The notes under the pieces: model-generated
What the model was told of the DNA's origin: nothing
Seen by the model: only the letters and a program-made list of their open reading frames with translations
Database searches by the model: none
Made by a program: the position numbers and the translations under genes
Assembly (NCBI GenBank): GCA_038400315.1
Contig: CP151667.1
Coordinates: 1,375,174 to 1,439,173, forward strand
Direction of reading: 5' to 3'
Source of the DNA: Isosphaeraceae bacterium EP7
Lineage (GTDB): Bacteria > Planctomycetota > Planctomycetia > Isosphaerales > Isosphaeraceae
DNA length: 64,000 nt
Part shown: positions 1 through 64,000 of the stretch, in pieces
Numbering within the stretch: position 1 is the stretch's first letter
Layout of the letters: every line of letters begins with the position of its first letter

Positions 1-3000
1 ACCTCGATCTCGCGCGGCTGGCCGTTCAGCTCGAAGAAGACGGTCCGCTTGCCGTCGGCGTGCGGGTCGCCCACGGCGAGCAGTTTGACGATCAAGGTCT
101 TCCCGGGCTCGATCTCCACCATGTTCTCGACCCCCTGGTCGGGGCCGAAGAAGAACAGAGGGGTGGGCAGGAACGACGTGTCGGCATAGGCCCGTAGATG
201 GGCGGCCAGCTCGGGGAAGACGCGCGGATAGAGCACGTTGCTCAGGGCGTCTTGCAGGTTCGCGGGCCGTCCGAGATAAGCGGCCGCTTTCTCCTGCGCG
301 GCGGGCAGGTCGGCGGGCTCCATCCCTTCGCCCGGTCGGCCGATCTTGGCGGGGCGGCCCTTCAGCACGCGCTCTTGCAGGTCTTTGGGGAACCCGCCTG
401 GGGGCTGGCCGAGGCGGCCCTCGAAGAGTTCGACGACGCTCTCGGGGAAGGCCAGCTCGCGGTTCTCATCCAGGATGTCGGCGGGAGTCAGGTTGTTGGC
501 GACCACGAACAGGGCCATGTCGCCGACGACCTTCGAGGTGGGGGTCACCTTGACGATGTCGCCGAACAGGAGATTCACCTGGGCGTAGGCCTCGCAGACC
601 TGGACCCACTGGTGGTCGAGGCCCAGGGCTTTGGCCTGCTGGAGCAGGTTGGTGTATTGCCCGCCGGGCATCTCATATTCGTAGAGGTCCGCCGATGGGG
701 CCTTCAGGCCGGCCTCGAACGGGCTGTAAAGCTCGCGGACCTGCTCCCAGTAGCGGCTCATCTCGATGAGCGAATCGGTGTTGATTCCCGTGTCGCGCGG
801 CGTGTGCTTCAGGGACTCGACGATGGCGTTGAGCGACGGCTGGGAGGTCAGGCCCGACATGCTGGCAACCGCGCCGTCGGCGATGTCCAGGCCGACTTCG
901 GCCCCCTTCAGCACGCTGGCGGCCTGCGCACCGCCGATGTCGTGGGTGTGGAAATGGATGGGCACGCCGACCGCCTCACGAAGCGATTTCACCAGCAGCT
1001 CGGCGGAGTAGGGCTTGCAGAGGCCCGCCATGTCCTTGATGGCGATGATGTTGGCCCCTCGCTTCTCGAACTCCCGGGCCAGGTTGACGTAATACTTCAG
1101 GTCGTACTTGGGCCGGGCCGGGTCGAGGATGTCGCCGGTATAGCAGATGGCCGCCTCGCAGAGCGCACCGCTGTCGCGGATCGACTCGATGGCCACTTCC
1201 ATGTTGGGGATGTAGTTCAGCGCGTCGAAGACCCGGAACAGGTCGATTCCCGCGCCGGCGCTCTCGCGGACGAACTCGCGGACGACGTTGTCGGGATAGC
1301 TGGTGTATCCGACCGCGTTCGAGCCGCGCAGGAGCATCTGGAAGAGGATGTTGGGAATTCGCTCGCGCATCTGCGCCAGGCGTTCCCAGGGGTCTTCCTT
1401 GAGGAATCGCATCGACGTATCGAACGTCGCCCCGCCCCACATCTCCAGCGAGAAGACGTTCGGCAGGAGCCGGGCATAGGCATCGGCGACCCTGAGCATG
1501 TCGCGGGTGCGGACGCGGGTGGCCAGCAACGACTGGTGGGCGTCGCGGAACGTGGTGTCGGTGACGAGCAATTGCGTCTGCTCGCGCACCCACTTCGAGA
1601 ACCCTTCGGCGCCGAGCTTCTGGAGTCGCTGACGCGAGCCGTCGGCGGGCTTGGCCGTGTGGTCGAAGTCGGGGACGATCGGCTCGGGCGGGGCAGAGTA
1701 GTTGGGCGGGCGGACGACGCCGGGGAAGCCGTTGACGGTGACCTCGCCGGCGAAGGCCAGCAGCTTCGTGGCCCGGTCTTGCAACACCGGGAACCGGAAC
1801 AGCTCGGGTGTCTCGTCGATGAACCGGGTGGTGCAGCGCCCTTCGAGGAAGTCGGGATGGTTGATCACGTTCAGGAGGAACGGGATGTTGGTCTTCACGC
1901 CTCGGATGCGGAATTCGTGGAGCGCCCGCTCCATCCGGCGGACGGCGTCGATGAATCGCGTTCCGCTGGCGCAGACCTTCACCAGGAGCGAGTCATAGAA
2001 CGGCGTGACCACCGCCCCGGTGATCGCTGTGCCGCCGTCGAGGCGGATGCCCAGGCCACCCGCGGAGCGGTAGTGCGTGATCCGGCCGTAGTCGGGGGTG
2101 AACTTGTTCTCGGGGTCCTCGGTCGTCACCCGGCACTGGAAGGCGAAACCCTGGACGTGCACCGCGTCCTGGTTCGGCAGCCTGATCTCGGGGTCGGCGA
2201 GCGTCGCCCCCTGCGCGATCAGGATCTGGCTCTTGATCAGGTCGACCCCGGTCACGATCTCGGTGACGGTGTGCTCGACCTGGATGCGCGGGTTGACCTC
2301 GATGAAGTAGAACTCGTCGGCATCGACGTCGACCAGGAACTCGACCGTCCCGGCGTTGTCGTACCGGACGTTCTTGCCCAGCGCGATCGCCGCGTCGCAG
2401 ATGCGCTGGCGCAGTCCGGGGTCGAGGTTGTAGGCCGGCGCGATCTCGATGACCTTCTGGTGGCGACGCTGCACCGAGCAGTCACGCTCGAAGAGGTGGA
2501 CGAGGTTGCCGTGGCGGTCGCCGAGGAGCTGGACCTCGATGTGCTTGGCGCGGCGGATGAACTTCTCGAGGAAGACGTCGGCCACGCCGAAGGCGGTGCC
2601 CGCCTCGCGCATGGCCTGGTCGACGGCCGCCTCCAGCTCATCGGCGCTCTCGACGATGCGCATCCCCCGGCCGCCGCCCCCCATCGAGGCCTTGACGATC
2701 ACCGGGTAGCCGAGCTTCTCGGCCTGGAGCTTGGCGGAAGCGCCATTCTCGACCGGCTTGTCGGTGCCGGGCAGGACAGGGACGCCCGCGGCGATGGCGG
2801 CGGCGCGGGCGGCCACCTTGTCGCCGAGCAGGTCGAGGATCTCGGCACGCGGGCCGACGAAGGCGATCCCGGCGGCGTCGCAGGCGCGGGCGAGGTCGGC
2901 GTTCTCGGAGAGGAAGCCGTAGCCGGGGTGAATCGCGTCGACCCCCTTCTCTCGCGCCAGCTTGACGATCGCGTCGACGTTCAGGTAGCTGCGGATGGGC

Positions 3001-3182
3001 TCGCCGGGCTTGCCGATCAGGAAGGCCTCGTCGGCCTTCACCCGGTGCATCGCGAACCGGTCTTCATGCGAATAGATCGCGACGGTTCGAATACCCAGCT
3101 CGCTGGCCGACCGGAAGACACGGATGGCGATCTCGCCCCGGTTGGCGACCAGAAGTTTGCGGATCTCGGGCATGGAGGTCAT
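1..3182 (-). CDS. pyc: Pyruvate carboxylase, C-terminus cut off by window edge
   Basis: Biotin-dependent enzyme that carboxylates pyruvate to oxaloacetate using ATP and bicarbonate; cytosolic and anaplerotic. The product opens with KLLVANRGEIAIRVFRSA, the standard biotin carboxylase N-terminus. The ATP-grasp loop MGGGGRGM is near residue 165 and ERDCSVQRRHQKVIE follows. The carboxyltransferase barrel has GGATFDTSMRFL near residue 580, a KDMAGL segment near 720 and metal-binding HFHTHD near 742. About 1060 residues are visible of a family norm near 1150, so the biotinyl domain lies beyond position 1. The ATG at 3182 is preferred because GGAG lies about 14 bases upstream; the ATG at 3173 (MPEIRK) is an alternative with no visible ribosome site. 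The biotin ligase at 22133 is the likely modifying enzyme. Confidence 0.95.
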   Translation of the reverse strand, partial: MTSMPEIRKLLVANRGEIAIRVFRSASELGIRTVAIYSHEDRFAMHRVKADEAFLIGKPGEPIRSYLNVDAIVKLAREKGVDAIHPGYGFLSENADLARACDAAGIAFVGPRAEILDLLGDKVAARAAAIAAGVPVLPGTDKPVENGASAKLQAEKLGYPVIVKASMGGGGRGMRIVESADELEAAVDQAMREAGTAFGVADVFLEKFIRRAKHIEVQLLGDRHGNLVHLFERDCSVQRRHQKVIEIAPAYNLDPGLRQRICDAAIALGKNVRYDNAGTVEFLVDVDADEFYFIEVNPRIQVEHTVTEIVTGVDLIKSQILIAQGATLADPEIRLPNQDAVHVQGFAFQCRVTTEDPENKFTPDYGRITHYRSAGGLGIRLDGGTAITGAVVTPFYDSLLVKVCASGTRFIDAVRRMERALHEFRIRGVKTNIPFLLNVINHPDFLEGRCTTRFIDETPELFRFPVLQDRATKLLAFAGEVTVNGFPGVVRPPNYSAPPEPIVPDFDHTAKPADGSRQRLQKLGAEGFSKWVREQTQLLVTDTTFRDAHQSLLATRVRTRDMLRVADAYARLLPNVFSLEMWGGATFDTSMRFLKEDPWERLAQMRERIPNILFQMLLRGSNAVGYTSYPDNVVREFVRESAGAGIDLFRVFDALNYIPNMEVAIESIRDSGALCEAAICYTGDILDPARPKYDLKYYVNLAREFEKRGANIIAIKDMAGLCKPYSAELLVKSLREAVGVPIHFHTHDIGGAQAASVLKGAEVGLDIADGAVASMSGLTSQPSLNAIVESLKHTPRDTGINTDSLIEMSRYWEQVRELYSPFEAGLKAPSADLYEYEMPGGQYTNLLQQAKALGLDHQWVQVCEAYAQVNLLFGDIVKVTPTSKVVGDMALFVVANNLTPADILDENRELAFPESVVELFEGRLGQPPGGFPKDLQERVLKGRPAKIGRPGEGMEPADLPAAQEKAAAYLGRPANLQDALSNVLYPRVFPELAAHLRAYADTSFLPTPLFFFGPDQGVENMVEIEPGKTLIVKLLAVGDPHADGKRTVFFELNGQPREIE

Positions 3183-3286
3183 CCGGGACTGGGCGACTCC
3201 CCGGCCGGCGAGTGCGGGCGGGGAGGCGCGGCGAGGACTTGGGTCGGTAGGATCGATCGATTCGGGAACATCAAATCAGGCGGCGA

Positions 3287-4267
3287 TCATTCACCTTCGA
3301 GGTCGTCCTCGGCCACCACGGGATTGGACAGCGTGCCGATCCCCTCGATGGTCGCCTCGACGAGGTCGCCGGGTTTCAGGTACGTGCCGGTCGCGGAGCC
3401 GACCCCCGAGGGAGTTCCGGTCGAGATCACGTCGCCGGGCTCCAGCGTGACGAAGCTAGAAATGAACTCGATGATGGCCGCGACGGGGAACACCATCTGC
3501 CCGGTGCTGCCATCCTGCTTGGTCTCACCGTTGACGGTGAGGGACAGGTGCAACGCCTGGGGGTCGGGCACGTCCTCGACGGAGAGGATGGCCGGGCCCA
3601 TGGGCAAGAAGGTGTCGTGCCATTTGCCGTGCAGCCAGTCAAAGAATTTATCGCGCTCGCGTGGCTTACGCCCGGGGTTGGGCTGGAATTTCCGGTCGCT
3701 CACGTCATTGACGACGGTATAACCGGCCACGTAGTCCAGGGCGTCGGCCTCGGAGACTCCCTTGCATCGACGCCCGATGACCACGCCCAGCTCGCATTCC
3801 CAGTCCACGTGGTCGGGCGAGACCGCCGGGATCACGATCGGGTTGCCTTGGCTGGTCAGGGTTGTGGCCGGCGGCTTGGTGAAGACCCAGGGGAAGGTCT
3901 CGTCGCGTTCGGCGGTCACGCCGCCACGCTCGATGACGTGCGCCGCATAGTTGCCGGCGAGCAGCAGGACCTTGCCGGGATTGGGGATGGGCGCCAGGAT
4001 CTGGACGTCCTCGACGGGGATGGCGAGCTCGGAGAGAGCTTCGTCATCGAGCGCGTCGACCCATCGGCTCAGCTCGTAGGCAGCCAGGTGATAGAGGCCG
4101 TCCGGGGGGAGCAGGTCGAGGATCTCCTCGGTCGAGGGGAGCAGCAACTCAACCCCCACCTCCTCGCAGTACACGTCGGTCGCCTGGTCGATGGAGACGA
4201 CTCGATCGTCGAGATAGAAGCCGATCAGGGTCACGTCGTCGTCGAGTTGGAACCGGCAGAGACGCAT
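3287..4267 (-). CDS. Fumarylacetoacetate hydrolase (FAH) family protein
   Basis: A 326-residue member of the FAH superfamily, which cleaves C-C bonds, decarboxylates or hydrates beta-diketo or 2-oxo acids with a divalent metal. The N-terminal part (residues 1-95) resembles the small domain of these proteins. The catalytic domain then shows AGNYAAH (104-110), the metal-site DWECELGVVIG (155-165, with E157 and E159), D188 in VVNDVSDR, and STGTPSGVG near the C-terminus. The ATG at 4267 is preceded by GAGGGG, which decides against the longer frame reaching 4459. It lies 104 bases upstream of pyruvate carboxylase on the same strand, so cotranscription is possible. The substrate cannot be told from the sequence; 'FAH domain hydrolase/isomerase' is as far as the motifs go. 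Confidence 0.9.
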   Translation of the reverse strand: MRLCRFQLDDDVTLIGFYLDDRVVSIDQATDVYCEEVGVELLLPSTEEILDLLPPDGLYHLAAYELSRWVDALDDEALSELAIPVEDVQILAPIPNPGKVLLLAGNYAAHVIERGGVTAERDETFPWVFTKPPATTLTSQGNPIVIPAVSPDHVDWECELGVVIGRRCKGVSEADALDYVAGYTVVNDVSDRKFQPNPGRKPRERDKFFDWLHGKWHDTFLPMGPAILSVEDVPDPQALHLSLTVNGETKQDGSTGQMVFPVAAIIEFISSFVTLEPGDVISTGTPSGVGSATGTYLKPGDLVEATIEGIGTLSNPVVAEDDLEGE

Positions 4268-4412
4268 GGAAACCCCTCGAGGACGGACCGGTCGGCAGTT
4301 TCGGGCCAACGGCCAACGAATCGGCGCGCGAAAGCCGAGCCACGATACACGCTCCGCTCGCTCCAGACAATCGCCTGGGCCCGCCCGACGAGCTCGCGAG
4401 GCAGGTCGCGGG

Positions 4413-4441
4413 TTGCTAGGGGGGGGGCCTCGCCCTACAAT
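4413..4441 (+). promoter_or_regulatory. Predicted sigma70-type promoter of queC-queD with a nine-G spacer run
   Basis: TTGCTA (4413-4418) and TACAAT (4436-4441) are separated by exactly 17 bases. The first nine spacer bases are all G (4419-4427). The -10 is five of six to consensus and the -35 four of six. Transcription would start near 4448, about 55 bases before the queC ATG. This is inferred from the sequence only. Confidence 0.45.
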
Positions 4442-4503
4442 CCCAGGGCGGATGGGCACGGGGCCCCTTGGTGCCGCTCGTCTTGCCCGAGGGTTCGGTC
4501 GAA

Positions 4504-5178
4504 ATGACGCGTGGTGGGGATGTCGCGGTGCTCGTCAGCGGGGGGGTCGAGAGCTCGATCCTCTGCGTCGAATTGCTGGCGCAATTCCGGCGAGTCCTCC
4601 CCATCTACGTCCGTTTCGGCCTGCTCTGGGAGGCGGTCGAGCTGGCCCACTTGCGCCGATACCTCACCGCCGTCCAGCGCCCGGGACTGCTCGGATTGAC
4701 CATCCTGGAGGAGCCCATCGCCGACGTCTACGGTGACCACTGGAGCACCGGCCGGGGGGAGGTTCCGGGCGAGGAGACGTCCGATGACGCGATGGAGCTG
4801 GCCGGCCGCAATTTGCTCCTGACCGCCAAGGCAGCGGTCTGGTGCCACCTCCGTGGGGTCGAAGCCCTGGCGCTTGGCTGCCTGGCCACAAACCCTTTCC
4901 CCGACAGCACATCGCGTTTTTTCGACGGCTTGCAGACGGCGATCGGTGAGGGGCTCGGTGGGCCGATCCGCTTGCTCCGCCCTTTTGGTCGGATGCACAA
5001 AGCGGATGTCCTCCGCGCCGGAGCCGGCTTGCCGCTGGGCCTGACCTTCTCGTGCGTCGCCCCGTCCGGGAGCCGGCATTGCGGGGCCTGCAATAAGTGC
5101 GCGGAACGACGCAAGGGATTCCGCGACGTGGGCATGGCCGACACGACCGAGTACGCCACCGAGCCGATTCACGCCTGA
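4504..5178 (+). CDS. queC: 7-cyano-7-deazaguanine synthase-like protein (QueC family), variant PP-loop
   Basis: QueC converts 7-carboxy-7-deazaguanine to preQ0 with ATP and ammonia, in the route to queuosine. The 224-residue product begins with a PP-loop ATP-pyrophosphatase motif, LVSGGVESS (residues 10-18). The family usually has Asp where E16 stands. The C-terminal zinc site is complete: C184, C193, C196 and C199 in a C-x8-CGxCxxC pattern followed by RKGF. The size is normal for the family. The ATG at 4504 is chosen because it places the PP-loop at the usual distance; a TTG at 4468 would add 12 residues. The downstream queD supports a 7-deazaguanine role. The D-to-E change is the one reason to suspect altered activity or substrate. 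Confidence 0.8.
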   Translation: MTRGGDVAVLVSGGVESSILCVELLAQFRRVLPIYVRFGLLWEAVELAHLRRYLTAVQRPGLLGLTILEEPIADVYGDHWSTGRGEVPGEETSDDAMELAGRNLLLTAKAAVWCHLRGVEALALGCLATNPFPDSTSRFFDGLQTAIGEGLGGPIRLLRPFGRMHKADVLRAGAGLPLGLTFSCVAPSGSRHCGACNKCAERRKGFRDVGMADTTEYATEPIHA

Positions 5179-5179
5179 C

Positions 5180-5197
5180 TCGTCCTCAGTAGGACGA
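5180..5197 (+). other. Small hairpin between queC and queD
   Basis: A perfect inverted repeat TCGTCCT-CAGT-AGGACGA lies directly after the queC stop, in the 56-base gap before queD. There is no T-run, so it is more likely an mRNA processing or stability element, or chance, than a terminator. Confidence 0.35.
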
Positions 5198-5234
5198 TCG
5201 ACCGAATGATCACGCCAACGAGGGCTGCGACCGC

Positions 5235-5636
5235 ATGTTCCGCGTGACCCGAGAAATCAACTTCTGCTACGGCCATCGGCTCTTGAACTACGACGGCAAG
5301 TGCCGCCACCTGCACGGCCATAACGGCCGGGCGGTGATCACCCTGGAGGCCCCCGCGCTCGACTCGCGGGGCATGCTCGTCGACTTCGCCGAGATCAAGC
5401 AGAGCGTCCAGCGCTGGATCGACGAGACGCTCGACCACAACATGCTGCTCTGCCGCGAAGATCCGCTGCTGCCCATGCTCCTTGAGCGAGGGGAGCGAGT
5501 CTTCGTGATGGACACTAACCCCACGGCGGAGAATATCGCCCGGCTCATCTATGAGCAGGCCGTCTCCGCCGGGTTGCCGGTCATCGAGGTCCTGCTCTGG
5601 GAGACCCCTAACTGCCACGCCTCTTACCGGGGTTAG
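5235..5636 (+). CDS. queD: 6-carboxytetrahydropterin synthase / PTPS-like (QueD family)
   Basis: QueD makes 6-carboxy-5,6,7,8-tetrahydropterin from dihydroneopterin triphosphate, two steps before QueC. The 133-residue length is typical. Zinc ligands are visible as H14 in CYGHRL and H27 and H29 in HLHGH. The nucleophilic Cys is C23 in GKCRHLHGH, and the conserved Glu is E123 in LLWETPNC near the C-terminus. The presence of the Cys two residues before the HxHGH-like motif favours QueD over eukaryotic-type PTPS. It follows queC by 56 bases on the same strand and probably shares its promoter. QueE and QueF are not in the window. GAGGG about ten bases upstream supports the ATG at 5235. Confidence 0.88.
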   Translation: MFRVTREINFCYGHRLLNYDGKCRHLHGHNGRAVITLEAPALDSRGMLVDFAEIKQSVQRWIDETLDHNMLLCREDPLLPMLLERGERVFVMDTNPTAENIARLIYEQAVSAGLPVIEVLLWETPNCHASYRG

Positions 5637-5655
5637 ACGGCGGCGAGCGGGCGTG

Positions 5656-6468
5656 TCAGTGGCTGTGCCCGTGGCCGTCCGAATCGTCGTGCTTCTTGGC
5701 GGGGGCCGGGACGAAGGAACGCGGGACGTATGGATACTTGACCCCGTCGACGGCCCAGGTGTACCCCCCACCTTCGGCGGTCCCCTTCAGGACGACCAGG
5801 GCGTGCTGATCCTTGGCAATCTGGTCCTTCGCCGCGTCGACATGGACGTCGATGACGGCCGAGGCGATGACTTCCATGTCGTGGACGACATGCGACTCGA
5901 TACCCTCGAACTGGACGTCGGAGCCCGGCTGGGCAAGCTGCTCCATGAGGGAGAGCAGGTCGGCATTCTGCATCTTGAAGTTGGACTCGTCGTTCTGCGT
6001 GGCCCGCATCTTCTCGATGATCTGCTTGGGTGTCTCGAGTTTGCGGGACTGGGCGGGCACCTGATACCAGAGGGCGTCGGCAAGCTCGCCCTTCTTGATC
6101 GCGCTCGCGTACGTCTTGGCGAAGGCCTCGGCCGAACGCCTCTGGAGCGTGCTCTGGACCATCGACATCGTGAACGAGGCCAGGCCGAACGTGAGGCCCA
6201 TCGCGATGCCGGCCTTGGCCAGCGAGGCGCCGGTGAGCATGTCGGGATAGCGGTTGATCTTGCGGTTGGCAAGGAAGCCGGTGACGACCGCGGCCGCGGA
6301 GATGAGGTAGAAGAAGTCGCCGGCGAAGCTCAGGACCGAGACCAGGCCGAGCAGCAAGCTGGTGACCGCCAGTGGGCTGAGCGCCCGATAGGCGATGATC
6401 TGGTTCTCGATCGCGGGCGTGTTCGAGGCCGAGGCGGAGGCCGTCGTGGGGGCGTCTGAGGTGGCCAA
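5656..6468 (-). CDS. Membrane protein of unknown function with His-rich tail
   Basis: A 270-residue protein with no recognised enzymatic motif. The first 30 residues are rich in Ala, Ser and Thr. Three hydrophobic stretches follow (about 33-50, 52-68 and 85-104), with ASLAKAGIAMGLTFG resembling DUF4190-like two- to three-helix membrane modules. The remaining 165 residues look soluble and form a predicted extracytoplasmic domain. The last 13 residues include HDDSDGHGHSH, which could bind metal. The start is uncertain: the TTG at 6468 has GGAG ten bases upstream, whereas a GTG at 6558 has its GGAGG too close. It converges with queD 20 bases away. The function is unknown. Confidence 0.65.
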   Translation of the reverse strand: MATSDAPTTASASASNTPAIENQIIAYRALSPLAVTSLLLGLVSVLSFAGDFFYLISAAAVVTGFLANRKINRYPDMLTGASLAKAGIAMGLTFGLASFTMSMVQSTLQRRSAEAFAKTYASAIKKGELADALWYQVPAQSRKLETPKQIIEKMRATQNDESNFKMQNADLLSLMEQLAQPGSDVQFEGIESHVVHDMEVIASAVIDVHVDAAKDQIAKDQHALVVLKGTAEGGGYTWAVDGVKYPYVPRSFVPAPAKKHDDSDGHGHSH

Positions 6469-6610
6469 GGCTGTCTCGCTCCGGGGGGCGGGTCGGGTCG
6501 GGGGATGGATCGGCTCGATCGGAAATCGTCGGACCTGAGGGAACTCGACCGGCCGCACGGCCTCCGATTCGTTTCGAAGCTACAAGCCACCCGGTCGGGT
6601 CGTCAAGCGA

Positions 6611-7129
6611 TCAGCGGAAGGCCAGCCCGGTCATCGGGCCCGGCAAGAACGTCGTCAGGCCCATCCCGACCCAGAAGACGCCCAGACCCCAGCCCACCAC
6701 GTTGGTCCAGCTCCACCCCGCGCCCCCCGCCGGCTTGGCCCTCCAGCCCGCGAGGAAGACGGCCAGCACGGCCAGGCCCATGGGCTGATACCCCAAGGGC
6801 GTGGCCAGGCTGCCCAGGGGCAGGTTGCCCCGCAACGATGCGGCCAGGTTGTGCAGCCAGACGAGCGATCCGCCCGAGAGCCAGACCAGCTCACCCAGGC
6901 CGCCGTCGGCCGAGGACCGGCGGAACAACACGATCGGGCCGACAAGCGCCAGGCAGCCGGCCACGGTGTAGAGGCCGGCGAGGAGCTGGGTCGGCGGCCA
7001 GGTCATCCGGCCCCGGTTGACGAGCTGCCAGAGCCCGAAGGCGACCGCCCCGCCGATCATCAGGGCATTCATGGCGGGCGTGGCCGGCGTCGGCGACGCG
7101 GTCTTCGTCGAGGCGCGTTTGGCGGACAT
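6611..7129 (-). CDS. Small multi-pass membrane protein, unknown function
   Basis: A 172-residue hydrophobic protein. After a short Lys/Thr/Pro-rich head (MSAKRASTKTASPTPATPAM) come about four or five membrane segments, near residues 20-37, 48-69, 79-95, 115-129 and 141-162. No catalytic or binding motif is recognisable, and no family could be named. The ATG at 7129 is chosen because the protein then begins just before a basic stretch and the first helix; an upstream start at 7168 is possible. It shares strand with the membrane protein downstream and with the HlyD-like adaptor upstream. The three could form a loose membrane cluster, but there is no evidence for a joint role. Confidence 0.6.
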   Translation of the reverse strand: MSAKRASTKTASPTPATPAMNALMIGGAVAFGLWQLVNRGRMTWPPTQLLAGLYTVAGCLALVGPIVLFRRSSADGGLGELVWLSGGSLVWLHNLAASLRGNLPLGSLATPLGYQPMGLAVLAVFLAGWRAKPAGGAGWSWTNVVGWGLGVFWVGMGLTTFLPGPMTGLAFR

Positions 7130-7262
7130 CGGGCGGTTCTCGCGTCGGAGGCCGGCGGCCTGGGTCACGGGCGCCGCGGCAGTCCGGCGCCTCGCGAGAG
7201 TCTAACCTTCGAACGCGGCCCCCGACGCCGGGCCGCCCGAATCCGGGGACGAATCCGGCCGC

Positions 7263-8759
7263 TCAGCGGGTATTCGTCGCCACCGGCGAGCCTTCGAGCT
7301 TCGGTAGCCTGGCACCAACCTCGACGACCAGCCCGGGCACCGACTCGACCTCCGAGGGGTGGAGCACCACCTGCTCGCCTTCCTTCAGACCGCGGGTCAC
7401 CTCGAGCAGGTCGGGCGTCATCTCGCCGACCTCGACATCGCGGCGCTGGACGGCACCGTCCGTGCTGGCGACGTAGCAGACGTCACGTCCGTTCTCGACG
7501 GACAGAGCCTCGGTCGGGATGGCCAGGACCGCGGGCCGATCCTGGGTGAGGACCTCGACCTCGGCGGTCATCGACGGCTTGAGGCCCGGGGTCGAGCCGT
7601 CGAGCTTGACGATGGCGGCGTAGTGCTTGACGTCGTTGTTCCGCCTCCAGCCGTCGCCCTGCAATGGGATCCGCAGCATCGACTCGACGGTGCCATCGAT
7701 CAGGGTATCGGAGAGCGCCTCGACCCGGACCTTCGCCCTCATCCCGACGTGAACCCGGTCGACCACCGACTCGTGCAGCAGGGTGTTGACCATCATCTTG
7801 CCGAGGTCGGGCAGGTAGTAGAGTTTCTGATGCTGGCGGACGATCGTGCCCGGCTCGAGCTTGGTCGCCCTGCCGTTCTCCATGGCGATGATCGCAAGCC
7901 CGTCATGCGGGGCCCGGATCGTGCACCGATCGACCATCTTATTGTAGTGTTTCAGCCGTTCTTCGACGCGGGCGAGGCCGTCGGTCTTGAATCGGACATT
8001 GACGCGGGCCCGCTCGATGTTGGCCAGGAGTTGCTTCCGAGTCCGATTGATCCCGAATTTCTTGTAATTGGCCAGCGCGGCCTTCGAGCTCGACAGTTGG
8101 AGGGAGGACTTAAGCAACGCCAGCTTCTCGCTGTTCACCTGAGAGAGCGAGACGTATCCCTTCGGCTGCATCTGGATCGACCAGTCCAGCCGATCGGTCA
8201 TCCGCTTGATCTCGGAGTCGGCCAGCCTGATCTGACCTTCGAGCTGCTGGAGCGTCTGGAGCTTGTAACCCTTGTCAAACTCCTCGAGGGCCAACTCCGC
8301 GACGGACTGCGTGAGTTCGGCCTCGATCTTCTCGGACCGATTCTTCTCGACCTTGATCGACTGGGTGCGGACCAGCTCCTCGTAGTCGGAGGAGTCGATC
8401 TTCATCAACACCTGGTCTTTCACGACGGGTGTGCCGTCGGGGACCATCTCGAGGATGGCGGCCGACCCGCCTGCACTGTAGGCCCTGCCAGCATTCACGA
8501 TCTGGAGATTCTCGATCTCGCACTCGATCGAAGTCTGCTGAAGGCATTCGATCTGGCCCGAGGCCGAGACCGTCGACTTCAGGTCGATCCGGCGCACCTG
8601 GACTTGCGAGACGCCGTCGAGCAGCGGGCGAGAGGGCTTCCATGGCTGGAGGAACCAGCAAAACCCGGCCACGGTAAGGAGGCCCGTCGTGATCATCGCG
8701 ACGTTGCCGGGACTGGCGAGCCCGCGCCGTTTGGGGTTCTGGGTTATCACTCCGGTCAT
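7263..8759 (-). CDS. HlyD/MFP-type efflux adaptor (periplasmic adaptor subunit)
   Basis: A 498-residue membrane-fusion protein of the kind that links an inner-membrane ABC or RND pump to an outer-membrane exit. A membrane anchor lies near residues 21-38. A beta segment around SASGQIECLQQTSIECEI follows, then a lipoyl-like half motif, a long helical hairpin (about 125-270, rich in Leu, Glu and Lys), the return strand APHDGLAIIA, and a beta-barrel/membrane-proximal part with SMTAEVEVLTQDRPAVLAIP. The ATG at 8759 has AGGGG nine bases upstream and is preferred over a TTG at 8918. No transporter subunit is adjacent, so the partner is unknown. In planctomycetes such adaptors often sit by ABC-2/MacB-type permeases; here the neighbours are small membrane proteins. 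Confidence 0.85.
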   Translation of the reverse strand: MTGVITQNPKRRGLASPGNVAMITTGLLTVAGFCWFLQPWKPSRPLLDGVSQVQVRRIDLKSTVSASGQIECLQQTSIECEIENLQIVNAGRAYSAGGSAAILEMVPDGTPVVKDQVLMKIDSSDYEELVRTQSIKVEKNRSEKIEAELTQSVAELALEEFDKGYKLQTLQQLEGQIRLADSEIKRMTDRLDWSIQMQPKGYVSLSQVNSEKLALLKSSLQLSSSKAALANYKKFGINRTRKQLLANIERARVNVRFKTDGLARVEERLKHYNKMVDRCTIRAPHDGLAIIAMENGRATKLEPGTIVRQHQKLYYLPDLGKMMVNTLLHESVVDRVHVGMRAKVRVEALSDTLIDGTVESMLRIPLQGDGWRRNNDVKHYAAIVKLDGSTPGLKPSMTAEVEVLTQDRPAVLAIPTEALSVENGRDVCYVASTDGAVQRRDVEVGEMTPDLLEVTRGLKEGEQVVLHPSEVESVPGLVVEVGARLPKLEGSPVATNTR

Positions 8760-8985
8760 CGATCGATCCCCTTTGGAGGGCTTGGTTTGCGAGGAGGGAG
8801 CCGGGGCACGGGCCTCGGCTGGCTCTGCGCCCCGCGTCGTGCGAGGGGGAGCGGTGGGAGTGCATACTGGGATCGAATCGCCGGGAGCGAGACGATCGCC
8901 ATTCGCTCGGGATGTCAAAATCGTGGCAACGACCCGAATGCGGCTGGGGGAGCCGGGCAGGGCGCTCTCATCGAGCGTTCATGCA

Positions 8986-9014
8986 ACTGTAAAACAATAG
9001 TCGGCCCGCGGCAA
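8986..9014 (-). promoter_or_regulatory. Predicted promoter for the HlyD-like adaptor
   Basis: Read on the minus strand, TTGCCG (9014-9009) and TACAGT (8991-8986) are 17 bases apart. The distance to the chosen ATG is about 220 bases, which would give a long leader. Confidence 0.3.
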
Positions 9015-9062
9015 GCTGTTTTGGACATCAATCCAATACGCACTCCTAAGGCGAACGTCAAG

Positions 9063-9079
9063 GATCCGGCCTCCGGATC
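9063..9079. promoter_or_regulatory. Palindrome upstream of the U32 promoter
   Basis: GATCCGG-CCT-CCGGATC is a perfect inverted repeat with 7-base arms, ending 11 bases before the predicted -35 of the U32 gene. It could be an operator or a chance palindrome. Confidence 0.3.
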
Positions 9080-9090
9080 GCCTGGTCGGC

Positions 9091-9119
9091 TTGTTCCCAG
9101 GCCTTCCCGGGCCGATAAT
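9091..9119 (+). promoter_or_regulatory. Predicted promoter for the U32 gene
   Basis: TTGTTC (9091-9096) and GATAAT (9114-9119) are spaced by 17 bases. Transcription would start near 9126, leaving a leader of about 55 bases before the ATG at 9180. Confidence 0.45.
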
Positions 9120-9179
9120 GATGGGATGGTCCGGAATGCTTGATCCGACGAGGCTGGCCCCCATCCGGGGAGCAGGGGA

Positions 9180-11738
9180 ATGACTTTGGCGACCGCAGAC
9201 GTGGCCTCGACCGAGACAGCGACCGAAGTTCGGCCCGGACGGGGCCGACTGAAACCCGAACTCCTCGCCCCCGCGGGAGACCGGGCCTGCATGGTCGCCG
9301 CCGTCGAGAATGGCGCCGATGCGGTCTATTTCGGGCTGAAGGGACACAACGCGCGGGCCAGGGCGGTCAATTTCGACGATGCCGACCTGACCGAGGTCAT
9401 GGCCTTCCTGCATCGCAGGGGGGTCCGCGGCTACGTCGCGTTGAATACGCTGGCCTTCCCCTCCGAGCTGGAGGCGCTCGAGACCTCAATCCGCCAGGTC
9501 GCAGCGGCCGGCGTCGACGCCGTCATCGTCCAGGACTTGGGCGTGGCCCGGATGATCCGGGCGATCTGCCCCGACCTGGACATCCACGCCTCGACCCAGA
9601 TGTCGGTCACCAGCGCTGAGGGGGTGGCCCTGGCCCGCGAGCTGGGCTGCACTCGCGTGATCCTGGCCCGCGAGCTGTCGCTCGACGAGATCGGCCAGAT
9701 CCGTCGGACGGCCGACCTGCCCGTCGAGGTCTTCGTCCACGGAGCCCTCTGCGTCGCCTATTCCGGCCAGTGCCTGACCAGCGAGGCACTCGGGGGCCGA
9801 TCGGCCAACCGGGGTGAGTGTGCCCAGGCCTGCCGGATGCCTTACGAGGTCGTCTGCGATGGCGAGACCCGCGACCTCGGCCCGATCCAATATCTGCTCA
9901 GCCCGCAAGACCTAGCGGCATACGACCTGATCCCTCAACTGATCGAGCTGGGGGTCGCCAGCCTGAAGATCGAGGGGCGGCTGAAGGCGCCTGAATACGT
10001 CGCCAATATTTCCCGCCATTACCGGCGGGCGATCGACGCCGCCTGGGCCGGCGAGCCGGTCGAGTTCCAGCCTCGCGAGGTCCAGGAGATGGAGCTTTCC
10101 TTCTCCAGGGGCTTCAGTCACGGGTTTTTCGACGGCAACGACCACAAGCTCATCGTGCGCGGCGACCACGCCAAGAAACGCGGGATCTTCGTCGGCAAGG
10201 TCGCCTCTGTGCGTGGTGATCGGGTGCGTATCGACCTGGCCGCACCGGTCAAGAACGGCGACGGCCTGGTCTTCGACGGCGATGCAGACGCCAACGTCCC
10301 TGAGCAAGGGGGCCGAATTTACGGGGTGACCCGGCCGCCGATCCGGGGCCAGAAGCCGACCGATGCCGGCGAACTATGTGCCGGCCCGGCCGACCTAGCC
10401 TTCGGTGCCCGGGACCTTGACCTTGCTCGCCTGAGCGTCGGACAGCGGGTCTGGAAGACCGACGACCCCGAGCTGACCCGCCGGATCCGCAAGACCTACG
10501 AGGGCCCGCCCCACCGCCTGATGCCCGTCGACCTCCGCGTCGAGGCGACCGTCGGGCAACCCCTGAAACTGGAAGCCCGGACCGAGTCGGGCGTTGTGGC
10601 CAGGGTCGAGTCGGACGCACCGCTCGAAGCGGCCGATCGCCATCCCGCGACCGAGGAGATGCTAGCCGAGCAGCTCGGTCGGATGGGCGGGACAACCTAC
10701 GAGCTGAGGGAGATGGACGTCCGCCTGGAAGGCCAGCCGATGGTCCCCAAGAGCCTGCTCAACGGCCTGAGGCGTGACCTCATCGTGAGACTCGATGCCG
10801 AGGCGGGCAGGGCGCCCGAACGGGCCATCGCCGAACGGTCCGTGCTGGGACAGCTACGGCCCTCAATGCCGGAAGTTAAGGCGGGTGCCCGTGTTCCGGC
10901 CGACCTGTATGCCCTCTGCCGGACCCACATTCAGGTCGAGGCCTCGATCGCGGCGGGCGTCGAGGGGCTCTATCTCGATTTCCAGGAGATCAAGGGATAT
11001 CAGCCCTCGATCGCCGCGGCCAAGCAAGCTGGGGTACCGGTCTACCTGGCCACGCCCCGGATCGAGAAACCGGGCGAGGCGCCCATCTTCCGCTATCTAG
11101 CCAAGCAAGGGGCCGACGGGCTGCTCGTCCGCAATGCCGGCGGCATGGCCTTTTGCGTCGAGAATGAGATCCCCTACGTCGCAGATTTCTCGCTGAACGC
11201 GTCCAACGAATTGACGGTCGCCTACTTAATGGGCCGGGGCACCCAGAGGGTCACGGCATCCTACGACCTCAGTGTCGAGCAACTGGTGGACCTGCTTCGC
11301 GTGACCCCGCCCGACTGGCTGGAAGTGGTGATCCACCAGCAGATTCCCATGTTCCACATGGAGTTCTGCGCCTTCTGCGCGTTCCTCTCCCCCGGCACCG
11401 ACAAGACGAATTGCGGCCGGCCCTGCGACGATCATGAGGTCAAGCTGAGGGATCGGACGGGGGTCGAGCACCCTTTGAAAGCCGACGTGGGCTGCCGCAA
11501 CACCTTGTTCAACGCCGTGCCGCAGACCGCCGCCGAGTTCCTGCCGAAGCTCCTGTCGCTGGGCGTCCGTCGCGTCCGGGTCGAATTCGTCGACGACGAC
11601 GCAGCCGGGGTGGGCCGGATCCTGGGCCTCTACCGCGGTGCCTTGACCGGGCAACGCGACGCCAGGACGCTCTGGAGGGCCCTCAAGGCGTCCAACCAGT
11701 ATGGCGTGACGCGCGGGCAGCTCGCCGTCATCCAGTAA
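9180..11738 (+). CDS. Peptidase U32 family protein with DUF3656, RlhA-like
   Basis: The 852-residue product has the U32 hallmark VFVHGALCVAYSGQC (about residues 184-198), followed by RSANRGECAQACR (about 206-218). The N-terminus KPELLAPAGD and DAVYFGLKGHNARARA are typical of the U32 barrel. A middle domain of DUF3656 type precedes a second barrel-like region with a Cys-rich segment, CAFCAFLSPGTDKTNCGRPC, near residue 730. This long form matches the RlhA/YdcP branch, which hydroxylates a cytidine of 23S rRNA with TrhO/TrhP-like chemistry; the four-Cys set (two near 195-218, more near 730) fits an iron-sulfur role. RlhA function is inferred from architecture only; collagenase-like protease is the old family name. 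The start is supported by AGCAGGGGA just upstream. Confidence 0.85.
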   Translation: MTLATADVASTETATEVRPGRGRLKPELLAPAGDRACMVAAVENGADAVYFGLKGHNARARAVNFDDADLTEVMAFLHRRGVRGYVALNTLAFPSELEALETSIRQVAAAGVDAVIVQDLGVARMIRAICPDLDIHASTQMSVTSAEGVALARELGCTRVILARELSLDEIGQIRRTADLPVEVFVHGALCVAYSGQCLTSEALGGRSANRGECAQACRMPYEVVCDGETRDLGPIQYLLSPQDLAAYDLIPQLIELGVASLKIEGRLKAPEYVANISRHYRRAIDAAWAGEPVEFQPREVQEMELSFSRGFSHGFFDGNDHKLIVRGDHAKKRGIFVGKVASVRGDRVRIDLAAPVKNGDGLVFDGDADANVPEQGGRIYGVTRPPIRGQKPTDAGELCAGPADLAFGARDLDLARLSVGQRVWKTDDPELTRRIRKTYEGPPHRLMPVDLRVEATVGQPLKLEARTESGVVARVESDAPLEAADRHPATEEMLAEQLGRMGGTTYELREMDVRLEGQPMVPKSLLNGLRRDLIVRLDAEAGRAPERAIAERSVLGQLRPSMPEVKAGARVPADLYALCRTHIQVEASIAAGVEGLYLDFQEIKGYQPSIAAAKQAGVPVYLATPRIEKPGEAPIFRYLAKQGADGLLVRNAGGMAFCVENEIPYVADFSLNASNELTVAYLMGRGTQRVTASYDLSVEQLVDLLRVTPPDWLEVVIHQQIPMFHMEFCAFCAFLSPGTDKTNCGRPCDDHEVKLRDRTGVEHPLKADVGCRNTLFNAVPQTAAEFLPKLLSLGVRRVRVEFVDDDAAGVGRILGLYRGALTGQRDARTLWRALKASNQYGVTRGQLAVIQ

Positions 11739-11762
11739 GCCCGTGCCGAATTTCTTCGGGCT
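11738..11762 (+). terminator. Possible weak terminator after the U32 gene
   Basis: AGCCCG (11738-11743) pairs with CGGGCT (11757-11762), and an inner CCGAA/TTCGG can also pair. It starts at the last base of the stop codon. There is no clear T-run, so termination is only a guess. Confidence 0.3.
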
Positions 11763-11774
11763 CTGACAACTGTC

Positions 11775-11803
11775 TTGAACCGTCGAGATCCGCCCGTTAG
11801 CTT
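11775..11803 (+). promoter_or_regulatory. Predicted promoter of the duplicated secreted protein
   Basis: TTGAAC (11775-11780) is followed after 16 bases by TTAGCT, or after 17 by TAGCTT (11798-11803). The ATG at 11845 lies about 40 bases further on. Confidence 0.35.
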
Positions 11804-11844
11804 GGCCTCGATTGGGCCGACTATCCGGGCGAGGGTCTTCGACG

Positions 11845-13860
11845 ATGTGCAATCGACTCAGCCGCTTGCTGTTTCTCTGGTTGGCTTCGCATGCGCTGGT
11901 CGGACCGGCGAGGGCCCAGCCGCATCCGACGCGTGAGTTCGAGATCCGGGGCGACCGGCCGTTCCTGGGCGGGGAGCCGATCGATCTCTGGGGGATCCGT
12001 TATGGCAATGCGCTCTATAGCGATGCGGTGACGGAACGACATGTCAACAACCTCGACAACATGGCGGCCCACGGGGTGAATTTGCTGGGCCTCTACCTCC
12101 AAGGGTCGAACGGCGGTTATCCGAATTTCGACGCCGGGCTGAACGGTTTCCATCGTGACGGGTCGTTGAAGCCCGCCGTGGCCGGTCGCTTGGCCTTGCT
12201 CGTGCGCGAGGCGGACAGGCGAGGCATGGTGGTGATGGTAGGCCTGTTCTCGCCACGCAAGGATCAATTCTTTCACGACGAGGCGGCGATCAAGCGGGCA
12301 CTCCGGGAGGCGGGCGAGTTCCTGCACAAGAACGGGCTCAAGAATGTATTTGTCGACATCATGCACGAATACAACCACCCCGACCGGATCGACCACGAGA
12401 TCTTCAGGGAGCCGGAGGGTCAGGCCAAAAAGGCGAGGCTGACGGCCTGGTTCAAGGAGGTGGCGCATGACGTCGAGGTGGGCGTCTGCCCGGCGGAAGA
12501 CACCGGGACGGCCGACACCTACCCCGGCATGGACGTGCGGATCATCCAGAAAGAGATGCCGATCCCTGACTCCGGGTTCGTCGTCAACGTCGAGATCCAG
12601 AAGCAGGATTCCTACGAAAATGACGGTCGTTTCAACGCGGGTCACAGGGCGTTCATGGACGCCGAGTTCGCCAAGTATCTGAAGTCGCCGCATGCGGTCA
12701 TGCTCTTTCATAGCGCCTTCACTCAGGGCATTTCCAACGTCAGCGGCACGGCGCCTCACGCCGAGATGGGCGGGATGGGGACGGGCCCCGACGACCGTGG
12801 CATCCGCTTCTACTATGAGTGGGTGCGCGACCACGTCGGGCGATATGAGTACCCCCGTCATACGCCATTTCAACCGGAGCCTGTGAAGGTCGCGACGACG
12901 ACCAGGGTGTTCGAAGTCCGGGGCGACCGGGCCTATCTGGGCGGGGAGCCGGTCAAGCTCTGGGGGATCCGCTGCGGCAACGCGCTGATGAGCGCGGCGG
13001 TGACCGAGCGGCACATCCGCAGCCTCGACGCGATGAACCGGCACGGCATCAACCTGATCGCGGTGAGCCTGCAAGGCACCGAGGGGGGCTTCCCGAATCC
13101 CGACGCCGGGCCGAATGCCTTCCGTGCCGACGGTTCGCTGAAGCCCGAATACGCCGACCGGCTCGAGACGTTGATTCGAGAGGCTGACCGGAGGGGCATG
13201 GTCGTGGCGGTTGACATCCTTCAGCCCGGAAAGGTCCAGACACTGCGAGACGAGCCAGCGATCCGAAGGGCGGTGGAGGAAGCGGGGCGATTCTTCGCCG
13301 GCCGCCGACTTCAAAACGTCTTTGTCGATCTGTTGCACGGGCATGGACACCCCGAGTCGGCCCACCACGAGATTCTGCGAGAGCCCGACGGGGCATCGAA
13401 GCGAGCCAGGCTGCTGGGCTGGTTCCAAGCGACCGCACCCGGGGTTTTGGCGGGCATCTGCCCTCACGGTCGGTCGAAACTCGAGGATGGTGCTTCGCCA
13501 GGGTCGCTTCGACTCTTCGAGGATGGGGATGACCTGACTGGAAGTGGGTTCAAGGTGAAGGCGATCGCCGCCGAGTACGACTCGCCCGGAAACGAGGGGG
13601 TCTTCAACGCGTTCCACCGCGAGGCGATGGATCGGGAGTGGTCTACGTTCCTCGGTCGTGACGATGCGGCCTTGATCTTCCGCAGCGCCTTCGTCGAGGG
13701 GATCACCGGCGCGGGGGGGACCGGGCCGAATCCGGAGATCGGCGGTGATGGGTCGAACGACAAGGACCACCGCGGCGTGAGCATCTACGATCGATGGTTA
13801 TCCGAGCATGTCGGCCCCTGGTCCTATCCCAGGCACGGCCGCCCGGGCGCCCGGCCCTGA
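11845..13860 (+). CDS. Secreted protein of two tandem glycoside-hydrolase-like repeats
   Basis: A 671-residue protein with a signal peptide (residues 1 to about 24, LLFLWLASHALVGPARA). The mature part is two homologous halves of about 324 residues, starting near residues 29 (TREFEIRGDRPFLGGEP) and 353 (TRVFEVRGDRAYLGGEP). Both contain LVREADRRGMVV or LIREADRRGMVV, NVFVD, and a closing YPRH. The strand/helix pattern (WGIR, NLLGL, GMVVMV, NVFVDI) suggests a TIM barrel like GH-A clan hydrolases. In repeat 1 a candidate acid, E175, lies in MHEYNHP; in repeat 2 the same place is LHGHGHP (G499), so the second copy may not be catalytic. No family could be assigned with certainty. The ATG at 11845 begins the signal peptide; the frame extends to 11812 without a better start. 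Confidence 0.75.
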   Translation: MCNRLSRLLFLWLASHALVGPARAQPHPTREFEIRGDRPFLGGEPIDLWGIRYGNALYSDAVTERHVNNLDNMAAHGVNLLGLYLQGSNGGYPNFDAGLNGFHRDGSLKPAVAGRLALLVREADRRGMVVMVGLFSPRKDQFFHDEAAIKRALREAGEFLHKNGLKNVFVDIMHEYNHPDRIDHEIFREPEGQAKKARLTAWFKEVAHDVEVGVCPAEDTGTADTYPGMDVRIIQKEMPIPDSGFVVNVEIQKQDSYENDGRFNAGHRAFMDAEFAKYLKSPHAVMLFHSAFTQGISNVSGTAPHAEMGGMGTGPDDRGIRFYYEWVRDHVGRYEYPRHTPFQPEPVKVATTTRVFEVRGDRAYLGGEPVKLWGIRCGNALMSAAVTERHIRSLDAMNRHGINLIAVSLQGTEGGFPNPDAGPNAFRADGSLKPEYADRLETLIREADRRGMVVAVDILQPGKVQTLRDEPAIRRAVEEAGRFFAGRRLQNVFVDLLHGHGHPESAHHEILREPDGASKRARLLGWFQATAPGVLAGICPHGRSKLEDGASPGSLRLFEDGDDLTGSGFKVKAIAAEYDSPGNEGVFNAFHREAMDREWSTFLGRDDAALIFRSAFVEGITGAGGTGPNPEIGGDGSNDKDHRGVSIYDRWLSEHVGPWSYPRHGRPGARP

Positions 13861-13982
13861 GTCTGGCGTCGAAGGCCTGCAAACGCCTGTTGCGTGGCCA
13901 AATCGAGAACGAGCCTCGGTTCGATGGCGGCGATGGATCCGGCGATCGGGCCAGTTCAAGAGGTCCTACGGTCTCGACTTGC

Positions 13983-14018
13983 GCCGCGCCGGGTTCGTTT
14001 CGTCATCTCGATTTGGGC
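13983..14018 (+). repeat. Copy 1 of a dispersed 36-base intergenic repeat
   Basis: This stretch matches 62256-62291 at 32 of 36 positions, including an unbroken core GCGCCGGGTTCGTTTCGT. Both copies lie in large gene-free gaps. Confidence 0.6.
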
Positions 14019-14279
14019 GGTCCGGGTCCCCGGGGCTCGAGCCCGGTCGGAGATGTTCAGGCTTCTCTTTATTTGGCGTTATATCTACTTTTTTTGGCGA
14101 TTTCGCTGCGAGTGTTGAGATTCGGAGCATTGACTCCGCTTGAATGTTTGGACTTTGTTTAATAATTCGACTTGTTGAATCGTTGTGTTTCAAGTGGTTT
14201 TGCTCATTGCTGAAGTCCTTGCCTCGACAGGCGTTGTGGCACCGTTGGTTGGGGGGAATGCGTGAGCCCCACTAAGTAC

Positions 14280-14320
14280 GATCCTGAAAAATGAGCCGAT
14301 TTCTGCCCCTTTTCAGGAAT
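14280..14320 (+). other. Inverted repeat in the AT-rich gap
   Basis: CCTGAAAA (14283-14290) pairs perfectly with TTTTCAGG (14310-14317) across a 19-base loop; the flanking GAT/ATC pairs further with one extra base. A T-run is part of the right arm, so a terminator-like or regulatory hairpin is possible. Confidence 0.35.
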
Positions 14321-14384
14321 CGATGGAAGACATCCCGCTGCTTGGACACGTCGGGCGGTTTCAGTGCTATTTCACCGTATCGGG

Positions 14385-14400
14385 CGAGATCTTGATCTCG
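14385..14400. other. 16-base palindrome
   Basis: CGAGATC-TT-GATCTCG is perfectly symmetric. It sits about 385 bases before the FkbM-type gene and could be a protein-binding site; nothing else supports a function. Confidence 0.25.
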
Positions 14401-14783
14401 GCAGGGCTGCGCGCATTCACCGGGTCGGCCGCGTTTTTGGGTGATCGTGGCGTGAGCGATGGCGGCGATTCGACATCATCGGGGGGCGGCCGACCGTCGG
14501 TTTCGCCGTCGATCGGAAGAGTCGACGCATCGTGAGGGACGTCGAGGTGGTGATGGTCGGAGATCGATCGCCTTTTTGGCTCGCAGGCTCGATGATGTGA
14601 GCGTGGATAGGCGAGTGGTCGCGTGGGCGGGCATTTCGCGACGGGACGGTCATGAAACTTGTATCGGGCGCCCAGACATGCAGTAATGGCCGAGCTTCCG
14701 AGGTCTTCGATAAGTCGGAATCAATTCGGGGCCCGGAGCGTCGCACGACGGCGGAGGGGCCTGATCATGGGGGTCTGATTCGC

Positions 14784-15611
14784 ATGAAATACCTCTCGAG
14801 GCTGGCCCTTTATGTCAACGCGGTGGGCCTTCGGGCCGCCTTCCGCTTTCGTGTCGCGAAAGTCCAAGAGTACCTGGCCGCGAAGAAATGGATCGCGACG
14901 AGCCGAGAGCCGGTCCGGATTCAGATCAAGGGATACGCCCACCCAATCTGGATGCGAGTCGGCACGTCCGACCTCCACGTCTTCTATCAGCTCTTCGTGA
15001 TGAAAGAGTACGACTTCGACATGGGCATCGACCGCGATCAGGTGCGTCTGATCGTCGATTGTGGCGCCAACGTCGGATATACGTCCGTCTTCATGCTCAA
15101 TAAATTCCCCAATGCGCGAGTGATCGCCATCGAGCCGGACCCGGACAATCTGGAGGTCTGCCGCAAGAACCTCGCCCCCTATGGCTCGCGTGTGGAGGTG
15201 ATCCGCGCGGGGGTCTGGTCGCACGAGACCAACCTGAAGCTGGTCCGCCCCGAGGGGCGTGATTTCGAGTGGGGAATCCAGGTGAAGGAGGCCGCCCCGG
15301 GCGAGCCTGCGGATCTGTTCGCGACGAGCATCCCGGCGATCCTGGAGCGCTCCGGAGCCTCGACGATCGACCTGCTCAAGGTCGACATCGAGGGGTCCGA
15401 GGAGGTCGTCTTCGCGAAGGACTGGGGCTGGCTCGACCACGTGAAGACGATCGCGATCGAGCTTCACGGTCAGAAGCGGGCGGACGTCTTCTTCCGCGCC
15501 ATGGGCGATTACCACTACGACAAGTCGATCTCAGGCGAGCTCACCGTCTGCACCGGCATCGCCCCGATCGCGGCACACGCGGCTGCGCTGGCCCAGCCTT
15601 CAGTCGGCTGA
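14784..15611 (+). CDS. FkbM family S-adenosylmethionine methyltransferase
   Basis: A 275-residue Rossmann-type methyltransferase. Motif I is IVDCGANVGYTSVFML (about residues 89-104). Motif II is VIAIEPDPDN with the acidic E, and IDLLKVDIEGSEE (about 195-207) is the FkbM signature near the active site. FkbM members O-methylate sugars or polyketides, and in bacteria they are common in polysaccharide or glycolipid modification. The ATG at 14784 (MKYLSRL) is preferred: a GGGGG stretch lies about ten bases upstream, and the extra 44 residues from 14652 look unlike protein. It stands alone between a gene-free region and hom, so its acceptor is unknown. Confidence 0.85.
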   Translation: MKYLSRLALYVNAVGLRAAFRFRVAKVQEYLAAKKWIATSREPVRIQIKGYAHPIWMRVGTSDLHVFYQLFVMKEYDFDMGIDRDQVRLIVDCGANVGYTSVFMLNKFPNARVIAIEPDPDNLEVCRKNLAPYGSRVEVIRAGVWSHETNLKLVRPEGRDFEWGIQVKEAAPGEPADLFATSIPAILERSGASTIDLLKVDIEGSEEVVFAKDWGWLDHVKTIAIELHGQKRADVFFRAMGDYHYDKSISGELTVCTGIAPIAAHAAALAQPSVG

Positions 15612-15747
15612 GGACGCCCGCCGGGCTTCGACCTCGACCCCGGGGAGAGTCGGAGGCCCCGGCCCGAATCGACCACGGGGGCGATTGGGGGTCGGTTTCG
15701 AGGCCCGAGTCCACTATCATGGCAGCCGGGAGCGGTCCGCGTCGGGG

Positions 15748-15767
15748 CCCGGACGAGGTCGTCCGGG
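15748..15767 (+). terminator. GC-rich hairpin between the FkbM gene and hom
   Basis: CCCGGACG-AGGT-CGTCCGGG is a perfect 8-bp stem with a 4-base loop, 136 bases after the FkbM stop and 57 bases before hom. There is no T-run, so it may be a terminator of the GC-rich kind or a leader hairpin of hom. Confidence 0.35.
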
Positions 15768-15823
15768 GGCGGGCGTGGCTGCCCTGAGTCGATCGGCCGG
15801 TTTTGCTGGGACGGGTGATTTCA

Positions 15824-17128
15824 ATGGAACGGTTGACGGTGGGTCTGCTCGGTCTGGGGACGGTCGGCTCGGGGGTGGCCAGGATCCTGACGCGTGAAGA
15901 GGGGGTGTTCGCCGGCCGGCGTGGACCGCGGATCGCGCTCAAGGTGGCTTCGGTTCGCGACCTGGGGAAGGCCCGTCCCGACTTCCCGAGCTCGTTGACG
16001 CTGACGGATGACCCCCGTCGGGTGGTCGACGACCCCGAGGTCGACGTGATCGTGGAGGCGATGGGGGGGACCGATCCGGCGCTCTCATTGGTGCTCCGGG
16101 CGCTGGCCAACGGCAAGGACGTGGTGACGGCCAACAAGGCGATGCTGGCCGACCACGGCCCCGAGGTCTTCGCGGCGGCCAGGGCGGCCGGGCGCGCGGT
16201 GGCGTTCGAGGCGAGCGTCGGAGGCGGTATTCCGATCATCCAGGCCCTCGGCGTCGGGCTGGCGGCCAACCGGATCACGGCGCTCGCGGCGATCGTCAAC
16301 GGAACGTGTAACTTCATCCTCAGCAAGATGATCCGCGAAGGTCTGGCCTACGAAACGGCCCTGGCCGAAGCCCAGGTCCAGGGGTTTGCCGAGGCCGACC
16401 CGGCCATGGACGTCGACGGCACCGACACCGCACACAAGCTGGCCGTGCTGGCACAGATCGCGTTCGGGGCGGGCGTGACAACCGACCAGATCCTGCGCGA
16501 GGGGATCGACAAGCTACAGGCCGACGACATCCGGTACGCGGGCGAGCTGGGCTATACCGTCAAGCTGCTGGCCCATGGCAAGCTCTGGGAAAGCGGCCTG
16601 GAATTGCGGGTGGCGCCGACCCTGGTGAAGAAGGGGACCCCGCTGGCCGAGGTGAGCGGGCCCTATAACGCGATCCGAGTGATCGGCGATTCGGTGGGCG
16701 ACACCCTCTTCTGCGGCCGAGGCGCGGGGATGATGCCGACGGCCTCGGCGATCGTGGGCGACCTGATCGACGTGGCGACCGGCCGCGCGGCCCTGACCTT
16801 CCGCGCCCTCGACCTCTGGCCCGCCGATGCCCCCGCGACCAAGCTCGTCGGCCCCGAGCAGATCCGGAGCAAGTACTACCTCCGCTTCAGCATCGCCGAC
16901 CGCCCAGGCGTGATTGCCGCCCTGACCCGGGTTCTGGGCGACCACGGGATCAGCATCGCCAGCGTGATCCAGCACGACCCCGGCGAGGACGTCCCGCCCA
17001 GCGGAGCGGTCCCCCTGGTGGTGATGACCCACATGGCCGTTCGAGCGAGTGTCGAAGATGCCCTGGCGGAAATCGACCGGCTCGACGTGGTGCATTCCCC
17101 GAGCGTCTGCCTTGGTGTCGAGGATTGA
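15824..17128 (+). CDS. hom: Homoserine dehydrogenase
   Basis: This enzyme reduces aspartate-4-semialdehyde to homoserine with NAD(P)H, the branch step to threonine and methionine. The 434-residue product has the NAD-binding loop GLLGLGTVGSG (residues 7-17), TANKAML, the VGGGIPII loop, NGTCNFILSKM, and the catalytic stretch GFAEADPAMDVDGTDTAHKL. A C-terminal ACT domain begins near residue 355 (FSIADRPGVIAALTRVL), consistent with feedback control by threonine. The ATG at 15824 (MERLTV) is chosen because the NAD loop follows at the usual distance; the extra seven codons upstream add nothing typical. The apgM-type gene and aspartokinase follow on the same strand, interrupted by the oppositely oriented higBA. 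Confidence 0.95.
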   Translation: MERLTVGLLGLGTVGSGVARILTREEGVFAGRRGPRIALKVASVRDLGKARPDFPSSLTLTDDPRRVVDDPEVDVIVEAMGGTDPALSLVLRALANGKDVVTANKAMLADHGPEVFAAARAAGRAVAFEASVGGGIPIIQALGVGLAANRITALAAIVNGTCNFILSKMIREGLAYETALAEAQVQGFAEADPAMDVDGTDTAHKLAVLAQIAFGAGVTTDQILREGIDKLQADDIRYAGELGYTVKLLAHGKLWESGLELRVAPTLVKKGTPLAEVSGPYNAIRVIGDSVGDTLFCGRGAGMMPTASAIVGDLIDVATGRAALTFRALDLWPADAPATKLVGPEQIRSKYYLRFSIADRPGVIAALTRVLGDHGISIASVIQHDPGEDVPPSGAVPLVVMTHMAVRASVEDALAEIDRLDVVHSPSVCLGVED

Positions 17129-17146
17129 TTCGATCGGTTCCGTTCG

Positions 17147-17563
17147 CTAAAGGAAAATCCCGGGGTTCACCCCGAAGTATGCGCCCAGGGCCCGCATCAC
17201 CGAGCGGCTGGGCTCTCGCCGGCCCGCGAGGATTTCCGAGATCGTCGTGTCGCTGACCCCGGTACCGCGGGCCACCACGGCCTGCGTGACGCCCTTGCTC
17301 TCGATCAGCGACGCGAGCATGCGGGCGGGAGAGACCTCGGGCTCGCCGTACAGGTCGGTCTCGTGTGCCTCGATCAAAACGCCGAGCGTCTCCATGTAGG
17401 CGGCCTGGCCGGGGGTGTGCTGAGGGATATCGATCAATCGGTTCATCATTGCAATCGAACGATCGTGGTCGTCATCCGTGCCGATCGCCAGGAGCGGGTG
17501 CTCGTGCACGAGTGCCAGATAATCCTGGTCCGCGGCCGGCAGCTTTCGAGCCCTGGTCGTCAC
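17147..17563 (-). CDS. higA: HigA-type antitoxin with XRE helix-turn-helix
   Basis: A 138-residue antitoxin that should bind and neutralise the HigB toxin encoded just upstream and repress their promoter. The C-terminal half holds a helix-turn-helix: KGVTQAVVARGTGVSDTTIS followed by EILAGRREPSR (about residues 85-118). The N-terminal half, with QDYLALVHEHPLLAI and AYMETLGVLIEAHE, matches the HigA/COG5499 type. The GTG at 17563 is chosen because GAGGAGGG lies six bases before it; this ribosome site sits in the 27-base gap after the toxin stop. The gene converges with hom, ending 18 bases from the hom stop. Confidence 0.88.
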   Translation of the reverse strand: MTTRARKLPAADQDYLALVHEHPLLAIGTDDDHDRSIAMMNRLIDIPQHTPGQAAYMETLGVLIEAHETDLYGEPEVSPARMLASLIESKGVTQAVVARGTGVSDTTISEILAGRREPSRSVMRALGAYFGVNPGIFL

Positions 17564-17590
17564 GATTTCCCTCCTCGAAGAGACCACACC

Positions 17591-17905
17591 TCAGAGTTCC
17601 ATCCATCGACCTCGATCGTACTCGCGATGGGTCATCACCGCCCGGATGTACACTTTGCCCGTGGTGTAGAAAACCCTCGCAACGATCCGGTATTTGTTGC
17701 CGCCGAGATTGAAGACGACCAGGCCACCGACAAGATCAGCGTGGGCATACGATGTACGGATGTCGCTGAAGGTCCGCCAGCGTGCGTTGCGAACTTTCTT
17801 GAACCACTCGTCGAGGGCTTCGGGGAGCGACGGATCTTCGGGGTGTAAGTCGGCGAACTCACGTAAGAGCTTACGGCTGATGATGTGCTGCTGGCCTTGG
17901 CCCAT
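17591..17905 (-). CDS. higB: HigB-type mRNA interferase toxin
   Basis: A 104-residue member of the HigB family, which cleaves mRNA on the ribosome. The sequence follows the family closely: HIISRKLLREFADLHP at the start, WRTFSDIRTSYAHADLV in the middle, GLVVFNLGGNKYRIVARV, and the closing RAVMTHREYDRG. The conserved basic and aromatic residues of the RelE-like fold (K67 and R69 region of GNKYRIV, H and Y near the end) are present, so it appears intact. Toxin before antitoxin is the normal order for higBA. The pair is read from a predicted promoter at 17957-17985. It lies on the strand opposite to the amino acid genes on either side. Confidence 0.92.
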   Translation of the reverse strand: MGQGQQHIISRKLLREFADLHPEDPSLPEALDEWFKKVRNARWRTFSDIRTSYAHADLVGGLVVFNLGGNKYRIVARVFYTTGKVYIRAVMTHREYDRGRWMEL

Positions 17906-17956
17906 CGCCGTCTCGCTTCACCGTACGACCTCGTTCAAAACTCGGCCGATCCAATG

Positions 17957-17985
17957 AATTTACTTCGCAAAAACGGGAAGCTCAA
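17957..17985 (-). promoter_or_regulatory. Predicted promoter of higBA
   Basis: Read on the minus strand, TTGAGC (17985-17980) and TAAATT (17962-17957) are 17 bases apart. Transcription would begin near 17950, about 45 bases before the toxin start. A repeat unit covers the -35 and spacer, as expected for an autoregulated toxin-antitoxin promoter. Confidence 0.45.
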
Positions 17986-18011
17986 GGTTGGAGTTCGCAA
18001 ATTCGGGAAGC
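17964..18011. repeat. Two 18-base direct repeats, candidate HigA operators
   Basis: TTCGCAAAAACGGGAAGC (17964-17981) and TTCGCAAATTCGGGAAGC (17994-18011) differ at two positions and are spaced 30 bases start to start, about three helical turns. The first overlaps the higBA promoter. A partial inverted copy, TTTGCGGA, is at 18036-18043. Confidence 0.5.
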
Positions 18012-18186
18012 GATACGAATTTTCAGCCGTTCTTGTTTGCGGAGTTCTGGACGCGGAATCGAACGTCGCAGGCGGGATTGGCAAGTGGTGCCTGTAGGTC
18101 TGCTGGATCATGAACGGTTGAAGTCGGATGGAGCGCTGGCGAGGTTTCGGACTTCCGGGCGGGTTTGCAGTAGAATCTTGGGGCTG

Positions 18187-18212
18187 CAGAGGGGCCCGGG
18201 AGTGGCCCTCTG
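18187..18212 (+). other. Leader hairpin before the apgM-type gene
   Basis: CAGAGGGG-CC pairs with GGCCCTCTG around a 7-base loop, nine pairs with one bulged G. It lies 28 bases before the start codon, in what would be the leader of the apgM-type/lysC transcript. It could influence translation or attenuation; this is inference. Confidence 0.3.
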
Positions 18213-18240
18213 AGTTGCGACGAACCGGTCGAGGCCGCCG

Positions 18241-19449
18241 ATGTCCAGGAAGTATCTGATCGTGATCCCAGACGGTGCGGCCGATGCGCCTCAGGCTTCG
18301 TTGGGGGGGAAGACTCCGCTCCAGGCGGCGCGGATTCCGGAGATGGACCGGATTGCGCGAGAGGGGGTGCTCGGTCGGTCGCGGAATGTGCCTGATCGGT
18401 TCAACCCGGCCAGCGACGTGGCGACCCTGAGCCTGTTTGGATATGACCCCGAGGAGGTCTATACCGGGCGGGCTCCGCTGGAAGCCGCGGCGATGGGGGT
18501 GAAGCTCGGGCCGTATGACTGGGCGATCCGCTGCAACCTGATGACGATCAATGACGGCCGGATGACCGACTTCACGGCGGGGCATATCACGAGTGAGGAG
18601 GGGAAGGAGCTGATCGCGGCCCTTCAGGCGACGGTGGGCCGGGATGCGATCGAGTTCCACCCCGGAGTGAGCTATCGGAACCTGATGGTCTACCGTGGCG
18701 GTCCCGACGATTGCCCGTTCGGGCCCGAGACAAAGACCACGCCCCCGCATGACGTGCCCGACCAGCTCGCGGCGGATCACTTGCCGACGGGGCCTGGCTC
18801 GGCCTTGCTCAATGAGCTGATGCGGGCGGGAATGTCGGTGGTCGTCGACCATCGGGTGAACCGGGCACGCGAGGCGGCGGGCAAGAGGCCCGCGAATGCG
18901 ATCTGGCTCTGGGGTCAGGGGAAGGCCCCGGTGCTGGTGCCGTTCGAGCAGTTGCGCGGGCTGAAGGGGGCGATCCTGTCGGCCGTGGACCTGGTCTTCG
19001 GCGTCGGAATTCTCGCGGGCTGGACGCGCGTGGACGTGCCCGGCGCAACGGGGTACCTGGACACCGATTACGCGGCCAAGGGGCGGGCGGCGATCGAGAC
19101 CCTGAAGACTCACGACCTGGTCTGCGTCCACGTCGAGGCGCCCGACGAGGCGAGCCACGAGGGGCGTGTGGACGCGAAGGTCGAGGCCCTGGAGCGGATC
19201 GACGCGGACATTGTCGGGCCGGTTCGCAAGGCGCTCGAGGCGTACGGCGATTATCGGATCCTGGTCTCGCCCGATCACGCGACGCTGCTGAGCACTCGGG
19301 CGCACGACCGGGCGCCTGTGCCCTGGGCGATGGCCGGGACGGGACTGCCGGCCAGCGGTGGGACGTACGACGAGGTGGCTGCGGAGGCGGCCGGCGGGCC
19401 ACTGCTGGAACAAGGGTTCCGGCTCATGGATCGGTTCCTGGAAGGGTGA
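18241..19449 (+). CDS. apgM-type phosphoglycerate mutase; possible homoserine kinase
   Basis: A 402-residue alkaline-phosphatase superfamily enzyme of the archaeal-type, cofactor-independent phosphoglycerate mutase family. Metal-site segments are visible: VIPDGAAD at the N-terminus, FNPASDVATLSLFGYDP with the phosphorylatable Ser/Asp, HVEAPDEASHEG, and VSPDHATLLSTRAHDRAPVPW. In many bacteria lacking thrB, a member of this family lies among threonine genes and has been proposed as a substitute homoserine kinase. Here it stands between hom and lysC, which favours that role over glycolysis. Sequence alone cannot decide. The ATG at 18241 directly precedes the typical KYLIVIPDG start. Confidence 0.85.
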   Translation: MSRKYLIVIPDGAADAPQASLGGKTPLQAARIPEMDRIAREGVLGRSRNVPDRFNPASDVATLSLFGYDPEEVYTGRAPLEAAAMGVKLGPYDWAIRCNLMTINDGRMTDFTAGHITSEEGKELIAALQATVGRDAIEFHPGVSYRNLMVYRGGPDDCPFGPETKTTPPHDVPDQLAADHLPTGPGSALLNELMRAGMSVVVDHRVNRAREAAGKRPANAIWLWGQGKAPVLVPFEQLRGLKGAILSAVDLVFGVGILAGWTRVDVPGATGYLDTDYAAKGRAAIETLKTHDLVCVHVEAPDEASHEGRVDAKVEALERIDADIVGPVRKALEAYGDYRILVSPDHATLLSTRAHDRAPVPWAMAGTGLPASGGTYDEVAAEAAGGPLLEQGFRLMDRFLEG

Positions 19450-19553
19450 CGAGGCCGCCGGGGTGGTCGCCCCGGCTCGTCTGAGGGTTGGATTGGTCGC
19501 CGGGTGGGCGGTTTGCGTCGCCGGGCGTTGGTTCTTGGTTCGGAGCTTCGACG

Positions 19554-21353
19554 TTGCCTCTCATCGTGCAGAAGTTTGGCGGGACGAGCGTCGCCGACGC
19601 GAGCAAGATCCTGGCGGCAGCCCGGCGGGCGATCCGCGCCCACCGCGCGGGGAACAAGGTTGTCGTGGTCGTCTCGGCGCGGGGAAAGACGACCGACGAG
19701 CTGGTGGCGATGGCCCGCGAGATCGACCAGACGCCGGCCTCGCGCGAGATGGACATGCTGCTGTCCACCGGCGAGCAGGTGAGCGTGGCGCTGATGGCGA
19801 TCGCCGTGCAGGCGCTCGGAGTGCCGGCGATCAGCTTCACCGGGGCCCAGATCGGCATCGTCACGGATAGTTTTCATACGAAGGCGCGGATCAAGAACAT
19901 CTCGACAGAGCGAATGGTGCAGGCGCTGGATGAGGGGAAGGTCGTGATCGTCGCGGGGTTCCAGGGGGTCGACGAGCAGTACAACATCACGACCCTGGGT
20001 CGCGGCGGGTCGGACACGACGGCGGTGGCCCTGGCGGCCGTGCTGGGTGCCGACGCTTGCGAGATCTATACCGACGTGGACGGCGTTTATACGACCGACC
20101 CGCGCATCGTGCCCGAGGCGCGGCGGGTCGACCGGATCAGCTTCGATGAGATGCTGGAGCTGGCCAGCCTGGGCGCGGGGGTGATGCACTCGCGGTCGAT
20201 CGAATTCGCCAAGAAGTACGGCGTGCCGATCCACGTGCGGAGCAGCTTCACCGACGCCCCGGGCACCTGGATCGTGGGCGAGGGCGACGCGCGGCGGCTG
20301 GGGGTGCACGTCACCGGCGCGGCGCTGGCCAAGGACGAGGCGCGGATCACTCTGACGGGCGTGCCCGACCGGCCTGGCGTGGTGCATGCGATCTTCAGGA
20401 CGATCGCCGAGTCGAACATCGTCGTCGACATGATCGTCCAGAACGCGGCGACGGCCGGCGTGACCGTGGTCAGCTTCACCGTGGCCAGCGGCGATCTGGC
20501 GGACACCTTGCGCGTGGCAGAGATTGCCGCGAAGGCGGTGGGCGCGACCGGTGTGACGCACGACGCCCAGGTGTCGAAGGTGAGCATCGTCGGGCTGGGG
20601 ATGCGGACGCACACAGGCGTCGCCCGAGAGATGTTCGCGGCGCTGGCCCGCGAGGGCGTGAATATTCAGATGATCACCACCAGCGAGATCAAGGTGAGCG
20701 TGCTGGTGGACCGTGCGTCGGGGCCGAGGGCCCTGAAGGTGGTGCACGCGGCGTTCCAGCTGGAGCGCGAGGCGGCCGATCTGCCGGGGATCAGCGAGGT
20801 GCCGCCGACTTCGGGCCGGGCCCATACCAAGGCGCAGCCGACGGAGAATGCCAAGGGCTCCGATGGGCGTATGCTCGCCGGGATGGAAGACGTGGTGGTC
20901 AGCGGCGTGGAGCTGGACGACCGCCAGGCGCGGATCACGCTGCGTGACGTGCCCGACCGCCCCGGGTTCGCCGCCGGGGTATTCGACCGGATCGCCGACG
21001 CGGGCGTCTTCGTCGACATGATCGTTCAGGACGCCGGGTTCGACGGCCTGACGCACCTCTCATTCACGGTCCCGTCGCAGCAGGCCGAGCGGGCCGCCGA
21101 CGCGGTGCGGGCCGAGGCCGAGGGGCGGGTCCAGGTGGAGCCCTCCATCGCCAAGCTTTCGGTCATCGGCGTCGGGATGCGGACGCACACGGGGGTGGCC
21201 ACGCGGATGTTCGGGGCCCTCGCGGAGCGGGGGATCAACATTAATCTGATCAATACCAGCGAGGTCCGGATTAACGTGGCGACCGACGCGGCGAGCGGGC
21301 CGCGTGCGATCGAAGCGTTGACCGAGGCGTTCGACCTGGGTGCCGGGGCCTGA
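19554..21353 (+). CDS. lysC: Aspartokinase with four ACT domains
   Basis: Phosphorylates aspartate, the first step to lysine, threonine and methionine. The 599-residue protein starts with LIVQKFGGTSVADASKI; GRGGSDTTAVALAAVLGA and YTDVDGVYTTDPR complete the kinase domain. Two ACT pairs follow: ARITLTGVPDRPGVV (about residue 262), SKVSIVGLGMRTHTGVA (about 340), then after a linker (about 412-446) ARITLRDVPDRPGF (about 458) and AKLSVIGVGMRTHTGVA (about 532). Ordinary aspartokinases have one pair; four-ACT forms are known in cyanobacteria. The TTG at 19554 is chosen because GGAG is eight bases upstream and the KFGGTS motif then begins at residue 6. It follows the apgM-type gene by 104 bases. Confidence 0.93.
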   Translation: MPLIVQKFGGTSVADASKILAAARRAIRAHRAGNKVVVVVSARGKTTDELVAMAREIDQTPASREMDMLLSTGEQVSVALMAIAVQALGVPAISFTGAQIGIVTDSFHTKARIKNISTERMVQALDEGKVVIVAGFQGVDEQYNITTLGRGGSDTTAVALAAVLGADACEIYTDVDGVYTTDPRIVPEARRVDRISFDEMLELASLGAGVMHSRSIEFAKKYGVPIHVRSSFTDAPGTWIVGEGDARRLGVHVTGAALAKDEARITLTGVPDRPGVVHAIFRTIAESNIVVDMIVQNAATAGVTVVSFTVASGDLADTLRVAEIAAKAVGATGVTHDAQVSKVSIVGLGMRTHTGVAREMFAALAREGVNIQMITTSEIKVSVLVDRASGPRALKVVHAAFQLEREAADLPGISEVPPTSGRAHTKAQPTENAKGSDGRMLAGMEDVVVSGVELDDRQARITLRDVPDRPGFAAGVFDRIADAGVFVDMIVQDAGFDGLTHLSFTVPSQQAERAADAVRAEAEGRVQVEPSIAKLSVIGVGMRTHTGVATRMFGALAERGININLINTSEVRINVATDAASGPRAIEALTEAFDLGAGA

Positions 21354-21386
21354 TCCGGGACGGCCCGGGAGATTGAGGATCGTCGG

Positions 21387-22130
21387 ATGCGGACACAAGC
21401 CGATGGGGCGCCGGCGAACTGGCGCCGGCGACTCTACGTGCTGGTTCTGGCCGACTGCCTGGCGATGGCCGTGGCATTCGGCCTTCTGACGGACCAGGCG
21501 AGTCAGCCTCAGTTGGTGCCGATGGACCGGGGTGCCACGGCCTGGCTGCGCGACTATCGTGCGGACTGGCCTCTGGTGACGGATCTTGCCCACCTGATCA
21601 CGGTGGTCGGCAATACGAGCGTCGCGACGGTGATCGTGATGGCGACGTTTGCAACCTGGTATACGCTGGCGCAGGCGGGCTATGTCCGATTCCGGTTGAG
21701 AGAGGCGAGCTACTGGCTAGGCGCGATCCTGGTCGGGCGACTGCTCTGCTCGGGGATCAAGCAGGTGTTGAAGCGTGAGCGGCCTCCCTCGCTCATGCGA
21801 TTAGTCGATGAGACAACATATAGCTTCCCCAGTGGGCACGCGAACTTCGCTGCACTGGCGTTTGGCTTCTGCACGATGGCCCTGCTGCGTTTGATTCCCA
21901 AACGGTACGTGCTTGCTCGCTGGACGGCCGTGCTCAGCTGCCTGCTGGCGACGCTGCTAGTGGCTGGCAGTCGGGTCTGGTTGGGGGCGCATTACCCGAC
22001 GGACGTGCTGGCAGGGTATCTGCTCGGCCTGACCTGGTTTTTGCTGTCCCTAATGCTGGCGACGCAGCTGGGCTTGCACGAGATCATCGACCCGACGACC
22101 CCGCCCAAGGAGTCAGGGCCATCCGCCTGA
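21387..22130 (+). CDS. PAP2-family membrane phosphatase
   Basis: A 247-residue integral membrane protein of the type-2 phosphatidic acid phosphatase family. All three motifs are present: KQVLKRERP (about residues 125-133), SFPSGHA with the catalytic His (about 147-153), and SRVWLGAHYPTDVLAG (about 194-209) with the second His. About six hydrophobic segments surround them. Such enzymes dephosphorylate phosphatidic acid, phosphatidylglycerol phosphate or undecaprenyl pyrophosphate on the outer face of the membrane. The last would suit a bacterium with a 20-kb polysaccharide locus, but the substrate is not readable from sequence. It begins 33 bases after lysC and ends two bases before the biotin ligase. 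Confidence 0.9.
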   Translation: MRTQADGAPANWRRRLYVLVLADCLAMAVAFGLLTDQASQPQLVPMDRGATAWLRDYRADWPLVTDLAHLITVVGNTSVATVIVMATFATWYTLAQAGYVRFRLREASYWLGAILVGRLLCSGIKQVLKRERPPSLMRLVDETTYSFPSGHANFAALAFGFCTMALLRLIPKRYVLARWTAVLSCLLATLLVAGSRVWLGAHYPTDVLAGYLLGLTWFLLSLMLATQLGLHEIIDPTTPPKESGPSA

Positions 22131-22132
22131 TC

Positions 22133-22858
22133 GTGCGGGACGAGGCGGGTTCGACCAACGACGAGGCGGCCTTGCTGGCGGCCTCGGGCGGGATGACGCT
22201 GCCGTTTGCGGTGCGCGCCCTGCGACAGACGAGCGGCAGGGGGCAGGCGGGCCGGGCCTGGTGGTCGGACTCCGGGAGCCTGGCCCTGACGGTGGCCCTT
22301 GATCCGGGGGCGTCCGGCCTTCGAGAATCGCAGGAGCCGAGGGTGGCCCTGGCAACGGCCGCCTGCCTGGCCTTGCGCATCGGGCGTGAGATCCCCGCGC
22401 TGGCGGGGCAAATCGGCGTCAGGTGGCCCAATGATCTGGAGGCCGGGGGCCGGAAGGTGGGGGGGATCCTCACCGAACGAGCCGGCGGGGTGCTGCTCGT
22501 CGGGGTGGGCCTGAACGTCACGACGGACTTCGCCAGTGCCACCGACGACATTCGAGGGATGGCCGATTCGCTGGCGGGGCTAGCAGGCGGCTCGCTGGGA
22601 GAGGATGCGCCTGGTCGGGCGGCAGGCTGGGTTTGCGAGGAAGTTGAGCGGGCCGTGAACGGGCTGACGACGTCGGATGCCTGGCTCGCCGAGGCCTGGA
22701 ATCGGCTGGACACGCTGGCGGGTTGTCCGGTCCGGGTTGAGCGAGCGGGGCGTCTGACGGAGGGGATCGGCCTGGGGATCGACGCGGACGGTTGTTTGCG
22801 GCTGGGCGTGCGCGGCGGGGTCGAGGTGGTGGCGGCCGGTCGAATTCTGCGCGAGTGA
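22133..22858 (+). CDS. birA: Biotin-[acetyl-CoA carboxylase] ligase, no DNA-binding domain
   Basis: Attaches biotin to carrier domains through biotinyl-5'-AMP. The 241-residue product is a group I ligase: catalytic domain only, without the repressor helix-turn-helix of E. coli BirA. Visible motifs are EAGSTND at the start, TSGRGQAGRAWW (the biotin/AMP loop, about residues 33-44), RWPND (about 97-101) with the following KVGGILTE, and VGVGLNV. A C-terminal SH3-like domain ends the protein. The GTG at 22133 gives a short N-terminus; AAGGAG lies about 20 bases upstream and the true start may be a few codons earlier. The likely target in the window is pyruvate carboxylase. A strong terminator follows. 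Confidence 0.88.
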   Translation: MRDEAGSTNDEAALLAASGGMTLPFAVRALRQTSGRGQAGRAWWSDSGSLALTVALDPGASGLRESQEPRVALATAACLALRIGREIPALAGQIGVRWPNDLEAGGRKVGGILTERAGGVLLVGVGLNVTTDFASATDDIRGMADSLAGLAGGSLGEDAPGRAAGWVCEEVERAVNGLTTSDAWLAEAWNRLDTLAGCPVRVERAGRLTEGIGLGIDADGCLRLGVRGGVEVVAAGRILRE

Positions 22859-22894
22859 TTCTGAAAGGCACGATCAGCCATCGCAGGTCATACG

Positions 22895-22940
22895 AACGGC
22901 CGCCCGTCTCCTCATGATCGAGGGGACGGGCGGCCGTTTT
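22895..22940 (+). terminator. Strong rho-independent terminator between birA and secDF
   Basis: AACGGCCGCCCGTC (22895-22908) pairs perfectly with GACGGGCGGCCGTT (22925-22938) around a 16-base loop, followed by TT. The run of four T at the end favours rightward termination after birA; the stem may also stop leftward transcription of secDF, which ends at 22972. Confidence 0.8.
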
Positions 22941-22971
22941 GGGTCCGGGATCGAGGGAGCCTGAAGGCGGC

Positions 22972-25900
22972 TCAGCGGGCCTTGGTTGCGGCGGCCAGCT
23001 CGCGGGCGGCGGCCTCGGCGGGTTTCTCGCCGATCCAGTCGACCAGAATCGGGGCGGCGATGTAGATGGTCGAGTAGGTTCCGCTGAGGAAGCCGACGAC
23101 CAGCGAGAAGGCGAAGCCGTGGAGGCCTTCGCCGCCGAAGGCGTAGAGGATCACCACGACCAGCCAGGCCGTCAGCGAGGTCAGGATGGTCCGGCTGAGG
23201 GTCTGGTTGACGGCCTCGTTGATCATCGCGGCGGTGAGGACCGGCGTCTTGCCGCGGATCTCGCGGATCCGGTCGAAGATGACGATGGTGTCATTGACCG
23301 AGAACCCGATGAGCGTGAGGAACGCCGCGATCATCGGCAGGTCGATCTTGAACGGCTCGATGCCGAGGTACTGCTGGAAGCCGGGGATCCGGGAGAGCCA
23401 GTAGCTGGCCGCGACGGCGCCCAGGGTGAACAGGACGTCGTGGACGACGGCGATGATGGCCGCCAAGCCGTAAGTGAGCGACTTGAACCGGAGCCAGAGG
23501 TAGGCGGCGATGATGAGCCAGCTCGCGATCGTGGCGATGACGGCGAGCTGCTTGGTCTCGCCGGCGACCACCGCGCCGAACTTCTCGAGTCGTTCGTAAA
23601 GCAGGTTCGGGTTGGACTGGATCTGGGCGGCGAGGGCCTTGAGCTGGGCACCGGCGACTTCGGGCTCGAGGTCGGTGCGGACGACCAGGGTGGTCGAGGA
23701 GAGGTCGGGCGAGCCGGCGGTCGCCTTCGGGTTGACGACCTCGAACCTGGAGGTCGGGTTGATGACCTTGGCGGCGTTGAGGCTCTGCTCGAAGGCCGAG
23801 GCAATCCGGCTCGGGGGCTGCTCGCTGTTGAACGTCAGGGTGTACTGGCGACCGCCCGCGAAGCGTGAGGCCGGTGCCGGGGTGGTGCCGGCCACGGGGG
23901 CGGGGGCCGTGGCGATGGGAGCGGGCTCGGAGAGGGTCATGACGATCTTGCGGAGGGCGCCCTTGAAGGCGTCCTGGATCTTGGCGGAGACGACCGCGAC
24001 ATCCTGCTCGGTGGTGCGGATGTTGTACCGAAGGCCGGCCTTCTCGCCGCCGATGTTGAGGGTCTCGACGGTGACGTCGGGTAGGCCCGCGGCCTTCTCG
24101 CGGACGAACTCGGCGCGGCGGGAGCCGGTGAGGTCGCGGACCTCGGGGTCTTCTGGGTTCAGGCGGATGGTGACCAGGGTTCCGCCGGTGAAGTCGATGT
24201 TATACATGGTGTTGCCACGCATGTAGACCAGGGCCAGGCCGACGGCGATGACGATGGTCGAGCCGACCATGCAGGCGCGACGGTAGCGGATGAAGTCGAT
24301 GTTGGTCTTGTCCATCATCTTCATCATCGTCAGCTTGCGGATGTAGCCCTTCGAGTAGCAGAAGTCGAAGATGACCCGCGAGACGTAGACGGCGGTGAAC
24401 AGGTTCCAGATCAGTCCGATGATGAGGGTCAGGGCGAAGCCTTTGACTTCCTCGGTGCCGACGAAGTAGAGGACGAAGCCGGAGAGCATCGTCGTGATGT
24501 TGGCGTCGAGGATGGTCGTCCAGGCACGGGAGAAGCCGTTGCGGATCTGCTGGGCAAGCCCGGCCCCTCGCTCCGCCTCTTCCCTCATGCGTTCGAAGAT
24601 GAGCACATTGGCATCGACGGCCATGCCGATGGTCAGGGCCAATCCCGCGAGGCCGGGGAGGGTGAACGTGGCGCGGAAGAGGGCCATCGAGCCGAGCAGG
24701 AGGACCATGTTCAATACGAGCGCGACGACGGCGACGAGGCCGGCGAAGCGGTAGTAGGCGATCATGAACAGGGGGACGACGAGCATCGACAGCTCGATGG
24801 CGAAGATCCCCTTGGCGATGGTGTCTTCACCCAGGGTCGGCCCGATCTTCTCTTCCTGGAGCGGGTTGGGATTGAGGCTGGCCGGCAGGCTGCCCGACCG
24901 GAGGATCTCGACGAGGTTGTCGACCTCCTTGGCGCGGAAGCCTTGTCCGCCCCCCTCGATGACGCCCGTCTCGCGGATCTCCGAGTTGATCTGAGGCGCG
25001 GACATGACGACGTTGTCGAGAAGGATGGCGAGCTGATAGTGGAACGCGCCCCCCTCCTTGGGGAGGTGGCTGCTGGTCAGCGAACCGAACTTTCGGGCAC
25101 CGGCGCGGTCGAAGACGAAGCCGACGGCTGGCTGCATCTTCTCGTCCTGGGTGCTATACACCCGGGCGAGATACTGGCCGGTGACGTTCTGCCGCTCGGG
25201 GGGGAGCTGGCAGAGGATGTAACGCTCGACGCGGCCGGGGGCGACGGTCTCCTCGCGGACGATGGGGTCGGCCTGGCGGGTCGAGTCCTTCGGCGGCGTG
25301 CCGATGTTGCTCGGGCTCTTCTCGATCTTGTAGGAGGCAACGCTGGCCAGCCCGTGGGGAGTCTCAAGCGTCAGGGAGTCGGCGGTGTTCTCCTTGATCA
25401 GCGGCGCGACGGTGCGATCCAGGCCGGCGGCGTCCTTGCCCGTGATCTCGACGGGAAGCCCGACATAGGCGTTCTTGGTCCAACGCTGGGAGGCGTCGGT
25501 GAGCGTGGTGCCGCCGGAGTTGCTGACCGGGGCCGTGCCGGTGATGGTCTCGCCGAGCTTGGCCCAGGTGTGGCCGGCGGGGGGCTTCAGGATGGCGCCG
25601 GGCTCGTAGGCACGCTTGGCGATGGCCTGAGCGCGGGCGTCGTAGCGGTTGGCGAGGATCCGGAATTCGAGCGAGCCGACGTCGGTCATCTTCCGCTTGA
25701 CGTCCTCGACCTCGTCGTCGGAGGCCTCGGACAGGATCAGCTCGATCCGGTTGCTGCCGATCTTGCGAATCGGCCGGTCGAGGACGCCATCGGGGTTGAT
25801 GCGCCGCTTCAGGGCGGTGATCAGGTCATCGATGTTGGCGTTCGACTTGCCGGAGTCGTTGTTGACCTCGTAGACGAGGATGGTTCCGCCCGACAGGTCG

Positions 25901-25992
25901 ATGCCCGGCTTCAGGCCGTAGACGTAGATGAACAGCAGGAACAGGGCGGTCAAGCCGCCGATCAGCGTGAATTTCTGGGTGAAGTTCTTCAT
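22972..25992 (-). CDS. secDF: SecD-SecF fusion, protein export membrane protein
   Basis: SecDF uses the proton gradient to pull exported proteins through SecYEG. The 1006-residue product fuses both subunits. The SecD half has the first helix (about residues 8-26), GIDLSGGTILVYEV (30-43), a large periplasmic region, and helices 2-6 with MAVDANVLIFERMREE. The SecF half starts near residue 567 with NIDFTGGTLVTIRL near 596 and later GFSVNDTIVIFDRIREI. The periplasmic part of the SecD half carries an insertion of about 75 residues between EPGAILKPPAGHTW and the STRQADPIV region. The ATG at 25992 (MKNFTQ) has AGGA seven bases upstream and is preferred over the start at 26016. It follows tgt and yajC in the same direction. 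Confidence 0.95.
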   Translation of the reverse strand: MKNFTQKFTLIGGLTALFLLFIYVYGLKPGIDLSGGTILVYEVNNDSGKSNANIDDLITALKRRINPDGVLDRPIRKIGSNRIELILSEASDDEVEDVKRKMTDVGSLEFRILANRYDARAQAIAKRAYEPGAILKPPAGHTWAKLGETITGTAPVSNSGGTTLTDASQRWTKNAYVGLPVEITGKDAAGLDRTVAPLIKENTADSLTLETPHGLASVASYKIEKSPSNIGTPPKDSTRQADPIVREETVAPGRVERYILCQLPPERQNVTGQYLARVYSTQDEKMQPAVGFVFDRAGARKFGSLTSSHLPKEGGAFHYQLAILLDNVVMSAPQINSEIRETGVIEGGGQGFRAKEVDNLVEILRSGSLPASLNPNPLQEEKIGPTLGEDTIAKGIFAIELSMLVVPLFMIAYYRFAGLVAVVALVLNMVLLLGSMALFRATFTLPGLAGLALTIGMAVDANVLIFERMREEAERGAGLAQQIRNGFSRAWTTILDANITTMLSGFVLYFVGTEEVKGFALTLIIGLIWNLFTAVYVSRVIFDFCYSKGYIRKLTMMKMMDKTNIDFIRYRRACMVGSTIVIAVGLALVYMRGNTMYNIDFTGGTLVTIRLNPEDPEVRDLTGSRRAEFVREKAAGLPDVTVETLNIGGEKAGLRYNIRTTEQDVAVVSAKIQDAFKGALRKIVMTLSEPAPIATAPAPVAGTTPAPASRFAGGRQYTLTFNSEQPPSRIASAFEQSLNAAKVINPTSRFEVVNPKATAGSPDLSSTTLVVRTDLEPEVAGAQLKALAAQIQSNPNLLYERLEKFGAVVAGETKQLAVIATIASWLIIAAYLWLRFKSLTYGLAAIIAVVHDVLFTLGAVAASYWLSRIPGFQQYLGIEPFKIDLPMIAAFLTLIGFSVNDTIVIFDRIREIRGKTPVLTAAMINEAVNQTLSRTILTSLTAWLVVVILYAFGGEGLHGFAFSLVVGFLSGTYSTIYIAAPILVDWIGEKPAEAAARELAAATKAR

Positions 25993-26174
25993 CGTGATTC
26001 CTGCGTCCATCGCCATGGGCCGCGGGCCGGCGGCGGCGGGTCGGCAACCTGGTTTGCCCCGATCAATCGGGGGGGAGAGTCACGGCGTAGTGGATTGAAT
26101 CGGGAGGGTCGAGGGCCGCTGCCGGCGTCTGCGCCGGGGCGTCGACCTGCGTCGAGGGTCGCCCGGATACGGGC

Positions 26175-26549
26175 TCACTCGGCGGCTTCGACCACGCGGG
26201 CGATGCTGCCGCGGCTGAATGTCAGGCGCATCTTGTTGTCATCGTCGACCCGAAGCACGACCTTGTCGGCCGCCTTGTCGATGGAGACGACGGTGCCGTA
26301 GAGGCCCATGTTGGTGATGACCTTGTCCCTGGGCTTCAGCGCGTCGACCGTCGCCCTGAGCTTCTTGGCCGCCTGTTGCTGGGGGCGGATGAGCACCAGG
26401 TAGAAGATGGGCAGCATCGGCAGGAGGGGCAGCAGGTTTACCAGGGGATTCCCGCTGGGGGCCTGCGGGGCGGGGGCCGCCTGGGCTTGGGCGAAAAGCA
26501 TCACAAGGTCGAGCGGGCCGAGCATATCATCCATCCGTCGGTCGGGCAT
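26175..26549 (-). CDS. yajC: YajC, preprotein translocase accessory subunit
   Basis: A small single-span membrane protein that associates with SecDF. The product of 124 residues has the hydrophobic helix LLPLLPMLPIFYLVLIRPQQ ending in the diagnostic RPQQ. A KPRDKVITNMGLYGTVVSID domain follows, then a short basic C-terminal part. This is the normal size and layout. The start is uncertain: ATG at 26549, or at 26534 five residues later; neither has a clear ribosome site. A 182-base gap, which includes a CCGGCG/CGCCGG hairpin at 26122-26137, separates it from secDF. The order tgt, yajC, secDF is the classic conserved operon. Confidence 0.93.
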   Translation of the reverse strand: MPDRRMDDMLGPLDLVMLFAQAQAAPAPQAPSGNPLVNLLPLLPMLPIFYLVLIRPQQQAAKKLRATVDALKPRDKVITNMGLYGTVVSIDKAADKVVLRVDDDNKMRLTFSRGSIARVVEAAE

Positions 26550-26612
26550 TCATAGCGGTGGTCGAGGGTGCCGGCGGGCCGTCCGGCCCGGCCTCACGGA
26601 GCACTGTAACGT

Positions 26613-27773
26613 CTAGGGCCCGAGAACGTCCAGGATTTCCAGCTTGAATGGGACATACGTCCCCGCGCGGATCGCTTTGCGGGCTTGCGCCATTAGCCGG
26701 TGGATGTAACTGAGGTTGTGAATCGACGCCAGGATCGGCCCGAGCATCTCGCCCGCGTTGAACAGGTGGCGGAGATAGCCCCGGCTGAACCGGCGACAGG
26801 CCAGGCAGTCGCAGCCAACCTCGATGGGCCCGGGATCGAGCTTGTGCACGGCGTTGCGCAGCTTGACGGGGCCGGCGGAGGTCAGGCAAGTCGCGTTGCG
26901 GCCGTTGCGGGTGGGGAGCACGCAGTCGAACAGGTCGATGCCGGTCTCGATGGCGTCGAGCATGTCCTGTGGCCGGCCAACCCCCATCAGGTAGCGAGGC
27001 CGGTCGTCGGGCAAGTGGTGCGTGCTGGCCCTGAGGGCGGCCCGGACCTCGTCACGGGTCTCGCCGACGCTGACCCCGCCGACGGCATAACCGTCGAAGT
27101 CCATCTCCACCAGGGCCTCGGCGCAGCCGGCGCGAAGGTCCTCGTGAGACCCCCCCTGGACGATTGCGAACAGGGACTGGTCGGTGCGGGTGTGGGCGTC
27201 CTTGCAGCGACGTGCCCAGCGGACAGTGCGCCCGGTGGCGTCGGCCACGGCGGACTTCGCCGCGGGGAGCGCGGGGCAGTGATCCAGGCACATGGCGACG
27301 TCGGCGCCGAGGGCCTCCTGGATCGTGACGGCGCGTTCCGGCGTGAGGTCCAGGAGGCTGCCATCGAGGTGCGACCGGAAGGCGACGCCTTCCTCGGTGA
27401 GCTTCGACCGCGCCGAGAGGCTGAACGCCTGGAATCCGCCCGAATCGGTGAGGATCGGCCCTTGCCAGTCCATGAAGGAGTGCAGGCCGCCGAGGGTCTG
27501 GATGACGGCCTCGCCGGGGCGGAGGGCCAGGTGATAGGTGTTGGCCAGGACCATCCGGCTGCCGGTTTCAATCAGCTGGTCCGGGGTCAGACCTTTGACC
27601 GTCCCCTGGGTGCCGACCGGCATGAACGCGGGGGTTTCCAGGCTGCCGTGCGGTGTGTGGAGGATGCCGAGACGCGCGCCGGAGCCGGGATCGCGGCAGA
27701 CCACTTCAATCCGGACTGGGCGGGGCAACGCGGGGCCTCGGTGCGGGGGAGAGGGATGGTCGTCCGGGCGCAT
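26613..27773 (-). CDS. tgt: tRNA-guanine transglycosylase (queuine tRNA-ribosyltransferase)
   Basis: Exchanges the wobble guanine 34 of GUN-anticodon tRNAs for preQ1 in bacteria. The 386-residue protein has the acid/base D110 in TDSGGFQ and the nucleophile D283 in [13 protein letters not shown]. The substrate loop is LFAIVQGG, and the zinc site is C321, C323, C326 and H352 (CDCLAC with SIHNL 26 residues on). It therefore looks fully active. The GTG at 27809 would add 12 residues; the ATG at 27773 is used. It heads the tgt-yajC-secDF operon and complements queD-queC at 4504-5636. Confidence 0.95.
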
Positions 27774-27816
27774 CTTCGACCGGCACGATGATTCGGGGTC
27801 TCTGAACACAATGCGA

Positions 27817-27849
27817 TTGCCACGCGTCCAGTCGGAGGACGCGTGGCAA
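27817..27849 (-). terminator. Long perfect hairpin between the alpha-CTD gene and tgt
   Basis: TTGCCACGCGTCC (27817-27829) and GGACGCGTGGCAA (27837-27849) form a perfect 13-bp stem with a 7-base loop. It lies 43 bases after the stop of the TPR/alpha-CTD gene. No T-run follows on the minus strand, so it may be a terminator or a processing hairpin. Confidence 0.5.
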
Positions 27850-27892
27850 CCGGGGTCGTCTCGGGGAATAGATCAGTGACCGCGGGCGAAAC

Positions 27893-29281
27893 TCACTCGT
27901 TCTTGAGCTTGAGATTCAGCTCGGCGAGCTTCTCACGGACTTCATTGAGGGAGGTCACGCCGAAGTTCTTGCATTCGAGGAGCTGGTCGCCGGTGTAGCT
28001 GAGCAGCTCGCCGACGGTCTGGCAGCCGAGCTTCGTCATGCACTTGCGGGCGCGGACGGAGAGGTTCAGCTCACTGATGGTCCTGGCCATCATGGCCCGC
28101 TCTTCCTGCGACATCTCGGTGTGGCCGGAGTCGTGCCCGCCCATTCCGCCGCCGCCACCACCGCCGCCGCCACCGCCGCTGCCGCCAAGTCCGGCTGCCG
28201 CCGCGTGTTGCTGGCCGCCTTCGAGGGCGAGGCCGAGCCAGAGGCCCTTCGACTGCATCATCTCCTTGATCTCGGCGAGGCTGGTCTCGCCGAAGTTCTT
28301 GGAGGCGAGCAGCGCGGCCTCGGTGGTCCGGGTGAGGTCGCCGAGCGTCCGGATGTTCATCTTGCGGAGGCAGTTACGGCTCCGGACCGACAGCTCGAAG
28401 TCGGTGACCGGGATCTCCATGAGCTTGCCCTTGGCGAGATTGTCTCGCTCAAGGTTCTCGTCATAGTACATGTCGCGGCTGGCGCGACAGTCGCGGAAGA
28501 AGAGGCGGGCGCGGGGCTGGTTGGGGTCGAAGGAGAGCACCTGGCGGTAGCACTTCTCCGCCTCGCGGAACTCCATCCTGTCTTCGTACAGGACGCCCAG
28601 GTTGATGAGGGCGGCCATGGGGACGGGGGGCCGCTTCAGGCACTCGCGGTAATATTCGAGTGCCTCGCCATCGTTGCCATTGAGGTCGTTGTAATAAGCC
28701 AGCTCGAACAAGGCGCCGGTGTGCTGCCTGTCCGAGGCGATCGCCTTCTCGAACTCGGAGACGGCGCCGGTGATGTCGCCTTCGAGGGTCAGCAGGCTAC
28801 CGAGCTGGAAATGGTACTCGGCGGTCCCGCCGGAGCCGGTTTCGAGCGTGTCGAGCAGGGCACGGGCCTCTTCGACGCGGCCGGCGCGGCGAAGGGCGCC
28901 GACGCGGTGGAGTTCGGAGACGCGGGGCTCGTGGCCGGCGGCGGCGGCGGCGGCGAAGGCCGCGGCGGCGTCGTCCCAACGCTGGATGTTCTGGTAAGCA
29001 AGGCCCTTGTGGAACAGGCCGAGGCCGTTGTCGCCCGCCCGATTGAGATGGTCAAGGCCGTGCTGGTAGCGGCCCATGAGGACCTCGCCGACACCGATCC
29101 GGAGCGAGGCATCGGGGACGGGGTTGGCCTTGTGTCGATCGCGGATGACCGCCACGGCGTCGCGCAGGGTGCGATAGCGCGACGGGTCTCGCCCGAGCGC
29201 CTCACGCAGGTCGGCGACGGCCGAGGCGGTGAAGGGTTCGCGGTCAAGCAGGGTGCGGACATCGGAAGTCAGTTCGGCCAT
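27893..29281 (-). CDS. TPR protein with two RNA polymerase alpha-CTD-like domains
   Basis: A 462-residue protein joining tetratricopeptide repeats (about residues 60-280) to two modules resembling the C-terminal domain of RNA polymerase alpha. Module 1 (about 287-345) has FELSVRSRNCLRKMNI and KNFGETSLAEIKEMM; module 2 (about 394-462) has LNLSVRARKCMTKLGC and KNFGVTSLNEVREKLAEL. Both match the alpha-CTD helix-hairpin-helix. Module 1 keeps the Arg and Asn-Cys that contact UP-element DNA in E. coli alpha (R265, N268, C269 equivalents). Module 2 has Lys in place of the Asn. A Gly-rich linker (about 364-384) separates them. The rest of alpha is missing, so this is an accessory, possibly transcription-linked protein, known only as a hypothetical in planctomycetes. 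The ATG at 29281 has GAGGAG upstream. Confidence 0.85.
   Translation of the reverse strand: MAELTSDVRTLLDREPFTASAVADLREALGRDPSRYRTLRDAVAVIRDRHKANPVPDASLRIGVGEVLMGRYQHGLDHLNRAGDNGLGLFHKGLAYQNIQRWDDAAAAFAAAAAAGHEPRVSELHRVGALRRAGRVEEARALLDTLETGSGGTAEYHFQLGSLLTLEGDITGAVSEFEKAIASDRQHTGALFELAYYNDLNGNDGEALEYYRECLKRPPVPMAALINLGVLYEDRMEFREAEKCYRQVLSFDPNQPRARLFFRDCRASRDMYYDENLERDNLAKGKLMEIPVTDFELSVRSRNCLRKMNIRTLGDLTRTTEAALLASKNFGETSLAEIKEMMQSKGLWLGLALEGGQQHAAAAGLGGSGGGGGGGGGGGMGGHDSGHTEMSQEERAMMARTISELNLSVRARKCMTKLGCQTVGELLSYTGDQLLECKNFGVTSLNEVREKLAELNLKLKNE
28146..28186. repeat. CCG-rich simple repeat coding for the Gly linker
   Basis: A run of CCG/CCA triplets, all read as Gly on the minus strand, lies between the two alpha-CTD modules. 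Slippage could change linker length in steps of one residue. Confidence 0.7.
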
Positions 29282-29393
29282 CCGTCTCGATCTCCTCACC
29301 ATCCGACGCCAAGCACGGGAGGGCGCGCATGGACCGCGGGCCAAGTCTCGTCCCAGACTGACGCTCGCGCCGGTGGCCTATCAATGGACACTC

Positions 29394-29421
29394 AGTCTAA
29401 CAGGACTCACGCGAAGTGCAA
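29394..29421 (-). promoter_or_regulatory. Predicted promoter of the TPR/alpha-CTD gene
   Basis: Read on the minus strand, TTGCAC (29421-29416) and TAGACT (29399-29394) are 16 bases apart, giving a leader of about 105 bases. Confidence 0.4.
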
Positions 29422-29630
29422 GCCCCCGATCAATGCATGCGTGTGCGTCAGGGCTTCCGGGCGGTTCGCGGGGCACTCCTCCATGTTCCCGGGCGAACGA
29501 TGGACCGCGATTGGGAGGGGAACCCACGAGCGGGGATGGCCCGACCCAGCCTGGAATCCGAGGACAGGTCCCTTCGGCATTGAGGCGGCTCGACTTGAGT
29601 CGAACCGGGTCGGAATGGTCGGATCTCGGC

Positions 29631-29659
29631 TTGACCTGGATTGTGGCCGGGGCAATACT
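29631..29659 (+). promoter_or_regulatory. Predicted promoter of the polysaccharide locus
   Basis: TTGACC (29631-29636) and AATACT (29654-29659) are 17 bases apart. Transcription would start near 29666, leaving a leader of about 385 bases before the first gene at 30051. Confidence 0.4.
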
Positions 29660-30050
29660 GCCCTCGCCTACAGAGGTCTCCGGCCCTGGCGGAACGGCCT
29701 CGGCGGATCGACCCGGAAATTGCACCTACAGAGGATCGCGTTGGATCGCGAATCATTCATGCGCATGGATGTGCGGGGGCTCGCGTCGACCTGACGCGGA
29801 TCGGTCGGCGGGATGCCGGCGATCGCAGCGGCCCCAGTTTCTCACCGATCTCCGACTGTGTTGCGTCTCACGAAGTCGTGGCAGGCGCAACATCACGTCG
29901 TCGCCTCTCGGCGTCGTCGCACGTGCTTGCCGCGTTGCGCGCCGTCGAGGGCTCCCCGCAGTCTCGCCGGCCTGCCGATGGAACCAGGCGCAGGGCAATC
30001 GCCGCGGACCGGACCGTCCCGACGCACCCCGTCGAGGAAACGCCCCAGAC

Positions 30051-31781
30051 ATGATGATCTCGAACGCTTATCTGATGATTTTCGCCGTCGCCTTCATGGG
30101 CTGCGTCCTGGCGACCCCGGTCGTCACGCGTATTGCGGTCTGGGCCGGCGCGATCGACAAGCCCGACCAGTTCCGTCGGGTCCATAAGGGGGCGACCCCG
30201 AGGATGGGGGGATTGGGCCTGGCCTTCGGCATCGCGCTGGGGCTGCTCACCGCCGCATTGGGTGCGCCTCCCGCGGATTGGTCGGAGTTCGAGGCCTGGC
30301 GGGCGACGCTCCTGCCGATCGCCTGCGCCGGCCTGATCGTCCTGCTGATTGGCGCGGTCGACGACTCGAAGGAGATGTCGCCGAGGGTCAAGCTCCTGGG
30401 GCAGGGGGCCGCGGTCCTGGTCCTCTATATGGGCGGGATCCGGGTGCATGGCCTGAACCTGCTGGGGTTCTCCATCGACCTGAGCCGGCCGACGTTCGAG
30501 CTGGCCCTGGCGGGCGGGACGCTCTCGGTCGCGTTGCCATCCTTGCTTGCCACGACGTTCTGGTTCCTCGCCTGCATGAACATCTGGAACCTGATCGACG
30601 GCATGGATGGGCTGGCCTCGGGCGTGGGCCTGCTCGTCAGCGGCACTCTGATGCTTGTGGCGATTCACCAGGACAACCTAGGTGTGGCCATCCTGGCCGC
30701 GTCGTTGGCCGGCAGCCTGGCGGGGTTCCTCCTGTACAACTGGCATCCGGCCTGCATCTTCCTGGGCGACAGCGGCAGCCTGCTGATCGGGCTCCTGATC
30801 GGTGTGATCGGCGTCCAGGGGTCGTTGAAGGGCCCCTCGACGATCTCGATCCTATTCCCGATCCTGGCGATGGGCCTGCCGATCTCCGACACGGCGATGG
30901 CGATCTTCCGCCGCTGGGTGAGGAACCTGCCGCTCAGCTCGGCCGACCGTCGGCATGTCCATCACCTTCTCATCGGCCTAGGCCTGAACCCGGCGCAGGC
31001 GGCCTTGTTGCTGTACTGCTTCTCGGGGTTCCTCTGCGGCGTGGTCATGATCGGCGTGGCCTTCAATAATGAAGTGCTGGCCCTGGTGCTGGGGATTTCG
31101 GGCTGCCTGGCCTTCCTGCTGATTCTGACGAGCCGCCGCGATGAGCTCGCCTGCCTGCGGGGCGACCTCCAGAGCCGGCTGGTTCGCGGGCGGCAGGAGC
31201 GGTTCGCGGCGAAGGTGACCTGGGAGGCGATCCAGCGCATCGAGCTCTGCGAGACGCCCGACCGGGTCCACGAGATCGTGGCCGATAGCGCCCGCAAGCT
31301 GGGCTGCGACTCGCTGCGGGTCGAGTGCTTTCGGCGGGGCGAGTCGATCTTCCGCCGCGAGGTCGAATCGTTGCGGGAGCTGAATGCCGAGACGCCGGTG
31401 TCGGGCCCGACGGCCACGTTCCGACTGGATTGCGGAGACGACCTGGAGATGGCGGTCTCGCTGCATCAGGACTCCGAGTCGAGCCTTGAGGCGGACATCG
31501 CCTTCCGGTTCCTTCAGCGGCTCTCGCTTGCCACCGCCGAGCGGGTGGGTCTTCTGATGGATCGCGAAGAATCGCCCGTCACCGCGACTGATACCGCGCC
31601 GCGTCCCGCGGCTCCCCGGGTGATCGCGTCTCAGACGCCCGCGGCGGAGCCCCGCGAAATTCTGGCGGTTCCGGCGGGCTTCCTGATCGCGCCCGTCTGG
31701 ACTCCGCTCAACCGACTGCGCTCGATGATCCGAGGCGGTTCCGGCACGATGCCACGCCATCCTTCGCTCACCGACGAGTAA
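30051..31781 (+). CDS. WecA/MraY-family sugar-phosphate transferase with C-terminal extension
   Basis: Starts polysaccharide repeat-unit synthesis by moving a sugar-1-phosphate from a UDP-sugar to undecaprenyl phosphate in the inner membrane. Family motifs in the 576-residue product are IGAVDDSKEM (about residue 101), MNIWNLIDGMDGLASG (about 176-191), FLGDSGSLLIG (about 236) and DRRHVHHLLIGLG (about 299). About ten membrane helices end near residue 360. A soluble C-terminal part of roughly 210 residues follows; AIQRIELCETPDRVHEIV and KLGCDSLRVECFRRG look like the start of a GAF-type fold. That extension is absent from ordinary WecA. GAGGAAAC precedes the ATG pair at 30051/30054. First gene of the locus. 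Confidence 0.9.
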   Translation: MMISNAYLMIFAVAFMGCVLATPVVTRIAVWAGAIDKPDQFRRVHKGATPRMGGLGLAFGIALGLLTAALGAPPADWSEFEAWRATLLPIACAGLIVLLIGAVDDSKEMSPRVKLLGQGAAVLVLYMGGIRVHGLNLLGFSIDLSRPTFELALAGGTLSVALPSLLATTFWFLACMNIWNLIDGMDGLASGVGLLVSGTLMLVAIHQDNLGVAILAASLAGSLAGFLLYNWHPACIFLGDSGSLLIGLLIGVIGVQGSLKGPSTISILFPILAMGLPISDTAMAIFRRWVRNLPLSSADRRHVHHLLIGLGLNPAQAALLLYCFSGFLCGVVMIGVAFNNEVLALVLGISGCLAFLLILTSRRDELACLRGDLQSRLVRGRQERFAAKVTWEAIQRIELCETPDRVHEIVADSARKLGCDSLRVECFRRGESIFRREVESLRELNAETPVSGPTATFRLDCGDDLEMAVSLHQDSESSLEADIAFRFLQRLSLATAERVGLLMDREESPVTATDTAPRPAAPRVIASQTPAAEPREILAVPAGFLIAPVWTPLNRLRSMIRGGSGTMPRHPSLTDE

Positions 31782-31795
31782 TCTCACCGGGAGAC

Positions 31796-34063
31796 ATGCG
31801 TTCCATGGATGGAATCCAAGCCTACAACGCGGCCCCCAGGCCCGCCCCGACGACCAGCTACGGTGCGTCCGCGGGCCACCTGCACGCCCACGTGATCCCG
31901 CACTCGAGCGGCGCGACGAAGGGGCCTGCCGATTACCTCAGGGCGTTGCGCCGGCGGTTCTGGCTGGCCCTGGCCCTGGCCTTCCCGATCATCATGGCCG
32001 GCTCCTGGTACGCACTTCGGCTGACGCCGATCTACCGGTCGGTCGCGGAGATCAAGATCGAACGCCCGCAGAGCGACCACGGGATGAGCGCCCTGCTGGC
32101 CCACGACGTGGTGAGGCGGGACGCCGAGGCGGACGCGAAGTTCGCGCCCAACCAGATCCAGATCCTGCGCAGCAAATACCTGGCCGACAAGGTTCTGACC
32201 CGGCCCGAGATCGTCCAGTCGGCGGCCGCCGGGACCGACCTCGCGGCCGAGCTGATGGCCAACCTCCAGCACAAGATCCAGCCCGGGACGAGCCACTACC
32301 ACATCTCGTTGGAGGGGACGGACCCGGCGCAGACGATGGTGCTACTGCGGGCCCTGCTCGCGGAATTCAAGGACCGCAGCAAGGAGGAGAGCAGCGCCCT
32401 CCTGGAGCGGAACAAGCACTTCGCGGCCGAGCAGCTGAACACCCTGCAAAAGAAGTTGGCCGTCCTCGACTCGGAGATCACCCGCCGACTGACGAGCTCG
32501 ACGACGATCGGCCCCGAGGGGAAGAGTCTCGTTGAGGACGAATATGAATATCTGAAGGGGATGGAGGCCCGCAAGCAGAATCAGGTGGACGACCTCGCCC
32601 AGAAGATGCAGCTCGAGAGCCTTTATCCGACCCTTCGCGACGCATCGCCGGCCAACCCTTCCGCCGGAGCTCTGGCCGAGCTGGAACGGCAGCGGCGCCT
32701 GCTGACCGGCCGGATGAAGAAGGCGATGAAGGCGACCAGGAATCCCAAGGGAGACCCCGGCCTGAAATTCCTGTCGGGCGAGTTGAACGAGGTAATGGAC
32801 GAGATCCAGCAGTATCGCCAAGGTGCCACGGCTCCCGTCGAGCACGAGGACCGGACGGGCTTCGTGATCGAGACCGCCAAGGCCGAGGTCGAGAGCATCC
32901 ATGAGAAGGCCAAGTCGGCCCTGACGAAGTTGCAGGACTCGATGCCCGACCTCCACGACTTCCAGAACCTGATGGAAGAGCGTCGGCGCGTTCATGTGCT
33001 CCTTGCCGAGACCGAGGGCAAGAAGCAGAGCTATGACGCGATCTCGCAGACGCAGGGCGAGCCCGTCACGATCATCAGCAATGCGAGCGAGCCGACGACG
33101 CCGGTCCGGCCGAACCGGCCGGTCTACTTCATCGCCTGCGCCATCCTTGGCCTCGGGCTTGGCGTCGGCCTGGTCTGCGGCATGGAGCACCTGGATAAGT
33201 CGGTGAAGGTGCCCGAGCACCTGACCACAGGACTGGGACTGCCACTCTTCGGCGTCATCCCGCGCATCCGCAGGACGGCCCGCGTCCACCGAGGCGGGCA
33301 CCTCTGGACCCCCGGCGCACCAACATCGTTGGAGGCGGACGCCTATCGCAATTTGCGGGCGAGTCTGCTGGGCCTGACCGGGCCCGACGGGCCGATGGTC
33401 ACGCTGCTGATCACCAGCGCCAAGGCCGGCGAGGGGAAGAGCACCACGGCCCTGAACCTGGCCGCCACCTGTGCCCGCGCCGGTGAGCGGACTCTGCTGG
33501 TGGACGTGGACTTCCGCCGTCCCAGCCTGGCGTCGGCGTTCCCAGACGACGGGCACAATCTCGGACTGGTCGACGTGCTGGCCGAGGATATCCCCTGGTC
33601 GCGGGCTGTTGTCCGGACCGAGATCCCCAACCTCGACTTCATCCCGGCGGGCGACACGAGCAAGATCCCCGTCGAGATCCTGGGCACGCTGGAGATGCGC
33701 CAGCTTCTGAAGAGCCTGTCGCAGCATCACTATGACCGCGTCATCCTGGATGGGCCGGCGATCCTTGGCCTGGCCGACTGCCGGATGCTGGGCCGGATGG
33801 TGGACGGGGCCCTGATGGTGGTGCGGGCCGGTGCCCTGGAGCTGCGGCCCTTGCAGCGTGCCAAGGCGATGCTCGAACAGTCGAAGGTGCCGCTCGTCGG
33901 TGTTGTGTTCAATGCCCTGTCGGACGACTGGGAAAACTGGTCGAGCTATGGCAGAGAGGCCCTCTTCACGACGGGCCTGGAGCTTGGCCGCGAGGCGCGG
34001 GCGGATGGGTCGGACGATGAGGCCGCGGCGCTGCCCGCGGGCTCGGGGTCGTTCCGGTCCTGA
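31796..34063 (+). CDS. Wzz-type chain-length regulator fused to a BY-kinase-like ATPase
   Basis: A 755-residue polysaccharide co-polymerase. The N-terminal Wzz domain has a membrane helix at about residues 55-76, a long coiled-coil periplasmic region, the PxxP segment TPVRPNRPVYF and a second helix (about 443-462). The cytoplasmic ATPase shows Walker A SAKAGEGKSTTALNLA (about 540-555), Walker A' LLVDVDFRRPS (about 567) and Walker B RVILDGPAIL (about 648). BY-kinases usually end in a Tyr-rich cluster; the C-terminus here has a single Tyr (SSYGREAL) and then an Ala/Gly/Ser tail. Autophosphorylation of a tail cluster is therefore doubtful. GGGAG is seven bases before the ATG. The gene begins 14 bases after the transferase. 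Confidence 0.92.
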   Translation: MRSMDGIQAYNAAPRPAPTTSYGASAGHLHAHVIPHSSGATKGPADYLRALRRRFWLALALAFPIIMAGSWYALRLTPIYRSVAEIKIERPQSDHGMSALLAHDVVRRDAEADAKFAPNQIQILRSKYLADKVLTRPEIVQSAAAGTDLAAELMANLQHKIQPGTSHYHISLEGTDPAQTMVLLRALLAEFKDRSKEESSALLERNKHFAAEQLNTLQKKLAVLDSEITRRLTSSTTIGPEGKSLVEDEYEYLKGMEARKQNQVDDLAQKMQLESLYPTLRDASPANPSAGALAELERQRRLLTGRMKKAMKATRNPKGDPGLKFLSGELNEVMDEIQQYRQGATAPVEHEDRTGFVIETAKAEVESIHEKAKSALTKLQDSMPDLHDFQNLMEERRRVHVLLAETEGKKQSYDAISQTQGEPVTIISNASEPTTPVRPNRPVYFIACAILGLGLGVGLVCGMEHLDKSVKVPEHLTTGLGLPLFGVIPRIRRTARVHRGGHLWTPGAPTSLEADAYRNLRASLLGLTGPDGPMVTLLITSAKAGEGKSTTALNLAATCARAGERTLLVDVDFRRPSLASAFPDDGHNLGLVDVLAEDIPWSRAVVRTEIPNLDFIPAGDTSKIPVEILGTLEMRQLLKSLSQHHYDRVILDGPAILGLADCRMLGRMVDGALMVVRAGALELRPLQRAKAMLEQSKVPLVGVVFNALSDDWENWSSYGREALFTTGLELGREARADGSDDEAAALPAGSGSFRS

Positions 34064-34089
34064 ATCGAGACTCGCACGGAGGCGGTCGC

Positions 34090-35652
34090 TTGAGCTGGCA
34101 ATTACGACTTCGCAACGGAATCGATCGGGCCCTGGCCGTGTCCATCGCGACGATGGTTCTGGGTTCGGCGCTGGCCTTCGGCGGGGCGGTCTGGTGGGCC
34201 AGGCCGGTCCTGGCGGCCCTGGCCGTCCTGATCGCGGCGCTGATGGTGGCCCGCGGGACGCTTGAAGGTCGGATGCGGATGCTCAAGAGCCCCCTCGCGG
34301 GCCTGGGCCTCCTGGCAATTGGCCTGGCGGTGCTGCAACTGGTGCCGCTTCCGGCATCGATCGCAGGGAAAGTCTCCTCCCGATCGCACGATGCCTATGC
34401 ACGAGGCCTGCTTTCCGACGTGGTTCTGGCGGACGACCCCGAAGCGGTCCTGCCCGAGCCGAGCACTCTGCGGTCGGCAGTGAGCGTGGATCGCGCGGCG
34501 ACCCTGAGATGGGCAGTCGGCGCGATGACCTGCCTCTGCCTCTTCTGGGCGGTTTCGCACTTCGCCGACCGGCTCCAGCGGCTCAATCTCGTCTGGGGCG
34601 CGGTGGTCTGGGCGTTTTACCTGAATACGGCGCTGGCCCTCGTGCAGTTGGGCGGGCAGTCGAGCGGGCTGCTCGGGACCTTCGGCCCTGGCTCGGGACG
34701 TTCGTGGGCGCCGACGGCCGATGATCTCCTGTCGGTGCCCAATCAAACACATTTCCGCGTGCTGAGCGATGAACGCGTGGGCCAGGCGGCCTGGGGCGTG
34801 GATCGGCCGGAACGCCCGATGAACCTGGGGACGCTGATGGGCGGCCCCGGCGCCTTCCTGGCTCTGGCCGCGCTCGGACTCCCTCTTGCGTTGGGAATGA
34901 CCCTCCAGTCGATGGCCCCGCGTGGCAGCCGTGAGACACTTCTGTCGAGGCTCGATACATCGGGGCAGGGGGGATTCGTGCTCCTGGGCACGGTGCTGGG
35001 ACTCGGGGGTGCCGTCCTCATCGGCGCGATCGCCGGGCCGTTGCTGGTGCTGCCCTTCGTGCTCTCTGTGCTGCTCGTCGGCCTGCCCGCGGCCTGGCCG
35101 TCCGGTCTGCGCTGGTCGGCCTTGGGGGCAACCTCGCTCGTCGTGGTGGCACTGGCGGGGGGCGTGAAGTTGGGCGAGTCGAGCCTGATGCCCGAGGCGG
35201 CCCGCTCGTGGGTGGCCCGCGACGGCTGGCACGACACCTCGGTCCTCTGGAAGGAGGCCGCGCGGATCGGCCGCGACTTCCCGCTGATGGGGGCCGGGAT
35301 GGGGACCTTCCCGACGGTACTCCCACTTTACAAAGAGGCCGACGCGGCGACGACCACGGCGCAGAGCAGCCTGCTGCGGCTCTGGGCCGAGGCGGGGCTC
35401 GCCGGCATCGGACTGGCCGGCATCGCGGCGCTCTGGGGCCTGATCAAGCTGCCGGCGGCGATCAGGCGGGTTGGGTCGGCCGACCGGGTTTTGTCGACGA
35501 GCCTGGTTGGCGCGACCGTCGGGTTCGGGGTATTCTCGGCGGTCCACTGGTCGGTCGAGACGACCGCCGTGGCGATGGCCGCCAGCGCCCTGGGTGGAAC
35601 CCTGAATCGCTGGCTTGCCGGTGCAACGGACCTGTTCATCGAGCGGGACTGA
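34090..35652 (+). CDS. O-antigen ligase/polymerase-like membrane protein (first of two)
   Basis: A 520-residue protein with about a dozen hydrophobic segments and a long hydrophilic loop. The loop ends in DGWHDTSVLWKEAARIGRDF, then MGAGMGTFPTVLPLYKEAD; the GAGMGTFP stretch is the typical O-antigen ligase/Wzy signature. Such proteins polymerise or transfer undecaprenyl-linked glycans in the periplasm. The TTG at 34090 has GGAGG eight bases upstream and follows the Wzz-kinase stop by 26 bases. It could be the polymerase of the locus or a ligase to another acceptor; a second candidate lies at 44459. Sequence identity in this family is too low to separate these roles by eye. Confidence 0.85.
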   Translation: MSWQLRLRNGIDRALAVSIATMVLGSALAFGGAVWWARPVLAALAVLIAALMVARGTLEGRMRMLKSPLAGLGLLAIGLAVLQLVPLPASIAGKVSSRSHDAYARGLLSDVVLADDPEAVLPEPSTLRSAVSVDRAATLRWAVGAMTCLCLFWAVSHFADRLQRLNLVWGAVVWAFYLNTALALVQLGGQSSGLLGTFGPGSGRSWAPTADDLLSVPNQTHFRVLSDERVGQAAWGVDRPERPMNLGTLMGGPGAFLALAALGLPLALGMTLQSMAPRGSRETLLSRLDTSGQGGFVLLGTVLGLGGAVLIGAIAGPLLVLPFVLSVLLVGLPAAWPSGLRWSALGATSLVVVALAGGVKLGESSLMPEAARSWVARDGWHDTSVLWKEAARIGRDFPLMGAGMGTFPTVLPLYKEADAATTTAQSSLLRLWAEAGLAGIGLAGIAALWGLIKLPAAIRRVGSADRVLSTSLVGATVGFGVFSAVHWSVETTAVAMAASALGGTLNRWLAGATDLFIERD

Positions 35653-35703
35653 CGAAGTGACCGCCCGATGCGCGTCGCGGCTCATGGAGGAGGCGACGGA
35701 CCG

Positions 35704-38559
35704 ATGCCTACATCTACGTATCTGCACATCCGGTCGAGAGACTCGGCGCCGACCCACGTCGTCGAGCTGGTGGGCGCGTCGGTGCGCATCGGCGTCGGCC
35801 CCGAGTGCGAGGTCAGGCTCCCGGACGAGCCGGGCCTGGCCGACGTCGAGGTCCTGCTGCGACGCCGCGGGGAAACCTGGCACGCGCAGCCGATGGCCTC
35901 GGCCGGCGGCCTGCTCGTCGACGGTCGGGCCGTGGATCGTCCCCGCCCGCTGGCCCTGGGCATGACGATGCGACTGGGCAGCTACTGGCTGACCCTCAAG
36001 TCGGCCGGCGCCTCGGGCGAGGCTCGGACCCCGGCGGATTCCGCGGCGACGATCGAAGTCGACGCCCATCCGGTTGAGTCGCCGGTCGTCCTCGATGGCG
36101 ACCAGCCCGATCAGGGTTCGGACGAAGCCCGAGAGAAGGATCGCCTTTCTCGCTGGGAATCGCGACTGAGCCAGCGCGAGCGGTGGCTCAAGGCCCGCCA
36201 GGGCGAGGCCCGGTGGGAGGCACGCTGGAAGGCCGCGGGCGAGACCCTTCGGGACCGCAGCCAGGCCGCAACGACCACCCCCCCGGCGGCCCCGAGGCCG
36301 ACGCCATCGAATCTTGGGTCAGCCTCGGTCACGCGGCGTGCGCCCCAACCGCAGGTCAGGCCGCTCCCCGATCCGCCCTCCGTGTCGCGGATCATCGCTC
36401 CGTCTGCGGCAACTCGGACGCGAGGCATTCCGGATCCCCTCGCCGCACGTCGCGAGACCAGGACCCCTTCCTACTCGCCCACTCCGACCCTCAGGCCGGC
36501 GGCCCCGCCACTGAAGCCGGCGGCCGCCCGGTCCCGGATCGAACCCCTCCCTGTCGTTGAGCCGGTTCCCGATCCGATCGAGGTCCGGGCTCCCATCCCT
36601 CAGCCTGTCGAAGCCGAGGTTCCCGCGTTCGAGCCGGCTGCGCCGACGAGGTTAATCGACGAGTTACCGGCCCTGCCGAACCCGTTCATGGATGCGCTCT
36701 CCGTGGCGCTCCAATCGGGCGAGCGGTCGATGGTCATCATCCCCAATCCGGCGGCCGATCCGTCGTTCATGAAGCAGTTGGAGAAGCCGACCCTATCGCT
36801 GCCGGCTCCGGCGCCAACTGCCGAGCACGAGCCGGTCTCGGGCCGTCCGATCGAGATCGAGACATTTGCCGAGACGATGTCCGCGATCGAATTCTCCTCC
36901 GTGGTAGAAACCTTCGACGCCGAACCGATCGTCGAGTTTGTTCCCGAAGAGATCGAATCGAGCGTCGTCGAGCTGGACGCGGCCGAAGAACGCCCCAGGG
37001 GGGGCTGGATCTCGTCCCTGCTGGGTTTCCGGCGGCGAGCTTCTGCCGTTGAGGCTGAAGTCGACGAGGTCGAGGAGGAGGTCGCCGACGCCGCTGACGT
37101 TGCCGACGCGGTGGAAGACGAAGCCCCGATTGTACAGGCGGAGGTTGCCGAGGCGTTCGAGGTCTCCGATCCGTTCGAGGTCTCCGAGGTCGAGGAACCC
37201 GCGATCGAGGCCAACGCGGAGGTCGAGGTCGAGGTTCCTCCGGCCGAGTCGCCCATCCGGCTCGCGCGATCGGGGGCCGAGCGTGCCCCGGATCCCAGGC
37301 CGCTGGAGCCGCTGAAGCGCAGGTCGGCCGAGGAAGAGTGGCCGAGCGTCCGGCAGATCATGCAAAATTACGCCGCCAATGCGGCGCGGAGCCGTGAGAC
37401 TGAGCCGTCGGACGCGAGTTCAAAGCCCCCGAGGCTCCAAGGATCGGCCCAGTCCGTGCGATTCCCCGACCCGACCGAACGCCGGTCTCCCGATTCCTGG
37501 TCGATCTCGGCCTGGGTGGCCACTCCGGCCGCGGCCGCGGCGGTGCTCGCCCTGGGTCTCGGTGGCCTGAGTCTCAGCTGGCAGTGGGCCCGCGATGACC
37601 AGGCTGCGGGCGCGGTCGCCGACCTGCTGCTGGCGGAACGCGGCCCCCGTGTGGTCGACCTCGAGACCGCGACCGGCCCCTCGACGACCTGGTGGCGGAC
37701 CACGCCCAGGCATATGTACCACTGGGCGGTCGCGCTGCACCGTGGTGGGGCCGACACGGCCCAGGTTTCCGAGGCGCTCAACGCGGCGCATGGGGCCTCC
37801 CCTCTGGCCTCGGCCACCCGATTCGCCCTCTCCAGGGATGCCGGCGACGACTCCCAGCCGTGGGGCGCCATGGGGCTGGGCCGTGACTCGGCCACGCTGG
37901 CGTCGGCCGGCCACACGCTGGCTCGCGCGGGCAAGCTTGAACAGGCGCTCCACGCTTATCGGCACGCCCTCGAGATCGCCATCACGACCGACCTGGATGA
38001 CCTGCCCGCCCCCGAATATCTGGACGAGCCCGCCCACCGCTACTCCCTCCCCTTCGAGGGGGCAATCGCCTCCACGTTGAAGGACATGGCCGAGCAACCC
38101 GCCTGGTCGAACGACCCACGCTGGATCGAGGCGGTGCCCGACTTCGCCGTCGCGCAACTGGCCGCGTCTCGAGTTCTGCGTGAGCGTGGCCGCTCCGCCG
38201 AGGCCGACGCCGCGTTGAAGCGGGTGATCGACCGAGCCGACGCGGTGAAGGGCGACGGGCCGGAGGCCGTGATCGAGCGGGCCGCCCGCGCCGAGGCCCT
38301 GGCGCTGCTGGGCCGATTCGCCGAGTCCGAAGAACACTACCGCGTGGCCATCGCCATGATGCCGCTGGACGTCGTCAAGCGGTCGTGGTGGATGAACGTG
38401 GCCGACCTCGCGTCGCGGCAGGCCGACAGCGGCAAGCGGCGGATGGCGCTGGAGGCGGCCAAGTCGACCGACCCGAATGACGCCATCACCGGCCGCGCCG
38501 TCAGCACCCAGATGCAGGAAGATGGCGGCCGGGGCGACACACGCATCACGGCGCAGTAA
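35704..38559 (+). CDS. Membrane protein with degenerate FHA-like domain and TPR-like C-terminus
   Basis: A 951-residue protein of unusual architecture. Residues 1 to about 100 look like a forkhead-associated beta sandwich (THVVELVGASVRIGVGPECE, then LLVDGRAV and LGMTMRLGSYWLTL). The phosphothreonine-binding Ser and His are not seen, so binding may be lost. A short Arg/Glu/Trp-rich helical stretch, then a long Pro-rich and acidic linker (about 180-560, with runs of VEEE and VSEVEEP) follow. One membrane helix lies near residues 598-622. The C-terminal 320 residues are helical and TPR-like, with LARAGKLEQALHAYRHALEI and ALALLGRFAESEEHYRVAI. Helix orientation is unknown. The ATG at 35704 has GGAGGAGG upstream. 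It lies inside the polysaccharide locus before the exosortase; the function is unknown. Confidence 0.75.
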   Translation: MPTSTYLHIRSRDSAPTHVVELVGASVRIGVGPECEVRLPDEPGLADVEVLLRRRGETWHAQPMASAGGLLVDGRAVDRPRPLALGMTMRLGSYWLTLKSAGASGEARTPADSAATIEVDAHPVESPVVLDGDQPDQGSDEAREKDRLSRWESRLSQRERWLKARQGEARWEARWKAAGETLRDRSQAATTTPPAAPRPTPSNLGSASVTRRAPQPQVRPLPDPPSVSRIIAPSAATRTRGIPDPLAARRETRTPSYSPTPTLRPAAPPLKPAAARSRIEPLPVVEPVPDPIEVRAPIPQPVEAEVPAFEPAAPTRLIDELPALPNPFMDALSVALQSGERSMVIIPNPAADPSFMKQLEKPTLSLPAPAPTAEHEPVSGRPIEIETFAETMSAIEFSSVVETFDAEPIVEFVPEEIESSVVELDAAEERPRGGWISSLLGFRRRASAVEAEVDEVEEEVADAADVADAVEDEAPIVQAEVAEAFEVSDPFEVSEVEEPAIEANAEVEVEVPPAESPIRLARSGAERAPDPRPLEPLKRRSAEEEWPSVRQIMQNYAANAARSRETEPSDASSKPPRLQGSAQSVRFPDPTERRSPDSWSISAWVATPAAAAAVLALGLGGLSLSWQWARDDQAAGAVADLLLAERGPRVVDLETATGPSTTWWRTTPRHMYHWAVALHRGGADTAQVSEALNAAHGASPLASATRFALSRDAGDDSQPWGAMGLGRDSATLASAGHTLARAGKLEQALHAYRHALEIAITTDLDDLPAPEYLDEPAHRYSLPFEGAIASTLKDMAEQPAWSNDPRWIEAVPDFAVAQLAASRVLRERGRSAEADAALKRVIDRADAVKGDGPEAVIERAARAEALALLGRFAESEEHYRVAIAMMPLDVVKRSWWMNVADLASRQADSGKRRMALEAAKSTDPNDAITGRAVSTQMQEDGGRGDTRITAQ

Positions 38560-38598
38560 TCGGCCCGCCGGCCCCCGTCAACCCGCCTGCTTCCATTG

Positions 38599-39663
38599 AT
38601 GGACACCTCTTCCAGGATGGGGACGCATCCGATGCCAAGCACCACCGAACCCATGAAGCCCCCCCCGCCATCGCGAACCGGTCCCGATCGTCCTCCGCTC
38701 GTCGAGTGGATCGAGCGGTCCATTTTTTCACCCGCGGGACGGGTCGACCTGATCGGTGCCGCGGCGTGCCTCGGGCTGATGGCCTGGCTGTTTGCCTCGA
38801 ACCTGAGGCACTTCGCCTACATCTGGTCGACGGACGAGAATTACAGCCACGGCTTCCTCGTCCCCCTGATCAGCATCTATTTTGTGAATGAAGCGATGAA
38901 GGGGGGGCCGATCGAGCGCACCAGGGGCGTGGGGCTCGGCCTGACCCTGATCGTGCTGTCGGTGCTCGGCCGTCTGGCCACCGTGTTGGTCCCGGTCGGG
39001 TTCGTGGCCGACGGGGCGCTCCTGCTGGGCATCGCGGGGATCTGCTCGCTGCTGGCCGGCACGACCGCCTTGAGGCGGTTCGGGTTCGCGATCGGATTCC
39101 TCGTGTTCATGATCCCGCTGCCGGTGGCGCTCTATGCCCTGATCGCGTCGCCCCTGCAACTGATGGTCAGCCGCGTGGCCTCCCGGCTGCTCAACACGAT
39201 CGGGATCCCGGTCCTCTGCCAGGGGAACTTCCTCACCCTGCCCGGAGACATCCGCCTCTTCGTGGCCGAGGCATGCAGCGGGATGCGGCAACTGACCGGC
39301 TTCCTGGCCCTGACGACCGCCGTGGCCTACGGCGCCTCTCGGCCCGTCTGGCAGAGGACCGCGATCGTCGTGGCATCGGTCCCGATCGCGCTGACGGCGA
39401 ACATCGTCCGGGTCTCCCTGACCGGCTGGATCTCCTACAAGATCGACCCCCGCTACGCCTCGGGCGCATTCCACACGGTCGAAGGGCTGCTCATGATGGG
39501 CTTCGGCCTGTCGATGCTCTACGGCGGCTGTCGACTGCTCGACGTGATCTCCGACGTGCTGGAGCCCCGTGGTCCGAGCAAGCCCTCTGATCCCCCGCCG
39601 GCCGCCAAGACCGCCGACGCGACATTGGGCGACTTCCGATTCGAGATGGAACCGGCCGGCTGA
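38599..39663 (+). CDS. Exosortase (EpsH-type transpeptidase)
   Basis: An integral membrane Cys protease/transpeptidase thought to cut PEP-CTERM-like tails and attach proteins to surface material. The 354-residue product has about eight helices. The triad is visible: C226 in AEACSGMRQ, R271 in ANIVRVSLTG and H292 in GAFHTVEGLL. Spacing and surroundings match the exosortase/archaeosortase family. An EpsI-type gene follows, as is common. No PEP-CTERM protein is encoded in the window, so substrates must lie elsewhere or carry another sorting tail. The start is uncertain: ATG at 38599, 38617 or 38632; the last has GGGG at a suitable distance. Confidence 0.92.
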   Translation: MDTSSRMGTHPMPSTTEPMKPPPPSRTGPDRPPLVEWIERSIFSPAGRVDLIGAAACLGLMAWLFASNLRHFAYIWSTDENYSHGFLVPLISIYFVNEAMKGGPIERTRGVGLGLTLIVLSVLGRLATVLVPVGFVADGALLLGIAGICSLLAGTTALRRFGFAIGFLVFMIPLPVALYALIASPLQLMVSRVASRLLNTIGIPVLCQGNFLTLPGDIRLFVAEACSGMRQLTGFLALTTAVAYGASRPVWQRTAIVVASVPIALTANIVRVSLTGWISYKIDPRYASGAFHTVEGLLMMGFGLSMLYGGCRLLDVISDVLEPRGPSKPSDPPPAAKTADATLGDFRFEMEPAG

Positions 39664-39744
39664 CCGCCCCTCCGGGGTCGCCGATGCATCCTGGACGCAC
39701 CCACTCATTCTGGAGGTCGAGCGACGCTTGCTCGAAGGTTGAGC

Positions 39745-40419
39745 ATGAGCCCCATCTGCCGACTGATCGCCTGTTCTACCTTGCTCCTGACGGGCATCGG
39801 GGCCCAGGCCGCCCTGGAGGTGGTCACCCAGACCGACCGACCCGAGCTTCGAAAATCGCTCGAAGAATTGCCGCTCTCGCTCGGGGATTGGAGCGGCCGT
39901 GATGTGCCGATCGACCCCTCGATCCGCGAGCGGGCCCAGACGGATGATTGCCTGAACCGGGTGTATGAGTCGTCTCGCAACCCCGGCGTCCAGTTCGGCC
40001 TCTGGATCAATTACTCCAGTCGTGGCTTGAACATGCGGCATTCGCCCGAGGTCTGCCTCCCCTCGACCGGCTGGGTCAAGGCCGAGTCATTGTGCAAGGT
40101 GATGACGGTGGACCGCCGCGCGGGTCCGCCGGTCAAGTTGAGCCGGCTCGTCTACTCGCAAGGTGAACTGGTCCAGAGCATCGGGTTTTGGTACTACATC
40201 TTCGGAGAAGGTCGCCTGGAGCGCCTCGTCCGCCAGTTGCCGATCACCAGTCGGAGCAGTCACGGACGAACAACCCGAGGCTCGGGGATGACTGTCGAGG
40301 TCTTCTGCTCGGGAGAGCTGGACCCGGACGGAGAAGTCCTCCGTGGCTTCGTCGATGCGCTGATGGTGGAACTGGATCGATTCCTGCCCGAGGAGCGGGC
40401 GGAATATCACGTCCCCTGA
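39745..40419 (+). CDS. Exosortase-associated EpsI family protein
   Basis: A 224-residue secreted or anchored protein with an N-terminal hydrophobic segment (about residues 5-24). The EpsI family motif MRHSPEVCLPSTGW is central, with the conserved Cys. FWYYIFGEG follows and the C-terminal helix ends in DRFLPEERAEY. EpsI proteins accompany exosortases, sometimes fused to them, and are needed for exopolysaccharide export or modification by a mechanism that is not settled. AAGG seven bases upstream supports the ATG at 39745. It lies 81 bases after the exosortase and 63 before the GDP-mannose dehydratase. Confidence 0.9.
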   Translation: MSPICRLIACSTLLLTGIGAQAALEVVTQTDRPELRKSLEELPLSLGDWSGRDVPIDPSIRERAQTDDCLNRVYESSRNPGVQFGLWINYSSRGLNMRHSPEVCLPSTGWVKAESLCKVMTVDRRAGPPVKLSRLVYSQGELVQSIGFWYYIFGEGRLERLVRQLPITSRSSHGRTTRGSGMTVEVFCSGELDPDGEVLRGFVDALMVELDRFLPEERAEYHVP

Positions 40420-40482
40420 TCGTAGGGCCCTGGACCCAACATCCGGCGGAACCGGTCGACTGGCCGAAAAGGAAGCGAGCCG

Positions 40483-41499
40483 ATGAAACGTGCGTTGATC
40501 ACCGGGATCACCGGGCAGGATGGTTCTTATCTCGCCGAGTTCCTGCTGAGTAAGCCGGAATACGAGGTCCACGGCCTGGTGCGCCGGGCCAGCACGCTGA
40601 ACCGCCAACGCATCGACCACCTGTTCTACGGCGGCAACGATTACGGCGACCGGTTCCAGCTGCACTATTCCGACCTCGCCGACGCGTCGAGCCTCGCCGG
40701 CCTGGTCGAGACGATCAAGCCCGACGAGGTGTATAACCTCGGAGCACAGAGCCATGTCCGCGTCTCCTTCGACCAGCCGCTGTACACCGCCGACGTCGTC
40801 GGCCTGGGTACCTTGCGTATCCTCGAAGCGTGCCGCCACCTGAACAAGTCCAAGCCGGTCAAGTTCTACCAGGCGTCCAGCTCCGAGATGTATGGCTCGG
40901 AAGCCCCGCCGCAGGGCCTCCACACGCCGTTCCACCCACGCAGCCCCTATGCCTGCGCCAAGCTGTATGGCCACTGGCAGACCATCAACTATCGCGAAGC
41001 CTACGGGATGTTCGCCTGCTCGGGCATCCTCTTCAACCACGAGAGCCCGCGCCGTGGCGAGTCGTTCGTCACTCGCAAGGTGACCCTGGGCGCCTCGCGG
41101 ATCAAGGAAGGACTCCAGAAGAAGCTCGTCATGGGCAACCTGGAGAGCAAGCGCGACTGGGGCTTCGCCGGCGACTACGTCCGGGCCATGTGGCTGATGC
41201 TCCAGCAGGATCAGCCCGACGATTACGTCGTCGCCACCGGCGAGACCTACTCGATCCGCGACCTCCTGGAAGTCGCCTTCAACCAGGTCGACCTCGATTA
41301 CCGCGATTATGTCGAGTTCGACACCCGCTACACGCGGCCGTCCGAAGTTGACATCCTGCAGGGCGACCCCACCAAGGCCAAGAAGGTGCTGGGCTGGGAG
41401 CCCGAGGTCAACTTCGAAGGCCTGATCAAGATGATGATGGACCACGACCTTGAGCTCGCCCGCCGCGAGAAGTATGTTCAAGGTTACCAGTCGGTCTGA
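40483..41499 (+). CDS. gmd: GDP-mannose 4,6-dehydratase
   Basis: Converts GDP-D-mannose to GDP-4-keto-6-deoxymannose, precursor of GDP-fucose, rhamnose or perosamine, using bound NADP. The 338-residue protein begins with the Rossmann loop [19 protein letters not shown]. It has the family stretch [17 protein letters not shown], the catalytic SSSEMYG, the [10 protein letters not shown] Tyr-Lys pair, and [15 protein letters not shown]. These are close to textbook Gmd, and the length is normal. AAGGAAGCGAGCCG precedes the ATG. No fucose synthase or perosamine synthetase was seen in the window, so the final deoxy-sugar is unknown. Confidence 0.95.
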
Positions 41500-41597
41500 T
41501 CAAGATGCGACTTCGGGTGACGCCGGTCGAAAGGCCGGCGTCGCCCCGCATTCATCCACCAGGCGCCTACGCACGATCGAGACGAGGACGGCACCAG

Positions 41598-43028
41598 ATG
41601 GCGGGCACCCCAGAGACCAAGGTCGTCATCATCGGGCTCGACAGCCTCGAGCCGAGCCTGGCCTTTGAGCGCTGGGCGGACAAGCTGCCCAACCTGACCC
41701 GGCTTCGCGAGCGCGGCGCCTGGGGCAAGCTGCGAAGCTCCGATCCGCCCATCACCGTGCCCGCCTGGATGTCGATGATGTCCAGCAAAGACCCCGGCAC
41801 GCTGGGCTATTACGGCTTTCGCAACCGGGCCGATCGGTCGTATGAAAAGATGACCACCGCCACGTCGCTGGCCGTGCGCGAGCCGCTGCTCTGGGACTAC
41901 CTGGGCAAGGCGGGCAAGAAGGTCATCATGCTGGGCGTGCCGCAGACCTACCCGCCCAGGCCGGTCAACGGGCTCCTGGTCAGCGACTTCCTCACCCCCT
42001 CGATCGAATCCAACTACACCTATCCCCCCGAGCTGAAGGCGGAGATCGCCGGCCTGGCCGACGTGCACCCCTACGAGTTCGACGTCTCCGACTTCCGCAC
42101 GCCGAGCAAGGACAAGATCCGCGACTCGATGGTCCGGATGGCCGATAAGCGGTTCGCGCTGGCCCGCCACCTCCTCACGACGAAGCCCTGGGACTTCTTC
42201 ATGATGGTGGAGATGGGCACCGACCGCGTCCATCACGCCTTCTGGCAATATATGGACAAGAACCATCACCGGTACGAGCCGGGGAATCCGTATGAGTCGG
42301 TGATCGAGGACTATTACGTCCACATCGACCGCAAGATCGGTGAGCTGCTCGACGTCCTCCCCGCAGACACGACGGTGCTCGTGGTGTCCGACCACGGGGC
42401 GCAATGCATGGAGGGGGGGGTCGCCCTGAACGAGTGGCTCATCCAGAAGGGCTACCTCGTCCCCGAGCAGATGCCGACGACCCCCTGTCGCCTTGAAGCG
42501 ATCAAGATCGACTGGTCCAAGACGACGGCCTGGGGATCGGGCGGCTATTACGGCCGGCTGTTCCTCAACGTGCAGGGGCGCGAGCCGCAGGGGATCATCC
42601 CGGCCGACCAGTACGAGGCGACCCGCGACAAGCTGATCGCCGAGATCGAGGCGATCCCCGACCACGAGGGACGGCCGATGGGCACACGGGTCCTGAAGCC
42701 GGAGAATCTCTATCGAGAGACGCGCGGGGCTGCCCCGCCCGACCTCTTCGTCTACTTCGGCAACCTGACCTGGAGGTCGGTCGGCACGGTCGGCACCGGG
42801 AATATTCACACGTTCGAGAATGACACCGGACCTGACGACGCGAATCACGCCCCCGAGGGGATCCTGATCGCGGCCGGGCCGGGCATCGAGCACTCCGACT
42901 GGGTTCAGGGCATGCAGCTGATGGACGTGACGCCGACGGTGTTGCGCCTCTTTGGCCTGGACGTGCCCACCGACCTGCAAGGGCACGCCGTCAAGGCGAT
43001 TGTCGACGCCGAGCCTGCTCTGACCTGA
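41598..43028 (+). CDS. Alkaline-phosphatase superfamily phosphodiesterase-like protein
   Basis: A 476-residue member of the type I phosphodiesterase/nucleotide pyrophosphatase branch. The metal and nucleophile regions are readable: VIIGLDSLEPS near the start, SSDPPITVPAWMSMMS with the probable Thr nucleophile, MVEMGTDRVHHAFW, TVLVVSDHGAQCM and the final MDVTPTVLRLFGL. No signal peptide is present, so it should act in the cytosol. COG3379-type proteins often lie beside glycosyltransferases, but their substrate is unknown; a role in hydrolysing or transferring a phospho-group on a polysaccharide intermediate is possible. The ATG at 41598 is supported by GAGGA about eleven bases upstream. Confidence 0.85.
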   Translation: MAGTPETKVVIIGLDSLEPSLAFERWADKLPNLTRLRERGAWGKLRSSDPPITVPAWMSMMSSKDPGTLGYYGFRNRADRSYEKMTTATSLAVREPLLWDYLGKAGKKVIMLGVPQTYPPRPVNGLLVSDFLTPSIESNYTYPPELKAEIAGLADVHPYEFDVSDFRTPSKDKIRDSMVRMADKRFALARHLLTTKPWDFFMMVEMGTDRVHHAFWQYMDKNHHRYEPGNPYESVIEDYYVHIDRKIGELLDVLPADTTVLVVSDHGAQCMEGGVALNEWLIQKGYLVPEQMPTTPCRLEAIKIDWSKTTAWGSGGYYGRLFLNVQGREPQGIIPADQYEATRDKLIAEIEAIPDHEGRPMGTRVLKPENLYRETRGAAPPDLFVYFGNLTWRSVGTVGTGNIHTFENDTGPDDANHAPEGILIAAGPGIEHSDWVQGMQLMDVTPTVLRLFGLDVPTDLQGHAVKAIVDAEPALT

Positions 43029-43113
43029 GCAGATCTCGATCGTGCTCGCGCCTGCTCCCGTTCCCGCTTGCTTTGCACCCACGTGACGACACCCGCGGAT
43101 CAAGGACGATCTC

Positions 43114-44433
43114 GTGTCTCCCCAGGCACCCACCGAAGAACGCACCGAGACCCTGACGGTCGGCCAACCCGAGCCCTCGGTCCTGGTCGCCTGTCCCGAT
43201 GCCCGCCCGCCCGGCTACGAGGCGGTCGCGGGATTGGCGCGGTCGGGCCGGCTGGCCCGGTTCGAGACGTCGACGTATTACGGCGGCTACGGGCCGCTGA
43301 CGAAGTTTGTCCGCGAGATGGCCCCCTGCCAGTTCGCCCGATTCAGGCGGCTGGCCAAGCGGAGGCATCACCCGGAGATCCCCCGCGACCGCGTGAGCAT
43401 GGCCCCCGGTGTCGACCTCTGCCTGGCCGCCGAAGGGCGACTCGCGGGCCGGTTCCCGGGCGGTCGTCGGGAGGTCGCTCGCTGGAGGACGACCCGGTTC
43501 GACCTCCGCGTGTCCCGCGCGATCGAGCGGACCAAGCCCGACGTGGCGCTCCTTTTCAGCGACGTGGCCTCGGTCCACGGATGGCCGACCTGCCGCCGAC
43601 TGGGCGTCCGGTCGATCCTGAGCATGGTCCATGGCGACGTCCGCGAGGAGCAGGAGATCCTCCGTCGCGAGGCGGAGCTGTCGCCTGAGTTCTTCCCGAT
43701 CTATCTGGGCGACGGCAAGCTCGATCTCGACGAGCTGGCATGGCTGCACGACCGACGACTGAGCGACCTGGAGGGGGCCGACCGGATCTTCGTCCCGTCG
43801 GATCACATCGCCCGGACCCTGGCCCGCCACGGCACGCCCGAGGAACGAATCCGCGTGATCCCTTACGCGGCCGACCTGCGACGATTCCGCCCCGACCTGG
43901 AGAAGCGTACGGGCGAGGGCTGTACGTTCCTCTTCGCAGGCGGGATTACTCAACGCAAGGGGATCGGCTACTTGCTGCAAGCCTGGGATGAGATCCGCCG
44001 ACCCGGTTGGAAATTGCAGCTTCTGGGCCCGTTGCCGGCGCGGACCGGCCCGCTGGAGCCCTATCTCGACCGGGTCGAGCTGCTAGGCCGACTGGGGCAT
44101 TCCGAGGTGGCGGCGAAGATGGCCGCGGCCGATGTCTTCGTCTTCCCTTCGCTGTTCGAAGGCTCCGCGGTCGTCACCTACGAGGCGATGGCCTGCGGCC
44201 TGCCGAGTGTGCTGACGGCGGAGGCGGGCTCGGTCGTCAGGGACGGTGTCGAAGGCCTGGTCGTCCCCCCGGCCGACGTGGATTCGTTGGCCGCGTCGAT
44301 GCATCGGATGGGCGAGGATGTCGATGCCCGTCTGAGGATGGGCGAGGCGGCCAGGAGCCGTGCCGAGCAGTTCGACTGGTCGCGATACCAGGCGTCGATC
44401 AACGCCGAGATCGACGGCCTGCTCGCGGGCTGA
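43114..44433 (+). CDS. Glycosyltransferase family 4 (GT-B)
   Basis: A 439-residue retaining glycosyltransferase, likely adding a hexose during repeat-unit assembly on the cytosolic face. The C-terminal nucleotide-sugar domain shows FLFAGGITQRKGIGYLLQAW, VFPSLFEGSAVV with TYEAMACGLP (the E-x7-E motif) and DGVEGLVVPP. The N-terminal acceptor domain is more divergent and starts with VLVACPDARPPGYE. The GTG at 43114 has AAGGA seven bases upstream. Donor and acceptor sugars cannot be inferred. It follows the phosphodiesterase-like gene by 85 bases. Confidence 0.9.
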   Translation: MSPQAPTEERTETLTVGQPEPSVLVACPDARPPGYEAVAGLARSGRLARFETSTYYGGYGPLTKFVREMAPCQFARFRRLAKRRHHPEIPRDRVSMAPGVDLCLAAEGRLAGRFPGGRREVARWRTTRFDLRVSRAIERTKPDVALLFSDVASVHGWPTCRRLGVRSILSMVHGDVREEQEILRREAELSPEFFPIYLGDGKLDLDELAWLHDRRLSDLEGADRIFVPSDHIARTLARHGTPEERIRVIPYAADLRRFRPDLEKRTGEGCTFLFAGGITQRKGIGYLLQAWDEIRRPGWKLQLLGPLPARTGPLEPYLDRVELLGRLGHSEVAAKMAAADVFVFPSLFEGSAVVTYEAMACGLPSVLTAEAGSVVRDGVEGLVVPPADVDSLAASMHRMGEDVDARLRMGEAARSRAEQFDWSRYQASINAEIDGLLAG

Positions 44434-44458
44434 GCCGACCGACCGACTGGCACCACGG

Positions 44459-45814
44459 ATGGCCCCCATGAATGACCTTACCTACGTTTATGCCACCGCG
44501 GCGCTCGTGATCGGGCTGGTCGCGTCGCAGTTCTTTCGCAGGGCATTCGATCCGTTCGCGCCGATCTGGATGTTCCTCGTCGGCTATTTCCAGGTCTACG
44601 TGGTGCAGGCCATCTCTTATCACGACTGGGCCCTGCGGGTCCACGGCGAGGAGTTGATCGAGGCGGCCGGGTTCAGGTCGTTCTGGGCCCTGTCCTGGTT
44701 CATGACCGTCTATTACTCGCCGCTTGGTCGACGGATCGCGAAGCTCCTGCCGGGGGCTCCGGCAGGGTGGTCGCAGGTGACCACGGGGGTCATGGTCCCT
44801 CCCTTGATCCTCTGGGGCCTGATCTCGTCGGGCCTGGTGCTCGCCACCGGCGGCGGCGACGGCGACGCGTCGGGGGCCGAGAACCTGCTCCGGCAGTTCC
44901 CGATCTTCATGGTCGTCGGCGGCGTGATGCTGATCGTCTCCGCGATGCACCGCGACCCGCCAAGCCCCACGCTGCGGCTCGCGGGGATCACCACCACGCT
45001 CATGTACGTGTTCATCTGGATGCTCAACGGCAAGCGGTCGCACTCGCTGATCGGCCTGCTGACCACGGTCGCCGCCTACTACATCTCCAAGGGGACCAAG
45101 CCGCCCAAGGTTGTGCTGCTGGTCACGGGGGTGCTGGGCGCGGTGGTCGTCTCGCTGGCGCTTGGCTGGCGCGGCAATGAGAATTACGAGCGGTCGGTGG
45201 CGGGGTTCCTGCAATACGTCACGGAATTCAATGCCGACTCGATCCTGGTCAATGCGAACCTCGCGAGCCGCGGGGAGGAAGAGACCGCGCCGGAGAAGAC
45301 ATCCAAGGAGACCGAGGAGATCGGCGGCTTCTACCTGATGATGTCCACGGTCCCAGACAAGTCGAGCTACGACTACGGCGAGTCGTACCGCCGGCTCTAC
45401 TCGACCTACATCCCGCGTCTGATCTGGCGGGACAAGCCGATCTACGGCCGCGACAAGTGGGTTGCCGCCTGGATCGCGGGCTCGGAGTTCAAGCGGGACG
45501 AGACGTTCACGGGCCCCGCAATCGGCGTGCTGGGCGCCGCGCAGCTCAACGGCGGCGCGGGCGGGACCTTCATCGTCCTGGCGATCCTGGCCGCGATCCT
45601 GAAGACGGCTTATGAATACTTCAGGCTCTATGCACACACCGCCTGGGCCCAGGTCTGGTGGCCCCTGACGTTCTACAACGCCTGGCTGATGACGGTGAAT
45701 GATGATCCGTTTATCTGGTTCTACTACGTCTACGGCCACACCACGCTGCCGCCGCTGGCCTTCCTCTGGATTTACAACAGGGCCCTCTACGGGAGCGCCA
45801 AGGCCTCGGCCTGA
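44459..45814 (+). CDS. Polysaccharide polymerase-like membrane protein (second of two)
   Basis: A 451-residue protein with about ten hydrophobic segments. A long hydrophilic loop (about residues 235-340) contains NADSILVNANLASRGEEE and SSYDYGESYRRLYSTYIPRL, reminiscent of the large periplasmic loop of O-antigen polymerases. The final helices include FYNAWLMTVNDDPFIWFYYV. No enzymatic signature is certain, so Wzy is a guess from topology and context. The ATG at 44459 lies 26 bases after the previous glycosyltransferase; an ATG at 44468 is an alternative. With the protein at 34090 the locus has two such candidates, perhaps one polymerase and one ligase. Confidence 0.75.
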   Translation: MAPMNDLTYVYATAALVIGLVASQFFRRAFDPFAPIWMFLVGYFQVYVVQAISYHDWALRVHGEELIEAAGFRSFWALSWFMTVYYSPLGRRIAKLLPGAPAGWSQVTTGVMVPPLILWGLISSGLVLATGGGDGDASGAENLLRQFPIFMVVGGVMLIVSAMHRDPPSPTLRLAGITTTLMYVFIWMLNGKRSHSLIGLLTTVAAYYISKGTKPPKVVLLVTGVLGAVVVSLALGWRGNENYERSVAGFLQYVTEFNADSILVNANLASRGEEETAPEKTSKETEEIGGFYLMMSTVPDKSSYDYGESYRRLYSTYIPRLIWRDKPIYGRDKWVAAWIAGSEFKRDETFTGPAIGVLGAAQLNGGAGGTFIVLAILAAILKTAYEYFRLYAHTAWAQVWWPLTFYNAWLMTVNDDPFIWFYYVYGHTTLPPLAFLWIYNRALYGSAKASA

Positions 45815-45847
45815 GGGCCGTTCGTCTCGACGGAGTGGGACACGCCG

Positions 45848-47053
45848 ATGCATCTGGCAGTCACGTTCACCAATTTCGGGCCCTATCACCTCGCGCGGCT
45901 CCGCGCGCTGGGCGTTGCGTTGCGACGCGAGGGGGGCCGCCTCACCGCGTATGAGCTTGCCGGAAGCGAACGGCGTTACCCCTGGCTCGTCGAGGCCGGC
46001 GAGGAACCATTCGACTGGACTCGCCTCTTCCCCGACCGTGCGGTCGAGTTGCTGGCCGCCTCGGAATGCTCGGGGGCGATGAGAGAGGCCCTGGAGCGAG
46101 ATCGGCCCGACGTCGTCGCGATCGTCGGCTATTCCCGGCCCGAGTCGATGGCCGCGTTGGGATGGGCCGACCGGCGGGGCCTGCCGACGATCCTGATGTC
46201 GGAGAGCCAGCACATCGACCATCCGCGGGTCTGGTGGAAAGAGGCGATCAAACGCCGAAGGGTCCGCCGATGCGCCGCAGGACTGGTGGGCGGACCCAGG
46301 CATCGCGACTATCTCGTCAGCCTGGGAATGCCCGCCGACCGGATTGCGCTCGGGTACAACGCGGTCGACAACAAGGCCTTCGCCGACGCGGCCGACCGGG
46401 CCCGGCGCGACCCGAATTCGAGGGCGGGACTGCCCGTTCGGCCCTATTTCCTGGCGGTCAATCGGTTCGTTCCCGAGAAGAATCTCGTCCGGCTCGTGCG
46501 AGCCTTCGCCCGCTATCGAGAAGCTGCGGGGGAGGGGGCCTGGGATCTGGTGCTCTGCGGCGGCGGGCCCGACGAGCCTTCGATCCTGGCGGCGATCGAG
46601 GCGAGCGGGCATGCGTCGGCGGTTCATCTTCCCGGCTTTCTCCAGGCCGGCGAGCAGGCACATTGGCAGGCGCATGCGGGCGGGTTCGTCCACCCGAGCC
46701 TGATGGAGCCTTGGGGCCTGGTCGTCAACGAGGCCGCAGCCTGTGGCCTGCCGCTGTTGGTCTCGGATCGGGCGGGGTGCGTCGAAACCCTGGTGCCTGA
46801 CGGTGCAGGGCGGCGGTTCGACCCGAACGACGAATCGCAGATCGCCGATTGCCTGGGCTGGCTGGCCGGACTTCCCGTCGAGCGACGCGCGGCGATGGGC
46901 CGATTCGCCGCGGAGAACGCGGCGGAGTGGGGCCCCGAGCGGTTCGCTCGCGGCACGTTGGAAGCGGCCCGCATCGCCATCGAGAGGCCAGCGGGCAGGA
47001 AGTCCGCGAGCTTTTTGGCCATGGGCGCGACAACCAAGGGATGGTCCGCATGA
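45848..47053 (+). CDS. Glycosyltransferase family 4 (GT-B)
   Basis: A 401-residue glycosyltransferase. The N-terminal domain starts with HLAVTFTNFGPYHLARLRAL; the C-terminal donor domain has VNRFVPEKNLVRLVRAFARY, VLCGGGPDE and FVHPSLMEPWGLVVNEAAAC with the E-x7-E motif. The layout matches GT4 enzymes that use UDP- or GDP-sugars. Its stop overlaps the next start as ATGA, so the two are translationally coupled. Nothing in the sequence fixes the sugar. The ATG at 45848 lies 33 bases after the polymerase-like gene. Confidence 0.9.
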   Translation: MHLAVTFTNFGPYHLARLRALGVALRREGGRLTAYELAGSERRYPWLVEAGEEPFDWTRLFPDRAVELLAASECSGAMREALERDRPDVVAIVGYSRPESMAALGWADRRGLPTILMSESQHIDHPRVWWKEAIKRRRVRRCAAGLVGGPRHRDYLVSLGMPADRIALGYNAVDNKAFADAADRARRDPNSRAGLPVRPYFLAVNRFVPEKNLVRLVRAFARYREAAGEGAWDLVLCGGGPDEPSILAAIEASGHASAVHLPGFLQAGEQAHWQAHAGGFVHPSLMEPWGLVVNEAAACGLPLLVSDRAGCVETLVPDGAGRRFDPNDESQIADCLGWLAGLPVERRAAMGRFAAENAAEWGPERFARGTLEAARIAIERPAGRKSASFLAMGATTKGWSA

Positions 47054-48258
47054 GCACGCAACTCGAATCGGCCAATCGACCGGTTTTCTCGGAGAAATCT
47101 CCGGTGATCCGCCGCGGTTGGCTCCACGTCTGCAATGGGCTCGACCCGAGGCGGGACGGCGGGATGGTCCCCAGCATCCTGGGCATGACCGGGGCGCTCG
47201 CAGGTCGCGGGACCGACGTCTCGATCGTCACTCCTACTCCATCGAGGCTCGACGGTTCGGGCCCGTCCGACCGCGTCCGGCTTTACGGGCCCGAGACCGA
47301 CCTCGAGGCCTCGGTCCGCGGGGCCGAAGTGGTCCACCTGCACGGGCTCTGGCAGGGGCACACGCGACGCGGTTCGGCCGAGGCCCGGCGTGCGAAGGTT
47401 CCCTACCTCATCGCCGCGCACGGGATGGCCGAGCCCTGGGCGATGAAGCATAAAGCCCTGAAGAAGCGAGTCTACACCGCACTCGTCGAGGGGAAGAACC
47501 TGCGCAGGGCCGCGTGCCTGCACGCCCTGGCCAGGCCGGAGATCGGCCACCTGCGGGCCATCGCCCCGAAGACCCCGGTCTGCCTGGTGCCCAACGGGGT
47601 CGACCTCGCCCCGTTCGACTCGCTGCCCGACCGGAGCGTGCTCGAGCGAGACCACCCCGAGCTCGCCGGCAAGTTCGTCGTCCTGTTCTACGGCCGTGTT
47701 CACCTCAAGAAAGGGCTGGACCTGCTGGCGCAGGCGATGGCGACCGTCTCCGGCGATCATCCCGAGATGCACCTTGTGCTCGCCGGCAATGATGATGGGG
47801 CGCTGGAGCCCTTCCTGGCTCAGGCCGAATCCCTGGGCGTGCGGGGACGGATCACGGTCGCCGGCCACGTCTCCGGTGCGCGGGCGAAAGCCGTCTGGGG
47901 CGCCGCCGATGCGTTCGTGTTGCCCAGCTACAGCGAGGGGTTCAGCATGGCGATCCTGGAGGCCCTGGCCTGCAGGCTTCCCTCGCTAGTCACCACGGCA
48001 TGCCACTTCCCCGAGCTTGCGTTTGCCGAGGGGGCCATCGTCGTCGAGCCGACCGCCGCCGACGTGACCACGGGGTTGCGGACGCTGCTGGAGATGGCCC
48101 CGACCGAACGCCTGGCGATGGCGGGGCGGGGTCGTGCTCTGGTGGAAGAGCGCTTCACGTGGGATCGCCAGGGGGAGCGGCTGGCCGAGGTCTATCGGTG
48201 GGTCGCCGGGGGCGGACCCCGGCCCGATTCGGTCCTGATGCCGGGAGATGCCTCATGA
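47050..48258 (+). CDS. Glycosyltransferase family 4 (GT-B)
   Basis: A 402-residue glycosyltransferase. The N-terminal domain contains HVCNGLDPRRDGGMVPSILG and VVHLHGLWQGH, typical of WcaI/EpsF-like enzymes. The C-terminal domain has VVLFYGRVHLKKGLDLLAQA, HLVLAGNDDG and PSYSEGFSMAILEALACRLP with E-x7-E. The start overlaps the preceding stop by ATGA and its own stop overlaps the next ATG in the same way, so three transferases are translated as a chain. A longer frame to 46849 is a shadow of the previous gene. Sugar specificity is unknown. Confidence 0.9.
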   Translation: MSTQLESANRPVFSEKSPVIRRGWLHVCNGLDPRRDGGMVPSILGMTGALAGRGTDVSIVTPTPSRLDGSGPSDRVRLYGPETDLEASVRGAEVVHLHGLWQGHTRRGSAEARRAKVPYLIAAHGMAEPWAMKHKALKKRVYTALVEGKNLRRAACLHALARPEIGHLRAIAPKTPVCLVPNGVDLAPFDSLPDRSVLERDHPELAGKFVVLFYGRVHLKKGLDLLAQAMATVSGDHPEMHLVLAGNDDGALEPFLAQAESLGVRGRITVAGHVSGARAKAVWGAADAFVLPSYSEGFSMAILEALACRLPSLVTTACHFPELAFAEGAIVVEPTAADVTTGLRTLLEMAPTERLAMAGRGRALVEERFTWDRQGERLAEVYRWVAGGGPRPDSVLMPGDAS

Positions 48259-49166
48259 TCGGCCAATCCACGCGTGCCAAGGTCAGCGTCATCGTCCCGG
48301 CCAAGAACGAGGCCGAGAATCTCAGGAGGTGCTTGCCGGCCCTGGCCTGGGCCGACGAGGTCTTCATCGTCGACAGCCAGAGCACCGACGAGACGGCCGA
48401 GGTCGCTGCCGAGTTCGGCGCCAAGGTCGTGCAGTTCCGGTTCAACGGCATCTACCCGAAGAAGAAAAACTGGGCGCTCGACAACCTGCCGCTCCGCAAT
48501 GATTGGGTCCTGATCGTCGACGCCGACGAGGTGGTCGTCCCCGAACTGGCGGAGGAGATCGCCGAACGGACCAAGGCCGACGAGGCGGATGGTTTCTATC
48601 TGAATATGAAGTATTTCTTCCTCGGTCGTCGGATCAAGCATTGCGGCTATTCCGAATGCTGGAACCTGCGCCTCTTCAAGCACAAGCTCGGCCGATATGA
48701 GCGGATGCCCGTGGCGCCCGGGGACCGGACTGGCGACAACGAGGCGCATGAGCATGTCGAACTGGAAGGCAAGGTCGTCCGGCTGGTGCACGAGCTCGAC
48801 CATCACGCCTACCCGACAATTTCCGTCTGGGTCGAGAAGCACGACCGATATTCGAGCTGGGAGGCGGCGCAGTTCCGCCGGTTCCTCAGCGAGCCGATCC
48901 CCGTGTCGATCGGCCTGGGCAAGGCCTTCAAGCGGCGCCTGAAGAAGGTCTACCTCAGGCTCCCCTGCCGCCCGGCGATCCGGTTCTTCTACGCGTACGT
49001 GCTGCGCCTGGGATTCCTCGACGGCCGACCTGGTTTCATCCTCTGCGGGCTGCTGGCGTTCTACGAGTTCCTCTCCACCTCGAAGCGATACGAGCGGAGC
49101 CTGGCCGAGCCCGAGGAGGGTCGTTCCCTGGTCGGCGGCGCGACGGGACGTCTTCAGGCGGAGTAA
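48255..49166 (+). CDS. Glycosyltransferase family 2, WaaE-like (GT-A)
   Basis: A 303-residue inverting transferase. It opens with SVIVPAKNEAENLRRCLPAL and has VDSQSTDETAEVA and the DxD-type VDADEVVVPEL. The stretch HCGYSECWNLRLFKHKLGRY with EAHEHVELEGKV matches the WaaE/KdtX-like group that adds a glucose to lipopolysaccharide core. A hydrophobic C-terminal region may touch the membrane. The ATG at 48255 overlaps the previous stop. Within this locus it probably adds a branch or core sugar; that is inference. It converges with the leftward transferase 16 bases downstream. Confidence 0.88.
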   Translation: MIGQSTRAKVSVIVPAKNEAENLRRCLPALAWADEVFIVDSQSTDETAEVAAEFGAKVVQFRFNGIYPKKKNWALDNLPLRNDWVLIVDADEVVVPELAEEIAERTKADEADGFYLNMKYFFLGRRIKHCGYSECWNLRLFKHKLGRYERMPVAPGDRTGDNEAHEHVELEGKVVRLVHELDHHAYPTISVWVEKHDRYSSWEAAQFRRFLSEPIPVSIGLGKAFKRRLKKVYLRLPCRPAIRFFYAYVLRLGFLDGRPGFILCGLLAFYEFLSTSKRYERSLAEPEEGRSLVGGATGRLQAE

Positions 49167-49182
49167 CTGGTCCGGCCTCAAC

Positions 49183-50289
49183 TCAGGCGGAGATGCGGCC
49201 GGCGACGGGGACCAGGCAGGAGGGCCGGTCGTCGGCCAGTGCGTCGTCGTAGACCCGGATGAGCCGGTCGGCCTCGATGGCCGAGTCGTGGGTCTCGCCG
49301 ATCGAATCGCGGCCGCGTGTGCCCAGCTCGGCGGCCCAGTCGGGATCGGCGAGCATGCAGAGCATCGAGCGCGCGAGCGCCTGGCTGTCTTCGGGGGCAA
49401 CGATCAGGCCGCTCTGCCCATCTTCGACCAGGGAGCGGGGGCCTTGCACGTCGGCGACGATCGAGGGGACGCCGCGGGCCATGGCCCGGATGAGCGGAAA
49501 ACCCGTGGTGGGCGTGGTCGAGGTCTGGCAGTAGACATCCATCGCGTCCCAGGGGCTCAGGCCCTGGATCGGCCGGCCCGCGAACGTGATCCGGTCGGTC
49601 ATCCTCAGGCGGTCGGCCCTGCGGCGGAGGTCGACCTCGTCTTCTCCCTGGCCGATGACGACGAACTCGACGTCTGCCCCTGTGTCCAGCACGCGTCTCG
49701 CGGCGGTCAGGAAGGTGAAGAAGCCCGAGGCCGCGACCAGCGGGCCGGCGGCTCCGACCACGGCGACGCGCGTGCTGGCCGTCCGGCGGGTCCGGGAGGG
49801 CTCCGACCGCGAGACGCCCGGCCTGATGATTCGGAGCAAGGCCCTGGGAACGTTCAGGGTCCGGGCAAGCTCGTCGGCCAGGGCGTCGCCGGTGGGAAGG
49901 AGCATCCGGCACCAACGCTTCGAGACGCGGAGCACCGAGTCGATCGGCGGGAACTCCTCGATCGTCTGGACGTAGGGGACCGACCAGTGCTCGGCCAGGG
50001 CCAGGCCCAAATCGCTGAGCGAAGCGTCGAGGACGTGGATGAGCGGCCTGCGGATCGAAGGGTCGAGCCTGCGGATCGACCAGGCCCGTTGCCAGGCCCG
50101 GCCCAGGCCCGGGCATTCCACGACGTGAGGCATCCCGTGATCGCGATTCGCCTCGCAGCTCAGCGAGAGGAATCGGCAGTCGACGCCGCGGTCTGTGAGC
50201 GACCCGACCAGGGTCTTCCAGTCTCGGCCGGGGTCATTGCCGGCGAGCATGCGTGTCAGCAGCAGGACCGATCGGTTGCCGCGAGTCAT
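49183..50289 (-). CDS. Glycosyltransferase family 4, opposite strand
   Basis: A 368-residue GT-B enzyme closing the polysaccharide locus from the other direction. The donor domain shows VEFVVIGQGEDEVDLRRRAD, ITFAGRPIQGLSPWDAMDVY, TTGFPLIRAMARGVPSIVAD and DGQSGLIVAPED. The usual first Glu of the E-x7-E motif is replaced within PTTGFPLIRAMA, so the catalytic site may be atypical. The N-terminal domain begins VLLLTRMLAGNDPGRDW. The ATG at 50289 has GGGAGG about eight bases upstream and is preferred over 50505. It shares a 206-base divergent region with the moxR-type gene. Confidence 0.82.
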   Translation of the reverse strand: MTRGNRSVLLLTRMLAGNDPGRDWKTLVGSLTDRGVDCRFLSLSCEANRDHGMPHVVECPGLGRAWQRAWSIRRLDPSIRRPLIHVLDASLSDLGLALAEHWSVPYVQTIEEFPPIDSVLRVSKRWCRMLLPTGDALADELARTLNVPRALLRIIRPGVSRSEPSRTRRTASTRVAVVGAAGPLVAASGFFTFLTAARRVLDTGADVEFVVIGQGEDEVDLRRRADRLRMTDRITFAGRPIQGLSPWDAMDVYCQTSTTPTTGFPLIRAMARGVPSIVADVQGPRSLVEDGQSGLIVAPEDSQALARSMLCMLADPDWAAELGTRGRDSIGETHDSAIEADRLIRVYDDALADDRPSCLVPVAGRISA

Positions 50290-50409
50290 GGCCTGGCCTC
50301 CCTCGCCCTTCGAGCGGCGCGAGCCTAACACAAATGGCCGGGTCGGGGCAGGCCGGCATTCGAGGCCCGACCCGTCCCGGTAGATTCGGTCGGCGAGGGC
50401 GTCCGCTCG

Positions 50410-50438
50410 TTGGAATCGGCGGGCCTCTTGTCTATACT
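50410..50438 (+). promoter_or_regulatory. Predicted promoter of the moxR-DUF58-transglutaminase operon
   Basis: TTGGAA (50410-50415) and TATACT (50433-50438) are exactly 17 bases apart, the best promoter-like pair in the window. Transcription would start near 50445, about 50 bases before the ATG at 50496. Confidence 0.55.
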
Positions 50439-50495
50439 CGAGCGTCCCGATGAACACAGCTCGGGTGATCCGGGGATCGATTCGAAGGGCTGCGC

Positions 50496-51473
50496 ATGAC
50501 TTCACCCGAAACGGCCGAGCTCGTTTCTCCTCCCATCGAAGACCTGATGGGGATGCTCCAGCGGCTCCTGGATAACGTCGCGAAGGTGGTCCTCGGCAAG
50601 CCCGAGGTCATCCGACTTGCCGTCGTCGCACTTCTGGCCGAAGGCCACGTGCTGATCGAGGACGTCCCGGGCGTGGGCAAGACCCTGCTCGCGAGGGCCC
50701 TCGCCGCGAGCATCGATTGCAGCTTCAAGCGGATTCAGTTCACGCCCGACCTGCTCCCGTCGGACATCCTCGGGTCGAGCATCTATAACTCGGCCTCGGG
50801 CGAGTTCCTGTTCAAGCCGGGCCCCATCTTCGCCAACGTCATCCTGGCCGACGAGATCAACCGGACCACGCCCAGGACCCAGAGCGCCCTGCTCGAGGCG
50901 ATGAGCGACAACCAGGTTTCCGTCGAGGGGAAGACGTACATCCTGGACGCCCCCTTCATCGTGCTGGCGACCCAGAACCCTTACGAGTTCGAGGGGACCT
51001 ATGTCCTGCCCGAGAGCCAGCTCGACCGGTTCATGATCCGCCTGAGCATGGGCTATCCGCTTCGATCCGAGGAGCGTCGGGTCCTGGCGACCCACCGCGC
51101 GGGGCCCCCCGTCGAGGCGCTCCGGCCCGTCCTGGGTGCCCACGACGTGACCCGGCTCCAGCGGGCGGTGCGCGAGGTGCGCGTCGACGACGCAATCGCC
51201 GACTACTTGCTGGATATCGTGCATGCGACCCGTGACGGCGAGGACCTGCACGTCGGGGTCAGCACCCGCGGGGCCCTGACCCTGTACCGTGCCGCGCAGA
51301 GCCTTGCGTTCGTCTCGGGCCGCGATTACGTGGTGCCCGACGACATCAAGGCCCTGGCCGTGCCGGTCCTGGCTCACCGGGTCGTGGGCAAGTCGTTCCT
51401 CCAGGCCGGCGAGTTCGGCGCGGCCGAGGCGATCATCCGCGACGTGGTCGACCGGATCCGTATCCCGTCCTGA
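50496..51473 (+). CDS. MoxR-type AAA+ ATPase
   Basis: A 325-residue AAA+ ATPase of the MoxR family, thought to act as a chaperone in maturing or remodelling protein complexes. Walker A is EDVPGVGKTLLARAL (about residues 56-70), Walker B VILADEINRTTPRTQ (about 115-129), and the sensor and arginine-finger region is ATQNPYEFEGTYVLPESQLDRF. The lid domain ends the protein. MoxR genes are typically followed by a DUF58 protein and a transglutaminase-like protein, as here. Length and motifs are all normal. GAAGGGCTGCGC precedes the ATG. Confidence 0.95.
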   Translation: MTSPETAELVSPPIEDLMGMLQRLLDNVAKVVLGKPEVIRLAVVALLAEGHVLIEDVPGVGKTLLARALAASIDCSFKRIQFTPDLLPSDILGSSIYNSASGEFLFKPGPIFANVILADEINRTTPRTQSALLEAMSDNQVSVEGKTYILDAPFIVLATQNPYEFEGTYVLPESQLDRFMIRLSMGYPLRSEERRVLATHRAGPPVEALRPVLGAHDVTRLQRAVREVRVDDAIADYLLDIVHATRDGEDLHVGVSTRGALTLYRAAQSLAFVSGRDYVVPDDIKALAVPVLAHRVVGKSFLQAGEFGAAEAIIRDVVDRIRIPS

Positions 51474-51527
51474 TTCAGGCTCCAGACCCCGCCCCAGCAG
51501 ATCCGACGCGCAGGGAGCCGCCCCACG

Positions 51528-52925
51528 ATGCCACTTCTTCGAAAGCGGAGGACGTGGGCCCAGCTCTCGCGCTGGGCCCGGCAACGCCAGCGCTGCACCT
51601 GGGAGGGGGCCGTCTATGCCCTCGTCTGGGCCGGGCTGCTGATGACGGGGATCTATCAGCAGATCAACCTGATCTTCCTGGTGGCCGGGCTCGTCTTCGG
51701 GCCGATCTTCGCGTCGTTAATCTTCAGCTCGCGAACCGTGCGAAAGGTGCGCGTCCATCGGCGGGTCCCGGCCTACCTGTTCTGCGGCGACCCGCTGAAC
51801 CTGGACTACACGCTGGACAATGACCGGAAATGGACCGCGGCGCTGGCCATCTCGATCGAGGATCACCTGATCCCGCTCGACCGGACGATCCCCGGCTCCT
51901 CGACCATCAACCCGCGCATCTTCTTCGCGCGGGTGCCCAGCCTGGGCCGAGGCCGCCTACGCTGGCAAGGCCCCAGCCCCGCCCGCGGTCGCTACATGTT
52001 CAGCGAGATGGACATGAAGACACGCTCGCCGTTCGGCCTGCTGGAGTGGCAGGACACGGTGGGCGAGACCGATGAGCTGGTCGTCTATCCGCAGGTGGGG
52101 CAGCTTGCGCGTCGCTGGTACGTCATGCAGAGAGAGGCCAGCGAGACCCGGCGTGGCAGCCGGCATGACGTCACCGCGCAGCAGCAGGAATATCACGGGA
52201 TGCGAGACTATCGGTCGGGCGACAGCCCCCGATGGGTCCACTGGCGCACCTCGGCTCGCGTCGGCCAGCTGATGGTCAAGGAGTTCGAGCAGCAGCACGA
52301 GCAGGATCTGGCGATCCTGATCGACCCCTGGCTGCCCCGGACCAAGGTGACGCCCGAGCAGCGCGAGAGCCTTGAGCTTGCCATCCGGTTCGTGGCGACG
52401 GTCTGCCTGGAGACCTGCCGGCACCAGGGCAGGCGTCTAATCCTGGGCTGGACCGGACCGACCCCGGGGCTTCGCCAGGGGCCCGCGTCAATCAAGCTGC
52501 TGCACGAATTGCTGGAGCACCTGGCCACCTTGAAGGGCTCTCCCGAGGGCCAGCTTTCGGCCCTCTTCGACGCCCTGCCGCCGGCGACCTTGCGCGAGGC
52601 GATCCTCGTCGTGATCTCGACCCGACCCCTGAACCTGACGGAGGAAGGCGAGCGTTCGGCGCGGCTCTCAGGCGCATCGGCCCGCGGACTGCTGGGGCGC
52701 GTCATTTCCTTCGACGCATCGAAGGGCGACCTGAACGACTTGATCCAATTCGGCAAGCCCGTCGTCCAGGCCGCCGCCTCGAGGCGCGAGGCCGACGATG
52801 TGGTCTTCGATCGGATCTCATCCACAGGATCTCGAGAGGTCAGGCGGGCTTCGCTCAGCGGCGAGTCGCCCCATCCCAGGGGGCCGCAGGCCCCGGCGGC
52901 CCATGGGCGGGAGGCCCGAACTTGA
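51528..52925 (+). CDS. DUF58 domain membrane protein
   Basis: A 465-residue protein with two N-terminal membrane helices (about residues 28-45 and 47-66) and a large beta-rich region. The DUF58 signature is YRSGDSPRWVHWRTSARVGQ (about 225-244), followed by LMVKEFEQQHEQDLAILIDP, which resembles a vWA-like fold. DUF58 proteins always partner MoxR ATPases but their activity is unknown. The last 40 residues are Ser, Arg and Pro rich and look disordered. The start is 54 bases after moxR. Its stop overlaps the next start (TTGA), so the operon is tightly coupled. Confidence 0.9.
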   Translation: MPLLRKRRTWAQLSRWARQRQRCTWEGAVYALVWAGLLMTGIYQQINLIFLVAGLVFGPIFASLIFSSRTVRKVRVHRRVPAYLFCGDPLNLDYTLDNDRKWTAALAISIEDHLIPLDRTIPGSSTINPRIFFARVPSLGRGRLRWQGPSPARGRYMFSEMDMKTRSPFGLLEWQDTVGETDELVVYPQVGQLARRWYVMQREASETRRGSRHDVTAQQQEYHGMRDYRSGDSPRWVHWRTSARVGQLMVKEFEQQHEQDLAILIDPWLPRTKVTPEQRESLELAIRFVATVCLETCRHQGRRLILGWTGPTPGLRQGPASIKLLHELLEHLATLKGSPEGQLSALFDALPPATLREAILVVISTRPLNLTEEGERSARLSGASARGLLGRVISFDASKGDLNDLIQFGKPVVQAAASRREADDVVFDRISSTGSREVRRASLSGESPHPRGPQAPAAHGREART

Positions 52926-55183
52926 GGTTCTACACGGTCTATCGCGCCAGCTTCTATCTGATGCTCTTCTTCTCCACCCTGGTGATGAGCATCGATGCGA
53001 CCGACGACAGCAAGATCGCCATCCTGTACCCGATCGTCGTCGCCGGCGCGGCGGTCGTTGCGCTCCTGACGGTGGATCGCGACCCCAAGCTGGGGCTCAG
53101 CCGGCCGATGGCCAACGTGCTGGCCCTGGGTTCGATCAGCCTGATCGTCCTGGAATATTCCATGGACGAGAACCAGACGCTGCTTGCGCTCGGGCACTGG
53201 CTGGTCTATCTCCAGCTGATCAAGATGTTCCTGCCCAAAACGATCGAGGACGATTGGTTCCTGATGCTGCTGGGCCTCATGCAGGTGCTCGTCGGCGGCG
53301 TGATGAGCCAGAGCGACGCGGTCGGCATCGCGCTGTTCGCCTGGGCGTTGACGGCCCTCTGGGTGCTGCATCTCTTTTCTCTGCACAGGGATGCGAGGCG
53401 TGTGCAGCAGCCCCCCGGCACGACGGTCACCCCGGCGCTCGACCTCTCCGAGCCTTACCCCGGCCTAGTCGACGGCCGATTCGCCTTCGCTGTCCTCAGG
53501 GTCGCGGCACTCACCTTACTTCTGGGGGGTGCCATCTTCCTGATGATGCCTCGCCGGGTGTCGATGGGCAGTTCGACCCGAGGTCAGCCGATCTCGAAGC
53601 ATCTGACCGGGTTCGACGACACGGTGGAGCTGGGACAGCTCGGCGAGATCCTCGAGAACGACACGATCGTCATGAGCGTGGAGTTCTTCGACGGCACCGT
53701 CGAGGAGCCGAGGTCCCGGGTCAAGCCGGCCGACGATCCGCTCTGGCGCGGGGTGACCCTGGGGAGCTACAAGAACCGCCGCTGGAGCCGCCAGACGCGC
53801 CGGCCGGCGAGCTTCCCGCTCCGATCTTCAAAGGCCCCCACCGAGCCTTCGATCCTGATCCAGCAGATCCGCATGGAGCCGACCGACGGCATGGTCCTCT
53901 TCGGGATCAGGCCGATGATCGATGCCTCGGGATCACGCGGGAGCGAGCCCGACATCAGCGCCATCGACGGCACCCTGAGCCGCTCCGAGAGTCGGACCGG
54001 GATGTACGACTATAAGGTCTTCTCCACGACCGATCGGGACGGGCTCCAGCGTAACGAGCAGTTCCCCGACGCCGATCAGCTCGCGACCTACCTCTCCATG
54101 AACCCGGAACTCAAGAACGAGCTGAGGGCGATCGTCGCCCCCCTGGTCGCCGGCATTCCCGCCTCCGACTGGGACGCACGCGGCCGCGCGATCGAGGCCT
54201 ATCTGCGAGACTCGGGGCAATTCTCCTACACGCTCCAGATCGACGTCATCGACCCGAACGTCGACCCTGTGCTGGACTTCGTACGCAACCGTCGCCAGGG
54301 GCACTGCGAGTATTTCGCCAGCGCCCTGGCGCTGATGCTCCGGTCGATCGACATTCCCTCCCGGATGGTCAACGGATTCAAGGGGGGGGATTGGAACGAC
54401 CTGGCCGGCGTGATGACTGTGCGCCAGAAACATGCCCACAGCTGGGTCGAGATGCTCAGCCCATGGGACAAGGCCGACCGCTTCCGCAGGCCTCGCTGGA
54501 TCTCGCTTGACCCGACCCCTGCCAACGAGCGCGAGGCCTCGGTCCGGTCGATGGGGGGCTTCAGCGGGAATTTCCGCCAGGTCAATGACTTCATCCGCTA
54601 CCTCTGGGTGTTCTACGTGGTCGGCTACAACTCAGAGCGGCAGAAGCGGATCCTTTATGAGCCGGCGATGCGGCTCTATGGGGAGGCCCAACGCGGGTTC
54701 CAGATCATGGGCGAGGCGGGCAGGCAGGCCTGGACCTGGCTCACCGACTTCAAGCGGCCTCGCGAGTTCTTCAGCGTGCGCGGGATGTTCGTGTCCATGG
54801 CCGTCTTGCTCACGCTGGCGTTGCTGGGCTTCATCCTGAGGTGGGCGTTCCGGCGGCTGCGACGCTGGTTCCGTGGCGAGGCGAAATCCGACGATCAGCA
54901 GGCCATCGGGGTCGCTTTCTACCGGCGGCTGGCCCAGCTTCTCTCAGGGCTCGGCCTGGATCGCCCCCCCACCGAGACCCCGCGCGAGTTCGCACACCGG
55001 GCGATGGTCTCGCTGACGTCGAGAGGCGGCCGATTCTCCGAGGTCGCCGACGTCCCGCCCCTGATCGTCGACGCCTTCTATGGTGTGCGGTTCGGACAGA
55101 TCGAACTCACTCCGGATGCCCTCGAACGGCTCGAATCGCGGCTCGACGAGCTTGAACTGGGCCTGAATCCGCAGACGAGCTAG
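52922..55183 (+). CDS. Transglutaminase-like membrane protein (TgpA type)
   Basis: A 753-residue protein: about six N-terminal membrane helices, then a periplasmic region with a transglutaminase-like core, one more helix (about residues 620-642) and a cytoplasmic DUF4129-like tail. The core has the catalytic Cys in RRQGHCEYFASALALMLRS, His in QKHAHSWVEM and Asp in WISLDPTPANE, the normal Cys-His-Asp triad. The length fits TgpA/YebA-like proteins. The TTG at 52922 overlaps the DUF58 stop. The protein may crosslink or cleave cell-envelope proteins; substrates are unknown. A hairpin follows the stop. Confidence 0.9.
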   Translation: MRFYTVYRASFYLMLFFSTLVMSIDATDDSKIAILYPIVVAGAAVVALLTVDRDPKLGLSRPMANVLALGSISLIVLEYSMDENQTLLALGHWLVYLQLIKMFLPKTIEDDWFLMLLGLMQVLVGGVMSQSDAVGIALFAWALTALWVLHLFSLHRDARRVQQPPGTTVTPALDLSEPYPGLVDGRFAFAVLRVAALTLLLGGAIFLMMPRRVSMGSSTRGQPISKHLTGFDDTVELGQLGEILENDTIVMSVEFFDGTVEEPRSRVKPADDPLWRGVTLGSYKNRRWSRQTRRPASFPLRSSKAPTEPSILIQQIRMEPTDGMVLFGIRPMIDASGSRGSEPDISAIDGTLSRSESRTGMYDYKVFSTTDRDGLQRNEQFPDADQLATYLSMNPELKNELRAIVAPLVAGIPASDWDARGRAIEAYLRDSGQFSYTLQIDVIDPNVDPVLDFVRNRRQGHCEYFASALALMLRSIDIPSRMVNGFKGGDWNDLAGVMTVRQKHAHSWVEMLSPWDKADRFRRPRWISLDPTPANEREASVRSMGGFSGNFRQVNDFIRYLWVFYVVGYNSERQKRILYEPAMRLYGEAQRGFQIMGEAGRQAWTWLTDFKRPREFFSVRGMFVSMAVLLTLALLGFILRWAFRRLRRWFRGEAKSDDQQAIGVAFYRRLAQLLSGLGLDRPPTETPREFAHRAMVSLTSRGGRFSEVADVPPLIVDAFYGVRFGQIELTPDALERLESRLDELELGLNPQTS

Positions 55184-55214
55184 CTCACCGCCCTGGCTCC
55201 GCGAGACTCACGAG

Positions 55215-55242
55215 TGCGGGATCGGTCGCCATCGATCCCGCA
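55215..55242 (+). terminator. Hairpin after the moxR operon
   Basis: TGCGGGATCG and CGATCCCGCA form a perfect 10-bp stem with an 8-base loop, 31 bases after the transglutaminase stop. There is no T-run; position and stem length favour a terminator. Confidence 0.5.
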
Positions 55243-55364
55243 TCGTCTCGCGCCTAGATCGAGTTGTTTGAGTTTGGAAGAGACGCATTGCATCGTCTCG
55301 TGCAGTCGTGCGCCTCAATCTGCCATTATTTTGAGCAGAAACAGGAACAATCAGGCGTCTCCTA

Positions 55365-55392
55365 TTGATCTCGGTGGAGGTTGTGATAAACC
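55365..55392 (+). promoter_or_regulatory. Predicted promoter of the DUF1559 gene
   Basis: TTGATC (55365-55370) and TAAACC (55387-55392) are 16 bases apart, about 95 bases before the ATG. The match to consensus is moderate. Confidence 0.3.
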
Positions 55393-55487
55393 TGGGTAGG
55401 TTCGATGTTTAACGTATATTTGCCGGGCGGGTCTGGCCATCCCTGAATCGGCGAGCAGTTCCCCCTATTTCGGCCACGGAGCGTCCC

Positions 55488-56477
55488 ATGCGTCGCAGAG
55501 GATTCACTCTGATTGAGTTGCTGGTTGTCATTTCTATTATCGCGGTTTTGATTGCGCTTCTCCTGCCCGCGGTTCAGAGCGCCCGCGAAGCCGCCAGGCG
55601 TGCCCAGTGCATCAACAACATCAAGCAGATCGGCCTGGCCATGCACAACTATCACGACTCGCTGGGGAGCTTTCCCCCGGGCTCGATGGTGCAGGTCGGC
55701 TGGGACGGCTCCTGGTGGGCCTGGTCCACGTTCATCCTGCCGCAGCTCGAGCAGGGCCCGACTTACAACGCGATCAACTTCTCGCTGAGGAGCGGCGCCA
55801 ACACGAGCGTGGAGCATGTGACCGTCTATCGGACGATCATCTCGGCGTATCTCTGCCCTTCGGACGACTCCAACAAGCTCTTTACCGACCGGAAATGGAC
55901 GAACATCCTCGACCTGGGGACGTCGTACACCGCCGCTCCGTTGAACTATGTGACGAGCTGGGGCGACCAGAAGACGGGCAACCCGCTCTTCGACATCTAC
56001 TCAACCCAGGCGGCCGGCACCTACTGGGGATGCAACAACACGTTCTCGGGCATGTTCGGCGATTGCAGCTCCGGGGCGGTCACGAGCCTGACTTCGTGCA
56101 CCGACGGATCGAGCAACACCTTCCTGGTCGGCGAGAATTCGCCCAACTTCAACGGCCAGCTCATGTGGACCAACGGCCACGGGGCCTACGGCGGGACCAT
56201 CGTGCCGCTGAACTGGAAGACGAATCTGAGGGATAACGAGGTGGACCCGACCGACGGAACCACGTGCAGCACCGCCTACATCACCTCGATCCAGGCGACC
56301 CACTGCTTCCGCAACCAGGTCTACAACTTCGCCTTCAAGAGCAAGCATCCGGGAGGGGCCAACTTCTGCCTGAGCGACGGGTCGGTCCGGTTCGTCAAGC
56401 AGACGGTCAACCCGCGGACGTACGCCGCCCTGAGCACCAGGGGTCGCGGCGAGGTCATCTCCTCCGACGCCTACTGA
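55488..56477 (+). CDS. DUF1559 pseudopilin-like protein
   Basis: A 329-residue member of a family expanded by the hundreds in planctomycetes. The N-terminus MRRRGFTLIELLVVISIIAV is a type IV prepilin signal, cut after Gly5 by prepilin peptidase, leaving a Phe to be methylated and a long hydrophobic helix. The DUF1559 region follows (QCINNIKQIGLAMHNYHD, FPPGSMVQVGW). The C-terminal signature HPGGANFCLSDGSVRFVKQ is the H-x9-DG pattern. A central part is rich in Thr, Ser, Gly and Cys. The role is unsettled: pilus-like fibres or surface proteins processed by a type II/IV system. A small lipoprotein follows, a pairing common in this phylum. Confidence 0.93.
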   Translation: MRRRGFTLIELLVVISIIAVLIALLLPAVQSAREAARRAQCINNIKQIGLAMHNYHDSLGSFPPGSMVQVGWDGSWWAWSTFILPQLEQGPTYNAINFSLRSGANTSVEHVTVYRTIISAYLCPSDDSNKLFTDRKWTNILDLGTSYTAAPLNYVTSWGDQKTGNPLFDIYSTQAAGTYWGCNNTFSGMFGDCSSGAVTSLTSCTDGSSNTFLVGENSPNFNGQLMWTNGHGAYGGTIVPLNWKTNLRDNEVDPTDGTTCSTAYITSIQATHCFRNQVYNFAFKSKHPGGANFCLSDGSVRFVKQTVNPRTYAALSTRGRGEVISSDAY

Positions 56478-56567
56478 TCCGGGCGAGGCCGGATTTCGGC
56501 CACGGGCGGGGCGGTGTCGCCCCGCCCTGTTCTTGCCCGTTTGCACCGAGCGGAGGAGGAGGCGTCC

Positions 56568-57128
56568 ATGCGAAACGCGATGATCCTGTTCCAGGCGGGC
56601 CTTCTCGCCGCCCTTTCCGGCTGCGGCTCCGACAACGGCCTGGAACTGGCCCGGGTGACCGGGACGGTGACCCATCAGGGGAAGCCGCTGACCTACGGCT
56701 CGATCATGTTCGAGCCCGACACGACGAAGGGGACCTCGGGGCCACCCGCGATTGGCTCGATCAACAAGGATGGGTCGTTCGTGCTCTCGACGGAGTCGGC
56801 CGGCGACGGCGCGGTCGTCGGGGCCCATCGCGTGGCCATCATCGGGCTCGACCCCGAGGGCGCCGACCAGCCGCCCGCGCTGCCCGACCCGACGGTCGAC
56901 CCCAAAGCCTTCATGGTGGCCAAGAATAAGGCGGGGATGCTCGCCAGCCGCCCCAAGAAGGCGGCCCAGGAGACCTTCACCGACAAGACCGGCAAGGTCT
57001 TCCGCGTGACCGTGCCGGCGAAGCTCTCCAACCCCGCGACCTCGGAGATCAAGGTCGAGGTCGGTCGCGGGTCGAACGGGGTCCATCTGGAGATCGACGA
57101 GGCTGGTACGGTGAAGGTCAGCAGCTAG
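56568..57128 (+). CDS. Small lipoprotein with carboxypeptidase-regulatory-like fold
   Basis: A 186-residue lipoprotein. The signal peptide ends in AALSGCG, a lipobox with the acylated Cys near residue 20. The mature part begins with LARVTGTVTHQGKPLTYGSI, the planctomycete pattern V-x-G-x-V-x-x-x-G-K-P-L. That matches the transthyretin-like/carboxypeptidase regulatory-like domain often encoded next to DUF1559 pseudopilins. A GADQPPALPDP linker and a beta-rich end follow. GGAGGAGGAGG directly upstream is an unusually strong ribosome site and fixes the ATG at 56568. It lies 90 bases after the DUF1559 gene. The function is unknown; a surface-assembly partner is plausible. Confidence 0.85.
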   Translation: MRNAMILFQAGLLAALSGCGSDNGLELARVTGTVTHQGKPLTYGSIMFEPDTTKGTSGPPAIGSINKDGSFVLSTESAGDGAVVGAHRVAIIGLDPEGADQPPALPDPTVDPKAFMVAKNKAGMLASRPKKAAQETFTDKTGKVFRVTVPAKLSNPATSEIKVEVGRGSNGVHLEIDEAGTVKVSS

Positions 57129-57211
57129 CGCGGGTGGGCTGAGGACCTCGATTTGCTCGCCCGAAGACCGGCACGTGGCGCTTCGCCCCCCTCGGGCCGC
57201 AAGCAAGGGCC

Positions 57212-57241
57212 TTGGGGTGTAGGGGATCCGTCTGCTAGTCT
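57212..57241 (+). promoter_or_regulatory. Possible promoter with flanking inverted repeat
   Basis: TTGGGG (57212-57217) and TAGTCT (57236-57241) are 18 bases apart. An inverted repeat GGGATCCGT (57223-57231) / ACGGATCCC (57253-57261) straddles the -10 and could bind a regulator. The TTG start is 50 bases after the -10. Confidence 0.25.
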
Positions 57242-57290
57242 GGAATGCTCCAACGGATCCCGCCCACGTTGCCCCATCGGAGTCGGTGCG

Positions 57291-59126
57291 TTGTTCGCTG
57301 GACCCATCATCGCGCGCGAGGTCATCACGGCCCCGCGCCCGCCCCGCTTCTATGTGGCCCGAGCTTCCTACGTCGGACTGCTGTTCATCCTGATGTGGAC
57401 CGCCTGGCAGTCGCTGATTGGCTGGCGAGATGTCAGCGAGGTCGGCCTGATCTCGCGGTTCGGCGTCATTTTGTTCCAGTTCTTCGCCCTGCTCCAGCTG
57501 ACGCTGATGCTGTTCTTCGCCCCGCTGGCGGCGGCCACGGCGGTGGCCCACGAGAAGGACCGGCGGACGTTCATCCTGCTGCTGATGACCGACCTGCGCG
57601 ACGTCGAGATCGTGCTGGGCAAGCTGTCGGCCAGCCTCCTGCAGATCGGGACGCTGCTGCTGACCGGTGCGCCGGTCTTCTTTCTCTGCCTGCTTCTGGG
57701 GGGCGTCTCGCCGCTCCAGATGTTGGACGTTCTGGCGGTGACGGCGGCCGCCGGCTTCGTCGGCGGTGCACTCGGGCTGCTGGTGGCCCTGGCCCGCGAC
57801 CGGACGTTCCAGTCGCTCGCCCTGACGGTGCTGGTGCTGGTGCTCGGGCTTGCGGCCGTCGAGGCCCTGGGCATCGCCTTCCCCGACCTGGCCATCGCCG
57901 GGGTTCCCCTGGCCCAGGCGCTCAATCCTTACCGGGCGATCGTCGGCGTCCTGTCGTCGGCGACGGGGGTGAACGCCGTGCTCCGGCCGAGCCTGGTCTT
58001 CGTGGCCGCGGCTAGCCTGGCCGCCGTCGCACTGGTCGTCTTCGGGGTCTTCATGCTGCGCATCTGGAACCCCGGCCGCAACGAGCCCCGCGAGCAGCGC
58101 GAGGGGCAGGGGGCCGAGGAGGTCGAGACGCTCGTCGAGGTCGAAGAAGTGCCGGCCGGCCTGCCCGAGTCGACCCCGGCCACCGATGGTGAGACCATCT
58201 CCACCGGCCTGCACGTCCCGCGACGCACCCACAAGCGGATCACCCGCAAGGCCGGGGTATACCGCCGACCCTGGACGAATCCGATCCTCTGGCGCGAGCT
58301 GATGACCAGGGCCTACGGCACCAAGCCGCTCATCATCAAGGGGGCCTACCTCCTGGCCTTCGCGCTGGGGGTGGCCTATTACGCCGGAACCCCCGGGCTG
58401 GACTCGGACACCTGGCGGGTGGCCAAGGTCCTGATCCCGCTGTCGATCCTCAGCCTGATCCTGGTCAACGCCCAGGGAGTAACCTCGCTGACCAGCGAGC
58501 GCGACACCGGGGCCCTGGACCTGCTGCTGGTCACCGAGCTGAGCCCGCAGCAGTTCATCTACGGCAAGCTCTACGGCGTGCTCTATAACACCAAGGAGAT
58601 GGTCGCGCTGCCGGTCGTCTTCGCCCTGGGGCTGGCCTTCGCCGGCAAGCTCACGTGGGAGTCGGCCGGGTACGTCGTGGTCGACTTCCTGCTGCTCTGC
58701 CACTTCTCGGCGATGCTGGGGCTGCATGCGGCGTTGACCTATACCAACAGCCGTGCGGCGGTGGCGAACAGCCTGGGGACCATCTTCTTCCTGATGGTCG
58801 GCATCCTGATCTGCGCCTTCCTGATCATCCTGAGCGACCAGGAATTCGGCCGCCAGCTGCTCAGCTTCCTGATCTTCATCGGCGCGGGGAGCGTGGCCCT
58901 GTTCGGTTCGCTGGGGTCGAGGAACCCGTCGAGGGCCATCGCCCTGGTCGCGCTGCTGACGCCATTCTGGTCGTTCTACTGCGTGATCAGCCTCTTGAAC
59001 GCCGACATCCTGGCGGCCTTCCTGGTCAGCGCGGGCATCTATGGGTTCGCGCTGCTGGCCATGCTGGTGCCGGCCGTCGGCGACTTCGATATCGCGCTGG
59101 GACGAACGGGCGCCATCCAGGGCTAG
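57291..59126 (+). CDS. ABC-2-type permease with two fused homologous halves
   Basis: A 611-residue membrane protein built from two similar halves of an ABC-2-type permease. Half 1 starts GPIIAREVITAPRPPRFYVA and has AHEKDRRTFILLLMTDLRD; half 2 (from about residue 325) starts NPILWRELMTRAYGTKPLII and has TSERDTGALDLLLVTELSP. Each is followed by four to five helices. The linker (about 260-320) is acidic and disordered (EEVETLVEVEEV). Export permeases of this kind need a partner ATPase, which is not present nearby. The TTG at 57291 has GGAG nine bases upstream; the longer frame from 57153 is not protein-like. The substrate is unknown. Confidence 0.82.
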   Translation: MFAGPIIAREVITAPRPPRFYVARASYVGLLFILMWTAWQSLIGWRDVSEVGLISRFGVILFQFFALLQLTLMLFFAPLAAATAVAHEKDRRTFILLLMTDLRDVEIVLGKLSASLLQIGTLLLTGAPVFFLCLLLGGVSPLQMLDVLAVTAAAGFVGGALGLLVALARDRTFQSLALTVLVLVLGLAAVEALGIAFPDLAIAGVPLAQALNPYRAIVGVLSSATGVNAVLRPSLVFVAAASLAAVALVVFGVFMLRIWNPGRNEPREQREGQGAEEVETLVEVEEVPAGLPESTPATDGETISTGLHVPRRTHKRITRKAGVYRRPWTNPILWRELMTRAYGTKPLIIKGAYLLAFALGVAYYAGTPGLDSDTWRVAKVLIPLSILSLILVNAQGVTSLTSERDTGALDLLLVTELSPQQFIYGKLYGVLYNTKEMVALPVVFALGLAFAGKLTWESAGYVVVDFLLLCHFSAMLGLHAALTYTNSRAAVANSLGTIFFLMVGILICAFLIILSDQEFGRQLLSFLIFIGAGSVALFGSLGSRNPSRAIALVALLTPFWSFYCVISLLNADILAAFLVSAGIYGFALLAMLVPAVGDFDIALGRTGAIQG

Positions 59127-59231
59127 GGTGTACTCGATGGCGGGAGGCGTCCAACTTGGGTAAATTACCCTGGTCCGCACCCTCCCGCCCTCGATCGGCC
59201 GCGCTGGCCGTCTCCCCCGGAAGCCCCCGCC

Positions 59232-62204
59232 ATGCCATCCCGCACCTCGATCTTCGCACTCGTGCTGGCGCTGCTCACCTCGGCCGCCGGCGCCGACGAC
59301 GACCTGGCCAAGGAGCTGCCGCGAATCGGCTCGAAGACGCCGGCGCAGGCGCTCGAGTCCTTCAAGCTCCACCCGGGCTTCCGGCTCGACGAGGTGGCCA
59401 TCGAGCCCGCCGTCACCGATCCGGTGGCCATCTGCTACGACGCCGATGGCCGGCTCTATGTCGTCGAGATGCGGGGCTACCCCTATCCCCAGAAGGTGGC
59501 GACGGGCAACGTCCGCCGGCTTGAAGATAAGGATGGCGACGGTCGATACGAGACCAGCACCATCTTCGTCGACGGTCTGTCGTGGCCGACCTCGGTCGTC
59601 CCCTACGACGGCGGCGTCTTCATCGCCGTGGCCCCTGACATCCTTTATGCGAAGGATGCCGACGGCGATGGCGTGGCCGAGATCAAGGTGAAGGCGTTCA
59701 GCGGCTTCGGCGTCGACAACGTCCAGGCCCTGCTCAACGGCCTGCTCTGGGGCAACGACGGCTGGATTTACGGGGTCGCGGCGGGCAACGGCGGCGAGAT
59801 CGTCAACCACCTGAAGCCGGGCTCCAAGCCGGTCTCGGTTCGCGGTCGAGACTTCCGATTCAAGCCCGACGGCTCGGCCTTCGAGGCGATCTCCGGCGGG
59901 GGCCAGTTCGGCCACTCGTTCGACGACTGGTACCATCGGTTCACCTCCGGCAACTCGAACCACATCCGCCAGATCGTCCTCCCTTCCCAGTACCTCGAGC
60001 ATAACCCGGCGCTTGCGGCCGGCGCGGTCATCGACGACATCGCCGAGGACGGCCCGGCGGCCCCCGTCTTCAGGATCAGCCAGCCCGAGCCCTGGCGGAT
60101 CGTCAGGACCCGGCAACGCGCCGCCGACCCGGTCATGTCCAAGCGACTCCCCCCCAGCGAGTTGGCGATCACCGGCTTCTTCACCTCGGCCACTGGCGTG
60201 ACCATCTACCGCGGGACCGCCTTCGACGAGCCCTATCGCGGCAACGCATTCGTCGGCGACGTGGGGGGGAATCTGGTCCACAGGAAGACCCTCGAGAAGC
60301 ATGGGGTGGAATTCCTGGCGAAACGGGCCGACAAGGGGGCGGAGTTCCTCGCCTCCACCGACAACTGGTTCCGGCCCGTCAACTTCGCCAACACTCCCGA
60401 CGGCACGCTCCTGATCCTGGACATGTACAGGGAAACGATCGAGCATCCGTTCTCGATTCCCGAGCCGATCAAGAAGCACCTCGACCTGACTAGCGGGCAT
60501 GACATCGGCCGGCTCTACAACCTCGTCCCCTCCGGCTTCAAGGCACGGACAAGGCCCTCGCTGGGCAAGGCGACCGTCGCCGAGCTGGTCGCGACCCTGT
60601 CCGATCGAGACGCCTGGTGGCGCGAGACGGCCCAGCGACTCCTGATCGAGCGGCGCGATCCGGCGACGGTCGGGCTGCTGCGCGACGGGCTGGCGAAGGT
60701 GGGCACCCCGCTGGGGCTGGCCCATCGGCTCTGGACGCTCGACGCGCTGGGTGCTCTGACGGCGGCCGACGTCCGGCTGGCTGCGGGATCGGCATCGGCC
60801 GACCTCCGCGAGCAGGCCGCGCGGCTGGTGGCCGACCACCCCCAGATGGCCGTCGAGCTGGGCGAAGAGTTGTCCAGGCTGGCTGCTGACGCCGAGCCGA
60901 TGGTGCGGTTCCAGACCGCCTTCGCGCTCTGGAAGGCGGTCGACGGCGTGGCCCTTCCGGCGCTGGCATCGATCGCCAGGGCGGCGGACGGCGATCGATG
61001 GGTGCGGGCGGCGGTGCTCAGTTCGGTGGGGGGGAGGCCGCTCGCCTTCCTCGACACGCTGAAGGGGTCCGACGGGTTCCTGGCCACGCCAGCCGGTCGG
61101 GCCTGGGTCGAGGAGGTGGCGGTGCTCTGCGGCATCGAGAACACCAAGTCGGATCTGGATGCCTTGCTGGCACGCTACGCCGGCAAGCAGGCCCCGGCGG
61201 GGCAGGCCGACGCGGTGGCGCTCGGGATCGGCCGCGGGTTGCAGCGGTCGGGGGGCTCGCTGCGGGCCTATCTCGACGGCGGCTCCCAGGCGCTTGCCGA
61301 CCTGTTCGACGGCGCGGCCGGGGTGGTCAACTCCGAGGCCGGCGAGGCCGATCGCGTCCGCGCCATCAGGCTGCTGGCCCTTGGCTCGGTGAACCGCGCG
61401 GTCGAAACCCTGACCCCGCTGCTCGACGGCCGCCAGCCGACCTCGGTGCAGCTCGCGGCCTTGCAAGGGCTGGCGGGCTTGCCCGATGAGCGGGTCGCCG
61501 GGGCCGTGATCGGCCACTGGAAGTCGCTCAGCCCGGCGGTGCGTGGCGAGGCGATCGAGGTCCTCATCGCCCGGCCCGATCGGGTCAAGGCCCTGCTCGA
61601 CGCCGTCGAGGCGTCCACCATCGCCGCCACCGATCTCGACGCCGCCAGGCGCAAGCAACTGCTCGCCTCGACCGACCCCGCCACTCGCGACCGCGCCGCC
61701 GCCTTGCTGGGCAAGGTCGTCAAGTCGGATCGCTCGAAGGTGGTCGCCGACTTCCTGCCGGCCCTGACCCTGACCTTTGACCGGGCCAAGGGCAAGGGGG
61801 TCTTCAAGGTGGCCTGCTCGACCTGCCACCGCGTCGAGGGGGTCGGGGCGGAGGTCGGCCCGAACCTGGCCACGGTGACCGGGCGTTCGGTCGAGGACCT
61901 GCTCGGTCACATCCTCGACCCCAACCGCGAGGTCGCCCCGCAGTTCGTCAACTACTCGGTGGCCACCACCGACGGCCGGGTCGTCACGGGCCTGATCGCC
62001 GAGGAGTCGGCCACGACCTTGACCCTCAAACGGGCCGAGGGGGCCGTCGATCTCGTCCCTCGCGCCCAGATCGAGGAGGTCACCTCGACGGGCCTCTCGC
62101 TGATGCCCGAGGGGCTCGAGAAGGGCCTGACCCAGCAAGATTTCGCCGACCTGATAGGCTACGTTCGAGGTATCCAGGGACCCGTGCCGGCCGCCACCAA
62201 GTAG
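59232..62204 (+). CDS. PVC-type membrane-bound dehydrogenase / heme-binding protein with HEAT repeats
   Basis: A 990-residue exported protein of a type almost confined to Planctomycetes and Verrucomicrobia. After a signal peptide (residues 1 to about 21) comes a beta-propeller dehydrogenase-like domain (RLDEVAIEPAVTDPVAICYD, RLYVVEMRGYPYP, FRFKPDGSAFEAISGGGQFG; about 40-440). Helical HEAT-like repeats follow (about 440-840). A cytochrome c domain then has CSTCH at residues 862-866, plus GPNLATVTGRSVEDLLGHIL and DGRVVTGLIAEES. These proteins are thought to oxidise sugars or alcohols in the periplasm, but substrates are not known. Length and order of domains are normal. It starts 105 bases after the permease. 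Confidence 0.93.
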   Translation: MPSRTSIFALVLALLTSAAGADDDLAKELPRIGSKTPAQALESFKLHPGFRLDEVAIEPAVTDPVAICYDADGRLYVVEMRGYPYPQKVATGNVRRLEDKDGDGRYETSTIFVDGLSWPTSVVPYDGGVFIAVAPDILYAKDADGDGVAEIKVKAFSGFGVDNVQALLNGLLWGNDGWIYGVAAGNGGEIVNHLKPGSKPVSVRGRDFRFKPDGSAFEAISGGGQFGHSFDDWYHRFTSGNSNHIRQIVLPSQYLEHNPALAAGAVIDDIAEDGPAAPVFRISQPEPWRIVRTRQRAADPVMSKRLPPSELAITGFFTSATGVTIYRGTAFDEPYRGNAFVGDVGGNLVHRKTLEKHGVEFLAKRADKGAEFLASTDNWFRPVNFANTPDGTLLILDMYRETIEHPFSIPEPIKKHLDLTSGHDIGRLYNLVPSGFKARTRPSLGKATVAELVATLSDRDAWWRETAQRLLIERRDPATVGLLRDGLAKVGTPLGLAHRLWTLDALGALTAADVRLAAGSASADLREQAARLVADHPQMAVELGEELSRLAADAEPMVRFQTAFALWKAVDGVALPALASIARAADGDRWVRAAVLSSVGGRPLAFLDTLKGSDGFLATPAGRAWVEEVAVLCGIENTKSDLDALLARYAGKQAPAGQADAVALGIGRGLQRSGGSLRAYLDGGSQALADLFDGAAGVVNSEAGEADRVRAIRLLALGSVNRAVETLTPLLDGRQPTSVQLAALQGLAGLPDERVAGAVIGHWKSLSPAVRGEAIEVLIARPDRVKALLDAVEASTIAATDLDAARRKQLLASTDPATRDRAAALLGKVVKSDRSKVVADFLPALTLTFDRAKGKGVFKVACSTCHRVEGVGAEVGPNLATVTGRSVEDLLGHILDPNREVAPQFVNYSVATTDGRVVTGLIAEESATTLTLKRAEGAVDLVPRAQIEEVTSTGLSLMPEGLEKGLTQQDFADLIGYVRGIQGPVPAATK

Positions 62205-62637
62205 TCTTCCAAGCTCCCGGATGGCGTCGCAAGTCGTTCCTCTGGCACGGCCTGCGGCGCGCCGGGTTCGTTTCGTAATTTCGATTCGGGCTGGATTATC
62301 GGACCCATCACCGACTTGATCGAGGTTTGGATCGCCCGTGTTCTTCCGGATTGTCAAAGAGCGCGAGGGGGCCCTGGCCGACCTGGGTTGGTCGGGTCTG
62401 AACTTGCCGGGGAGATAGTTGCGATCTCGGCGGATTTCCGGCAGGATTTCTGCGAGTGTCTCGAAAAAACGACATGCACCGAGGACCGGCGGCCTGACGG
62501 CGAGCAGTCGGAGGTTGCGGGTCGGCGGAATTGAAGCGTCGTCGACAATTCGGTTGGGCGTTTCGAGCTGGATATTGCTCTTACGTCTGGTCGATGACTC
62601 GAATTGGTGCACTCGATTGACCGGCCGAGGATGCTCG
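62205..62637. other. Gene-free region with a dispersed repeat
   Basis: This 433-base gap contains the second copy of the 36-base dispersed repeat and no convincing gene. The minus-strand frame crossing it belongs to a long antisense shadow. No good promoter for the esterase could be picked out. Confidence 0.5.
62256..62291 (+). repeat. Copy 2 of a dispersed 36-base intergenic repeat
   Basis: It matches 13983-14018 at 32 of 36 positions. The weaker similarity continues about 25 bases upstream in both copies, and both could be read as LRRAGFVS in the same frame, hinting at a decayed coding remnant. Confidence 0.6.
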
Positions 62638-63747
62638 ATGAGACGGCTTGCTTGGATCGGACTCTGGCTCCTGGCCGCGACGCCAGCGTATGCGCAGCTC
62701 GGCAACCACACCAACCTGAATCGGCTCAATCGCCGAATCTGCGGGCGGGTCGTCGACTACACGCAGAACCACGGGCAGGACAACCGGATCCCGTCGGCCG
62801 CGTTGGGTATTCCTCGCGACCTGTACGTCTACCTGCCGCCGGGGTACACGCCGACGAAGGCGTATCCGCTGGTGCTCGACATGCACGTCTCCTACATCGA
62901 CGAGCACACGTTCGTCGCGCTCGGCCGGGTGTCCGAGATTGACCAGCTGATCACCTCAGGTCAAATGCCGCCGACGATTGTCGCCTGCGTCGACGGCCTG
63001 GTCGACGGGAAGAACAGCATCTTCAGCGTCCACTCGTTCTTCCTGGACGGAGTTCGCGGACGGTTCGAGACGCATGTGCTCCAGGAAGTGATCCCGTTCC
63101 TGATGACGCAATACTCGATCCGTCCCGAGCCGCAAGCCCACGCGCTGGTGGGGGTGTCCGCGGGCGGTTTTGGCGCCATGAGCATCGCGCTTCGGCACCC
63201 CGAGCTGTTCGGCGCGGTCGCCGCAATCGGGGCCCCCTTGAACCTGCGATACACGACGTGCCGAGGTCGTTATTTCGATAACTTCGACCCGTCCACGTTC
63301 CGCTGGTCGGAGGTGTACGACCCCAACATGGTCATCGGCAAGGCGTACTTCAGCCTGCGGAAGACGAGGGCCAAGGCCTTCATGGCCCCCGTCTTCGGCG
63401 ACGGCCCCGACGTGGTGAGCCGGGTGAAGGCGACCAATCCGGCCGACATCATCGCCCGCCCCGACTTCCAGCCCGGTCAGCTGGCGATGTACATTGCCTA
63501 CGCCGGCCGCGACAACTACAACTTCGACGCCCACGCCGAGTCGTTCCTCTGGATTGCGCGCCAGCGGGGAATCGCGGTCGACGCGGTGGTCGACCCGTTC
63601 GCCAACCACGGCCTCAGGTTCTTCCGCGAGAACCACATCCCGGCCTACCTCTGGGCCAGCCGCCACATCCTCCCCCCGGTCGACCTAATCATCGGAGCAC
63701 CTGCGATCGTGCAATCCGACCGGAACCTGGACGGTGCGACTCGCTGA
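62638..63747 (+). CDS. Secreted alpha/beta-hydrolase esterase (esterase D/feruloyl esterase-like)
   Basis: A 369-residue exported hydrolase. The signal peptide MRRLAWIGLWLLAATPAYA is followed by LGNHTNLNRLN. The fold is the putative esterase family: DLYVYLPPGYTPTKAYPLVL, then the nucleophile elbow GVSAGGFGAM with S174, the acid D292 in AGRDNYNFD and H324 in FANHGLRFF. This is a complete Ser-Asp-His triad. Related enzymes release ferulic or acetyl groups from plant polysaccharides or hydrolyse trehalose esters; the substrate here is unknown. GAGG eight bases upstream sets the ATG at 62638. A nitrilase-family gene follows 28 bases downstream. Confidence 0.88.
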   Translation: MRRLAWIGLWLLAATPAYAQLGNHTNLNRLNRRICGRVVDYTQNHGQDNRIPSAALGIPRDLYVYLPPGYTPTKAYPLVLDMHVSYIDEHTFVALGRVSEIDQLITSGQMPPTIVACVDGLVDGKNSIFSVHSFFLDGVRGRFETHVLQEVIPFLMTQYSIRPEPQAHALVGVSAGGFGAMSIALRHPELFGAVAAIGAPLNLRYTTCRGRYFDNFDPSTFRWSEVYDPNMVIGKAYFSLRKTRAKAFMAPVFGDGPDVVSRVKATNPADIIARPDFQPGQLAMYIAYAGRDNYNFDAHAESFLWIARQRGIAVDAVVDPFANHGLRFFRENHIPAYLWASRHILPPVDLIIGAPAIVQSDRNLDGATR

Positions 63748-63775
63748 CGATCTCTGTCCTGAAGGACGAGCCAAC

Positions 63776-64000
63776 ATGCGCGACATCCGGGTGGCCGCGG
63801 CCCAGTTCGAGCATCGGGACGGCGACAAGGCCTATAATCTGAGCCGGATTGCCGAGCTGACGGCTCGCGCCGCGGCGAAGGGGGCGGAGGTCGTCTGCTT
63901 CCACGAGTGCAGCGTCACCGGCTACACCTACCTGCAAACCCTCGATCGCGACGGGCTGGACGCCGTGGCCGAGCCAGTGCCGGGGGGCGAGTCGACCCAG
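63776..64000 (+). CDS. Carbon-nitrogen hydrolase (nitrilase superfamily), N-terminal part
   Basis: Only the first 75 residues are inside the window. They begin IRVAAAQFEHRDGDKAYNL, the usual nitrilase-superfamily opening. Further on comes GAEVVCFHECSVTGYTY, where E44 corresponds to the catalytic Glu of the Glu-Lys-Cys triad. The Lys and Cys are beyond position 64000. Family members hydrolyse amides or nitriles such as carbamoylputrescine or omega-amides. AAGGA nine bases upstream supports the ATG. It may be cotranscribed with the esterase. Confidence 0.85.
   Translation, partial: MRDIRVAAAQFEHRDGDKAYNLSRIAELTARAAAKGAEVVCFHECSVTGYTYLQTLDRDGLDAVAEPVPGGESTQ

Follow-up and report, generated by a model that had tools for sequence, protein, structure and literature searches.

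In RpoA, the C-terminal domain of the alpha subunit of RNA polymerase (αCTD; Pfam family PF03118) binds A/T-rich DNA upstream of promoters. In Escherichia coli, positions 265, 268, 269, 294, 296, 298, 299, and 302 of this domain have DNA-contact roles, and the acidic patch at positions 259 and 261 meets sigma. The protein described here, encoded by Isosphaeraceae bacterium EP7, resembles RpoA in the sequence family, the fold, and the DNA-contact residues of the αCTD. It differs in that it has no N-terminal domain of alpha (αNTD), carries its αCTDs on tetratricopeptide repeats (TPRs), has the domain in duplicate (CTD1 and CTD2), and has a CTD1 that belongs to a clade of its own.

Other proteins also carry αCTDs outside RpoA. 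The BREX kinase PglW is matched weakly and locally, over the αCTD only (NCBIfam, 32.9 bits vs 990; PADLOC, E 2e-7 over residues 389 to 460), whereas its kinase (Pkinase) and NERD domains were not found by Pfam in the TPR-αCTD-αCTD protein. Planctomycete proteins with αCTD repeats and sigma70 region 4 likewise hold αCTD modules outside the polymerase in the same phylum; however, TPRs were not found in them, and they were encountered, unsurveyed, in few genomes. As for TPRs in transcription proteins, AfsR (SARP-NOD-TPR; PMC10936776) is a TPR-bearing transcription activator; activation by AfsR occurs via its SARP domain, whereas in the protein studied here the αCTD is built in.

The original prediction had called this arrangement a transcription factor design without a well-known counterpart, and our literature searches agree with it, as they returned no published description of a TPR protein with αCTDs. 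Such proteins are also unmentioned in the accessible parts of PMC10632474, PMC8567305, PMC3444138, and PMC12283558. The first of these, on Planctopirus limnophila, reports 108 proteins that are essential, specific to the phylum, and without a known function, and the words "TPR" and "tetratricopeptide" are absent from its main text. The individual domains are already known and annotated in Pfam; what is new is their combination and its constancy throughout the phylum.

A TPR protein with two genuine αCTDs

The window, a stretch of 64,000 nucleotides of the EP7 contig CP151667.1, contains the TPR-αCTD-αCTD gene as an exact open reading frame (ORF) on the minus strand, with the ATG at 29281, the stop at 27893 to 27895, and 462 codons. 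The positions of its domains and neighbors are given in Table 1.

Table 1. Features of the TPR-αCTD-αCTD gene and its downstream neighbors in the window
Feature	Coordinates	Strand	Remarks
TPR-αCTD-αCTD gene	27893..29281	minus	Whole gene, 462 aa
TPR superhelix, residues about 19-267	28481..29227	minus	Pfam, AlphaFold2, conservation
Linker, residues 268-287, with MYYDE	28421..28480	minus	M271, D274, E275 at 82-91%
CTD1, residues 288-354	28220..28420	minus	αCTD
Inter-domain linker, variable, Gly-rich in window sequence	28112..28219	minus	Low model confidence
CTD2, residues 391-458	27908..28111	minus	αCTD; N268 position = K413; faster evolving
16-bp hairpin between TPR-αCTD-αCTD gene and tgt	27814..27852	minus	MFE -34.6 kcal/mol, z -5.93
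tgt, queuine tRNA-ribosyltransferase, conserved downstream neighbor	26613..27809	minus	Pfam, context survey
yajC	26175..26549	minus	Pfam
secDF (fused)	22972..26016	minus	Pfam, context survey

A TPR scaffold with two αCTDs in place of the αNTD had been proposed for this gene, and this is what the Pfam scan recovered: two PF03118 (RNA_pol_A_CTD) stretches (whole-protein E 4.7e-41, 138.8 bits vs a cut-off of 23.8), several TPR families above their own cut-offs (TPR_2, 56.8 bits vs 27), and no αNTD family. The domain match is far beyond chance. The closest other helix-hairpin-helix (HhH) families scored far more weakly (POLH-Rev1_HhH, E 0.011; HHH_8, E 0.29), and the concern that another HhH family might fit the CTDs better is ruled out by these scores together with the Foldseek results below. 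The NCBIfam rpoA models remained far below their cut-offs (128.5 vs 302 and 124.5 vs 227.8), with their best stretches over the CTD parts.

AlphaFold2 models of nine sequences of the window's kind showed a confident helical repeat (residues 19 to 267), followed by two small helical domains that are connected by a low-confidence stretch. The C-terminal 195 residues were also modeled on their own, with a pLDDT of 79 to 87 over most of both CTDs. When this model was compared with the Protein Data Bank (PDB) by Foldseek, the best 50 of 348 matches were all RNA polymerase or αCTD entries, and the superposition on polymerase αCTDs at 0.8 to 0.9 Å bears out the fold proposed at the outset. The best superpositions were those with 9zum_E (0.8 Å, 66 columns) and 1lb2_B (0.9 Å, 65 columns), with 48% identity each, and 1z3e_B was also within the same range. 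The matches include 3n97, in which αCTD, sigma4, and UP DNA are present, and 9zum, in which αCTD is bound to AT-rich DNA. The whole-protein model retrieved generic TPR matches in the PDB. The C-terminal pair consists of genuine RNA polymerase αCTDs.

In its own genome, PF03118 occurs in three places, namely, once in a 339-aa frame (G000:C1:345338), which was taken as rpoA, and twice in the TPR-αCTD-αCTD gene. Because of this separate αCTD-bearing frame, the protein is not the sole rpoA. An RpoA fragment or pseudogene was ruled out by the same frame and by the match in 370 genomes (see below), and a chance or frame artifact by the phylum-wide conservation. A defense protein was also rejected, the PADLOC match being to PglW alone and lying over CTD2.

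Within the TPR superhelix, the C-terminal repeats are better conserved than the N-terminal ones (mean majority frequency of 0.53 for residues 151 to 267 vs 0.36 for residues 19 to 150), and N227, E233, and D234 in the last TPRs are near-invariant; these three residues would suit a ligand groove. The Gly linker described in the original prediction exists in the window sequence as a Gly run at residues about 364 to 382, but no such run was seen in the relatives compared. To judge from the low model confidence, the connection between CTD1 and CTD2 is probably flexible.

A nearly always single-copy gene across the Planctomycetota

A survey across planctomycetes had been suggested, and it revealed a phylum-wide distribution. 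With the family profile A1 (45 members) and a match threshold of E 1e-30, at which a match does not by itself establish the complete architecture, matches were obtained in 370 of 392 Planctomycetota genomes, including that of EP7, and in 215 of the 217 high-quality genomes (completeness of 90% or more, contamination of 5% or less). The weakest match (G177) had an E value of 7.1e-36, not far from the values for rpoA or other TPR proteins, the strongest of which was 7.3e-27. The copy number was nearly always one, with two matches in five genomes of the table. Each of the two high-quality genomes without a match (G069 and G333) has one PF03118 place; therefore, the gene is absent from them or lies in a gap.

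In the family and class sample, 37 of 40 genomes, again with EP7 included, had a long match with an E value no higher than 5.1e-70; none was found in the other three (G007, G016, and G036). PF03118 was present in 292 of 294 genomes sampled from the phylum, and approximately 228 of the 294, as counted by hand, had exactly three PF03118 places, which is the expectation for rpoA plus the TPR-αCTD-αCTD gene. A contig scan with peptides of the window protein returned eight planctomycete relatives and one TPR-only match in Chloroflexi; it missed most planctomycete homologs and thus says almost nothing on other phyla. In the plasmid collection, 32 records had a match, none of which covered 80% of the query. 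One locus on a putative viral contig (L183:5929-6507) encodes a 192-aa protein with one αCTD-like stretch.

CTD1 is more constrained than CTD2

The profile set A1, a 65-protein set, and a set of 25 genomes with both rpoA and the TPR-αCTD-αCTD gene in hand comprise only proteins with two detectable CTDs, a selection that somewhat favors conservation, and within this frame R300, N303, C304, G331, S334, and E337 of CTD1 (E. coli R265, N268, C269, G296, S299, and E302) were invariant in 45 of 45 aligned sequences. In E. coli numbering, all 25 genomes have R265, N268, C269, N294, G296, T298, S299, and E302 in CTD1, with T298 in place of K, a replacement also present in 24 of the 25 planctomycete RpoA sequences. 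The prediction that the first domain keeps its DNA-contacting residues therefore stands for 25 of 25 genomes, with one exception outside the set (G252). CTD2 retains R265 and E302 in all 25 genomes, G296 in 22, S299 in 21, and C269 in 16, and its N268 position is K in 17 genomes, R in 3, and A in 2. Judged by these residues, the DNA-contact equivalents are complete in CTD1 and partial in CTD2.

The acidic residues D294 and E296 of CTD1 correspond to E. coli positions 259 and 261. Position 259 is D or E, and both 261 and 286 are E, in 25 of 25 genomes. Position 297 is E in 23 of 25 CTD1 sequences (in RpoA, E in 12 and K in 9), and the mean net charge of CTD1 over the 25 genomes is only +0.8.

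Mean pairwise identity in the 25 genomes was highest for CTD1 (0.68), followed by the αCTD (0.60) and αNTD (0.59) of RpoA, CTD2 (0.51), and the TPRs (0.31). CTD1 identity exceeded that of the RpoA αCTD in 237 of 300 genome pairs, which are not independent of each other. In a maximum-likelihood tree of 157 domains, from which six identical domain rows were omitted, all CTD1 sequences formed one clade (99/97; 100% of 200 bootstrap trees, with the bootstrap not fully settled). The RpoA domains were placed with those of E. coli and Bacillus subtilis in another region, and CTD2 was loosely placed. The tree is based on 71 columns and its deeper branching lies beyond its resolution. A separate count of domains disregarded twelve loci that were duplicates or overlapped others, as well as the rpoA domains of L080, L093, and L099, which were then considered doubtful. 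The likeliest reading of these sequences is that CTD1 split from RpoA before the radiation of the phylum.

The same residues bear on an explanation in which the αCTD surfaces serve as a decoy or docking site, binding activators, anti-activators, or sigma region 4 instead of DNA, while the TPRs control their availability. The αCTD is a known protein target, as illustrated by the Spx-αCTD structures 1z3e and 3gfk among the Foldseek matches; every CTD1 of the 25 genomes retains E286 and the acidic residue of the 261 type; and G252 survives without the DNA residues of CTD1. A pure decoy would have no need of the DNA-contact positions, which are nevertheless invariant in 25 of 25 genomes; several non-DNA positions are equally invariant, so this comparison brings no decision. 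We regard this explanation as unlikely.

Lineage variants define a common core

Outside the selected sets lie G252, with a damaged CTD1, and the proteins without CTD2. CTD2 was not recognizable in four genomes of family f48 (G123, G228, G271, and G307), all of which keep TPR-CTD1; in G307, the profile match runs across a stop. Relatives in f48 and f79 (L081, L092, L078, and L096) have a low-scoring CTD2 (57.6 to 69.5 bits), and the N-terminal TPRs are missing in three f62 genomes (G113, G231, and G252). These variants share a core made up of CTD1 together with the linker and the final TPRs. The proposed duplication of αCTD modules is thus correct in that both are true αCTDs, but the two are not equivalent, CTD2 being weak or missing in some lineages.

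Against this core, CTD1 of the G252 homolog (L120) has lost the equivalents of R265, N268, and C269, and CTD2 looks intact. As G252 keeps the protein without these residues, CTD1 does not have to bind DNA in every case. L120 represents a natural test of which CTD carries the function.

Two αCTDs on a low-confidence, probably flexible linker would also suit a role in nucleoid architecture, in which a bivalent minor-groove binder bridges A/T tracts without a direct promoter role. However, the protein stays where CTD2 is weak (f79 and part of f48) or missing (four genomes), and we consider such a role very unlikely.

Genomic neighborhood

The gene had been placed upstream of tgt-secDF. Pfam identified both tgt and a fused SecDF, with the correction that yajC lies between them, giving the order TPR-αCTD-αCTD gene, tgt, yajC, secDF, and that a hairpin, a possible terminator or attenuator, precedes tgt (Table 1). 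A promoter scan detected no sigma70-like site on the gene's strand, a result that is uninformative for this phylum.

The context survey covered 38 loci from 24 families; it omitted the rpoA loci L080, L093, and L099, the short L103 to L105, and further f1 loci (L035, L037, L038, and L041), and stop-to-stop ORF starts hide a few neighbors from its distance filter (L040, L074, and L102). The next same-strand downstream gene was ruvA in 16 loci (12 families), and tgt was downstream in 16 loci (9 families). In 8 of the 11 checked among the 16 ruvA loci, the first candidate ruvA start lies 3 to 24 nt past the stop. The fullest order was observed in f79, namely, TPR-αCTD, ruvC, ruvA, ruvB, queH, spoIID, tgt, yajC, and secD, with yajC identified by tblastn in L078. 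The TPR-αCTD gene stands at the head of what resembles an old housekeeping cluster, and it was retained where that cluster broke up. The neighborhood supports age and coexpression without settling function.

This tight linkage to ruvA weakens a reading in terms of transcription and allows a nontranscriptional one, in which the protein is an accessory of recombination or repair, an HhH DNA-binding adaptor that is coexpressed with RuvA and brings a factor to recombination intermediates or positions it there. The frequency and closeness of ruvA and the f79 order speak for it. However, the gene remains at the f1, f5, and f7 loci, where no ruvA was found within the sequence retrieved; tgt, yajC, and secDF belong to the same old cluster, so that colocation is not equivalent to shared function; and the domains are αCTDs of RNA polymerase and of no other HhH family. 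A repair role thus appears quite improbable.

Other αCTD proteins in the phylum

Among eight other planctomycete αCTD proteins scanned, four combine αCTD and sigma70 region 4 in one chain, as if to mimic the αCTD-sigma contact at promoters. These proteins (L184, L185, L190, and L191, from G058, G095, G266, and G267) span 583 to 901 aa; in each, sigma70 region 4 comes after two or three αCTD stretches, and in L191 it scores just under the cut-off. L184 and L185 additionally contain HARE-HTH. Because these chains join αCTD repeats to sigma70 region 4, the αCTD is used as a separable transcription module in this phylum.

The remaining four differ in kind. In a 966-aa frame (L189:1538-4435), an αCTD (41.5 bits) is combined with a PurS-like stretch and with AIR-synthase (PurL-type) domains, which places it inside a purine enzyme; a plasmid search with this PurL-type protein revealed nothing further on the αCTD. 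A 1423-aa NERD-kinase frame with an αCTD (L187:2985-7253) is PglW-like, and two small stand-alone αCTD frames of 137 and 113 aa (L186:1047-1457 and L188:1102-1440) belong to family f5.

A possible αCTD in trans

Considering the distribution, the constraint on CTD1, and the separability of the module, the best reading is that of a core planctomycete protein that carries the αCTD of RNA polymerase in trans, and we give this reading, with the mechanism that follows, an even chance. Binding of DNA or polymerase by the protein is what we infer from its sequence. Upstream of promoters, R300 of CTD1 would reach into the minor groove of A/T-rich DNA, and the acidic pair D294 and E296 of the same domain could face sigma region 4. 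A protein partner would sit in the TPR groove (N227, E233, and D234) and may in this way be recruited to promoter-proximal DNA or held away from it. CTD2 would add a second, auxiliary contact, which individual lineages are free to alter or lose, and the four proteins without CTD2, all of which keep CTD1, were counted in favor of an αCTD in trans. A general promoter or nucleoid adaptor would be expected, rather than a regulator of a single operon. A stronger version, in which a phylum-wide core transcription factor acts as a detachable extra αCTD subunit, couples most promoters to the TPR-bound partner, and is required as firmly as the polymerase's own αCTD, seems doubtful.

The main evidence against an αCTD in trans is the loss in G252, together with a gene context of ruvA or tgt-sec genes and not of transcription genes. 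The predominance of E at CTD1 position 297, the low net charge of CTD1, and K or R at the N268 position of CTD2 in 20 of 25 genomes also count against it. Its chief rivals are the protein-docking decoy and the RuvA-linked repair adaptor. The earlier interpretation as a whole is partly supported, the contacts that it proposed with promoters, UP-elements, or activators being putative; the observation itself is confirmed and is larger than first thought.

Much of planctomycete biology is unexplained. An αCTD in trans that is present in nearly all genomes examined, and that in 25 genomes is held more tightly than that of RpoA, suggests an unrecognized standing component in promoter recognition or in the handling of promoter DNA in the Planctomycetota. 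The TPR-αCTD-αCTD protein may thus be a core component, so far overlooked, in the reading or handling of DNA by planctomycetes.
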